From Antedon bifida (Eukaryota > Echinodermata > Crinoidea > Comatulida > Antedonidae), in NCBI GenBank assembly GCA_963402885.1, contig OY727098.1:16168717-16232716 (forward strand): DNA of 64,000 bases, given 5' to 3'. The stretch's first letter is position 1, and each line of letters starts with the position of its first letter. Shown in pieces: positions 1 through 64,000 of the stretch. A model generated the notes under the pieces. It saw only the letters and a program-made list of their open reading frames with translations, was not told the DNA's origin and searched no databases. Both the position numbers and the translations under genes were made by a program.

Positions 1-385
1 GATATTTAGTTTAAATAGTTTGGATACTGTTTGAAATGTACTGATATTTGTGTGTAGAGCCAGGGCCGCTAACTAGATGTTTGTAGAGGACGTTTCTTAT
101 TTCTTGTCTTATTTCCCTCGTGATCGAAGCTGTCATATATATAGACCTTAATAATCTCTGTATGATGACAAGTAACATAAACCAATGCCCTAACTGTTTT
201 CAGAAATTGAACAAAACATGCTTAGGAAAATTGAAATAATCTGCTGATTTCCACTACAAAACGTTGAATAATACAATAGGACACAAATGAAAAAGTAATG
301 ACATAGGATTAAATAAAATTTGAAAAAAATAAAAAAAGTATCTTCTTGTTGATCATTTTACTATTTCTGTTTCTCTTCCTCACAG
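1..385 (+). other. Intron sequence upstream of the first visible collagen exon
   Basis: AT-rich and non-coding, ending in a pyrimidine-rich acceptor (cttcctcacag) at 385. No exon of the collagen gene or any other gene is recognisable in it. Confidence 0.6.
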
Positions 386-3300
386 GGAAAAGATGGTATA
401 AATGGATCGGCTGGTGAAATGGGTGAAAAGGGTCCAAAGGTAAATTTATATTGTTGTCTGTAGGCCAGAAATGTATTTTCACAGATTTTTAAACGAAAAG
501 AAAGATTAAAATACATGTTATTGATATGGATTTTTTTAATGAATTTATGGTATTCTATATCATATTATGTCTTTTTAAGATTATATGTTTTAATAATTAA
601 GTTTTATTTACCATAGGGAGACAAAGGAGAAGATGGAAAATCAGGTCCTATGGTAAGCATAACACTACAATATAATATAACTCTTAGCAGGCAATATCTG
701 TATAAAAATAATAATAATGGTTGACTTTTATATAGCCTAATACAAACGTTTCTGAACACTTTACATCATACTTATATAGCTCTTTATACAAGTGTATAAG
801 TTCAGTTGACTAAATATACAATAACTTTCATCACCTTTAATAATAAGATTTTAAAAAAAATAGTTTTTAGCTTACTTTAAAATGAATCAAAAGAGGTTGA
901 AAGTTTGCACAATATGTTGGAGTTCTTTCCAAAAAGAGGATGCAACAAGGAGAAGGTGCGTCCACCATAAACAAATAGCAATGATTTGACAAGAAGATGG
1001 AACACGTCGAGGCACAAGTTGGGTGATATTAGATGCATGGGAAAAGAATAAAACAACAATAATAAATAATAAATGGTTTTGTTTTTACAACCATGTTTAT
1101 AAGTGATGATTAACATTTACATCATTTACATTAATAGGGACCTCCTGGTTCACTTGAGCTTCAGTTAAAGGGTGAACCTGGTGAGCCTGGCCTACCTGGA
1201 CTAAAGGGAGACCCAGGTATTGGAAAGATGGGCCCATCTGGAAAACCAGGTGTACCAGGATTACAAGTAAGTATTATTTAACTTCATCTGTATTATCATT
1301 AAATCATGTAATGCTTTTCTAGGTTGAATGTGTTTACATTACAGAGTAGCTTTTGCTGTTCTTTCCTACTTCTGTATCTTTAAATGATATTTATATTCAA
1401 TGATCCAGCACTCGGAAACAATTATAACTAAAATAGAAGAATTGGAAATAAATGCTAATATGTACGGTAATAATAAATTATTAGTTTTACCTTAGCTGGT
1501 ATTTTGATATCATGTACTAAACATTTATATGTTGATGTGTGCCCATATGATGTTGTGGTTTGTGGATTAGTCCATTATGCAAGGAACTTTTTGTATTATA
1601 CAAGTGAGAGCTAGGAGAGCACAGGTTATTGTCGGTTTATCCAGGTAAATATGCTGTATCTTTTAATTTAAATAATAATTTAAATAAATAAATATAATAT
1701 CCTTAATAACTATTACAATTCTATTTTACAGGGATCAGATGGAGCACCAGGAAAGCCAGTAAGTGTAGAATATTTACCTTTTACACTTTTTAAATATCAT
1801 TGCATGTAATACTAGTGATATGCTAGGAAGAGAAGAAGCATTAGCAAAAGACAGTAATATAAATATCTTGGATTGTCCATAGAAAGCACCTCAATCTCAA
1901 CACATTTCTCTCCCCCCACCCCCCATGCATTTCAATATTTAGAAGAAAAATAGACCTAAAAAATCACAGTTTATTTATTATTGTATAAATATATAAATAA
2001 TAAATGTATAAATTTAACCAGGGTCCGGGTATACTCGATCTCAGTGGCATGTGTGAAGTAAGGATTTAATTAGCACCATGTCAACAGAACTAATTGTTCT
2101 TTATTTGGATTGTTAATTGATAACTTATTAAATACATCAATTATCAATTTGTAATATTAATGAATCATATTAACTTTAATTAACATCCTTCCTTATTGTA
2201 TAGCACTTTTGAGGAGGTCACCACACAGGGCTCTCTCCTTTTTTCAAAGATTAGATTTAATATGTTGAAAGTGGTCATTATCACCCTTTAGTTCAATTAT
2301 ATTGTTTGTTAGATCCAGATGTATTACTGTCTTATTTTAATGCTACTTATGATATGCACATGATGATTGAAAGTGAATGATAATATCTGCATTATCTTGT
2401 TGAAATGCTACAATTTCTGCTTGTTGTCAATTCATTGGCATTATATATTTTGCACATTATACACATGCTTTATATGCTTGTAGCAAAAGCCAAATCTTTA
2501 TAATTATACTTGGAGTATTGGGTCTCATTGGCATATGAAGGTTTTCTGATGCTTATGAGATATTTTATGATGATATAATATTCTATCAAAATGATTGGTC
2601 AAATTACTTACGGTGCACTTACATTGCGTAGGAACCAAGCTTTAACTCCAGTTATATTGATTTGTAATTTGCTCCAAGAGTCACTATACAAAATAGTACT
2701 GCTATTTTACAGTACTTTAGTCATAGTATATTTGAAGTCACGTTTGAAAATGTTCACCATAGCATGATGCAAAGTTTGCTTAGAAACTGCATTTCTATAT
2801 TGCTGCATGTGTGTTATGTTTTTTATTGCACCATTCTCTACAGGGTGTTATAGGGCAACCAGGCCTTAATGGTAGTGCTGGTGTTTCCGGTCCAAAAGGA
2901 GAGCCTGGCTCTGTTGGTTTTCAGGGTTATCCAGGCCAACAGGGTCAAAAAGGAGATGTTGGTCTACCAGGTGTTAAAGGACCATCAGGAGGAGAAGGGC
3001 CACCAGGAGAGCAAGGGCCAAAAGGAGAGCAAGGGCCACAAGGAGAGAAAGGGCTGCAAGGAGATCAAGGATATGTTGGCAAACCAGGTCCATCTGGAGG
3101 TTTACCTGGTCCGATGGGTCCATCTGGAGAACAAGGATTACCTGGTGAGCAAGGATTACCTGGAATCAGTGGTCCACCTGGTGATAGAGGGCTGCCTGGT
3201 ATGGGAGAAGCAGGTCCAGCTGGAGAACCTGGATTGTCTGGTGAACCTGGCCTACCAGGAATGATTGGTACACCTGGAGAACAGGGCTTACCTGGACCAC

Positions 3301-6300
3301 AAGGACCAGCTGGTGACATAGGACCACAAGGACCAGCTGGTGAAATAGGTCAAACTGGACCCCAAGGTGATGCTGGACAACCAGGTTTGAAAGGAGAACC
3401 GGGAATAAAGGGTGAAGTGGGCCAAACAGGGGAGGTGGGAGTTCCTGGTGAAAATGGAGAAAAGGTAGGGATTGGGCCAAGAGCTTGGGCCAAGAGCTTG
3501 TTAGATTGATTTAAATATACCTTTCATCACCTGCACATGCATGGTTTTACAGCACTTAATTTAAAGCTGATAAATTTATTTTTAAAAAGTTGTAATTTGC
3601 TTTTCTTGAAGCATGCTTTCCATGTTATTTTTTTTTCAAAAATAATTATTCATATCTTTGTAAATTCTGAATGTTATGGAGTTATGTAGAAAATTACAAT
3701 AATAATTAACTTACAGATTGCACTAAATTAAAAGAACATATTAATACATACAATTTATGAATACTAAACAACTTTTAATTTTCTACACAACTGCGTATAT
3801 ATTTATATTATTGGAGGATGAATTATTAATTTTAGTTTTATTTTATAATTCTTGTATTATGGAAAATGCATCACTTACATATGTGCGTGTCCAGAAATAC
3901 TTCATGTATTGATTTTCTGCATACACTCTTTTGATAGTTATTCCAATTTTAAAATGATTATCTATTTGCAGACATATATAAAAAACAAATGAAACAAAGA
4001 TCTATTTCTTAAAATATTTAACTATTGAAGCCTTTGATTCACTCAATGTAATTTGTATTCATATTTTTTTTTGCAATTTGTTTATTTAATGTCATTTTAT
4101 TTTTGTTAATCTACAGGGTGAACCAGGACCACCAGGAGATCAGGTATTTATTTCATTCATACTTTGTTTTGTATGTATTTAAAGGATCCATTATGTAATA
4201 ATTATATTCAAAGGCACCATGCCAACAAACTTCCAATTAATAAAGCCAAATCTCAATATTTGTATTTGTATATAATAAAATGTATTTAAAAAACAAAAAA
4301 ATACTAACAAACCACATTTCACTTTTTGCACAATATTAATATTGTAGACTATCATCTCAATTAACTATAGCTTATCACCTAATTCTCTGTACAGTATCTC
4401 CAAATATGGCGTACATTTTCCAGTATCATATGTAGGTAATACAGTGTTACATCACATGTGGCGCCTGTATTATGTTAAGGTCAGGTTTATGGCCTTTGGC
4501 ATCACATTTGATACATGTGTGACACTGTATTGCAGAATTTGCATGATTCTGTACAAATTATAGACAGTACTAAAAATCAGCTAAATATATAGATGTAGTT
4601 TCTAACCTTCATTTTCTAATCATTCCATTTATTTTTCCTTTTTCACATTTCTGTTAATCTCAGCAAATCACAGAATTAATTAGTTTACGCCAGGTAAGTT
4701 TACATAACTAAGTTTTACCCAAACAATTACTAATACTAGATCAAAGCACTTAAAATGTAATTTTTGTATTTGTTATTTTATTGGCACCAATGTTGTTTGG
4801 ATCTTTTTTTCTTGTCGGGAGGACAATAAAACAATATCAAATGTAATGCCTAACTAATGTTAATCATAAAATAAAAATGCTATCTAGAAATAAAATATGT
4901 GGCACATGCAAGGGAAATCGGACATAAGTCGCAAGTGGGTTGATTTTAATGAAAATTTTGCATAATAATAGAACAATAGTTAATAAGATAGGTGCAAAGT
5001 TTCATTGAAATAAAACAATTAGAATACCCTTTTGCTAAGGCGTAAACTTAGACGCCCTGTTTATTTGTTTGTATTTGTCATTTCCTGTTACTTTTTTTAA
5101 TTTAAAAGCATTTTTCTCAAAACACTGATTGTAACAGCCAAAACTTTAGACTGAGATATCTCTGGAAGTAGACATGGTATAAAGATATTTTTTTCAGCAT
5201 TTTAAATTTTGGATTTTGTTATAGTTTTAGTATTTGTGAAAATCTCAATTTTGAAAATTCCGACTTACAGTATGTCTGCTTTCCTTTGCATGTGCCACAT
5301 ATATACTAATATAGTAGAACCTCTATTAAGGGGACATTTTCAGGAACCCAACAAATGGTCCCCTTGATAGAGGTGTCTCCTGGGGGTTGGCAGTAGTTTA
5401 AAACATAATATACTAATACAATATAACCTCTAATAAGAGGGACATTTTCAGGAACCCAACAAATGATTGCCTTGATAGAGGTGTCTCCTGGGGGTTGGCA
5501 GTAGTTTAAAACATAATATACTAATACAATATAACCTCTAATAAGAGGGACATTTTCAGGAGGTGGGTCTCCTGGGCCTGGCAGTAGTGCCCATCATTTG
5601 TTTCTCAGGAAAGTGTCCTAAATTACAGGTTCTACTGAAATTCTGAATTGATTTACACTGCACACTAATGAACACATACTACACCTGTACTTCTAACGTT
5701 ATCCTTTAATGTAAATATATAAACATTGATGTTAATAGTAAATTGTATTTTGTTGTTGAAGGGTTTACCAGGACCGCCAGGAATACAGGGACAACCTGGA
5801 TTAAAGGTAAGTACAATTGGATTAACAAGTGACAAATCTATGCAAAAAGTAGGATTTATAGGATAAAAATTAAAAAGCTATCTATTGCCATAAAATATAA
5901 TTTTATAATTTTGTCAAATATAGAAACAATAAAGAACTTAATGTATTATACTATTTGTATTAGATGAATATAAATGCTGAAATGAAGATGTTAAATAGAC
6001 AAAATTGACCAATCGGCACTGGAGCTTTTATATGATAGTCTGTTCTGTATTTAAAATTGTTTGACATAATAAATGCATGGCAAATTGATAACACAATTTT
6101 ATGCTTACATACAGTACCAACAAGCAGTTAAAACACCTTTTTTAAAAACTATTAAATAATATTAATAGTATTTATAATGCTGTGTTGGGTGTTAGAAATT
6201 AGCCTAAAATATTATATTAGCGACTATATTGTGTTTTAACTAAAGCTTGGTATGTAATTAGGCCTACTGTGCACTGCTGACTTTCTGCACAGCACAGCAT

Positions 6301-9300
6301 ACAAACACATTTTTTGCTGCTGTCTTTTTTTTATTAGTCTTGGTGCTCAGCAAAGCAGGTTAGACGCACTTGTGTCAAGTGAAGCTTGCCTACTTTTGAT
6401 TTGTGTATAGGAAATCAAGTTGTATTATTACTAATCACTTACAGAACTTATAAAAATTGAAAGGACTACTGAATTTCATAATAGGGTACCTCAATGCTAT
6501 ATTGCAGTGTGTCACTTAGATTATCATAGTTTAGTAGCATAGCCCACAAATATCCAAATATATGACAATGGAAATGGTATACTTGGTTGAAGACAATCAC
6601 AGTGATTATGATGGTAAAGATAGCTATGTGGTGTTGATGATGATGGTGTATGTGATGTAGCGTGTGATGATATTAATATGGAAAATAGAATGATAACAGA
6701 AGATTGTGAAAGCAGTGGTGATGTAATATCTAGTTCTCTTTGTTAGTCTCTTTTGAAAATGCTATAAATAGGAAAGTAGAATGCTTTGTGCACAATAGAA
6801 TTTTAAAAAATGATTTAGTGGTGTAGATAAAACTTGTACTGCTAACAGTCAAGTTTAGGAGTGTGTACAGATGTTATAATGGAACGTAATTGCTCAGTGT
6901 GGTCAAAAAGCTGATGTAGTATACAGTATACAAACGTCATGTGACATTTCAATGTTTATAAAAGAAAAGCAGTTCAATAAACCTATGCCACCAGTAGGAT
7001 GCTAAGACATTCACATTACCTAAGGCAACCCTATCAAAACAGGTGCACATGTAAACCTAATCACAAAATGGACAACTCATTGTTTTCATTAACATCTATC
7101 TTTTAAATAACCTTTATTTCAACATTTTAAATAGATTAAATACACATTATTTTGCACGCAGCACAATGCACTCACTATATTATACACAAAATTGTATTCC
7201 AAAAATCATTGCAATGCTTGCGTACTCTATGCATGAAAAATGTTTTTATTTTTCTCATTTCATTTCAATTTTGCCGGAGTTAGACTTATGAATTATTTCT
7301 GAAAGAAAATAATTCATAGGGAATTTATTAATTAACAAAACAAAATTATTTTACTATAAAGCTATTTTACTTTAATAAAATAAAACAAACTATTGTTTTC
7401 TTTGAAAAGATTATATTTATTTTTAAACCTGTTTATCTAATTGGGCATCTCATAAATTTGTACCATCTCATTTGTAAGCTTTTGTAGGCTTTAAAAATTG
7501 GCATTCTTTCTATATCACTTGAATTCAAATTAAAAATTGTTTGAACCCTGACCTTTTATTACAATCATGGATTTAATATTCCTTTCCTTTTAAAGAACTT
7601 TTATTTCACCAAATTTATAAGGAAAAAAAGGATAATAATAACTCTAGAAAACATAAAATAAAATATCTAATTGTTAAAATATAGGTCTGTCTCTGGCATA
7701 TAGTATTCATTTTTCATTTTTAACTGCCTTAGGGTCAAAGGGGAGTACCAGGTCGTCCAGGAGGACCAGGTCAAATAGGCCGCAGAGGAAGACGGGTATG
7801 TCATGTAAAAAAGGGAGGGAAAGATTCATAATATTTGTTTTCATTTTTTTCATCTAATTCATATTCACTTTGAATGAGTGGATTGCAATCTCCTATTGAC
7901 AATCAACACACACATTGATATTAGAATTCATCTATAACAAAACCATTATTTATTTTTTGCATTTCATATACATTGATGTACAGTACTATGTTAATTCACA
8001 TAAAGATAAACATCTTTATTATTGTTTAACACAACACATTATCTTATACTATGTTTCTGATCAACTTTTAAATTAAGATTAAGAATAATTAACCAATATG
8101 ATTCCTGCTTTTAGGGAATGACGTTCTCCTTCCTTGATATACTGTTTTTTTTATGTGTGTGGCTGTGGCTGAATTGTGTGTGTGTTTTAGAGTTTTTTGA
8201 GTTAAATTATTGTGATGTTTTGATGTAAGAGATAAAATAAGGTACCAGGAGTAGTGATTATATAAAAAATGATTTATCGTATATTAAAACGGTTTCTTTA
8301 GTCATACAGATCAGAATGAATCATTTAGCAAAACTTAACTTTGTTTTAATTAAAGTCAGTTTCAAAATACCCTAAGAAAAAAGAAATTTTTGATAAATAA
8401 AGCTAAAGTTTTTCGGAACTATCTTGACTTAAGCAGAAAGTAAATGCCAACTCATATGCTGTTAGTTTGATCAGTTTGTCATAATAGATCTTTTCTGGTT
8501 TAGATTTCTGTATATATGGATTTAAATTTACTAGAAAAAAATGATATTATTTAAAAGTTTGAATCAAAATTTATCCAAATTTTTTTCCAATTTGTATAGG
8601 GTGATAAAGGTGAACAAGGCATACAGGGTGAATCTGGACCAGAAGGAAGACCAGGTGTAGTTGGTCCACCTGGAATGGGGTTGAAAGGTCAACAAGGAGA
8701 TAGAGTAAGTTGGATTTCTTCATAGCAATTCATTTCTAAATTTATTATTTATCAACAATCAGTTTTGGTAGATTTACATGTTTGTATTTCTATTTGAAGG
8801 GATTACAAGGTGACATGGGAGTTCCAGGACAGCAGGTGAGATTTTAATTCATGTAAAATATTTCAAATTATGCAGCGTATTTTTATGTTAAAAATCAAAA
8901 CGGGAAATCAAATTTACATCAGACCTACTGATTAAAAGTAATTTAAATGTATTCTTATTTTTTTAGGGTGAAAAGGGTGAAGTTGGACCAAAGGGTTTTA
9001 CAGTAAGTATATGACTTTGATTTACTGCTTCAGTTATTTTCACTCCTTTAGTTTTTTCACTCCTTTCTTTCAAGTCTAATTAGTATCTGTAGTATAAACA
9101 TACCAACACACATTCATAGTGTGCGTATAGATCAGAAGGTCTGTTACTGCACTAATTACATACCAACACGCATCAATAGTCCATGTAAGTGTGGGTATAG
9201 ACAAGAAGGTCTGTTACTGCAGTAATTACATACAAACACGCATCAATAGTCCATTTTAGTGTGGGTATAGATCAGAAGGTCTGTTGCTGCAGTGATACCT

Positions 9301-12300
9301 TGTGCATGTAGTAGAATTCAGTGACAATCATGTGCAGCACTGCATTTTGCTCATTACTGTATTCCAATTACACCACACCACACCACACCTGAGAAGAATG
9401 CTGTGCACAAATGCATGCCTAGTCACAATATTAGGCAATCTAGTTTAGGTGTAAATTCACCTTGAATCACCTTACTTATCAAAGTGGTTGGCAGTGTTCA
9501 CATACAACAAAACATCATCTGCGATGAAAAACTCAATTTTAAATATCATTTATATGTACTGCTCTAAAATATAAACAGCAGAAAACATTTATAACAAGTA
9601 GTTATATGATGTATACTGTTATTCCTTTAAAGATTATCTTATTTGGTTTAGAATTACCTTATTTGAGCAATTTAACCATGTTACCAGTTTCAATTATCAT
9701 TTTCAAAACAAATTATTGAAGAATACCATTAATTGTATCACATAAATTGCTACATGGAAACTGCTTTTAAAACCAATATTTGAGATTGAGACCGAAATTG
9801 ATTGGAGTTTTAAAATCATGTATAAAAATCGGTTCTTATGTGGACCAGTTCTGCTGGCAAAAAGAAAATACCTTTCAAAATACGGTATTTAAATCTGTAT
9901 TCTTTTTGCTCAGCAGAAACAGGCCTTAAAGCTCTGTCTACACTATCAAACTTTATGTGACAACAAAATGTGATGTGCCCAAATATGGACATGATGATGT
10001 CATATCAATACCATATTTGGGCACATCACACTTTTTTTGATAGTGTAGACAGAGCTTTATAGTTCTTAAGAAACAATAGACATAGATTTGTGCATGTTGC
10101 AGTTTCTATTTTTCACCACTTTGCTTGTTGTGTTCACCTTCTTTTAGGGAGAAATAGTGACGTCAATGGGCAAGGAAGTAAGTCATTTTACTAGATCTCT
10201 TTATATCTTTTTTTTTATGTTATTGTGGTTCTTTCACTATTGTTTTCTGTGAAATACACTTTTATAAATGATTACCTTATGTTTGCTACACTTGAAAAAC
10301 TTGTTGCCCGTTTTAACTAAAAATAACTATTACTGGTTAATGATGGTTATCCATTCATCATGATTTATTATAAAATAGTTGTTTTAGCATGTCATAATTT
10401 AAAATGTAATCAATAATAATATACTGTATATATTTAATGATAATTTTTAAGATTAATTTTTTATGGCAGTATCATTCAACTATTCAGATAATTAAATGTT
10501 GTGGCTATCAAGTGTGGTGTTTTTTTAAAGAATTATAATTATAGATAGTAATTTGGACCTACCATTAATAGTAGCAAAATATTAGTTAGTCTTTCAACCT
10601 CAGTAGTACCATAATTGCATATCTACCCCTGTATTAAAGAAAGTAAAGGCCTTTTGATGCATAGTTGCCTATACAAATTCATAGGGCTGTACAAGTTCAT
10701 TAGAGCCTTCCAATCAGTGATAGCCACGAGAAATAAAGTGGTCCGGTTTTCGCAAGAAAAGGAAACAATTTCAGTTCAAGCTACTGGGTTGTCGAAGGCC
10801 TCTGTGGAAAGTGGTCAGGTTAAAACCTTACCAACCGTACTGGTGGCTACGGCCCTGTCAATCGGGCTTCCAAAAGGGAGCTTTTTGATCCAATAGCATC
10901 ATCCCTGAGGAATATTTAATGACAGTAGGGGGAACTTTTTAGATAAATAAAATATTGATAGGACTTTATAGTTTATTTGTGATTTAGCTTTCAGTTACAA
11001 CAATGTTATCTATGTAAAATTGTTATATAGAAAGGTTACTGCATTTTGCTCACAAAGCATGTTTTAGTTTGAGCAGTTATGATGCAATGGCTCTGCACAC
11101 TACACTTGCACCAGTATACATCCAATTTTGATTTTAAAAATGCCTTTACAAATTTTAATCGTATTTATATTAATAACTGGATTTATTAATTAATTGTAAA
11201 TATTTTGTATTTGTTAAACAGATACCTGGTCCAAGAGGCCCACCTGGCATACCTGTGAGTATTATTTCATTTAAATTAATCAATATATATATATTATTAT
11301 TACTATCTACACCCTCTATTCACCACACCTTATGCCTCTATTGTTTTATTTCTTTTATTCTTGTCCACTCAGGCAGCGCTTGCCTGATATATCTATCTAT
11401 CTTTGTCCAAGTACCTTCACTTGCACTAATGAAGGGCTAGTGTTGCCCGAAAGCTCTGGTAACTTTTCTGGCTGTTTTACTTTATCGTTTTGATTTAGCT
11501 TTTCGCTTTTTTTTGTATCTCCATTGAGATCCAGCCACTGATACCCACAACATTGTCATTTTTTCACTATTTTGCCTTTGGATTTATATATATATTATTA
11601 AATACAATTTACAAATTAATTTACATTTTATTTCTTTATAATCTAATATATTGTAACAAGGATATTTTAAACAAAAACATAATATTTTGCATTGTTTTGT
11701 TTATCTAGGGTCCACCAGGTCCTAAGGGAGATGTAGGAAACCAAGGCCTTATTGGTCCTCAGGTGAGAAAGATTACTGTATAATGATATTAATGTATGAT
11801 AATAAATAATAATATCCTGGATTTATAAAGCGCTGTACATGTTATTACACCGGTCATGTTTTATCAAATGATAGAAATATCAATTTCTTTGCTCTTCTAT
11901 ACTTACTAAAAATCTAAAAGATAATCGTTGAAAATGAATTATGTATCTTTTACATAAACATTATGTTGACTTTATTTTGTCTGTGTTTAGGGGTATGGAG
12001 TAAAAGGTGACAAGGGGGACATTGGTCCACAAGGGTATAAGGTAAAGTTAATTATTTTGTTTTCCTCTTTCATTCACCATTTGATTGGGAAGAACAAGTT
12101 GTTGACCACATAGTCTACTTCTTCTCAGTAGAGTAAATAGTTAACAAAATGACTCTTTGTTCCATCAGGGTCAGATTGGAGTTCGTGGACTTACAGGTAT
12201 TCAGGGCAAAGATGGAGAACTAGGAAAACCGGTAATTAACATGGATTGACATTATGTTTTTGGGCTGTAGCTAAAATAAAAAAAATTAATTTTAAAGTTA

Positions 12301-15300
12301 TATTGTCCAAGATTAATACAGAGAGAATAAAATACTATATATTGCCCAGTGGCTATATTCACCATTCACACTTAGGCTAAAGAAAACATGTGCCGTTAAC
12401 ATTTAAACATTCTCCTATTTAAATGAGCAGCACTTAAATGAAATCCATAAATATTTATTGACTTAAGTGAAATATTTAATATTATAAGGGAATTTTAGGT
12501 GTTTATGCTTTTTTGTTTGCATAAGAAATGTTGTATTCACCGTGTGAGATTAGAGTGAATTCTTCCAATCAAAGAAATTGGTTCTGTTTTGGTAATAATA
12601 AATTAATTAATTTAATTTACTTGTATCTTTAGGGTGTACCAGGACCAATGGGTCCTGCAGGATCACCTGGAATGGACGGAATTCAGGGTGAAAAGGGAAT
12701 GAAAGTAAGTTTGTTTATTAAATTCAATTCATTAATTCAAGAATTTAAGTAAATCTGTGTCTCACTACACATTATTTCACTTTCACTTTGTTGTTTTTCT
12801 GATACACCAATATTTTAACAGTTTCATCATAACTGATGGATCAATAATTTGTAATGATTAATAATTTATCTTCATAGTAAGTTAGTTAGTTTACTTGCAT
12901 TTTATTGCCAAAAGAACAGTTATCTTGAAAACGTTTCAAGCTAAAAAGAAAAAGAATGTAGCAAAATTGAGGGCAGTCATATATATCTTCAATATTTTAA
13001 AAATGGGTCTAATTTACTTTATTCCAACAGGGGGGAGAAGGCTTTGTGGGGAAACCGGTAAGCACTTTACTACATTTACATGCTAACAAACAAAATATAA
13101 TATTATTAGTGCATGTGAGATGTAATACATATATATAAGTATTGTTTAGTATCTATTATTACAACTAACTGAAAATTTAGTAAATAATGAACTCACAATT
13201 ATATCTTACAGTTTATATGGATATGAATAAAATAATATAAATCTCATAGTTTTGCTTACTGTAATAACACTGTAATAATAATACTGTAATATTAAAAGCA
13301 TAGTAAACAATGTGCATGACTGAATGATTTTCAAGATTTCTTGAATAATTATGTTAAACATTACTGAGAATAACTAGCAACTATAAGTAAACATTAAGGC
13401 ACGTATGCAACAATTTGAGACCCTGAGGGTACATCTTAAATTATTGAATTCAATACAATAATTTTTACTTACTGTACAGTGTTTGTAGAATATAAGGTCT
13501 TCAATAGAAAAAAATTTGTTAAAGATAAATTGAAATACAGTAGGCCTTCCATGGATGTAATTGTGCTAGGTGGAGGTGGACATTAGCACCCATCTTCAAA
13601 GTCTTCCACTCAGCCTAAAGCCTTCTTAACACAGCCTAATTTCAATACAGCACCCTCCCAAGAACCTTCTGGTCACCTGTTTTGTGTTTGTCCCATCCAC
13701 AACTTATCTAACTACTGTACATCAATGAATACTAAATAATAGATTTATTATATTTGTTATAATATTGTAAAATACATTCTTGTCATTGCTTGTTTTAAGC
13801 TGTGATATTTTAGAGTAAGTATTTTGAAATGATGTAAACAAAATTTGAGTAAAATAAATTAATGTATGTGTCCTGCAAAATGTATGCAAGCGAGTAATGT
13901 AATGTTTGCATGTGTTGTAGTAGTTAGTTAGTTAGAACTGCATGATGTTTATGTATAAAAGCATATAGATTACAAGTCAATATTTTCTCTTATTTCAGGG
14001 GACACCTGGTTCACCTGGAGAAAAGGTAAGTGTTTATATATAATCTGTATTTCCATTCTTCAAAAAAGAAAATTATTTTTTGCTCGACTTTAATATTAAA
14101 AATACGAAAAGTGTACCTACTTTTATTGGTAATATATTTTTTTGCTTCTAGCATCAACATTAATATTGGCATATAAATACACCTTTTACTAATGTTAAAG
14201 GCCAGGTGCGGGCAAAAAATTTCTATTGATCATACATTCCAATAATTATCGATCTATAGTTTCCCCTATGTTTCATCATTTTTGGGATTTTATTTGTGTT
14301 ACACGAACTTGTTGAAAATAAGCACTTTGTTATTAGTGGGGGGATAGTTCAAATTACACAGTAAAATCTCTATTCTTTTGTACACAAATTTTGTAAATAG
14401 TGGCATTTTAAAAAGCTTTGAAAAATAAACAGTGTGGTAAAAAATGTTATCAGATGACTAAATATAGGTAATATAACTTGAATTTTACATTTCTGGTATT
14501 TTTATTCAACTTCAGATTTTTATTTTCATGCTATAGCAAAAATTATCCACCGTATATCCACCATCTTTTTTCACCTTCTAGGGAGTCACCAGACATGTTA
14601 TTACATTAGGTTAAACTACCTAACTACTGAAAAAAAGTCTTCCTGGTTTTTATGGCAGAATTTTGCCAAATTTTGTATTTGACCATATTAAGGGAAATTC
14701 CTGTTTTTTCATCTTGATTTCTGTTACAAATATTTGATTTATGTACAATTAACCAGATATTATATTCAAAATTCATGCCTGTACCTGAGCTTTAAAATAC
14801 ATTTTTGTTATTTTTTGTAGGGAGACAAAGGTAGACGTGGTAAGAGGGGTATGAAAGGTGAGAGAGGAAATGCCGGTGTTCCTGGCTTAGATGCTCCCTG
14901 TCCTGTTGTAAGTTTATCTATTACAATTGGTTATTTGTTAAGCTCTGTCTACACTATCAAACTTTATGTGACAAAATAATGTGATGCACCCATATATGAA
15001 CATGATGATGTCATATCACTACCATATTTGAGCATATCACTACCATATTTTGGCACATCAAACTTTTTTTGTCAAACTAGTTTGATAGTGTACACAGAGC
15101 ATTATTTTCTTGTTTCTTTTGCCTATCTGGATATTGAAGTGTTTCTTCAAAATACCAGACTAAACATTTTAGCAAATTTAAGCCTTTACAGGTTAAATTA
15201 GCAATTGAAGTGACGGTACCTATCTCTTGTATGCTAACAACAGTGAAAACTCATTAAGTAGATTTTGCGATGCACCATTGACGTCAGGATAATTGACGGC

Positions 15301-15647
15301 TGTACAGCGATGGCTGTAGGGCGAGCGCGTGTGGCAATATCCTTAATCTCGTGATTGTTCTGAAATCATATGTACATCCCTAATACGTTGTTAAAATATG
15401 GTCCTCGGTCAAGTTGTCCTTTAAGCTCTGTCTACACTATAAACCAAGTTTGACAAAAAAAGTGCCCACATATGGTAGTGATATAACATGTCCATATATG
15501 GGCACATCACATTTGTTGTCACACAATGTTTGATAGTGTAGACAGAGCTTTTATAAAATAAACAAAAATAAAATGATTACTACTATTATTTTTTCAAAGG
15601 GTCTGGATGGCTTACCGATCAAAGGATGTTTCCCAGGAAGAAGATAG
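386..15647 (+). CDS. Collagen alpha chain, probably membrane-associated (MACIT) type; 3' part of gene, 23 exons
   Basis: Seen: Gly-X-Y coding blocks between AG acceptors and GT donors, all phase 0, at 386-439, 617-652, 1138-1266, 1732-1758, 2022-2057, 2844-3464, 4117-4143, 4664-4693, 5762-5806, 7733-7795, 8600-8704, 8800-8835, 8967-9002, 10148-10177, 11222-11254, 11709-11762, 11991-12041, 12169-12231, 12633-12704, 13031-13057, 13999-14025, 14821-14907 and 15600-15647 (TAG). They join to 578 residues. The triple helix is broken by short non-collagenous pieces, and the C terminus is [18 protein letters not shown] plus FPGRR. Known: transmembrane collagens XIII/XXIII/XXV have interrupted helices and, as I recall, a short two-cysteine tail of this form; they are type II membrane proteins at cell-matrix contacts. 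Inferred: this is the ectodomain part of such a chain. The N terminus and membrane segment would lie left of the window. Collagen is certain; the MACIT subclass is about 70 percent. Confidence 0.95.
2022..2057 (+). CDS. Candidate 36-nt collagen exon with non-collagenous, cysteine-containing sequence
   Basis: Between acceptor aaccag and donor gtaagg lie 12 in-frame codons reading [12 protein letters not shown]. Phase 0 at both ends matches every other exon of this gene. The GPG start followed by a hydrophobic non-Gly-X-Y stretch and one Cys would make this a non-collagenous interruption; cysteines in such spots often crosslink the trimer. It is short, so chance is possible, but the phase match and strong donor favour a real exon. 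Confidence 0.55.
2844..3464 (+). CDS. Collagen exon of 621 nt, the longest helical exon of the gene
   Basis: This exon encodes 207 residues of nearly continuous Gly-X-Y repeat, from GVIGQPG to ENGEK. The acceptor is ctctacag and the donor gtaggg. Its length is 69 x 9 nt, whereas most neighbouring exons are 27-72 nt. Small helix imperfections are visible, such as a lone extra Gly in [11 protein letters not shown] and a two-residue break in GLPGMGEAG. Reverse-strand and shifted reading frames here are long only because of the Gly/Pro repeat and are not genes. The size suggests loss of introns between ancestral small exons, or internal expansion of the repeat. Confidence 0.95.
4664..4693 (+). 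CDS. 30-nt non-collagenous interruption exon of the collagen gene
   Basis: Ten codons ([10 protein letters not shown]) lie between acceptor ctcag and donor gtaagt, in phase 0 between two Gly-X-Y exons. A similar 30-nt exon at 10148-10177 encodes [10 protein letters not shown]. Both break the triple helix, as expected for a collagen with interrupted helices. They are too short to be found by ORF length and rest on splice signals, phase and position. Confidence 0.65.
5310..5640. repeat. Tandem repeat in collagen intron, about 2.5 units of some 110 bp
   Basis: Units share aacctcta.taag.gggaca, attttcaggaacccaacaaa and tgtctcctgggggttggcag. Two are almost identical and the third is partial. The outer ends (gtagaacctctatta and caggttctactg) are inverted repeats, so this looks like a TIR element with an amplified interior. 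Relatives occur near 34790-34950, 41650-41790 and 52590-52690. Confidence 0.75.
7733..7795 (+). CDS. Collagen exon ending in a dibasic cluster
   Basis: Twenty-one codons of Gly-X-Y end in GRRGRR, joined to GDKGEQG of the next exon at 8600. Known: transmembrane collagens are shed from cells by furin-type proteases at basic sites, usually near the membrane. Inferred: the Arg cluster could be a proprotein-convertase or heparin-binding site, although it lies within a helical region rather than in a linker. Confidence 0.9.
9095..9296. repeat. Three-unit tandem repeat in collagen intron
   Basis: Units of about 58, 70 and 69 bp share cacgcatcaatagtcca, gtgggtatag and cagaaggtctgttactgca. The first unit lacks about 12 bp. 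Confidence 0.75.
9927..10059. mobile_element. Palindromic MITE, copy 1 (collagen intron)
   Basis: Terminal inverted repeats taaagctctgtctacactat and its complement bound about 133 bp. The inner arms cccaaatatgg and ccatatttggg fold on each other, so the whole copy can form one long hairpin. Ends fall at TA/TTAA, as for mariner- or piggyBac-type targets. Confidence 0.8.
14821..15647 (+). CDS. Collagen C-terminal exons: basic end of helix and two-cysteine tail
   Basis: Exon 14821-14907 encodes [16 protein letters not shown] and then the start of the tail, ending in GLDAPCPV. Exon 15600-15647 encodes the rest, [10 protein letters not shown] and FPGRR, followed by TAG. The two cysteines and the GLDAPCP...DGLP..GC spacing are the main grounds for placing the chain with transmembrane collagens. 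The intron between them holds two MITE copies and a dispersed repeat. Confidence 0.92.
14939..15104. mobile_element. Palindromic MITE, copy 2 (collagen intron)
   Basis: Same family as the copy at 9927, with TIR agctctgtctacactatcaa at the left and gatagtgtacacagagc at the right. The interior holds two ccatatttg arms, making it longer than copy 1. Confidence 0.8.
15261..15420 (+). repeat. Dispersed repeat, copy 1
   Basis: It shares a long, well-conserved 3' part with 34636-34790, including tctgaaatcatatgtacatc and tatggtcctcggtcaagttg. The 5' part (gatgcaccattgacgtca) is GC- and CpG-richer than its surroundings. No coding capacity; class unknown. Confidence 0.7.
15421..15553. mobile_element. 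Palindromic MITE, copy 3, inserted at the end of a dispersed repeat
   Basis: TIRs ttaagctctgtctacactat and atagtgtagacagagctttt enclose about 133 bp with the gcccatatatgg core. The left end sits exactly where the dispersed repeat at 15261-15420 ends. The sister repeat at 34636-34790 shows the empty site, cctttaag. Confidence 0.8.
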
Positions 15648-17435
15648 TGATTACTGGTAAGTATTTTGTAGTAAATTTATCTGTTTATTAGGTCTACAGG
15701 TCTCTCCAAAGAAAGATGTTTGGCAGATGTTATTGTTAGTTGATTGTTAACATTGATTTATCTAAATGTTTGTTAGGATCATATATATACATGGTATATG
15801 GTTCCTTAACTGGAGTTAGTACCATATTTAAAGGTGTTTGTATTAAATGCAGGTTTTGTATGTACTGTGGAAATCATTAATCAATCAATTAAAACAGCTA
15901 TTATCTATTGTTCTTATTTCAAATTATCAGAAAATGTTTTGTATATAAACCTTATATTCCATCTACTTTTGTGGTAATTATTTGGCAATATGTAGCATAA
16001 TTAAAATAGCTATTAATATCTATTATTCTTATTTCAGATTGTCAGACAATATTGTACATAAAGAAGAGTGATGACAGAGTTTATTTTTATTGCAAGCATA
16101 ACCAGCATTCTTGTATATACATTCAGCTTTAAGTTTGTAAAGTTTGAAATTATAAAGGATTTGCCAGAATACTAATTGCTCTGTTGAATGGATATGTGCT
16201 AACTATCATGACGCTAAAATAGGAAAAAACCTGGCAATTAAAAAAAAAAACAGAAATTGGCAAACAAATAAGAAGATGGTGTTTGGTCACGATGAAGTGC
16301 AGTATTAACTTATTAATCTGAGACTAAGATTAAGATTGTGGTATACTGCTTATAATAGCATGCCATCAGAGTATCCTCTGGTAAGGTTTTTTCAACATAA
16401 GCAGAGACAAAACCTACAACAGCCAAGGATGTAAGCAGATAATTTGCATATGCAGGAGTTATCATATGACACAGGTGTATTAAGACTATAAGAAGACTAT
16501 TATTAATGCATTATAGATGGTATATTATTATCAGTTATATAGAGAACGTAAAAGAGTGGTACATAAAAGTGATGCTAAATATTTGTGATATATATATTCT
16601 GTATATAATATAAAGTATTTCTTGAAGCCCTGATCATGTGTTGATTTGCTTTAAACAACATTAAATCTATGCAAACATATTTAGGAATTAAACAAATACA
16701 GCAAAAAGGCACTAAAATGTATTTTGAGATGATCAAAAGCATTGTAAAGCATTCAAATTGTTTTTCAAATAGTATTTATTGAATAATTGTTAAATTGGTT
16801 CATAAAAAGTGCTAAAATGTCTTATTTTAAAGTATACCATATTTTATTCAGGGGAAAGCCCCCATTGTGAAATTTATGATTGTTTATTTCAATTTTATAA
16901 TGTATATTATACATACAAAATAATAAGGCATTGAATTTGATCTCATTTATTTGAACTAGATTTGTATACTTTTTTGGGGTTATCATTTTAGTTCATTGAT
17001 TGATAACAAAAGTTGTTTATTGTGACACTATACTTGGTTTGATGGTTTCTTTATTGAGTCTCAACTAATTATAATGATAACATTTATATTAAATGACTGC
17101 CTTCATTAAAAAAATTATATACATTTTAGAAATATTTATCATAGAATTTTTAACCATATAAAAAGAAATTTAGTTCCAAAGCGATGTCAAGTAATTGTTA
17201 TGGGTAGTGTTAACTTAGGAATTTAATCACATTTTATGAATATATATTATAAACAACTCGCCGCATCTTGCACCTAAACAAATCATGTATACAGATCTGT
17301 GGAGATCTAATGTTTATAGTAATGTTATTAATGTTGTTGGATATGGAATTCAATTTGTGTTTTCAGTATTATAATTGTTTATAAATTGTTATTTTTTTTG
17401 CAAAGCCAAAATATATGATAAAAATTGTAAATAAA
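15648..17435 (+). other. Collagen 3' untranslated region, probably with a 3'-UTR intron
   Basis: A consensus donor (gtaagt at 15657) lies nine bases after the stop codon. A good acceptor (cttatttcag) ends at 16037, so the 3' UTR is probably spliced 15656 to 16038. An AATAAA at 17430-17435 is a plausible poly(A) signal; another lies near 19508. No coding sequence is seen. Confidence 0.5.
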
Positions 17436-20248
17436 GCTGTACAGTATTTTATTAAGTTTTAGGTAAATTTAAGTATTTCCATTTTTAATTATTTCTTTAT
17501 TTTTTATATTTTTTTCAAAATTGTGTCAGTATGTTGGATTGTTGGCAATCTACAGTGACGCTCAAGAACATGTATATATATTATTGGTGTTAAAAATACC
17601 AAATTTTAACATTAAAAGTAAAATTAAACTTAAGTAGTATTTATTATAAATATAAAATGTGTAAATTTAAGTTTATTTACAAATTAACGAAACATAAGTA
17701 CCTAATATACATTTTTTGAAGTTTAATTCACCTACTAAATTGCTATGTTAATCAATATTTTAATGTTTGTACAGAAAATTCCTGAACACAAAATACTGTA
17801 GATAATCAAAATCTTAATATTATGTTTTTGACTTCCAAATGTAGGATATATTGTAATTAGTTTTGGATGGGCCTATCGTTTTGTTTATTCCAAATATGTG
17901 CACATTGTGTGTAATCAACTGGGCCGTTTTGAGCAGATAAACCATATTTGACTGGGATGTTTTGAGAAAATCTAGCTCCACAAACACCTTGCTGTTCATA
18001 TACGAGCAGTAGGAGTAGCTCAATGCGAGGTGTTTGCGAGTGACCAGTCGAATACGCCTCCTATTGCTTCTGGCAGAATTTGCTGTTTTATTATTAAAAT
18101 GTAATTTCAATCTATTGGTTCATTGCTGTTTATAAAACACTGTTGTAGTTTAAAATGGATCATGTACACATCATAGTATAGTTGACAAAATATGAATGTT
18201 TATAGCTATAGAATGATGTTTATTAAAAATAATGGCTGAAAGTTGTGACTGCACAATACCATATTTATGTGCATACATGTTCATTGTGGTATAAATGTTA
18301 TGGTTTGTTGTTATGTTAAAATTGTAGTAATGCAATCATATATGGTAATTAAAAATCATTACTAACAGATTTAGTTATAATTACATCATTACTAACACAT
18401 TTATCATGATATTTTCTCAATTCAATTTTAAGTGTATAAAGTTAGTGCTACAGTATTACTATAAAGTGTCTAATAGCTAATTAGCCCTCAATAGTAAAAT
18501 TATAGATCTGCAAACATGTAAATGTATTCAAAATAAATGCCTCTTTTCTGTGCATAAGTTTAAATGCGGTTGGTTTTATGAATGTCATCAATGTTATTAC
18601 ACGTTTATAGTTGTAATGGTTGAACAGTGCTGTATTTGCCCATTACAACCATCTCATAATGCCTGTACTTTAGTACCAATCATGTTTCTTTACCAAATCC
18701 CCTGATTAAAACAGTTAGGGAACAACTGATCTAAAAAGGGTGTAATTATTGGGGAGTGAAATACTATGGTTCTAAATCAATTAATGTCACTAGTTATTTT
18801 TATAATTATTTAATGAACATAATGTTATTTTTACATAATTAATGTATAATTATTATTTATGAACCAATAATCTAATCTAAATTTTAAAATAGTGGTCTAT
18901 TGTTATTTGAAGTAGAATATTTACAAAGGAAGTTGTTTTAGCTTACTAGGAAAAGGACACTGTTGATTATATGTGTTGGTGCTGTTAATAAATAAAAACA
19001 TTAAACAAATTTGAACTTCCAAGATAATTTTTAATGATCTAAAACTTGTAATACACTTAATACATTAAAAACCTTGTTTACATAAAATCTGTCTTGAACA
19101 TAAAAACACTTTGAATGTTATTAATTGATATCCTTTTATATTGAATCTATTTAGACTGATCAGTGATATACAAAAATAACATCCAAATGACATTGTTCAG
19201 ATCAAGCATACTTATATAAACATCTTTGATCTTATTGCATAACCATACTTAATAATAATACATCCAATTGTTATTGTATCCATTTGATTGAATCCGATTT
19301 ATAAAGATGTTTGGTGTTATTAGTATAACATACTTAAACAAAATTAAAATGATATTGTTCAGTTAAAGTATCAATTTATATTGAATCTGATTTTGGAAAC
19401 ATCTTTGATAGATGTTATTAAATATTGCTTGTTATGTTTTTTGTTATAATACAAGCAGTGTGTGAACCCATGTATAGTGAATGTTCATCAGAACTTTCCA
19501 ATATTAATAAAACAAGAATGTTAACAAAAACTGTCTAGTTAATTGTTTTAATTTTAGAAGAGAAATTACAATCATTATATTTACAATCATTCCATTAAAA
19601 CCAACACAATGATCAAATGTTTTTACACATTTTAAACATTCACTAAAAAACAAAATAAAAATACTGTAATATCATTTTTATTTGATTTTTTATTAATTAA
19701 AGTAGAAAGATTTAATCTATTCTAGTAATCACCTGTTTGCAGAAATTATTTGTTTAAAAATTAATTGAATACTAAAAACAACCATACAAAAATGGTTTTA
19801 AATTATTTACATATTTCTATTCTAGTTAATCATTTAAACATTTCATTTGGCATCATATAAAAAAAGAACCCATTTGAATACGTTCCTATACAATTTTTAC
19901 ATAGACCCACTGTACTGTATACTGTAAACTACATACTCTGAAAGTACATGACAAGTTAAAATTACATCTTATGTTATTTAATTGTACATAAGCAAGAATA
20001 CATTTTTTCCAATAAAATTTATTTACTAAAAAAAGGAATAGGGAAAAAATATAATTTCTCTTTTAATATTAATTTAAACCATCCTGAATTTTTAAATCAA
20101 TTTTAACAAGATAATTCATCTTCTCAACAAAAAATTTTTTCTTAACAAAGCACATGGCTACTTTTTTGTACAGTATTCTCTGTTTACATTAAAATACTTT
20201 CAAATTATTTTTCAACATTTAAAGTCTTAACTTTTTTTGGATAAATAT
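17436..20248. other. Intergenic AT-rich stretch between convergent collagen and forkhead-like genes
   Basis: No convincing gene. The sequence is AT-rich, with several degenerate copies of a motif around atattgaatctgat and aacatctttgat between about 19080 and 19440. The minus-strand open frame at 17820-18110 resembles no family I know and has no splice context. The 3' ends of both flanking transcripts probably fall here. Confidence 0.6.
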
Positions 20249-20403
20249 TTACAGGATTGCTATTGTACAGTTGAAATGTGCATCAGTAGGCCGACTACCA
20301 ACATGTTGATTGGTTTCTAATACTGACCTTTCTTCATCAGCAACTACAGTGTTTAATACCATATCACATAGTTCTTGATGGGCTAATGGGTCTCTTGATT
20401 TAT
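20249..20403 (-). CDS. Candidate alternative C-terminal exon of the forkhead-like gene
   Basis: Acceptor tttctag is followed by 51 codons (after two bases completing a codon) and TAA. The reading is KSRDPLAHQELCDMVLNTV, then VADEERSVLETNQHVG and so on, which looks coding in an AT-rich background. It needs a donor leaving one base. In the long last exon, gtatga at about 21216 and gtaatg at about 21418 (minus strand) leave one base in frame. The strongest donor (gtaagg, just left of 20768) lies after the TGA and fits only in another frame. It is therefore an alternative C terminus, or evidence of a frame problem. Confidence 0.5.
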
Positions 20404-20777
20404 CTAGAAAATAAATGTAAATAAAAAATGATTCCATAATCTAGTAAAATAAGTAAAAAACACTATCAAGAATTGTAACCTAATTCTCTATTCTCAGATC
20501 TTCATTACATTATAGAGTAATGTTTATAGTCCAAAATATGGGATATAAGACGAAATCATTAGAAAAGTTGCCACATGGATGGAGAACAGGGATAGAGAAA
20601 CATCAATTCAAAGTACTGTACCAACAACATTGCTGATGTAATTTTTGCTTCAATTAAAAAAAATATAGTGAATTAGAGGATGCAATGTTCCTACAGTTGG
20701 CTGAAGAGGTGTCTCTGTAATTGAGGCATAATTGAGGGCACATATAATGACGTCAATCCTTACTGTAATAATCCAGG

Positions 20778-23700
20778 TCATAACTGTTCTGTTGCTGATT
20801 GTGTCTTGTTGACAATTTCAGTTGGCTGTGTGGCATTATCTGATGAAGTATGTTGACAATCAATAATCTTTGGTGTAACTTGTGGCTGAAGAGAGCAAGA
20901 CTCTTGGTTGTTGGGTGGAATACATTCATTTGGTTGTCTTTCTATCAAAGACTGATTGGTGGATGATGCTGATGCTGGTTCATCTTTTCTTTTATCAGAA
21001 TCTTGCACAACATAAGCACAAGTTGAGGAGCTGACAGCAGTAGGCATTGTTTCCGATTCAGGTTTTTGCTGCACCTTCTGCATGCCATCGTTGTCATGGT
21101 GAATGTACGGACAAAGTCCTAGTGGCTGTGGAGCAATCTGTGCTGGCGACACAATGTGGTTGTGTTTCTTCATTGGATTTTCAGCAGCTTTCATTTGCTC
21201 CATGAATGAAATGTTCATACCCTGGTTTTGGTAGTTGCCACCAAACTGCCCAAAATGCGCCATGTTGCCATTGTTGGCGACATTGCCAAACGGAGGGACC
21301 ATCATAGGCTGGGGCTGCATAATATTTAATGCTGGATGCTGCTGGTTGCCACCATCCCCAAATGAATGTGCAAGACCATTATTGTTTTGGGGCATAATAT
21401 AAGCTGGCATCACATTACCTGGCATCATTGAACTAAAAGCAGTTGCGTTCTGCGGCCCCATCATTTGTTCATTTGACATCGCCATTGGCATCATCATGTA
21501 TTGAACCTGCTGATTGTTGGAATAATTTACTTTACGCTGTACCTTGCGTCGGCGTCTTGGAAGTGGAGCTTGTGGATTGTAATTGTCATTGATAGACCAG
21601 AAACACCCCTTTCGATGGCTTTCGTTTTTATTTTCATCAGCTCTTCTGGATTTGAAAGCTGGATGAGTTAATGCATGTCTAACAGAGCTCTGTAGTAGAT
21701 CAAAATATTGTACATAAGCTTTTATTGTGTAATTTATTTTATTTGAACCATATTTAATGAGGGTGATCCTTCAAGCAATTGCTGATCATTTGGGACCCTC
21801 AGAACAGATACAATACACAAAATACAACAGTTAAAGTTACAGTACAAATCCTATAAATAAAATAAATTACATGAGAATTAATTAAGTAATTAGGTAGTTA
21901 TTTTTGTTACTATTTAATATTAAACATTCCACAAATAATTAATAGTGAATCTGGAATTGTTCCTGTTCAAAAGCTTGGTGGCTCATCACCTAAAGTTTGC
22001 CAGCAAACTTATGTTGGCCTCCTTACAAACATACAAGCATCCTTATGTGAAATTCATTACACTTTGCAAACAAACAAAGTTGTTATAAATTATTGTTTAA
22101 TCTCTGTTGCTTATTCTACAATCTTTCAAATATAAGAAAAGCATGTTTCTCACCATCCAACTTTTCTTCTTCTGACCATGATATGTTGTATATAATGGAT
22201 AGAGTTTTCTGTTTGATAAAAAAGAAATCTAGTAACATAGTAACTATTGTATTAAAGACAAATTATACATGTATTTTAAAAGAAATTAATCAATGATTAC
22301 TGATAAGTGATATGGAATTATTGGTGTAAAACATAATTTTAAAATTTTTACCTCAAGGTATTTCATTAAAACATTAGAATCAAAAAGAAGCTATTTTAAT
22401 GATATCTTTCTCAGACATGAACATTGCAGTAAAAAAATTATTGTAAAAAACATTTACGTTAATTCTTGGTAGACTTCACATGGTTGCATTTCTGTCTTTT
22501 TGCATATTTTAAAAACATGTAAAACTTGCTGTACAAGACCCTGTGATGGCCGACCATCCATTCTGTACAAAGGTGACACGCTTTGTTCTTCTCCACTTGA
22601 TATGGGATCATTATTTTGAATTACCAAGTCTAATTGAAAAAAAGAAACGAAATATTAAATTAAAGCACAATTTTGGGATAAATATTTTTATTATAAAAGT
22701 TAGAAAAAGTATTCATGAATAGGTAAATTATCAAGAATTAAGAATTCAAGAAAAATATGAATGCAAGACCAACCTGTTTTCAATGGTGAAATGGTTGTCA
22801 TTAATGGTGCCTTCATCATGTACTGATTGTAATTATGTTCACTCTTGACTGGTGATGAATAAATTACTGTATCCCCACTACCACCAGCAATGATACTTGT
22901 CTGCGGATGAACAGTACTATTCATAGGAGGATGACTTAATGTCTGATTTTCAACTGCGCCTGGTCGCAATGTAGAGATTGGTGGCAATTGACCATAATTT
23001 TGCATTGTCGACCCGCTGTTAAAATGAACTTGGTTTTGTGGCATATGTATTACATTATTAATATTAGGGTATGTTGCTCGGTTAGACAGAGCATGGCTAG
23101 AGTATGGGACTGACTGTGTTACACTCATCTGTTGTCGGTTACCTCTTCTTGGAGAAGAAAAGTGATGAAGAGGCATGGTAGGATTGTATTGGTTATGCAC
23201 TGGTAATTGAGATGTTTGATCAGGACCAGTCTGTCCTTGATGAAAGTTCATCATCATTGTATTTTGTTCTTGATGAAATCTTGTTGGGTGACCAAGACTG
23301 TCATGTTTTATTAATGTTATTGTTGGCATTGCTGTTTGAACTGCTGGTGCTTCTTGTTTAATTTGTTGAAAATGATTCTCTATTTGATGAGGTTGAGATC
23401 TTCTTGCATCATCAATCAAATGCCCACTATCTTCAATTTCATTTTCCTGCTTTGGTGTCAAAATTACTCTTGTCTCTGATGTTGCTCGCATAAGGATATC
23501 CTCCTCCACTTGTTCAGCTGGAATAAACACACAATGTTCGCCATTTTCCGACATTGCAATGTATCCTTCTTGTTGAACAAGGTCATTTTCTTTGGCATCA
23601 TTTATTTTTTCATTTAGGCCTACTACTTTACCTTGGTTATCGCATATCGGATTTACACCTGACTCTGTGTCCCAACACTTGTCTTCAATGAGTAAAGATG

Positions 23701-23899
23701 AACTCTCATTGTTGATAGAATTCTCTGTGAGAGTGGGCGAATATTGGCCCGCTTCCTTCGTGGAAGGCTTCTCTTCCGTCGGCGGTAGGGCTAAATCAGG
23801 TTCAGGCTCACCCGAATTTTCACCATACACTTTTGAATCTACTGCAACGCTCTGTTCTTCATTTATTGAAGAACATGCCGTGGTACTACTAGTCTCCAT
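20778..23899 (-). CDS. Putative forkhead-like (winged-helix) transcription factor, four coding exons
   Basis: Seen: exons on the minus strand at 23899-22774, 22629-22458, 22208-22154 and 21689-20778 (TGA), joining in frame to 754 residues. ATG at 23899 is the first Met; the open frame upstream starts only with TTG. The N-terminal 375 residues are acidic then Q/N/H/M-rich. Residues about 403-486 look like a forkhead fold: a first helix around GLVQQVLHVFK, then EVYQEL, then KKKSWMSSVRHALTHPAF, then HRKGCFWSIND. This parallels W.NS.RHNLS and GKGCFW in forkhead domains. A basic run (PRRRRKVQRK, about 495-504) follows and could be a nuclear signal. The rest is Met/Asn/Gln-rich and may be an activation domain. 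Inferred: a divergent Fox-type DNA-binding protein; I cannot place the subfamily. Confidence 0.85.
22154..22208 (-). CDS. Hidden 55-nt exon completing the forkhead-like domain
   Basis: On the minus strand a pyrimidine-rich tract ends in aaacag, followed by 55 nt and a gtgaga donor. It enters in phase 2 and leaves in phase 0, exactly what is needed between exon 22629-22458 (leaving two bases of a codon) and exon 21689 (starting AGC TCT). It encodes the segment from KLYPLYTTYHG to KKKSWM. This supplies the helix 2-helix 3 part of a forkhead domain, including the Trp that precedes the SVRH recognition helix. Confidence 0.85.
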
Positions 23900-24130
23900 T
23901 GTTTCAATCAATTAGGCTTAATTTATAGGTTTATTTCGTCGACATTTTCTCGCGGTTTTCTAAACAGATCGAAAGTTGATGTGTATGCCCGCTGTCTGCG
24001 TACAGTGCGTGTCGTCACGCAGAATTGACCAACAGCGCGGTGTGTGATGTGAACCGTAGTTCGATTTGAATTATCTGTTAATCTGATTGGTTGAAAGTAA
24101 AAAAACCGAATTGCACATGCGTATTAAGTA
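23900..24130 (-). promoter_or_regulatory. Probable promoter and 5' UTR of the forkhead-like gene
   Basis: Upstream of the ATG at 23899 the base composition becomes richer in GC and CpG than the surrounding DNA (about 23930-24050). An inverted CCAAT box (gattggttg) sits near 24090 and a CRE-like gtcgtcacg near 24012. The transcription start is not visible. A small run of near-repeats (gttgcgttgag, gttgcgctaag) follows at 24180-24212. Confidence 0.35.
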
Positions 24131-24813
24131 TGATGCCTGCCAAGATCCGATGTTTAAGCCTGTTTTCCTGTCGACGTTAAGTTGCGTTGAGTTGCGCTAA
24201 GTTGCGTTGAGTTTAAAATCGATAACGATTAACAGGAAAAGGGGTAAAACTGCAGTTACGTCGTCGTCGTCCAAATCATTGTATTTTAACGATTGACAGG
24301 AAAAGGTGTTATGACTGTGTCCTGAAAGTGTTGTTGAATGGGCCTCTAGGCGGTAGGCGCGCCTATCCATTTTATGTCATATACTCATTATTCAAATGGA
24401 TTCATATTCATTTGATCGAGAAAAAAAAATTAATCGTAATTAAAGTTCAACCGAAACCGGTAATTGTCTAGAATTAAGTCAGTCAATGATGGGTTTATTC
24501 AATTGTTTATTTTGTCTTGTTGCGAAATAATTATGCTTGTTAATAACTTTCAAAATGGCCTATAGTTTGATTACATTATAATAAGCTTTGTGCTGCCTTT
24601 GCCCCATCATTTTTATTTTTTCATACTATTGTATTACATTTTGATATTAAGACCGATCTATAATACGATGATATTGTCATTATAACAAAATGATAACAAT
24701 TTAATTGTGATTGGTTGAATATAGACATACAAATACAATATATATTATATAAAAAAGAATCGTAACCAGTGATTCTAATTGTGATCGTTAAAATATAGGC
24801 CTACCTTTCTTAA

Positions 24814-25173
24814 TCTATATTATGTGAGAGAGTTTGTACGTTTGTTTGTTTGTTTGTTCGCTATACAAATTTCTGTTTCTACACGTAACCATACATATGG
24901 GGTATCAAAATGACCGCAATACCGGGAAGGTTTTGGAATTGCAGTTGAACTGTCCTAGAGAGTAGTTAAGGTTTGGTGATTGTGGTGTAATGGGGAGAGG
25001 AGAAAGATAAGCTGGGGGAAGAGGTAATTCAGCGGTATCCAAATTAGATATTTTATTCATTAGCCAATATGACACATTCATTTACATAGTTTGCAAAGTA
25101 CTTAAACCATATGGTGAGTATAGGGAGATACTAGGCGTCAGGTCTTTTGAAACCCGGCGGGTATAATTGCTAG
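24814..25173. mobile_element. Candidate non-autonomous Helitron, about 360 bp
   Basis: The element begins TCTATATTATG right after an A and ends CTAG right before a T, as expected for Helitrons, which insert between A and T. A short hairpin (ACCC-GGC-GGGT) lies about 10 bp before the CTAG end. It has no terminal inverted repeats and no coding capacity. The interior includes a (GTTT)n run and purine-rich sequence. The ends are short, so the call needs other copies to confirm it. Confidence 0.45.
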
Positions 25174-25589
25174 TTACTAATCAGGCTACTGTACTTTACT
25201 TTGTTACTATTTATTTAATTAATTTATTACTATTTATTAAATAAGTGTTACATTACCTAATTGTTGTATGTAAAAAATAATTTTACACCGTTGAGAATAA
25301 ACACGAACCTTAATCTAGAATAAATCTGCATTATTAATATTAATTATTTTATAGATAAAAATAGATGGCGCAATGCAACTTTTTGGAGTGATGAGGGGGA
25401 GAAAAATACTTCAGAACTAAACACAACCCCGACTACAGTAATCTTTATAAAAAATGTACACGATTGTGTATTTTTTAATATAATTATTAAAGAGCAATGT
25501 TTATATAAACAAACATTGCGTTATTTAATATACGAATGCATCATGTACATTTTTAATTTATTATACGTACTTAAATAATAGGTGGTTGT

Positions 25590-25700
25590 TGCAACGTCAA
25601 CTTCCTGTTACGCATGCGCATGTGTGTATGTAAATGTCACATTTGCTGTGTTGGCTAATTTTTTGTCGGCAGAATAAGTGAAAAAATATTATAAATTTCT
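25590..25700 (+). promoter_or_regulatory. Probable GBF1 promoter and non-coding first exon
   Basis: Within about 45 bp lie a CRE half-site (caacgtca), an ETS-type site (acttcctg) and an NRF1-like palindrome (gcatgcgcatg). These are typical of TATA-less housekeeping promoters. A consensus donor (gtaagt) follows at 25701, so a 5'-UTR exon ending at 25700 is likely. It would be spliced to the acceptor ctctttag ending at 27190, just before the GBF1 start codon. Confidence 0.45.
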
Positions 25701-26443
25701 GTAAGTTAGATATTTAAAAGTAGATAAATACGGACATTTCTTAGAAGCAGACGGTAATTCTTATCTAATTTTGTAGGGCTTATAATGATTATTCTAGGCT
25801 TAGGCCTAGGCTAGCCTTCCTTTTTTATTAGCTTGATGAGAGGGAACGTGTCTGTGATCGATCGTGCCTGCCGCCTAGCCTATATATTGGCCTACTAGCT
25901 AGGCCTAGCTAGTGACGGGTGGTGAGGGCGGTGCTCTTTGTGTTGTACAGACTGAATGGTTCTGTCTCAGACGTTCCAACCCTCAAGTTAACTATTTTTG
26001 GGAGGTTTACAAATTAGGTTGTTAAAAAATTGGACAGTTTTAAATAAAGTGCTAGTTTGAGCTATTAATTACTTCAAATTTCTATTCATAAAAGACGTAG
26101 GCCTAGTTGAAGTTTACACTACAGTTCGACTTAATGAATTGAAGTTGAGCTTTTAGTCAAGTTTCACAAGTCTGGGTAATAAGGGCTATAAATTGGCCAT
26201 TATGGTAAGAGAGTATTTGATCAGCAGACACAATTTATTACTTTCCCTTTTGTTACAACAACACTTTTTTCACATCAGGACTATACAACAGTGAGTTTCA
26301 AAGATAGGTCATTAGGTCTGTTGTATTTTTTATTGCTGATCATTTGTTGTTGTTGTTGTTAGTTCCAAATTGATCACGAATGTAAATATTATGTATGTAT
26401 TGTTTTGCTTGTGCTTTTCTGCCAAGAAAACAATTATCATTAT

Positions 26444-26494
26444 ACTATGTATGAATGACTTTAATAAATCGAATCTGAATCTGAATCTGAATCT
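26444..26494 (+). repeat. 3' tail of a non-LTR retroelement with (GAATCT)n repeats
   Basis: A stretch reading tttaataaatcgaatctga with four tandem gaatct units looks like the microsatellite 3' end of a LINE or SINE. The element body to the left is not recognisable. It lies in the putative 5'-UTR intron of GBF1. Confidence 0.4.
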
Positions 26495-27194
26495 ACATGA
26501 AAATTAATTTCAATCGTATATTATTGGAACAAGTTCAGTATTAATTTAACAGTAACAAGTAATTTTGATTAACAACAAACAAAAACAAGGAACCATGGCG
26601 ATCAGTAACTTTCATATTTTCTAGGCCTCCAACAAAGTATGATTGCAACGAACCACATACTTCATATCGTGACCAGAAAGTGCTAATGTAGGCCCCTAAA
26701 CATTCCATTGCGTGGTGAATTTCCGCATCTTCCATTGTCGCTAAGACGTGATGTAGTTCAACTTGCTGTGAAGAAAATAATGTCATTTGTATACGGTTGT
26801 AAATAACCATTAGCAGCATTATAACACTTAGCAATGGATATCGAATTAAGCTAATATAAAAATAGATATTTCATTCTTCAATATCTGGCCAATATAACAA
26901 ATCAGTAACTGTTACGTTTTTCATAAACATCGTTTAAAAACCATTTAGTCACCGATTTAGCCTGCCCCCTCGAGGACTAAAAAAAATTGATCAATAGTCG
27001 TCTCTATTTATTTTAGGCTGATCTGATTTAGTCGCCAATTTAGTTTGGTTTATCAATTAAAATGACATCATTTTTAAAGTTTTAGCTCGAACTACGACTA
27101 AATCCGGTTTAAGAATATGGACTTTTGTAGTTCATGGCATTTTAATAGTTAATAGCTGGTTAATTAAATTACAATTTCTTCTCTCTTTAGAAAC

Positions 27195-27227
27195 ATGGAT
27201 GGTATTATAAAAGCAGATTCTGTTTAA
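27195..27227 (+). promoter_or_regulatory. Short upstream ORF in the GBF1 leader
   Basis: Just after the acceptor at 27190 an ATG in fair context (aaacatgg) opens a 10-codon frame (MDGIIKADSV) ending in TAA, 60 nt before the GBF1 start at 27288. If the exon begins at 27191 this uORF is in the mRNA and could lower initiation at the main start. Confidence 0.4.
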
Positions 27228-27287
27228 AAACAAAACTTTTCTGAAGTTAAATTTGAATGAAGAGAATTACACATATACAACTTTAAG

Positions 27288-30200
27288 ATGAGTGACAAAA
27301 TAATGCAACCCAAAAATGGAGTTTATATTATTCAAGGCGAAATGTTATTGGTTGTCACAGCAATGCGTAGGACCTCAAGATGGAACACCCATATTCCACA
27401 GGTAAATAATACAAATTATATAATTGGATATGAAAATACTGTATCTAGACAGTGTACATCCATTTTTCCTGGAATTTGCAATGTAAAATGTGTATATTAT
27501 AAAAGTACATTCATTATATAATATACTGTAGTTAAATTGTATATTATATAATGAATTTACTTTTATAGTATACTGTAGTTAGATTGAAAAGTACTGCTTT
27601 ACCACGTTGAAGCACCGGTTCTCGTCAGATCACCAATGTTAAGCAACGTTGGGCCTGGCTGAGGCTTGGATTGGAGACCATCTGGGAATATCAGGTGCTG
27701 TATATGGAGCTGGGGTCCCATTAGGCATTTGAAATCAGCACTGCTGACTCTTATGGTAGCCCTTGCATCTAGTATCTGCCTCAGACGTATTGGCCATTGC
27801 CTTTCCTCTGGTGAAGGCGGGCACTAGACGAGAGAAGCCCTTGATCAATATTAGGACCAATCAAGGTGCTTTAAACAGTCCTGGCTTAGTCATCATTCAG
27901 ATAAATGTAAGACTAAAAATGATGCTGTTGTTCGCGACAGACGTCGTATGCATAGTCTATTGACTAACTGACGCACATTTTTTTTTTATAGGAGGAAGAA
28001 CAAGATCCATTGATAGCTGGCTTCTCACAACTAAAAGATCTGCTCAACTCTATTTCAGGTATGCTTATGCTTATTTGTATTCATTTATTTATCAACAATT
28101 TGGCAAATTGTCCTATGTGTAAACCATGGGTTAATATCTTTATTTGAGGAGAAAAGTGTTTGCCAGGTTTATCTAGGTAACTATTGAGTTGAATTAATTA
28201 TTGAATTAAATTCTATGAATTTATCAATTGAAGTAAATATATATAAATTGAAAATGCAATGAATTTCTTCAGTGCAAAGCGAAGAATAGGAAATATATTG
28301 ATTGTATTGTTCATCAGTTTGATAATTGTGATATTGTAGTTGTATTTCTTTCATACAGCCTCATGGATTGTTGTGAACGAGCCTCCATTTTAAAATTTAA
28401 AGATTTTGTTATTATATTGATTTTTGATTGATGTTTTAATAAAGTATAGGAATTAGAATGAATTAAAATTATCCTCATAAAATTTGAATGACCAAATAAG
28501 GTTTGCTACTGTAGGCCTACTGGTATACAATAAACAATGAAATGAATGATTCTAAAGCTATGTTTACTTCATCAAATATAGTTAGTGATATAATCGTGTC
28601 CATATATGGGCACATCACATGTTTTTATCACATATAGTTCGATAGTGTAGACATATCTTAAGTATATTTTGTGGTTAAATAGAAACTGACTGATGCCTTA
28701 AAAAACAACGATGTGAAATATTGATATTATTATCACAGTTGCTAGGTCAAACATTTTGTCAATCTGTTTATATTTGTCATGGTTCAGTGGATAATGCAAT
28801 TAAGGATACTAATTATCGATATCATTTGCTTCAAGTGTTTTCTCATTTAAATCTAGTGGCTGTCATTTAACAATTTATCTCAATTTATCCTCTCATACCA
28901 AATGTTACAATTTACATAGAAATCAGTGCATTTTCCTGAGGGTATTGTTACTTTGGACTTATGTACTATAGTTATACAGTACTGTACATACTCAAGAATG
29001 CATTTTAAACAAAAATGTAGAATAGATATAGGATTCGTTTAAATTGGATGATGGGTTTGGTTGAATGTTTTTATGGAATCTTCTTATGGGCTGTTTAATT
29101 AAGAAAAATAATAATAATAATAATAATAATACAGTTTATTAACCTGGAACCAAGTCTTCTAGATTGAAAATAATGATTAGTGTAGAAAAATTAACATTTC
29201 ATCATATTACATCCATTATTGTGTTACAAACAGTAAATATATGATATCCAATCAGTCGGTTAAGTAATAGAAATCTTTATTCAAGATCAAGACTGGACTA
29301 AAACCCAGTAAGACGGACTAAATGACTTGCTAAGATTGAAGTATTTAAACTAACTCTAGAATACAATTTTTTTTAAAGACAGTAGATAAAATTTAGAATG
29401 TTTTGTTAATGACATTGTCACTAATGACTGCAGAGCACTGACTGCAGAGCACTGAGCTAGAGCAATTAGGTTCATTTAAATGTAATGACCTTTGCTATTT
29501 CCACCAGCTTTGGTTGCAGACTTGCTATACGTACACACTGTTCATTCAGCATGAAACCGATGTAAATAAATTAAAAGCAAACAGTATGGATCTGTTTGAA
29601 TTACTAGCTAGTGTACTATAAAATTATTTGGTTAAAAATAGTAATATAGAAAATATTGTTTTAAACGTTTTACATTTGTTTATAATTCATTATTTTTTAA
29701 ATTTGACACTATGTATTTGTATATTATTATTTGTACTATTATACACCTTTTAAATGTCACCTAGCATACAGTGTAGTTTAATTTTCTTTTGATAAATCAG
29801 GCAATTAAAATCTTATTTATAAATATTAATAATCTGTGTGTTTAACTTGATTGATACAACAGCAGAGCAAGATAGATCTAATTTAACTTTATTTATCTAA
29901 TTAAATATTATATTAAATTCTATCAGTTATGTCCAGAAGATGCCACAAGAGAGATAATAAAATATTTTATAAAGTAGTATAGTTAAGATTTGTGAGAATA
30001 TTGAATAGTTGAAAAAACTCCCTCTTTATTTAACATAACATAATATTATTGATTCAAGAAATTGTATAGAATCACTCAATGAACATATATAAAAAGGAAA
30101 ATGATTACAAGGTTATTCAATTTCATCATCTACAGGAGATAAATTGTATAAGAATACGATATTGGGTGAAATTATTTTTTGTATTGATTTCTAACATTTA

Positions 30201-33200
30201 AATAATGGAAATGGTTTTGAATACAAATTTATTTGTATTGATTTCAGTGTCTTATTTTCTGATATTACATCCATAGATTTTCAGAAATACAATACCTCAT
30301 GATTGAAATGCTGATAGTAAATGATTAGGCTACATATAAATGCATGCTAAAGTATGTTTATCTGTGTGTGTGGGAGTACTATCAAGTGTTGTTCCATCCA
30401 AACTAATTGTCATCTGAATCCACCAGTGGTCTAGTGGTTGGGTGCCCATAAGAGCCAAGTGTGATTCTTAGTTGTGGGCAACTTGCTAATATTCTTAATT
30501 ATAAATTATACTATGTACTGTATTTAATTAATTTACAGCTAAGAACTTGAGAGTTTTATGTCCTCCCATTAAAGTTGATAGTATATATAGTGCTGATGCA
30601 TATTTAATCTAATTGTACCGTTTGCACTAAATTTATTAATGTAATAAATTAGTAATCATGAAATCATGTATGGCACTTAAGAACAGAATAAATTAGTTAG
30701 ATTGTTGAAAATTATAATTGTTTTCTATTCTATCTTTTGTATCAAATTTAATGTTAGTAATGTTATTTTCTATAATTATATTATGTATATAATTTGTTCT
30801 GTACGTTATACTGTATGTTCAATATAATAGTAATCATTTCATTATTTTTATGATAGATGTCAGTTATTTATTATGAATTATGACTTATCAAGGCAAAAAC
30901 TCAATTTGCACACCTAGTATACAGAATGACTGCAAAATGAAAAATCTTTATTACTTGATAAAATTGCCATACATTTTTAAAATTTTATCTTACAGATTTA
31001 TCTGATATTGAACCAAACAATTTTCTAAGTCCATTTCTTGATGTGATTCGGTCAGAAGACACAACTGGACCTATCACTGGCCTTGCACTCTCGTCGGTCA
31101 ATAAATTTCTGTCCTATGGACTTTTAGGTAAGGTCATTCTATATCATTTTCATTGACATACTGACTGGCCAACTCCTATCCTTTACATCCAGGTAAGCCA
31201 ATAACTATTGACTGTATAATATTATAAATAGGGGTGTGATTTTTAAATTTTTCAAGTTTCAATGATGATTGAAATAAAATCACTGGTTAGATCATATGAT
31301 ATGATATATACCTATTCCTAATTATCAGTATTATTTCCAGAAAAGCACTTGTAACAATATCCATAAAAAAGTCTTCTAATTGCATAATTCTCATTACACA
31401 GATCCTGCAATTGATGGTACTGCAGCTGGAATAGAGAACATTGCTGATGCTGTCACACATGCTCGGTTTGTTGGTACAGATCCAGGCTCGGATGAGGTTG
31501 TATTGATGAAGATCTTACAGGTAATAGGAAGCTTTCAATTTGTGATGGCCTAGGAATTTTGACCGTTTACAGGTTCAGGTGATGGCCCACACAATATATG
31601 TAGGACCTAGGTTGTTAAAAGTTATTTAATGACAATTCAGGTGTGATAAAATATTTTTTTTTTAAATTTAAACGGTATAAAAAGACTCAAAATACAACTT
31701 ATAGTTGAAATGAAGAGCTACATAGGAAAATGATAATTAACATAAAACCAAGTTTAACAAAGAAAAAACACATTAAGGCCTATGATACAGTAATTAATTA
31801 ATTTAAACTTAAAATTACTCTAAAAATACATACACATTTTACAAATTTACAATAGACCATGTTAAAATATTATGATGAAAATAAGTTTGTACTGTAGATA
31901 TTTTATCAGAACAATTCTGTCAATGTGTCAAGCATTATTTCAGTTGATGACTTCAGATATTATGTTTTTTTTTTATAATTTGTTTTTAGGTTTTGAGAAC
32001 ACTTTTACTCACTCCAGTTGGTTGTCACCTAACCAATGAATCTGTCTGTGAAATTATGCAGTCTTGTTTTAGGATATGTTTTGAAATGCGGCTAAGTGGT
32101 AAAGAAATTATTCTCTTTAGATTTTTTATGTTGAAGTTGAGTAATCTTATTAAAAGACCATTTTCTATCATTGTGTTTAAGAAAATGTGATTTTATTGAA
32201 ATTCTTTTACAGAGTTGCTACGTCGTTCAGCTGAGCAGACACTAGTTGATATGGTACAGCTTCTCTTCTCAAGACTGCCACAGTTTAAAGAGGAGAAGAT
32301 TGCAGGAATGAGAAAGGTTTACTTTTGTTCTTTTATCAATGAAAACATTTTGCATTGTTTATTTATGAATGTATAACTTGTGTGTTTAATACATATGGTT
32401 GTCTTTACTTAGTTGCTCAATAATACCTTAAACAGATAACTTGACATTACATTGATTTTGTTCTGCAGCTCAAAATGAGAGCTGGTGGGATTGCTGATTC
32501 CAGGCGGAAAAAATCTAAACAATCCCCAAAAAATCGGCAAAGAAAAGAAAAACAGCCATCCTCTACCACTCTACAAGAGGAACGAGAGTCCACTGCCACT
32601 AGTGGTCAGCCCTCTCCAGCAGTCAGTGACAACAACATCGCCTCGGAACCTGAAGAGCAAGAGCTTCTCTCCGAACCAAGACAGTTGGAGGAAAGACTGC
32701 AGAGTTCTGATTGTGAAGGAGATGGCCGTGAAGTAGTGTCAATTGATGACTGTGTGGCAACACCTGATGGAGTCCCAAGTGAACACGGTGTGGTGTCACT
32801 TACAGGAAGTCAAGGTATGGAAGATGGCACTGAAAGAAGGAGTTTTGTCAATGAAGACGGCATAGACAGAAAGGTAGGTATTTTCCCTTATATGAAAACT
32901 ATTATCCCATGCTAATCCCACTTTGCAAAATCCATTGTTAATGTAATCAGAATATTACCTTCTACTTTTCACCAAATTTCATACCCATTGACTACACGGT
33001 CATATACAGTAATTACAAATCCTAGATCAAGATTACATTGTGCCGAGGTCTAGCAAAACAATAGTTTGACTTGTACGATTTTCACATCTGCAAAATGTAA
33101 CAACTTGTAACAAGGTTTGCATAGTGTTTTTGTTTCAAGATGTCCCAAGTTGTTACTGCGCTGGCATGTATTGCCCTGGTATTAAACTGACCAATCACAG

Positions 33201-36200
33201 TACTAATCAAATACCGCGCATCAGACCTGGTTTTAAGTTGTAACAATTTATTAAGTTATGAAAAGGGTATAAGATGACATGCATGTATATTCTTTAATCC
33301 AAATAAAATCTTCTTGATAGAAGGAAGAGGATGCAAACTATGATTCTGAAAAGACGGAATCATTAGCAGATGGAATGGAAGATTCTGAATCAATCACAGA
33401 GCATTCCGATAGTGCTTCTGTACATGATTCTGACTATGTGAATCCACATGGAGTACGTTTTACCCCTCAGCAGAGGCCTAAGGATGGTAGGGTTACGTGT
33501 TGCTTTATTTTTGCCTTCATCTCATCTTCCTATACTGTGCTGAACCTCACTTGTGTATAGTCGCACTGTCTTGAAAATTTTAGGTTAATTAATAGTAGAA
33601 TATTAGATATTATAAAACAAAACAAAAGAGGTTGATTTATTATGTATACTTTCTCTGTCTCCATACACTCAGAAACTAAAAATCAGTATTACCACGATTG
33701 AGATTAAGTATTATTAAATTACCCTAAGGGGAAGCGATAAAAATATGCATAAATTACATTAAAATTAAATAAATAATAAAATGTTTTATTTTATAGGATC
33801 TGGTCCACTGATTCCATACGGACTTCCGTGTGTCAGAGAACTGTTTAGATTTCTCATTTCTCTTATTAACCCTTATGACAGGTAAGCAGAAATAAGATCA
33901 AAGATGATTCTCTGGTTTATTCTCTTATTCTATTCTTATAATTAATACAGTGGTACTGCAAAAGCCTTTTTTTCAAGAATTTATTCTAAATATTAAATTA
34001 TCTCCATTCAACATTCTAACAATGGTAGGGATTGCCGATTTTTGCATCCATCCAGTTTACAGAATACATAAACTTTATTGTGATTAAACGTATCTGAAAA
34101 AGTCACTAATACTATGTTGATGCTCCATGATATTGTTACTAGCTTGTATATAGATATAAAGGATGTTTTTGGTTTATGCATCTTAATCTCTATACACTAT
34201 CAAATAAAAACAAAAAAATGTGAAGTGCCCATATATGGACATGATGATGTCATATCACTACCATATTTGGGCATATCACTAACATATTTGGGCTCATCAC
34301 ATTTTTTGTTAAACTAGTTTGTGTAGTGTAGAAAGAGCTTTAAACCAACAGGGATGTTTTAATGTTTTACAATTTATGTTTACAGGCACAATACTGATGT
34401 TATGATTCATATGGGACTAAGTCTACTGACAATATCCTTAGAAACTGGCTGTGATCACATCAGTCATTTCTCTGTTCTTCTATCTCTTGTTAAGGATGAC
34501 ATGTGCAGGCATCTGTTTGCTGTAAGTATTGTATATTATTTAATTACTGTATCACATTTTGTCACCCTGAAAATCATTACACTATTACAAATAATGCATT
34601 TTTTTAAAGAGTGCTTCTTCCCAAGTTAAAATGTAGTAGAGACGTAGAGACGTAAATTTTCCGATGCACCTGTGACGTCACAGCAATTTACGCGTGCGGC
34701 GATATCCTTAATATCGCGATGGTTCTGAAATCATATGTACATCCCAAATACGTTGTTAAAATATGGTCCTCGGTCAAGTTGTCCTTTAAGGGGAGAGCTT
34801 TGGGAGCCAGCAAAGTGTCCCTAGGAGTTGGTTGTAATGTTTAGACAAATATTGCCCATGTTTGTTTCACAGGAAAGTGTCCCCTAAATAATGATATAAG
34901 TAAGTAAATAAGTCCCAAACCATGGGTTCTATACTGTAGTGTTATTTCGTTTATAGTACTGTAATACCTCTCAAGGTATCAACTTTAGGTAGTATTAAGA
35001 TATATATTTTTATATACTTTATGGTGAGCAAGAATGAACAAATCTTTCTACACAAACTTTATTGCTATATTTAAACAAAATCTAAATATTTATTTACAGC
35101 TTCTTCAGGCTGATCGTCTTTCTCTGTTTGCTTCATCTGTGCGTGTGTGTTTCCTTCTTTTTGAATCCATGCGAACTCATCTTAAGTTTCAACTAGAGAT
35201 GTACCTATTGAAGCTTGTAGAACTTATTGTATCAGAATCACCTAAAATTATGTATGAACAACGTGAGATGGCACTGGATGCTATTGTACAGGTACTGTAT
35301 ACCAATTCTTATTTGTTGTAGACTTTAAATTTACCATTTATTTTGCAGAATTTTAATGATTCTTCCATGTTCGACACCCTTCAGTTAACGTTTTTCATTG
35401 TATCTAAAGTTTTTCGTAATGCTTGCGCATAAGCAGATCAATTAATTTACAAAGTGGGCAGATCTTGTGCATTGCATGTTGGGAAATAGCGTTAAAGTTA
35501 ACAAAAAACTCCCTAATATTGAGGTATTTTATTAAGAATAAAACAACTAAAATTTACATAACAGAAGGCAACCAAAGGCAGATAGATTGCTGAAAGTGCA
35601 ATATTAACAACTTATTAAAATGATAAAAGGCAATATAAAAGTTTAAATAATACATCAAGATTGGTTCAAAAGAACACTAATCTAAGCTGCGTTCACACAT
35701 ATATTTTAATATTACATTTTAAAAATGATATAGTAGTACAATAACAATAAAGTGTCTAAGTAAGTAAAGTAAATATAAATGATTTAATCACTCCAGCAAT
35801 GTATGTTTTATCACTGTTCGCTGTTTTGTTCTTTTAGTTGTGGAGGATACCTTCTCTAGTAGCTGAGTTGTATTTAAATTATGACTGTGATATTTATTGT
35901 ACTAATTTATTTGAAGATCTGACCAAGTTACTTTCAAAGGTAAGTTTTTATACAGATTGGGTTGCAGAGGTAATGGGTATTAAAATGGCTGGAAGGTTTT
36001 AACTACATTTCACCATGGAGTAGAGGAGCAGGTATCTTTAGTAATAGTATATTATCTACTAACAAATATTGTAATAATAATGAATAATAATCTTTTCAAT
36101 TTAATGATTTTTATTCAGAATGCATTCCCAGTGTCCGGATCATTATATACAACACACTTGTTATCTCTTGATGCATTGCTGGCCGTTATTGATGCCATTG

Positions 36201-39200
36201 AGGCAAACTGCCACCATAGAATATTAAGCACAATGGCAGCACAAAGTACAGAGCGAATAACATCAGAGTCGGGCATAGAGATACAGATACAAGACATGTC
36301 TACCAAACAAGAAGGTAAACAGTTATTACATTCAAAATAAATACAATTTAAAAGTGATTTGATTGTGGTGGAAAGTTGTGAGTTGTGGTGGATTTATGCT
36401 AATAATTTACTCCTATACTTTGCTTTGTTTAAAAATATTTCTATTCAATGCACCCCCCAATTTCTACTACATTATACTTTTTAATAAATCAAATAGTGTT
36501 AGAAGTTAATGCAAACACAAAAATTAGTTCATTTTTAAACACTATATATTACTATATTCACGCATCTTTTCTTACTGTAAAGGATAAACATTTACTTGGT
36601 ATAATAACTTGGTTCAGTAGATGATGCAGTATTAATAATAATACAGGCTCCCTGTGTGTAGCAGCGGTGACGTGACTGTTACATGTACATTCTGTAATGC
36701 TAATTTAATATAGGCTTATGCTATACAGTTCTCTCTTTTATGTCTTTAACACTACTTGTGCTTTGGGTGTAGGGCAATCAGGGGCTAACACTGATGGAAT
36801 GGCATCGGACAACAAGGGGTCACCAGGAGTACATGCTAATCCACCTACAACAGGCTATGCAATGGGACAGCTAATGACAGCTTCCTTACAAAGACAACCT
36901 AAGGATGGTAGGCTAATGCTATATATTTAAATACATTAACATTCCTAAATATGCAAGTACTGTAGTTATATATCTGCATTTAGCCATTTTCAAAAGTTAG
37001 TTTGAAAGTAATAAATTGTCAAATAATATGTGTATTTATTTCTATTAGAAGTGCATGTTTTATTTTTAGCACATTTTAATTTAACATTATCAGTAAGATA
37101 TTGGTATTACTGTAGTGATCATTTGTATTGTATGTTTTTTTTTTTGGGAAGAAGTAAATGTAAACATTTTATTATTGACAGGTAAACTAAATGTTGAGAA
37201 TGAGCGACTTGAAGGTAGTCCGTGCAGACGATGTACTCGATTCCCACCTTCACCAGGACTACCAGCACCAGAAGACCTTGTTAAAATTAAACATCGTAAA
37301 AAGGTAAACACCTACAGAGACCAGTATCAATTTGTAGTGAAATTTATCCGTGGTTGAGCTAATTTGGATGTAGATGACTTTAGCAGAGTCATAGAACACT
37401 GTCTATACTATATAATACAATAAAACAGGCATTTCGCTATTCATAATTCAAAATATTGGTAAGATTTTATACCCTGTATTCCCTCGGCAGCTTAGACCAG
37501 TCAAAGTGTTACGACTTAAAAACAGTAACATGCAGGATACGGTACATGCAAAAATAATAAACTAATGAATATTAATTACTACTAATTTCAGTACATTCCT
37601 TTATAGACATGATAACATTGATTACAAATTTATTTTTTCAGCTACTGCAAGCTGGTACAGATCAGTTCAACCAGAAGCCTTCAAAGGGAATTGCATTCTT
37701 ACAGGAAAATAACATTTTAAAGACACCTTTGGATCCGAAGGAAATGGCACAATTCCTCAAAGAAAATCCAAAACTAGATAAAAAACAAATAGGAGAGTAT
37801 GTTAGTAACAAAAAGAACACTAAAGTACTAGAAGCGTATATGAGGTAGGTACTACATATTTATACTTTCGGTCTTGTATATAACCCATTGTGTCTTATCA
37901 TATATCTTATCTGTATGGTTACATAGTAATTAACTAAACAAACAAATTAATGTGCTTGCATCCTTTTGAGTTAACTGCAAATCTAACTAATGTTTGTTTT
38001 GAACTAGACAATTTGCATTTGAAGATACACGTATTGATGAATCTCTTCGTATGTACCTTGAGGCGTTTCGATTACCCGGAGAAGCACCTGTCATCCAGAA
38101 TGTCTTAGAACATTTCTCAGATCATTGGCATGTAAGTCAATTCAAACTCTCAAGCTAATTGAAGGCTCATTTCATTAAGATTCATCTTATTAAATAATCA
38201 ATTAAATGCCTGTCTAGTTAAGTAATGACTTTTCCAATTAAAGATCAATCCAATATAGTATTCCAATTAAAGGCCCTGCCAATTAAACACTCCCTCCAAT
38301 TATACACTCCCTCCAATTAAAGATTTCCTTCAATTAAACAATCTAACCAAAGATCCCTCTAATTAAAGACCACTGCAATTAAACACCCTCCAATTAAAGA
38401 TCCCAATAATTAAAGACACTCCAAGTAAAGTGCGGTAATTAAACATCTTCTAATTAAAGACCCTTTTAATTAAGACTAGTTTTGTGTTCAGGATAATTAT
38501 TATCTTTTTACCATTCGATGGACTGTGTATCTTTATCTTTAAAAATCTATATTATTTTTACAACAGAAAAGTAATCATCAACCATTTGCAAATAATGATG
38601 CTGCATTTACCCTGGCATATGCTGTCATTATGCTAAACGTTGATCAACACAACCACAATGCAAAAAAGCAGAATATACCCATGACTGTAGCCGTAAGTAA
38701 ACAAACTTTATTTGTCATACTTCAAAAGCACCAATTTATAACCTGTGATACGTAAGTTACTATATGGGCCACATAAATAGTCAGGCTGGATGTGGGTAAT
38801 CAAAATAACCGACACATGATTCCCATCACTTTGAATTTTTGTCACCAACATTGTCATTGATTAATTAATGCCCGGCGCACACTAGAGCTATCGGCTGAGC
38901 CAACTGCATGAGTAACACTTGGCTCACTAAAATATTTGCCGCAAACTGTGATCGTGTTCTATCGGACGCACACTAAACGCCTTCAGTACGCGATTTTCTG
39001 ATTGGATAATTACTTACTACACTATACGGCACCCTCTGACATATTATAATAATAAATCAGAATATGTCATGCGCAGTGGAATTTTTTAGTGAGCTATCTG
39101 CTCACGTTCAGCGCACACTGTGAGGAAAATGTTACTCGTGCCCAAAAATATTAAACACGATAGATATTTTCCTCAGCGGCACACATGGCCGATTCTTCAC

Positions 39201-42200
39201 AAATTCCCTGGCGCACACTGTGAGCCAAGTGTTACTCGTGCCAGTTGGCTCAGCCGAAAGCTCTAGTGTGCGACAGGCTTAAAGCATTGCTTGAAATCTT
39301 TATAATATGTATAGATGTGTACAATATTACATTGTAGAAAGTAAATGTGACATTGTCATAGAATAATATATTAATTTTTGTTACAATATTTATTTTTATT
39401 TAGGAGTTTAAAAAGAATCTTCTGAAAGTGAATGGAGGTGAAGACTTTGACCAATCAATGTTAGAGGAAGTTTATTCTGCCATCAGGTAAGTTCATCATC
39501 ATCTGTTGTCTGTTTACTACTGGACATTCTCTTCATCTTTACCTAATTTGTTCCGCCTCAATACTTCTCTTCTATGTTCTTAATCATTCTTCTTAGATGA
39601 GACTATTATATTTTAAATTTATGGTCTTTTATTTTAGAAATGAAGAAATCGTGATGCCTGCGGAACAGACAGGTCTTGTACGTGAAAACTATATATGGCG
39701 ATGTCTACTTAAACGAGGATGTACCCTTGATGGTACATTTCTACACACACCAGCAGCTGCTATGGACAAGGAGCTGTTTTTATTAACTTGGGGACCTACC
39801 GTTGCAGCATTGTCATTTGTGTTTGATAAAAGCCCGGATGAAAAAATAACACTTAAAGCAATATCAGGATTCAGGTGGGCTATGTTAATTGTTTGTTTTT
39901 GTTTTTGGTCAAGAAAAATTATAATTAGCTTCTTGCTGTTGGCTGTGTATGAAATAAAATAATTTCAGCCCAGTTTGTGTTAACAATTTTAGTGCCTCTC
40001 TTTATTAGCCTTTACAACAGGGGTTCTCAACAAATTTTCTAGTGGGGGTTTATAATTTACAAATAATTTTATAGGTCAGATAGAGCATAATTCATAGATG
40101 GGGTCCATAATTCGGCGGCTCCAAGAACTCATGTGCTTTAAACATTATCTTTTATTCTTGGATCATCACAGACCATATGAAATTGCAGCATTGGTCCTGG
40201 ATTTAAGATTTTTTAGTTACATTAACTGTCCAATAAACAGCAAAGGCTATAAATAAATACGCAATATTCTTCTTCATCCATGAATATAATTCGTTAATAT
40301 AACATTGCCATGTTTGTTTTTTGTAGAAAATGTGCAATGATTTCAGCTCATTATGGTTTAAGTGATGTATTTGATAATCTTGTCATATCCCTGTGCAAGT
40401 TTACAACATTAATGAGTTCAGGAGAGGTGAGAACAAAAATCTTTACTCCACTAAAACTAAAACTGCGCATGATCGTCATTGCCAAATTCATATATTTTTA
40501 TACACCCTGACCTGTATATTTGTTCTTATTTAGATTCACTGTTTTGTCTTGTAATTGTGTATTATTAATTAAAATATTAATTAATATGTAAAGCGCCTTT
40601 GAATATTTTTCTTTAACGGCAGATTTATTTCACCAAGACCTTAACTTTGTCATTCATCAATTTTTATTTATTTCTTCTTAGTCTCCTGAAATGCTTCCGA
40701 TCGTCTTTGGGTCAAACATGAAAGCCCAACTTGCTGCCAAGAACATGTTCGGACTGGCACATCGTCATGGTGACATCCTAGGAGAAGGTTGGAAGAACAT
40801 CCTTGATTGTATGCTTCAACTCTTTAAAGCCAAACTTCTGCCATCGGAACTTGTTGATGTTGATGACTTTGTCGCGTCTAGTGGTAGTATATCACTACTG
40901 AAGAGAGAAGAGATGCCGTCACAGAGGTATCGTATTGATTTTTATCTACAAATTCAACTTTATTTTCATTTTTCAATAACATTATTACATGGTATTTATG
41001 CATAGTGCCCTTTCAAAAATGTAAACATTGATGAATTTATTTAAATAGGTCAGACTCTTCATTGCTGAGCTCTTTTGTTTACTACTTTACTGCCAACACT
41101 GAAACCTCAACTCAACGGGGTCCAACCCCAGAAGACCAAGAAGCCATTCATGTCGCCCGTAACTGTATAGAGGTAAGATATTTCTTTAATCCATCATATT
41201 GTAACAACGGGTATCAGGTATTTAATTACAAATTTTAACCAGCAATTAATTAACCAGTCATATCAAGCCTTGTCTACACTATCAAACTTGATGTGACAAA
41301 AAAATGTTATGTGCCCATATTTGGACATGATGATGTCATATCACTACCATATTTGGGAATATCACTACCATTTTTGGGCAGAGCTTTAACCTCTCAAAAA
41401 CTTCTTTCGTTTCCACAGGACTGCCATCCTGAGCATCTTCTAACCGAGAGTAAGTTCCTTCGTATTGAGTCATTGCAAGACCTCATAAAGGCGTTAACGT
41501 TTGCATCACAAGGACCTCAAGCAGCAGAGAGTACTGGAACACCATTCGATGAAGAAGCTGCAGTATTCAACTTGGAACTGTTGATAAGAGTTGTATTTGA
41601 AAACAGGTAAGAACACTATAGACAATTTTCCTCATAAATTACAACCCCAGTTTGATGGCAGTAAGAAAATAGGAGTATCTCCGGAATAAAAGTTTCCCCT
41701 GAATAACAGTTTACCATATATAGGAGTTGGCCTGGTGTTTCCTGAATATGGGTGTCCCAATGGAGGGAGTACTATTGTATTTATTAATTGTCTAAGCACT
41801 GACTACATTTTGATTTTGTAGAGACCGGGTGAGCTCCTTATGGCAGTCTGTACGAGATCATTTGTACAGTTTGATTGTAAGTTCATCTGAACATGGCTTT
41901 CTTGTGGAAAGAGCGGTAGTTGGGCTTCTACGACTGGCAATACGCCTGTTACGGCGAGAAGAGATTTCAGGACAGGTAAACTATTATATTATTTTTTAAA
42001 GTAAATTTTCCCCCTCTGATTGATGGTAAGTCATTATCAGGGTTTTGACTTTAAACCTGTCCATTCTCATTATTTGTCTTAAATTCCTCCAGGCAGGTAT
42101 TAATTATAGAAATTGACCATACAAATATTATTATTACCTCATTTAAATACAACTGTGTAGTAGGTGTATAAGTACTCTAGGCATTGACGATAAGAATAGA

Positions 42201-45200
42201 ATTCTCGAAACACATACATTTTTGGTGGTATTATACATGAAATATTAACATGAAGAATATATTATCTTTTATAATATGTTATCTTTTGTACATACAGGTT
42301 ATTGCATCTTTGCGTATGTTGTTTATGATGCGACCAAGTGTACTTCACAAACAATGTCGTCAGATCTCGCACGCACTCTATGAACTGTTGCGTACAAATG
42401 CTGCCAATATTCACACCCCTATGGATTGGTATACATTGTTTACTCTACTAGAATGTGTTGGTGCAGGAGCCATACCACCTCCTATGAAACAGGTGGCTAT
42501 CGGAACAGAGTCTGATGATTGTGCAAGTGTTTGCGGTGATCATGGTAGGTGGTACATTAATTTTTTTTTGAAAGGTGGGCTTGAATTAGCCTTATCATCA
42601 TCATGAATTATGTGGATCATTTTGCATACTGTACCCCCACTAGCATGGTATATAAAATAATGTGGTATTCTTATATTTTGACCTTTAATGTTTATTAGGT
42701 ATTCATTAGTACCGTAGTTCCTTGGGTATAATCCCACCTCGGGTATAATCCCACCCCCGACTTTACGATTACCTTCGCACGCAAGCATATCCCCGGGCAA
42801 AGTCCCAGTGTATAATTTAACATTAGGCCAGAGGTGGGCCTAGGCCTACTGTAGCTAGCTAGGCCGACGTCAATTTCTCACCAAAAAAAATTGAGTAATT
42901 TCTCTGAATTTGGCTGACTTAAAACTCATCAAACATTGTAACATTGTTAAGTTGAATACAATCTTAAGGCTAGCATGCCCCGATCGTCACGTTCTGTACA
43001 TCCTTTCGCCGTCGTGTACATTCTTTCTTGTTGTTTACACTACTGTGCATGCTTGATTACCGTAAAAAAAACACCGCCCTCTATACCGACCGGCTTGTGC
43101 AGTAGAGTTTGTGTCACATGCAACAACATGCGATTTACACAGAGAGCTCGAGCGTGTGGGTGAACATGGAGAACTCGTATGATCGAGTTCATGTCGATTT
43201 AGGAAGCTAGGCCTAGATCACATTTTAGGGTATTTTTTAAGTAGAAATCTCGGGGAAAATCTATACGGTAGGCATAGCACAGGTAAGACCAATTAGGCCG
43301 CCTAGGCCTAGATAGCCTGGCCTTCTAATTGCTAGGCCTACATCGGAATATAGCTTTTAGATAGCCTAAATCGTAGCTAGAAGAAATATCGTCATTTTCA
43401 GTTCATGCAGCGGGAAATCCCCGGGTATAGTCCCACCTCCCAAATTCGGGTAAATTTCACGTACAAGGGGGGGGTGGGATTATACCCGGGGAACTACGGT
43501 AATATTTTCCTCTTCTCATATTTTTTATCTTAAGGATATTATACAATGTTATCAAAATAAATTAAACAATTTAAAAGAAAAAACTATAAAGAAAATATAA
43601 AATATATTTGAGGTTTGTAGTTAATGTTTATTTCATTGATCTTATAGATGCACAATCTGATAGTGAGTTGTCTGTCAGTAGCCAGATAACAACAGTATCT
43701 GATCATGGCTATACTTCTGACTCAGAACTGTACAACATGCACAAGCCGAAGCGTAGTAGTAGCGAAGGGGATGTACGTGACATTGGACGAGGGGGCTGGC
43801 TGGTAGTAAGGGATTTTGTTTTTTGCCCCTAAAATCACAATTTCATATTCTTCATTATTTTTACACTCTGTTTCAGCATCGAATACCAAAATATTAATAT
43901 AAAAATAATGAATTATTTGTTGTAATAAATAACATTGTAATCTTTTATAAAGGTAAAGAAAGATGAAGAAGAAAATAAACAGCCACACAATCAATATGAA
44001 ATATCTCTTGATATCGAGCTTCGACACCATGATACAAAATCACTCATGAAATGCTGCGAAGTCCTAGCTTTCCTCGTACGTGACGCTGCTCACGTTACGC
44101 CTGACAATTTTGAATCGTGCGTGCACTGCATCAGGACTTTTGTGGAAGCAACTGTGAATGGAGGAAGATTAAGCGATCATCAACGGAGACAGAGGGCAGC
44201 AAACAGGGAGGCTAAAGACAGAAGAGGAAAGAAGGGTAAGAAGAAAATGCCAAAGACTTACTCGGTACCAGATAAGATTGCACAAGTTGGCGACCATGAG
44301 GATGAAGAGGATGCTGCGTTGGGTGGATATCATTCACTCTCTATACAGGTACAGTCAATTGTACAGTTATTCATAATAGTTGTTAATGTATTCACATTTA
44401 TATTCCGTCAACTACTGAAGTGAAAAACATCTCTGAATCCAGATGTCCAAAATATCCTAGTTATTATTAAAAATACATTCGAAACACCAGTGTTTCTGGA
44501 AACCCAGACAAATTGGGCTAGCCAACACTGGGCATCTACAACAGTGTTTTGTTTGGAGTGAATTAATAAAACAACCCCAGAGTTCAAAACATCTAGAGAT
44601 GCCAATCAGTTGTCATGGCTAAGAGTGTTCTTGACACATCATACCATTTTGCAACATGATTTAGCACTTATTTATACTTTCTTTTATTCGGTAGTTGTTG
44701 GATCTGATGCATACATTACACACAAAAGCAGCGACAATATTCAGTTCATGGGCAGAAGAACAAAATAAATTGGGAGAAGTTCATACCATAGATGCTGGTG
44801 CTAGTGCATTATGGATAAAATGCTGGTGTCCCTTGTTGCAAGGTAAGTAATGTTGGTGGAAAATGTGTACCTATTTTATCATTTTATGTAACGATTTGTT
44901 GCATATAGGGCATTAGTTGTAATGACAAAATATTTGTAATATTTAGGTATAGCTCGACTTTGTTGTGATACAAGACGTCAAGTACGAATGCAAGCCTTCT
45001 CATACTTGCAGAGAGCACTTCTTGTGCATGACCTCCAGACTCTCTCTGCAACTGAGTGGGAATCAAGCTTCAACATCGTTCTCTTTCCACTGCTCACAAA
45101 ACTGCTCACCAACATCAACAGTCACGACCCAGACGGGGTTGAGGAGACACGAATGAGGGCGGCCACACTACTTTGTAAAGTGTTCCTCCAACATCTATCG

Positions 45201-47122
45201 CCGCTTTTGTCTTTGGCAACGTTCACAGCTCTCTGGTTGACCATTTTGGATTTCATGGACAAGTATATGCATGCAGATAAGAGTGATCTACTGGTAAGTA
45301 TTACTATATTTAACCTGGTTATGCTACAGGGCCTGGCAATTGCACTTAGCAAGAAATTTAGTGGGAGGATATCAATTTTCTATACTTCATTTTAGTTATT
45401 GTCAGGTATGAACAGTATTTTTCACTATTGAAGGTCAAAACACACGCCTAGATTATATACGCAGTGACAAAATGAAGGAAAATAACCTTCTCCAGCCTTG
45501 ATATGTGAACTATAACCATGTCACAAAATGCATGTATCCAACTCACATTCCAAGCTGGTTTTTCACTGAACCATTTTATTAACAGATTTTTTTAGAGCAT
45601 TAAATTGCTTTTACTGATCTGCTGTACGTTACTGTACCAATGCTGTACCAATACCTTTTTAGGAAATTCCAAGCTGGTTTCATTTTTAGTCGCATGCAAA
45701 CGTGACTCTATAGCTCACTATGTCGGTGGGTTGGCTGGTCGGTCGGTGAGGTCACTCAGTAAACACTAACTCAAATTTGCGCACGCGACTGCAGCCATGT
45801 ATATGGTCTTGTTTCTTAATATCCAAGTTATTCATCAATCTTGCAATCATTTCTTATGACAGTTTGAAGCTATTCCTGAATCTCTGAAAAACATGTTGCT
45901 TGTGATGCATACAGCCGGAATCCTAAGCAGTGAAGATCAAGGAGATGATTCTCCACTATGGCACGTCACATGGGAGAGAATTGACTGCTTCTTACCTCAA
46001 TTAAAACATGATCTATTCAGGCCTAGGGAGCCATGTAAGTGAATGAAATCATTTCCAATAATACTAATAATCCAAGTAAGACAATAGTAAATTATTTTTA
46101 TTATTTATTTGGTATCAAACAAAATCACAACAACCCCAGAGGGCAAACCTGTGATTGACTAAAACAGTTTAAAACAAAGACAATGATGAAAGAAATAACA
46201 AACTTAAGTGAAAAATAAGTTCTAATTGGTTGGAGTTGATTATTACATTACTTTCTTTTTTTTATTGTTTTATTGTTGTCAAATGTTTTAATTTTTTTAA
46301 AATAATAATAAACCAAAATTAATTTGTTTTGTTTAGCTAAACCAAAAGTTGAAACTGTTGTTGATCCTGGCGATGCCCCTAAACAAGATAGTAGCATTCC
46401 TCGGGATGGAGCACCAACGGTCAAAGAGCCAGAAAAACAACAAGAAAATGGAGGTAAGTGTATTGTATATCCATCATAACTTGATATGATTTTAATGCTT
46501 CTTTTAATATTAAATCAGTTTTTTGCATGTAAAAAAATGCATACTTAAAATCTATACATAAATGATAACATTATATTTTAAAACATACACAAATAATCAT
46601 ACCTAATTATAATATAATATTCTTTCATATCCATCATACGTTTTTAATGCTTCTTTTAAAATTAAATCAGATTTTTACATGAAAAACAATGCATAATTAA
46701 AATCTGTATATAAATGATAACATTATATTTTAAAACATACAAAAATAATCATAAATAATTGCCATATAATATTCTTTCAATAAAATGATTTTTAATATAA
46801 CTAAAGACATCTAAATAATTTCCAACACACTTTCTTTTTACTTACTAATGCAATTTACTATTATAAATGGTTATAAATTTGACTTTAAAAGTGAAACAAC
46901 ATTCTTTTTTTTTATGTAGATGTAGAAAATGCAGTCGTTCGTTCTGCAAGTCCTGCTCAGATCATACTTCAACCACCATTACCATCAGCTGTTCCTATTC
47001 CTCATGACAAGTCTGGTGCTTCTGTACCTATTCTATTAAATCCTAATATACTACAAACAGGAGGCATTCAAGGCCTGCCTATACTAGGTGTTCCTGTGGG
47101 CGATACTGCCAATAGCTCATGA
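27288..47122 (+). CDS. GBF1: GBF1, Golgi brefeldin A-resistant Arf guanine-nucleotide exchange factor, complete, 33 coding exons
   Basis: Exons: 27288-27401, 27992-28058, 30996-31127, 31402-31520, 31990-32098, 32213-32316, 32469-32873, 33321-33486, 33797-33881, 34386-34521, 35100-35291, 35838-35939, 36119-36314, 36773-36907, 37182-37303, 37642-37844, 38008-38131, 38567-38692, 39404-39486, 39638-39874, 40327-40426, 40682-40926, 41049-41172, 41419-41606, 41822-41975, 42298-42544, 43648-43805, 43953-44348, 44695-44842, 44947-45293, 45863-46034, 46337-46453, 46920-47122 (TGA). All phases agree: 1851 residues, close to vertebrate GBF1 (about 1860). Seen: N-terminal DCB region (GVYIIQGEM), HUS box YLNYDCD (about 555-561), Sec7 domain (about 729-918) with catalytic Glu821 in FRLPGEAPV, then HDS regions and a Pro-rich tail. 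Known: it loads GTP on Arf1 at the cis-Golgi to recruit COPI. A basic/Ser-rich linker in exon 7 is the least conserved part. Confidence 0.98.
27591..27702 (+). repeat. 5S rRNA-like sequence (SINE3-type element or pseudogene) in GBF1 intron 1
   Basis: The segment carries the order of 5S rRNA motifs: taccacgttgaagcaccggt, then tctcgtcagatcacc, gttaagcaacgttggg, the cttggattggagacc segment and tctgggaatatcaggtgctg. Several changes from a functional 5S gene are present (for example GGATTGG for GGATGGG), and no terminator T-run follows at once. The flanking 27703-27960 is unusually GC-rich and may be the body of a 5S-derived SINE. It is not a functional rRNA gene on this evidence. Confidence 0.7.
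28553..28660. mobile_element. Palindromic MITE, copy 4, degraded (GBF1 intron 2)
   Basis: The element core (gtccatatatgggcacatca) and right TIR (gatagtgtagacatat) are clear; the left TIR is diverged (aaagctatgtttacttcatc). Confidence 0.65.
30423..30480 (+). repeat. Possible tRNA-derived SINE fragment
   Basis: The sequence agtggtctagtggttgggtg resembles a tRNA A box, and gtgtgattctta about 20 bp on is a weak B box. The rest of the element is not recognisable. It lies in GBF1 intron 2. Confidence 0.3.
34183..34343. mobile_element. Palindromic MITE, copy 5, close to a GBF1 splice acceptor
   Basis: Core gcccatatatggacatgatg, two ccatatttg arms and right TIR tagtgtagaaagagctt. It ends about 40 bp upstream of the acceptor of the exon at 34386, so it probably lies near or over the branch-point region. 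Confidence 0.7.
34636..34790 (+). repeat. Dispersed repeat, copy 2 (GBF1 intron 10)
   Basis: Counterpart of 15261-15420, with gatgcacctgtgacgtca, gatatccttaatatcgcgat and tatggtcctcggtcaagttg. Here it continues into sequence related to the 5310-5640 element. Confidence 0.7.
37642..39874 (+). CDS. GBF1: GBF1 Sec7 catalytic domain exons
   Basis: Five exons (37642-37844, 38008-38131, 38567-38692, 39404-39486, 39638-39874) carry the Sec7 fold. It starts near [13 protein letters not shown] and ends near [11 protein letters not shown]. The glutamic-finger codon is GAA at 38081-38083 in [10 protein letters not shown]. The second active-site motif reads [11 protein letters not shown], with Val862 where most Sec7 domains have Thr (MLNTDQHN). 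Everything needed for exchange activity otherwise appears intact. Confidence 0.96.
38235..38480. repeat. Degenerate minisatellite in GBF1 intron 17
   Basis: About a dozen irregular units built on ccaattaaagatc / tccaattaaacact, spaced mostly 17-22 bp, fill this part of the intron. Composition is pyrimidine plus AATTAAA on the plus strand. Confidence 0.7.
38870..39270. mobile_element. Non-autonomous DNA transposon (MITE) of about 400 bp with long TIRs, GBF1 intron 18
   Basis: The left end (gcgcacactagagct, then cggctgagccaactg, then gagtaacacttggctcac) is repeated inverted at the right (gtgagccaagtgttactcgt, cagttggctcagccg, agctctagtgtgcg). This gives TIRs of about 55 bp. A second inner copy of gcgcacactgtgag is near 39111. 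There is no coding capacity. Target duplication is unclear; superfamily not assigned. Confidence 0.75.
40017..40150. mobile_element. Possible hAT-type transposon end
   Basis: Begins caggggttctcaacaaattt, very like the CAGnGGTTCTCAAC ends of hAT elements. The opposite end was not found, so the right boundary is arbitrary. Confidence 0.35.
41265..41388. mobile_element. Palindromic MITE, copy 6, 3'-deleted, next to a GBF1 splice acceptor
   Basis: Left TIR aagccttgtctacactatca and the gacatgatgatgtcatatca core are present. The right half is cut short, joining tttttgggca directly to gagcttta. It ends 30 bp before the exon at 41419. Confidence 0.7.
42711..43500. mobile_element. TIR transposon of about 790 bp in GBF1 intron 26
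   Basis: The left end accgtagttccttgggtata and the right end ccggggaactacggt are inverted repeats extending through a tataatcccacc motif. TA at both edges fits a mariner-like TA target. The left end carries a second tandem copy of gggtataatcccacc. The interior is GC-richer than the intron, with several aggcctag-type palindromes. No transposase frame is seen; the plus-strand open frame at 42975-43163 resembles no family. Confidence 0.75.
46470..46790 (+). repeat. Tandem duplication of about 160 bp in GBF1 intron 32
   Basis: Two copies, offset by about 161 bp, share tatccatcata, ttaatgcttcttttaa and aatgataacattatatttta. They differ by scattered substitutions, so the duplication is not very recent. 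Confidence 0.8.
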
Positions 47123-47835
47123 GGGTCTTGGAATAGGGTATATTATATGATTAGACTGATGTTGGGGTAGATTTGGTTCAGTGTAATTGACCTAGGATTA
47201 TTAATAGCGATGATAGAAGTTGATTGTGCCTCTATTGATATTGTATTGTATACTGTCAAGTGATATTGTATTTATATTAAGAATGAAATTCAACTAATAT
47301 AATATATATACAAATTTATTTTAATTCTCTGTTAATTTAATGTATAGATACAATGTTAATGTGAGTGGTTTGTTGATGGCTGTGTTACTATAATAATTCC
47401 TGATAGTAAATTGATATTTAAATTTCTGCTCCTGTTTACATACACTCACATGCGATGTAAGTGCAATTTTATGTTTTTATTTTACAGTCTATGTACAATA
47501 ATTATTCCAATATTTTGTGCGATTAATGTGTAGAATAAAAGAAATATGTCTTATAACCCTGTACTACAGGCTTTCTAAACTAGAGGGTAAGGTATTTTAT
47601 GTAATAATAGACGTTTATCAGATAGAATCATGCCTGGGTAGCCATGTTTTTTACATGGTTTCGTTTTTCCACCAAATAGGTAGAAATCATGAGGTAGGCT
47701 GTTTCTTCACATACAACAATATTTCCCCAGTATCATGATACTACGTGAAACACATGTGAGGCTGTATTACCTATGATAACTGGGAAATCTTTATACAGTA
47801 TCTGTTTGAAAATAAAAGAGCACTGACTTGTCATT
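47123..47835 (+). terminator. GBF1: GBF1 3' UTR and poly(A) signal
   Basis: An AATAAA at 47811-47816 is followed 20-35 bp later by a GT-rich stretch (gagtttgtgtaatgt). This is the usual layout of a cleavage and polyadenylation site. No coding sequence lies between the stop codon and this signal. Confidence 0.6.
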
Positions 47836-48801
47836 GAGTTTGTGTAATGTATTATTTCAGGGTAAAACTGCCCTGTAATATCCACTGTTTGGACATTACT
47901 ATACATGTACATTTGTGTTTAGATCTTTGGAAGGAATATACTGTTATAAACTTTATTGTATAAATTATATTGCAACAAATATTTGTCAACTATTGGAATT
48001 ATAATTCAAAATAAGTACATGGTATAACCTCTATTAATGGAAATTAATTTTGAATTATAAGCAGTCTTAAGACCAGACGAGCGGAAACGGTAAGCGGGAA
48101 ATCAAAATTTATCAGTTGGCTTTTTATTGTGTGTGAGGTATGAAAGACATTATTTTAATAACAACAATGGTTGATATTGGTATCTAATTCTAGTTACTCA
48201 ATGTTGGTATATAATTCAACCTTTATTTATCCATTTTATCTCTAACTCTGCGTATCGTAAATAATTAGTTTCTCTTGGTGTAATAATGGTTAATATAACA
48301 ATAATGTTATATGTAATAATGTTACAAATACATCATTAAAGGAATAGCAAATATATATATATTTTATTGATGAGAAATACTGAATCTAATTATTATACCT
48401 GTTTTATTTATCAAAGGGATAAATGTTTGCATTGTGTAATAAAAATTAAATACAAAATCAAAAATAATGCATTGTGATATTTTTATAAACATTTGGAAAA
48501 GGTCATAGATATGTATGTAGGCAATTTTATAAATTTAAATATTGCGAATTATTACCCTTTTATTTTTCATATTTGATCCTGTGATTAGTGAATACTTAAA
48601 TCCCTGGGTAAGGGGAAAAAGCCGAAATCTTCGACTCTAAAATATATATGGATATTTTCGACTCTTTTATTTGTTCACATAACTAGTTCCTATGGCTCTA
48701 ATTATCGCATAATTATTGCATTTTTAAAAGTGGATATTTTGGCCCTTTTTCGAAAAAATCCGTGTACTGAAAAAAAAAATTGTGTTTTGTATGTGTCTGT
48801 C

Positions 48802-49037
48802 GGCAGCTTTTGATACCATTGATCATTCCATTCTTATTGCAAGACTCTCGTCTATTGGTATCCGTGGATCTGCTCTGACTTGGTTCAAGTCATATTTGTC
48901 TTCTAGGAAGCAGCAGGTCGACAGCTTTTGATACCATTGATCATTCCATTCTTATTGCAAGACTCTCGTCTATTTGTATCCGTGGATCTGCTCTGACTTG
49001 GTTCAAGTCATATTTGTCTTCTAGGAAGCAGCAGGTC
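48802..49037 (+). repeat. Near-perfect 118-bp tandem duplication inside the LINE
   Basis: The segment from the cagcttttgataccattg start to aggaagcagcaggtc occurs twice in a row, offset 118 bp. The only difference I see inside it is tattggtatcc versus tatttgtatcc. This near identity within an otherwise decayed element implies a recent duplication or an assembly artefact. Confidence 0.85.
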
Positions 49038-50090
49038 CGGATTGGTAATGTCAAATCCACCTCTATCGACCTGAAATGCGGTGTTCTGTGGGTCCAGTAT
49101 TGTTTTTAGTTTACATCTCGCCCTTGAGTGATATCATTAGGAGACATTGTGTCCAATATCATGTGTACGCAGATGACACGCAACTGTACATCAGCTTCAA
49201 TCCAGCAGAGTTTAATGAGGCGAAGTCGGTTATCAAAGCTTGTGTTGTTGATGTTCAGGATTGGCTAACTAAAAACATGCTCTGTTTTAACGCTGGTAAA
49301 ACAGACGTCTATTTCTTCATTCAAAACACTCAACAAGAATTTTCCCATTGCTAGAAACATCAGCATTGGCAACACCCCAATCACACCATCGTTGGAGGTT
49401 AGAAATATCGGAGTTGTATTTGACTCAACAATGACTATGTCCAGACATATCAACAACATTAGTAAATATGTTACCTACCACCTTCGTAACAAGATCAATT
49501 CGCAAATCCTTAACCCACTCCTACTTTATTAAACTTGTCCATGCACTCATAACATCACGGTTAGACTACTGCAATGCTATTTTGTTTGGTCTATCAAATA
49601 AAGAACTTAATAAACTACAACTTCTTTTAAATACTGCAGCTCGACTTGTATCCGGCACTTCAAGATTTGCTCATATTACACCAATATTATATAAACGTCA
49701 CTGGCTTCCAATTAAACAACGAATTATTTTTAAACTAATGTTAATTACATATAAATCTCTTCACGACAAATCACCATCATATATTTCCAATTTAATTATA
49801 CGTAGATCTTCAGTTTGCAAAAGATATCTTAGGTCGAACACTAATCATCCATCTGCACTTTTTGTTCCACCCAGCCGCCTTAAGACTTATGGTGATTAAG
49901 CTTTTGCAGTTGCAGTTCCTAAACTGTGGAACAATCTTCCTGATCCTATTAAAAATGCATCCTCTATCATAGTTTTCAAAACACTCTTAAAAACCCATCT
50001 TTTTTCTTTGTAATTTCTTTCTGTTTTTTCTCTCAGCGCTTTAGGACAATCTTTTGATTGTATAAGCGCTATATAAATCGAACAACATCA
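48802..50090 (+). pseudogene. Dead CR1/L2-type LINE: reverse-transcriptase and 3' end fragment
   Basis: Seen: translated pieces of a non-LTR reverse transcriptase. [14 protein letters not shown] and [12 protein letters not shown] come first; then, in another frame, GPVLFLVYISPLSD and the catalytic-site motif YADDTQLY. The C-terminal part (49468-49899) has LITSRLDYCNAILFG, KLQLLLNTAARLV and HWLPIKQRI, then more after an internal stop. The 3' end is cgctatataaatcg followed by caacatcaacaac. Frameshifts and stops show that it is inactive, and the endonuclease and 5' end are missing. Known: this C-terminal pattern is typical of CR1/L2-group elements. Confidence 0.9.
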
Positions 50091-50830
50091 ACAACATTAC
50101 TATAGGCCTAGTACAGGGCAATTTTCGATAAATGTCCAATTTTCGACCCTTTTATTTTTTTCACATAACTAGTTCCAATGGCTTTATAAGATGATAACAC
50201 ATGCGTGTATATATGGCAATATTATCGCATAATTATTGAATTTAGAAAAGTGGATATTTTGGCCATTTTTCGAAAAAAATCCCTTTACTATAGTTCCAAT
50301 GGCTGTATAAGATGTTGATAACACAATATATGCGTATAAATGGCAATATTATCGCATACTTATTGAATTTTAAAATATGAATATTTTGGCCAAAAGGGTC
50401 GAAAAATGTCAAAGTTTCGACCCTTTTATTGTTTAACATAACTAGTTCAAATGGCTCTATAAGATGATGATAACACAATATGTGCGTATATATGGCAATA
50501 TTATCGCATAATTATTGAATTTTAAAAAGTGGATATTTTGGCCGAATCACACTTTTTTGTCACATAAAGTTTGGTAGACATAGCTTTATGCATAATCATA
50601 ATGATAATGTGATCTCCGCATGTTACCACAGAAAAATGTGAAAACTTGGACATTTTATTTGTTTTTGCTTTTTTCGAGAAAAAAACATGTACTGTAGTAC
50701 AAATATTTTTTCGAATGATCAAAGTTTGACCCTTTTATATTTTGATATAATTGGTTACTATGACTCTAGTACACAATGATATGCAATATACCAATATTTT
50801 TGCATAATTGAATTTTTGGGCAGATCAGTA

Positions 50831-51443
50831 CTTCCATCTCATCGAACCAACCAACTCCACTCACATACAGCAACTATGGTATGATATATTCAATCAAAAG
50901 ACGACACAATTAAACAACAACTTATAATCTACTACGCATGAATGAAAACATGCAAATCATTTACTAAAATCATTTGTTTGGTTTACATGATCAAAATTGT
51001 CCTTTCCATTTCATGCCGTCTTAGAAATCTTCTATCCTGGATACGCTGGTGGATTGTCTTTCAAGAAACCTTTCGACAGGCTTAAATGGACTTTAGCCTA
51101 GTCAGTCACAATGACTTAATTTACAATTTAAAGAAGGCTGCTTAGTTTGCAAATTCTCTCGGTAATTATGCATTTAAATTGAGTCATTCATTTTAATACA
51201 AGAACCGCCAAGTTATGTGAAATCAAATGTCGGCCTAGGGCTATATAATTTATAAAGTAATAGCTTATATAAATCTAAATTAAGCAACTAATTTTAATTT
51301 ATAAGTCTTAATACACTACTTATTGATTGAAAGCTTTGGCGCTAATTTTCACACTGCTTCCCTATAAATATTCATAATTGTCAATAGACATTATTCGAAA
51401 AGTATCAAAAGATGTCCACTCTCGGACTTCTGCTTAGATCCAT
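50831..51443. other. Intergenic sequence between convergent GBF1 and gelsolin-like gene A
   Basis: No gene is visible. The part next to 51444 is expected to hold the 3' UTR of gelsolin-like gene A (minus strand). An ATTAAA on that strand near 51190 is a possible poly(A) signal. Confidence 0.5.
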
Positions 51444-54400
51444 TTAGGAAAGGGTTTTGGAGAATGATTTTGGTTCACGGCCCTCCGATACGCAGGTGAT
51501 TGGGATGAATGGATGTTTGGTTTTGCTCAAGTAGTTCTGGAAAGAAAAGAATTTCAGTATGATAGCATAGATGTATCATTTTAAAAATACGGTACGGTAG
51601 CTAGTATTAGGGAGGCAATGCGTATATCTTAGGCCAACTCAGACAGCGTTGTACGACGAGGCCCGACGACCACAAAACGTCGTACGACGATGTCTGAGTT
51701 GGCCTGCTGTATTGTGACCATTATAGGTAATGCTGTGACTAAAATGTATGGCTACAATAATAGGTACAGTCAACTATTCTAGGTTTTAGACGGTGATTTG
51801 ACTAAATAAATAAAAACTACTTGTTTAACTTACGTGAGCGTATGCAAATGCGTTTTTCTTCTCTGATGCGTCAGCTGCTTTACCGATCCACACATACATT
51901 TCAACAACGTTGTCCAATAGAAATACATCCTGAATATTTTACATTTGTGACAAAATTAACGATAAAGAAATACAACGTCTTAACTGGGATCGAATAATGC
52001 CTATCGATACTATTGAATACGAAATAACACAGGTGATATGCAAAATAGTACATACAACAATGACAACGTTATCGTAACAATGCATAGCATACCAAAAACG
52101 TCAACAACGGCATAACTAATCAACGGGTAGCATCACTTCTAGGCCGTATCAAATATTTGGTAAAAATGATAATGTTACACTCACCCCACTTTCCAATTTG
52201 CTTTTTGGAAGAGAACCATTGGCTACTTGATCGAAGTGAAGTTTACCTCGATCTTGCAATCTATAAAAATAAAAAGATTATACTTTAGATGACTTTCTTT
52301 AACCTATCCCCCCAATGTAATGAATAATATGACGTATTAAATTCAAATTTGCGTGTCATACCTCATATCCAGTTTACATTTGCGTGTTTAATAATATATT
52401 ATGGTCTTAAGTTTGTATTTGCATGTCGTACACTGTAGCCATAGGCTAATTCTATTCCTTTAGAAAGGTCCCACCTACTGACAATTACCTACAACAACAA
52501 GTCATATAATAGGCCTACATAACACAAACTGAATATAACATTGTATTCTTGAGAAATAAAGAATCATGTCATATTTATGTCTTTTCTCATGTCCCTGTAT
52601 AGTGGTTGGTCGTAGTGATATTTCCCCTTGTTCTTTTCACAGGAAAGTGTCTTATGGGTGTCCCCTCAAATGAGCAGTTCTAATGTACTGTAACGTAATA
52701 ATTATTATTATCTTCTTACCTGAACATGGCAGGCTTAGAGGTATTGTCAGTCTGGTCTTTGGCAGCTTCTAGGGGTTCATCCGACAAAGCCTTATTGAAC
52801 GGATGATCAGAGGTTACACGTCTGCCTTCAAGCGTTTGGCTCTCTGCCTTTCCGCGCTCGCTCTTCAAGTTAGTTAGGTATTGCATAGCCTATGGAAAAA
52901 ATTGATTGGTGTTATAAAACGTTGTACAACGTATCCAGAAAAGTCTGATATAAAAATGGCTTGTGTCCATTCAGCTGACCAATGTGATCATCTGATATGT
53001 CATATGTTTGTCGTTCTATCTTATAAAGATGACCAGGCAAGAAATGACCTTTCCTAAAAACTCTACATGAACTAATCTGATTAAATCATAACCCATAGGA
53101 TTGGAAGGCAGAGGGAATATTTACCACAAACAGGTATAATTCTTCTATTCAAATCCACACTTTTATACCTTTTACCTATCAATGATAGTGTTGCCGCAAT
53201 GAGCTTAAATATACTTAAATATTTTGGCGTTTTACCTTGAATTTTTCGTCTTTGTTGCAGTCCTCACCATTCCACTGGTACAGCTGCAGACCAAGATCAA
53301 GGATGAATACATCGCCAGGATTTAAGCAATGTTTGTTTAATGGACACTGAAATAGATAATATCGTTCATTATTTTCCAGACAGATTCTAAGTGTACCGTA
53401 CGTTCCTATAAGCACAGTGACGCAAACAACATTTCCAGGATGCAATACGTCACTTGTTCAATTGTGGCGATCATTTAAATTCTCAGCTTGAAATAGGCAC
53501 ATGACTGAAGCATTTGTGCAAGTAGTGAAGCGATATTGATATTTGAATCAACAACAGGTATACTGTCGTCATACCTCGCTAAATTCTACTGCGGCAATAT
53601 TTGATCGTATACCGTACATACTACCTTACTGTTGGACTGAACACAATACCTGTGGGCCTACGAAGAACGTAACAGTGAAGGTATAGCTATACCGTACCGT
53701 ATCTTTATACGGTATTACATTTTGAACACTAAACAACGCATTACCTCTCTGATTTGGATGTTCTTCTTAACTCCAGAGAAGTGAAGCAGACGGGCTTTGT
53801 ACTCTTTGGGTCCCACGTGACGGAATCCGGTATCAGCTCCACCTTCCATAATTCTATAAGAAACAATTTTCTGTTATTAATACTCAGTATAAACTATTTT
53901 GTATATTATGGAAAATAAATGAAATGAGAAAAATGAGAATTTATTATATATTATAAAGAACACAAAAAATGAGTCAAGTAATTACATAATAAAGTCGGGA
54001 AGTACTTTTCAACGATGTAGGCCTATAACGAAAAACAAATAAAAACAACTTTTCTTGTTGTGTAGTCATATTCAAAATAAATTCTATGTTAACTGAACTG
54101 TTTTTAATGTACTGGAATACATTTGCAATCAAAACTTTGGAGAACTTGTTGGTGTGTTTAAAGGCATCTTTAAAATTAAAGATACGCATTATAGAAGACT
54201 AATTTTTAATTTGAATAAAGTACTGTTGTAATACACTCACGTAATCGCTTGGAAATAGGATTTAAATAGTTCCGATTCATAGTCCATAACCTCTCTGTGT
54301 TGAACTGGTTTATCATCTAAAAATGTATCTAGTTCAACCGTCTTATACGCAGCTGTACCGTACTCGTCCTGTGAACAAATCGAGAGAGAAAGATGTTTAC

Positions 54401-56132
54401 GAACCTATAACCGTGTAATCTTAAACATCAGCTCATGTAGACCTACGCTTACAGCAAAGAAACGTACATCAGGGCACCAATATTGGAATAGGTCAGTCTA
54501 TTTTTGGGGATAATGTTCACTCTTACCTGAGTTGAATCTGATCCGATCCAGAAATGGAGATCATGAAGAAGTTCATCACCTTCTGGGTCTTTCTGTAAAA
54601 ACAAAATGTAGGTACACATCACGGATGTAAAATTGCCAGTGTTTTAGCTGTATACATTAATGATTAAATTGATGTTTCAATTAAAAACACTACAAAAGTT
54701 AATTATTGCATAACACTTAACTTAAAATTAATTTCGTCAACCCGTTCTTCTAAAGAAATGAATTCTCTGAAACGATAATACCCATCTCAAAATGCACCAA
54801 CCACACCTTGCCAAGCAATTGTTTAAAAGACTTTTGCCATAATCAAATTTGAAGGGTAAAACTTACGAATGTGTTCAAAAGAATGTAAGAATCTCCATTG
54901 TAGAATTTGCCGTACTCTTCCTTTGGCCAATGGGTGATCTTAAATTTGACGATACGCCAAATCTGCATGCCAACCTTCTGGCCAGCACCCTGCCATGCTG
55001 GTTCGGTCTCTGCCGACGCCTTCTTCACGTTCTTTTCCGTGTCAGATCCAAACAATGCCAAGTTGGAATCTTTCCAGTCATATTCTTTTGCTTTTACGAA
55101 TCCAGTCGGCATGTTTGGATTTTCTTAATAGAAAAAAACACCACAAAAAGAAAGTGTTTAATAAGGTGTTAATTCGTCAGTGACGGTTTGAGTGATGTCG
55201 TGGCGGATCCAAGATTTTTAAATAGTAAGGCCTAGCATGTGAGGAAAAAAGTATACAACATAAATAATCAAAATTTATATATATATATATATATATCTTG
55301 TTATTGCATTGTATTGTTCAATATCTTGGAGAGAGAAAGGCTGGGCCATGTTGATCTTCGTATTAATAGCAATGCATATTTTACCCAGCACTTATAGAAA
55401 GTATCGCTTAGGATTAGATCTATGTGTCTTGACGCATGAGAAAAAGAACCGATACGAAACAACTCTGGGTAAACAGAAAATGTTGGAGTACAATCTGGTA
55501 CCATCCTCACCAAATGACCCGATATCCAAGTGTGAAGTTACCATGGAAACATAATTGGATATTATATTTAATAGATATCACGTCGCTTTGGCTGAGGTCT
55601 CATCTCATCGTATCAGAAAGTTAGCTTTCAAAATGTCAAGAATCTATTTCAAGGGCCTAACTAAGGGGTTTCTGGAAACAACTCAACTTTAAGTAGCACT
55701 GCTTCATTCTGACTTTCTGAGAATTCCAGGTATTTTCATTTGTTATATTGACAGACTAAGCCTATTGCCTGTAGCATATCACACTGTCTAGATTTTGTGT
55801 AACGACTCCTTCTAAAATAAACTTTTACCGTACATGCTGCGTTTCTTCACTTGTGTGAGGTTATAGTAATTTGCTTAGAATATATAATTTATGTGTTTGA
55901 TGCTGGCGTAATCGAACTGTTAAAACATTACAAATGTTTGCGTTGAAGATAATATGCATGTCTGTCTGTCTGTGAGTCGAGGTTATTACATGGTAGGCCT
56001 AAACAGTGTCACATTTTGAAGAATTGTCGCACTTCATAATATTTTCACTTAATATTTGTTGAACTTTTAAAAAAACTTACTCATCGCACTAGCACTTTGA
56101 ATACAAAATAATATTATCTCGATGATACCCAT
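51444..56132 (-). CDS. Gelsolin-like protein A, three gelsolin domains, complete, ten coding exons
   Basis: Seen, minus strand: exons 56132-56081, 55123-54867, 54592-54527, 54368-54241, 53853-53745, 53346-53236, 52889-52720, 52260-52185, 51929-51834, 51536-51444 (TAA), all in phase: 385 residues, or 364 from ATG 55112. Domains (364-aa numbering): G1 about 48-140 ([36 protein letters not shown]); G2 about 170-240 ([19 protein letters not shown]); G3 about 285-360 ([20 protein letters not shown]). Known: three-domain gelsolins (severin, CapG, invertebrate gelsolin-like proteins) cap and, with calcium, sever actin filaments. Many Asp/Glu calcium-site positions look kept. Exon 1 encodes a signal-peptide-like start, while the internal Met at 55112 would give a cytosolic protein. 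Gene B to the right is a paralogue. Confidence 0.95.
51632..51704. repeat. Small hairpin element in the last intron of gelsolin-like gene A
   Basis: The left arm (ggccaactcagacagcgt, tgtacgacg) and right arm (cgtcgtacgacg, atgtctgagttggcc) are inverted repeats of about 28 bp around a short loop. The GC-rich palindrome stands out from the AT-rich intron and is probably a tiny MITE. Confidence 0.75.
56081..56132 (-). CDS. Candidate alternative first exon giving a signal peptide to gelsolin-like protein A
   Basis: ATG at 56132 starts [17 protein letters not shown], with a strong donor (gtaagt). It splices in phase to the acceptor at 55124, reading on as KNPN and then MPTGFV of the main exon. 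A short hydrophobic core followed by SASA looks like a signal peptide with an AXA-like cleavage site, though it has no basic n-region and holds one Glu. TTTAAATA and an inverted CCAAT lie 50-90 bp upstream on the minus strand and could be its own promoter. Confidence 0.6.
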
Positions 56133-57728
56133 CGTTGGAACAGATGTGATAACTTGTGAATTTAAGACTATGATAGCCTAGACCAATTGTATACCCTCGG
56201 TATTTAAACCTGTTGACATAATGTGATATATAGCTACAGTAATTAAAATGATGTAGCCGTCTTCAAAATTTATGAAGACAATCATATCAAAGAACTTCTA
56301 TTAATTTAACTTATGACCCGTTACCAGGGATTCCATACAGTCATATCCCTTAACTCATTTATGTTACCTTCCTTATAAGGCGATCCTACTGGTTTAACAT
56401 GATCCAGTCAATTTGGACTCTACCATTAGATTTAAAGGTGAATCAAGTTGTTGTTGAAAACTATTACAAAATATTCCACAGTTTATCTCCATCTTAAATA
56501 ACTTTTTCATGTACCCAGTGTTGTCAACGCTTCTGCGTCTCATTAAAGACATGGTTGAAATAAAATTGTAATAATAATAACTTTATTGTTTCCACAAGGG
56601 ATGTGCAACAAAATAATATAATAGTACACAGATAATAGTAAACACTTAATTGATTACAATATAAATGAAAGTAAAAGTGATTAAAAAGGAAAAAAAAAAC
56701 AATACTGAAATTAAAGTACAAATTAAAGTAAAACGTACTGTATATTTAAATATGTAGTACAAAAATCAATCAAGTAATTTAAAAGTATTATAAATTTCAT
56801 TGTGTTCTTTCCATGCGATTGTTAAGAATAGTTTACAAAATGTGTCAAAGATATTACTTGTCATTTCATAATTAACATGGGGTATAGATTCTGTTGTTAC
56901 AATTTGGTATTCGTTATGGATTTCGAGATTGTCAAAAAATAGATGGTGTTTAAGTTCATCAGAGCTTGATGTAAAAAATAGCAAGAATGTGTTTATTAAT
57001 GAGGATTATGTAATTTAATAAACTGAATATAGAGACAGAGATTAATGTATAGACTCTGCTTAGCTTGGGCAATACGAACCCATGAAACATCACTCAATTG
57101 TTACCATTTCAAAAAATTGATTTATGCGCCGCATGCTGTTAAGTAATTTATGAAACATTTGTTAAGTCAATTGTATCATGTGAAAGGGCAAAGTACAAAA
57201 GTGTACAGAATGTGTTTATTGTAGGGCGTGTCTCCAATTTATTAATTAATTAATATTTGTCGGGATATTAGTATAATTAAGTCCCTCGCGTTTACGCCCT
57301 AATGACGTCATAACAGTTCGTTCCTGGGAAACTAGTGGGGGTTTGTGATTTATATTGTTTATATTAAAATCAATTTGTAGTGATGTATCACCAGGCACAC
57401 GCGAAAGGGTAACAGCAAATTGAAGGTGGTGGCAACACGTATATTAGCTCTGAAGATGTTTCTGCGAACCGGGCCCCGATATCATTCGAGGATGAACACA
57501 TTTTACAGTAATACTCTATTACCATACTAGATTGATAGGCATGCAACTCCCGGAAACTATAAATACCCTATTTACATCAATGAAGAGCATCCGTATTGGC
57601 AAATAATCCGTCGTTTAAACCAAATCTGACTGTTCGGAAAGTTTTCATATGTTCATTAAATGTATATAAAACAAAGAGTTGGAATTAACAAATATTATAA
57701 TTATCTACAACGATTTTAAATATCTTAC

Positions 57729-57880
57729 CTATTTAAATGGCTTATGGCGAATCTTCTACTGTCGGTATTCAGAGACCGAATGCACTTCCGCAAAGAAAAA
57801 GACTCGCATACACCGATATTGATACAATCGGCATACCGTAACTACCCAATCAGCCAATCAAATGGCTATAAAAGACCAAT
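57729..57880 (-). promoter_or_regulatory. Candidate non-coding first exon and promoter for cytosolic gelsolin-like protein A
   Basis: A consensus donor (gtaaga, minus strand) follows position 57729. The 150 bp to its right (5' on the minus strand) are GC-richer and contain CCAAT motifs on both strands. Spliced to the acceptor at 55124, it would make Met 55112 the first start codon. The exon's 5' limit is not visible. Confidence 0.35.
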
Positions 57881-59611
57881 CCCTGGACATACTAGGAGCT
57901 ACCATTAATGAACAGGGGTCGGTGGAATACAGACCGACACAAACACAAATCGTCAAGTTATTGAACATGTGAGAGTTTCTGTCTGAACATCGCGCTCCGA
58001 TTTTTCTTTTACATTAAAAATGAAACTTCAATAAGAAATATATTGCCTAAATCACTTTCAGTAATAATTAAACCATAAATAAAGTCAAATTGACCGACCC
58101 ATTACCAGTGTTTATTGTTCAAAAGACATACGAATTCATGGTAGCTAGCAGAAATAATTATGAGGTATAAAACTACAGTACAGTGAATATCAAAGACAAA
58201 CAGTGTTGCAGTTTACTACTGCAAGAATCTTTCTTGGTCCAATTACAGGGGGCGCTATACTTGTTTAGTGTTATATCAGAATGATAATTTTTTTTCTTAA
58301 AAGTAAATTCTTGCAATAATTACCAATGATATCTTATATGATAGACCAATTTAAAAGTATTATCTTTTTAAACACATAATTATCTAAATTATTTATTTTG
58401 CTCAATATTTTAATAATCATATATATGCTGAGTTTCATTTACTAGTTTTTTAATTGAATACATTGCAAACTATAATGTAAAGCCAAATACAGATGAAATC
58501 TGTATTCTATTTAAACATATTAGATTGTCCATATAACAATACAATCTATAAAAATGAAAATAAATTGATTTGTATAAATCTAAATTTCTATGGTGGATAC
58601 ATTCTATTTGTTAAAAGACACCCTAAGGCACTATACACATAATGTTTTAAAACAGTTACTAGAAATATCTTAAAATGCACTCTTTCTGAATAGAAGGAAT
58701 GATAAGATTGAAAGACAGGCAGACATGATAGCAATCTTAGTACTATCTCATTTAACAATATAAACATTTTTTGTGGTATATTCCAAAACTAGTTGTAATA
58801 AATCTACCATTTACCATTGATGTATTGTGGATGTGTCTTTAGAAATCTCCAAAACAACATTCTCATAAATCCAAGGAATTCTCTGGCCAGGGAAATCTAT
58901 CGACCGATTACAGTAATTCCCACAATGCATCATTCAAAATGGTGGAATTAAGAACAAAGCTAATTGTTTAGAAAGTTCATGTAATAAAAAATTGCACCTA
59001 ATTCATGAAACAAAGGTGAAGATTGTGAAAAAGATCTAAAAGGTAGAATACTGCACTAGATATATTATAAAGCACTATCAAATACATTAAAAACTTTAGA
59101 AAACATCATTAGGAAAATCTTAAACATTCAATTATTATTAACACACTTAGTTGCATAATAATATTCAATTGTGTTCAGTGCCAACATTGGAAAATCACAA
59201 AATGTGAAATAATTTGAGCTTTGGGTTTAGAACATTTTCAATTACAGAAGTAAGGACTTGGTTTACATTACACTGTATTCATTTTGTACACATTTTTACT
59301 ATTTATCAGTAAACAATTTGCAAAATATTACAGCAAAAATATATTTAACCCACCAGGCAATTTTATTGGTTTTCCTTCAACATTAATGTTTAAAAATGTT
59401 AATTGTGGTTGAAACCCTGTGAATATGGCAATTTGCCGATTATTTTGTAATGTACCGGAAAATCCCATGGGATATATACGGACTATGACTAAATATAACT
59501 TCATCTATATCCAAAACAAAAAAAGATTTTTATCATGCAAAATATATATAGAATGGGTTCTTTTTTAGTGGTAATATTTCACAGTATCTGATAGTACTAC
59601 TGTAATTTGAC
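57881..59611. other. Spacer between the two gelsolin-like genes
   Basis: AT-rich sequence without recognisable exons. The right part should contain the 3' UTR of gelsolin-like gene B; an AATAAA on the minus strand near 59362 is a possible poly(A) signal. A plus-strand gctataaaag near 57868 looks like a TATA box but has no gene to its right. Confidence 0.5.
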
Positions 59612-62600
59612 CTAATGTAAAGCTTTCTTGAATGCTTTGCTCTCTTTATGCATACCCTCTCTAATAGTTGAAACAGAGATGAATGGGTGCTTTGTGTCTT
59701 TCAAGTAATTCTGTAAGATATGAACAAAAATACATTTATAAAAGGTTTATTAATGATACTGGCATTTTCGTTTTATATCATTTAGGTTATACTAGCAAAG
59801 ATATAGTTATACTGTAGTTTAAAACTTCCAAGTACAATTCCTTTTGGACCCCAATGGAAACTAATTTTTTTTTAAAGGATTAATTTGGTTGTCCTAAATC
59901 TATTCATCTTCATATGTTTCTCCCTTGTTTTTTTCCTGATGTTTTATCATTTTACTTTTTTATGTATCGACCGACCTCTCTTATAAAATATGTACGAGGT
60001 ATGGATTCGAAATAAAAACAAACAAACATTACTCAATTACTAATCTTTCACCACATGAAAATATATCTCCTCATTCATTTATTATTTGCATATCATATTT
60101 GTACTTACATGAGCATATGCCAAAGCATTTGAACTTTCACTTTGATCAGCATCTCTTCCAATCCAAACGAACAGCTCTTTAGCTGTGTCGATGATAAATG
60201 CATCCTGTATAATACACGTAAAATAAAATGGTTATTTTTGTTGAAAAAATAATTAACAGGAGAAAATGATGTTAAAAATGTAACAATACACTACTTTTAC
60301 AATATATTTATTTAATGTTATTTATTTAAAAATTTAACAACAATAATTACCACCATTAACAGGTTTGAAATAATATAAAAATATTAGATTTATATTTCAT
60401 TTAAAAAAGAAATGAAAACATAACATGACAGAACAAGAATATCATACAATATGATATGCATTATGTACATTATTTTATTATTTTATACTTACATCAGATT
60501 TCAACTCAGATCGTAAGAGCTCTCCTTCAGCTACCTGCTTAAAGTCAAGTTTACCATTCACGTCTTTCAACCTGTATACAGATATATATTTAATAACTGA
60601 TCATTTAGACAACAAATGCTTGTCATACTAAAAATTATAAAGGCCAATTAACGAGCGGTAACGGCAAGCAGTAACCACATAGCTTGTCCCACGTAAAATC
60701 TGTATCTCTCTGAGACACCGCCCGTTTGCTCCGTATTGTGTGTAAATGGTCATAAGGAATAACATAGTTTCTATATTTTTATTACCATTACAAAGTATGG
60801 TAAAGTCAACACAAAACAAACACATTCATTAAAAAAATATCAAGAGTTGTAAGGCAATATGTAGAGTACCATTATACCCTTTGAATTTTAATTTAAAAAT
60901 GTAGAGAAGCAAAATAATAGTTACACATAGGTAAAAATGACCTAGAATGACCTAGATGATATTTATGTGACATTATACAATGTTGCTATGTCCAAGATGT
61001 ATGTATATTCTCTTGAAAAATGTATTATTAGTGTACAAAAAGAATTATTTACAATAAGGGGAATAAGGAACTAATATAACACGACAAATATTTGATTAAA
61101 TAAAGTACTCTATTTTGAGTTGCAATGAAATACAATGAGGACTGGTTTACAATACTGTACACTCGCAGTGTTAATATGCACTGAACTGCTGCAGGGCTAA
61201 GGGACATACAGTATGATTGGATAAGATGACTATTTGATAGGAACATTGCTGTAGTGGAATATATTTTGATTCTATTGGAGTTGGCAATCTAGTACTCTCT
61301 TCATACCAAACAAAACTACTGTAATGTTTTATATATTGAAGGCTGACCATTGAAAACAAACCGAGTAATGTGATAACAATATGACACAGATTAAACTAAA
61401 TAAAAATATTCAGCATTAATAATGACATGAACTTAAGAAGTAGGTACACTATTAAAAAAGAGTAGGGGATTGTCTCCCGGTGTGCTGATCTGGTACTGTA
61501 GGTGTTGCACTGCTAGCTGTCGTGGGTCCATAGAAGGCCTGATCTGAATTTTCACTTAAGCTTGAGGATGATTACCTTTTATGCTTACTTCAAAGGGATG
61601 AATTTTAAATTAGAAAACAACACTAGATAATTTATGACATGTATACATCAGACTTAGTAACAAAAAAGTTGGTGATTGTTATGGAATTGGGATTCATGGA
61701 CATATTGAAATGGTTCTGAGAAACAAATTGCCATAGTAGAGGCGGCAGAAGCAATGGTACCACATCATACAGTGATAAAATATTATTAGCAAATTCTTAC
61801 CCTGACCGACGGCTTTGCAATCTTCAAAATAAAGAGTATGTTCAGATACAATATTAAAATAGATATAAACACTCTAACCTTCCACTATTTTAAATCATTT
61901 TAATTAAGTAATAACTATTAAGCTCTCTCAACACTATCAAACAAAGTGACAAAATGTAATGTGCCCATAATAGGGGTCAAACTAGTTTTTATAGTGTAGA
62001 CAAAGCTTTAAGACTGTGACAAAATTTGTTGGAGCCGTGGTTTTATATACAACATTTCTTACACTGTTATATTTTCAAAAAATGGTTGCTACATTGAATA
62101 TGCTATTTGTTTGAATTCAATTGAGAAGTCAATGTAAGGTATTATTTTACAATATTATTGTTTTATGTTTGATAAATATATATTTCTATCAAATAGTTTG
62201 GTGTAACAGATTAAACAATGTAAATTGTAGGTCATAAATATTGTATTAGCTAAAGTTGGGTGTGGTAGGAGGGAGGGACAAAAAGGGAGAGAAGGTGTAC
62301 CTGAACATCCTTGGTGGTGAATCATCCTCATCTGGGCAACTTTCTTCTGGACATTCAACATTAGGTAGTAGTTCGAAGAATCTATGACTTGATGGTATAC
62401 TGTCCTCATCTAGTGTTTCACTCTTTGCTTTACCTCGCTTTGGCATCAAGTCCTCTTGGATGTACGATCTAGCCTATTGCGGAGTATAAGGACAATGTCA
62501 TTTCATATTAATACCACAACTTTTATACACCATTTTATATTTGACAATAGAGTATCATTATTATGTTTAACACCACAATTCAATTACTAAGTAGGTACAA

Positions 62601-63371
62601 AATATATAGAACCTAACAACAATTGTCATTCTAATGGCTTCTGGCATGAAAAGTTTCACTTGCTAGGAGGATCCTACAAATAATGAATATTTATGAGCGG
62701 AATGGTAGAAATAATGGGGTGAATGATGAAAAATGATATTATTTGTATCATTCCACGAATATAAAACATTCATTATTTGTTTTATACAGTTATATAACAT
62801 CCAAAAAAGACCTAAAGCTAATTTAATTTCATGTTTGTTTTTGTTTTAACCATCGTTAAATAGTGCATAATATTGTACACCATCTAACCCACAATCATCC
62901 AATCAAATTTATTTATATAATATATATATAATAAGTATTATTTAGTGCTTGTTTTAGTTTAGTATTTGTTAAAATCTATTTAATGACGACCAGATGCAAG
63001 TTTTCTGAATAGAAGGGTTGTAGACATTGGAACACACTCAAGCATACTCTCAACATATTAGCTCTATTTAGACCTAGTGATTTGGGTCATGCTAATTGAG
63101 TGCGTGCTGGGAAGTTGGGATGTTCTTCTACAATCTATTTTTCTAGTTTTGGTGGTTTCCCATTGACGATCAATGCAGAGGTCATAGGTTCTCACAAATT
63201 AAAAACTCCCTAGTAATGGAACACCATCAGCTGCACCAACCACGTTGGGATATTACTAACCTTAAACTTTTCATCATAACTACACTTGTTACCACACCAT
63301 TCGTAAATTTCCAAACCATTGTCAAGAATGAATACATCACCGGAATCAAGTGCTTGCTGTGAGAAGCATAC
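59612..63371 (-). CDS. Gelsolin-like protein B, 3' part (domains G2-G3), paralogue of A
   Basis: Seen, minus strand: exons 63371-63261 (QALDSGDVFILDNGLEIYEW), 62473-62301 (ARSYIQEDLMPKRGKAKSE, then an acidic stretch), 60571-60493 (LKDVNGKLDFKQVAEGE), 60204-60109 (DAFIIDTAKELFVWIGRDAD) and 59710-59612 (NYLKDTKHPFISVST to TAG). Exon sizes and phases match gene A (111/111, 173/170, 79/76, 96/96, 99/93), so the two arose by tandem duplication. The 5' exons with domain G1 lie right of the window. The G2-G3 linker differs most, with PNVECPEESCPDEDDSPP replacing the more basic linker of A. Function is inferred as calcium-regulated actin capping or severing. Confidence 0.93.
61465..61560 (+). repeat. 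Possible tRNA-derived SINE fragment
   Basis: The segment gtgttgcactgctagctgtc followed by gtgggtccatagaa resembles a tRNA D-arm to T-arm with a B-box-like core. It is GC-richer than its surroundings. No complete cloverleaf could be drawn by eye, so it is not called as a tRNA gene. Confidence 0.25.
61801..61821 (-). CDS. Candidate 21-nt microexon of gelsolin-like gene B
   Basis: Twenty-one bases between acceptor ttttgaag and donor gtaaga would insert seven residues without changing phase: RLQSRRSG-LKD instead of RLKD. RLQ matches the start of the equivalent exon in gene A (RLQDRG), so it may be a duplicated exon start. The pyrimidine tract is moderate. Confidence 0.4.
61919..62010. mobile_element. 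Palindromic MITE, copy 7, internally deleted (gelsolin-like gene B intron)
   Basis: Left TIR taagctctctcaacactatc and right TIR tatagtgtagacaaagcttt remain around a shortened core. A further end fragment of the same family is at 50545-50589. Confidence 0.65.
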
Positions 63372-63631
63372 CTAAATAAATACAAAATCAAGAATAGAAT
63401 AAATATGTTAGCCTCATCTATTTTCACTTCACTTTAAATATTATTGGATCAGTAGAACCTTCTAACGTCTTGCAAATTTTAACCTAATAAGTGTTACAGT
63501 ATGTTGAGATCTATTATATTGCTGGAATCTGAATATGAACTCGAAGTATTGAGAAGTGTTTTATTCAAGCACACTCTTTGAGAGCAAATCAACAACTCTA
63601 TATTAGTTCCTTGTCACTGTCTCCTTTTAGA

Positions 63632-64000
63632 AAGATATGTGATTTGTTGCTAAAGATATTTGATTTGCTGCTAAAGATATTTGATTTGCTGCTAAAGATA
63701 TGTGATTTGCTGCAAAAGATATGTGATTTGCTGCAAAAGATATGTGATTTGCTGCAAAAGATATGTGATTTGCTGCTAAAGATATGTGATTTGCTGCTAA
63801 AGATATGTGACTTGCTGCTAAAGATATGTGATTTGCTGCAAAAGATATGTGATTTGCTGCAAAAGATATGTGATAATTGCTGCAAGAGATATGTGATAAT
63901 TGCTGCTAAAGATATGTGATAATTGCTGCTAAAGATATGTGATAATTGCTGCTAAAGATATGTGATAATTGCTGCTAAAGATATGCGATTTGCTGCAAAA
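63632..64000. repeat. 21-bp minisatellite, running off the window end
   Basis: About sixteen units of aaagatatgtgatttgctgc plus one base follow each other. The last units expand to 22-23 bp through a tgataattgctgct variant. The open frames on both strands (KICDLLL and SHIFCSK repeats) are by-products of the 21-bp period and not proteins. The stretch lies in an intron of gelsolin-like gene B. Confidence 0.9.

Follow-up and report, generated by a model that had tools for sequence, protein, structure and literature searches.

Among forkhead proteins of solved structure, the chain in the PDB closest to the protein described here is human FOXN1 (PDB 5ocn, 6el8; E 4.1e-5), a member of the FoxN1/4 type. 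As described in PMC7062188, FOXN1 reads DNA by Asn317, Arg320 and His321; in the same account, Gly314 (PDGW) appears to be required for binding to GACGC, and the yeast protein Fhl1 carries a serine at the position of FOXN1 Asn317. PMC8918179 and PMC9539403 present FoxT as a relative of FoxN1/4. Concerning exon structure, a table of PMC11353378 gives the boundary GGCTGGAAG/AACTCTATT (a slash marks a splice junction) for FoxO of the sea urchin Paracentrotus. A literature search found no exon maps of FOXN1 or FOXN4, and the FOXO junction peptide was not found in any paper.

Here we analyzed a window of 64,000 nucleotides from the crinoid Antedon bifida, which is AT-rich (32.3% G+C) and contains, on the minus strand, a gene split into four coding exons (Table 1). 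These exons encode 754 codons and a stop, and the introns that separate them are all of the GT-AG type. The frame of exon 1 is open from position 23911, with its first ATG at 23899. Exon 2 encodes the N-terminal part of a forkhead domain, with helix 1 and the start of helix 2, a 55-nt micro-exon extends from the end of helix 2 to where helix 3 begins, and exon 4 encodes helix 3 (SSVRHALT), the wings (RKGCFWSIN) and a long C-terminal part. Taking the definition given in a figure legend of PMC8918179, this forkhead domain contains two introns. Downstream of the domain, exon 4 also encodes a basic stretch, RRRRKVQRK (aa 496-504), which may have a role in nuclear import. The gene is a strongly diverged member of an already known kind of gene, and we consider it quite probable that it encodes a fast-evolving forkhead (winged-helix) transcription factor derived from FoxN1/4, in which the micro-exon is constitutive.

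Table 1. Exons and introns of the forkhead gene, in window positions
Feature	Positions	Strand	Description
Coding exon 1	22774..23899	minus	1126 nt, aa 1-376, start codon at 23899, phase 1 end, donor ACAG/GTTGGT
Intron 1	22630..22773	minus	144 nt, GT...AG, phase 1
Coding exon 2	22458..22629	minus	172 nt, aa 376-433, phase 2 end
Intron 2	22209..22457	minus	249 nt, GTAAAT...AAACAG, phase 2
Micro-exon	22154..22208	minus	55 nt, aa 433-451; the split Thr codon is followed by KLYPLYTTYHGQKKKSWM
Intron 3	21690..22153	minus	464 nt, GTGAGA...CTACAG, phase 0
Coding exon 4	20778..21689	minus	912 nt, aa 452-754 and stop

Several other features were observed in the window. On the plus strand, positions 2784-3506 hold a collagen triple-helix frame (114.4 bits), 49049-49351 a piece of reverse transcriptase (RVT_1, 33.6 bits) that is a transposon remnant or copy, and 44940-45392 an exon-like frame with a GBF1-like repeat domain (Pfam TPR_28, 85.7 bits) that is likely part of a larger gene; the frames adjoining the latter look like the same gene and gave no Pfam match. 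The single 5S rRNA match of the window (27589-27706, plus strand, 60.7 bits across the whole model) adjoins a 47-base tandem repeat, and a 21-base tandem repeat of about 17 copies occupies 63631-64000 and extends past the window end. The palindrome TAGGCCTA occurs 15 times in the window, against 0.54 occurrences expected from dinucleotides.

A preliminary description of this DNA had proposed a 55-nt exon at 22208-22154, and the micro-exon is confirmed as real because a corresponding very short exon lies at the same place in the FoxN1/4 gene of this genome; Pfam scores and a shuffle control also bear the proposal out. In genomic DNA, the micro-exon is preceded by TTTTTTATCAAACAG and followed by GTGAGAAAC. 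The agreement of all phases, also proposed earlier, was found as well, since exon 2 ends in phase 2 (22458) and phase 0 applies both to the end of the micro-exon and to the start of exon 4 (21689). With the micro-exon, the Pfam Forkhead model (PF00250) scores 34.1 bits on the 754-aa protein and 38.3 bits on a 129-aa piece covering the domain; without it, the same piece scores 17.8 bits, so that its inclusion carries the domain across the curated cut-off of 27 bits and completes it as expected. The Forkhead match spans aa 411-490 of the whole protein, in agreement with residues 403-486, the range singled out earlier for a profile or structure search. The residues supplied by the micro-exon, from the C-terminal portion of helix 2 to where helix 3 begins (profile positions ~33-47), form the segment that had been said to be missing in its absence. 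Two other Pfam models matched the domain piece below their cut-offs and were rejected, namely APC_u5 (17.0 bits, cut-off 27) and SNAPC1 (15.0 bits, cut-off 23.8), and an NCBIfam search gave no match.

The 768-nt gap between exons 2 and 4 was then scored for every in-frame, stop-free cassette of 20-250 nt flanked by AG and GT, using a home-made profile of 12 forkhead domains taken from the PDB search output. The micro-exon came top of the 17 candidates with 35.2 bits, against 22.5 bits for the next best, and only one of 1000 dinucleotide-shuffled gaps reached at least 35.2 bits. With the same profile, exon 4 alone scored 17.7 bits and plain skipping to 21687 scored 14.0 bits, while the best of the 77 in-frame joins made without a cassette, through other donors or acceptors, reached 19.1 bits.

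Skipping of the micro-exon had been predicted to need a second AG, and indeed, of the two acceptors named, only 21687 keeps the frame, which is then open to the same stop. Micro-exons of such a kind could be regulated, and this open frame would suit an optional cassette, where the main product skips the micro-exon via 21687 and has no working forkhead domain, the inclusion form being minor or regulated. We nevertheless hold this explanation to be very improbable: skipping brings the domain below the Pfam cut-off, both splice sites of the micro-exon fit the consensus well, and the equivalent exon of FoxN1/4 is obligatory for its domain. Without the end of helix 2 and the turn that leads to helix 3, the product of in-frame skipping would not be expected to adopt a forkhead fold.

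The genome searched comprises 315.6 Mb in 27 contigs, and its Fox set, together with the collagen frame and the GBF1-like gene, marks it as that of an animal. A six-frame Pfam search of it produced 36 forkhead matches, from which the window gene is absent. Nine intron-split forkhead loci (L009-L017) were fetched for an intron survey; of the 36 matches, six single-exon places fell outside this retrieval, among them L028, an orphan gene obtained separately and considered below. Within L009-L015, the family labels K, M, O and P come from tree neighbours, and J1, J2/3 and H are assumed. A phase-0 intron just before the helix 3 motif Asn-Ser/Ala-x-Arg-His was found in seven of the nine loci (L009-L012, L014, L015 and L016), and intron 3 of the window gene lies at this common site, which reads SWM/SSVRH in its product. 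Sea urchin FoxO shares the phase-0 site, its tabulated boundary being read as GWK/NSI (PMC11353378). The two remaining loci, L013 (C12) and L017 (C14), are related Fox genes (support 95/96 and 98/95 in two trees) and share a phase-2 intron that sits elsewhere, downstream of an FPYY-like motif.

Among the seven phase-0 loci, only L016 has a second intron inside the domain; no phase-2 upstream intron was found in the six others (L009-L012, L014, L015). L016 is the FoxN1/4 gene of this genome and joins human FOXN1 with a support of 99/99 in a first tree and 100/98 in a second one. Of 520 three-exon models scored for it, the top one (118.8 bits) includes a 43-nt micro-exon (C12:2302104-2302146) that is preceded by a phase-2 intron and followed by a phase-0 intron. 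The sequences around the first junction, EIYAFM-C-ENFPYF in L016 and EVYQEL-T-KLYPLY in the window protein, align without a gap and the same codon is split (Cys and Thr, respectively), so that the two genes agree in the codon and the phase of both introns, intron 2 of the window gene corresponding to the first forkhead intron of FoxN1/4. The window micro-exon is four codons longer than its counterpart. The gene therefore displays the FoxN1/4-type pattern, that is, a forkhead micro-exon flanked by a phase-2 and a phase-0 intron, a pattern documented for this genome alone. Judged from the sequences, this pattern is the strongest support for the exon, and it is independent of any forkhead score. 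After helix 3 the two genes differ, since the last coding exon of the window gene has no further intron, whereas the corresponding exon of L016 ends, by its open frame, soon after the domain.

Similarity to FoxN1/4 in the protein itself is just ~28 bits. When 34 comparison domains were ranked, FOXN1 scored 27.7 bits, L028 27.5, L016 24.0 and FOXK1 23.4. The wing motif RKGC, which the window protein has in common with FOXN1 and L016, occurs in two of 33 comparison domains, both of them FoxN1/4. A tblastn search of the FoxN1/4 region with the protein matched the part from helix 3 to the wing (26.9 bits), with no likeness outside the forkhead domain. Searched against the genome, the full protein gave 100% matches solely to its own locus, and one other match, to L028 (E 0.0022, 29% identity), which makes the gene single-copy at that sensitivity. 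No relatives turned up when viral contigs were scanned, this collection being a poor place for animal genes.

Two sequence trees, the first without L006 and with L007 as a fragment, the second without L020, placed the window protein in no family, and its end branch measured 6.97 changes per column in the first and 5.82 in the second. In a topology test on the second tree, neither a FoxN1/4 grouping (p-AU 0.335) nor a FoxK grouping (p-AU 0.12) was rejected. The trees neither show nor reject a FoxN1/4 origin. In being divergent, of clade II and hard to classify, the protein resembles FoxT and other fast-evolving Fox orphans as they are described in PMC8918179 and PMC9539403.

The second tree pairs the window protein with L028 at 87/92, a pairing that is not starred. 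L028 (G000:C1:23244345-23247638) is an intronless, diverged orphan Fox gene that reads GRPQDSYAQMIAKAIKTS...WKNSVRHNLT, with its forkhead frame near 1510-1902. The exon and the domain could then be real and belong to an orphan of another Fox line, such as kin of L028, which would have acquired or retained the phase-2 intron independently. This pairing, the 27.5 bits of L028 and its status as the sole other locus that the full protein matched in the genome would all fit such an orphan. However, the pairing unites the two fastest rows of the tree, and L028, whose forkhead domain is uninterrupted by introns, cannot account for the two intron positions that agree with FoxN1/4 in both codon and phase; we regard this origin as unlikely. 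The shared intron pair is taken as a better guide than the trees and favours an origin from FoxN1/4, which we consider likely.

The residues equivalent to FOXN1 Asn317, Arg320 and His321 are Ser452, Arg455 and His456 in the window protein. Asparagine occupies the first helix 3 contact position in 32 of the 33 comparison domains. Another diverged single-exon forkhead domain was observed at L020 (G000:C13:4548500-4549400), whose helix 3, WKTSVRYALN, has Thr for Asn and Arg-Tyr for Arg-His. Unlike FOXN1, the window domain also has Ser for Gly314 (Ser449, which precedes Trp450), four extra residues before helix 3, and no PPYSY-like start of helix 1. It lacks the proline-aspartate-glycine motif before helix 3 and in this differs from the GACGC-binding type as described in PMC7062188. 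Altered DNA specificity is plausible because the contact asparagine is a serine, as reported for yeast Fhl1 in PMC7062188.

The lost helix 3 asparagine, the lost PPYSY start and the insertion before helix 3, together with the very long branch, could also be expected of a decaying relic, either a gene that is still transcribed but has a forkhead part without DNA binding, or a pseudogene in the making. Yet its 754 codons are free of stops, splice sites and phases are correct throughout, and Trp450, Arg455, His456, Leu458 and the wing motif RKGCFW are kept, and we find decay improbable. Most likely, the gene encodes a forkhead transcription factor, is present in a single copy, evolves very fast and derives from FoxN1/4. 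A FoxN1/4-type gene would have been the ancestor, its micro-exon being retained (now 55 against 43 nt) and very fast evolution following. The protein would bind DNA through helix 3 with the retained Arg455 and His456; with Ser452 instead of asparagine, its preferred site is probably not plain RYAAAYA and is possibly a new one. The long flanking regions may carry regulatory contacts. More tentatively, the gene could represent a new fast-evolving Fox subfamily that split from FoxN1/4 in the lineage of this animal, with the near-invariant helix 3 asparagine replaced by serine as in yeast Fhl1, a different DNA site, and the intron pair as the only clear trace of ancestry.

Where trees fail, the positions and phases of introns can thus reveal an overlooked exon as well as the probable origin of a transcription factor. 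The six-frame Pfam search of this genome omitted the window gene, and Fox genes of this sort can be missed by genome surveys that look for entire domains one exon at a time. If the change from asparagine to serine does alter binding, this protein would offer a natural test of how helix 3 controls the DNA specificity of forkhead proteins.
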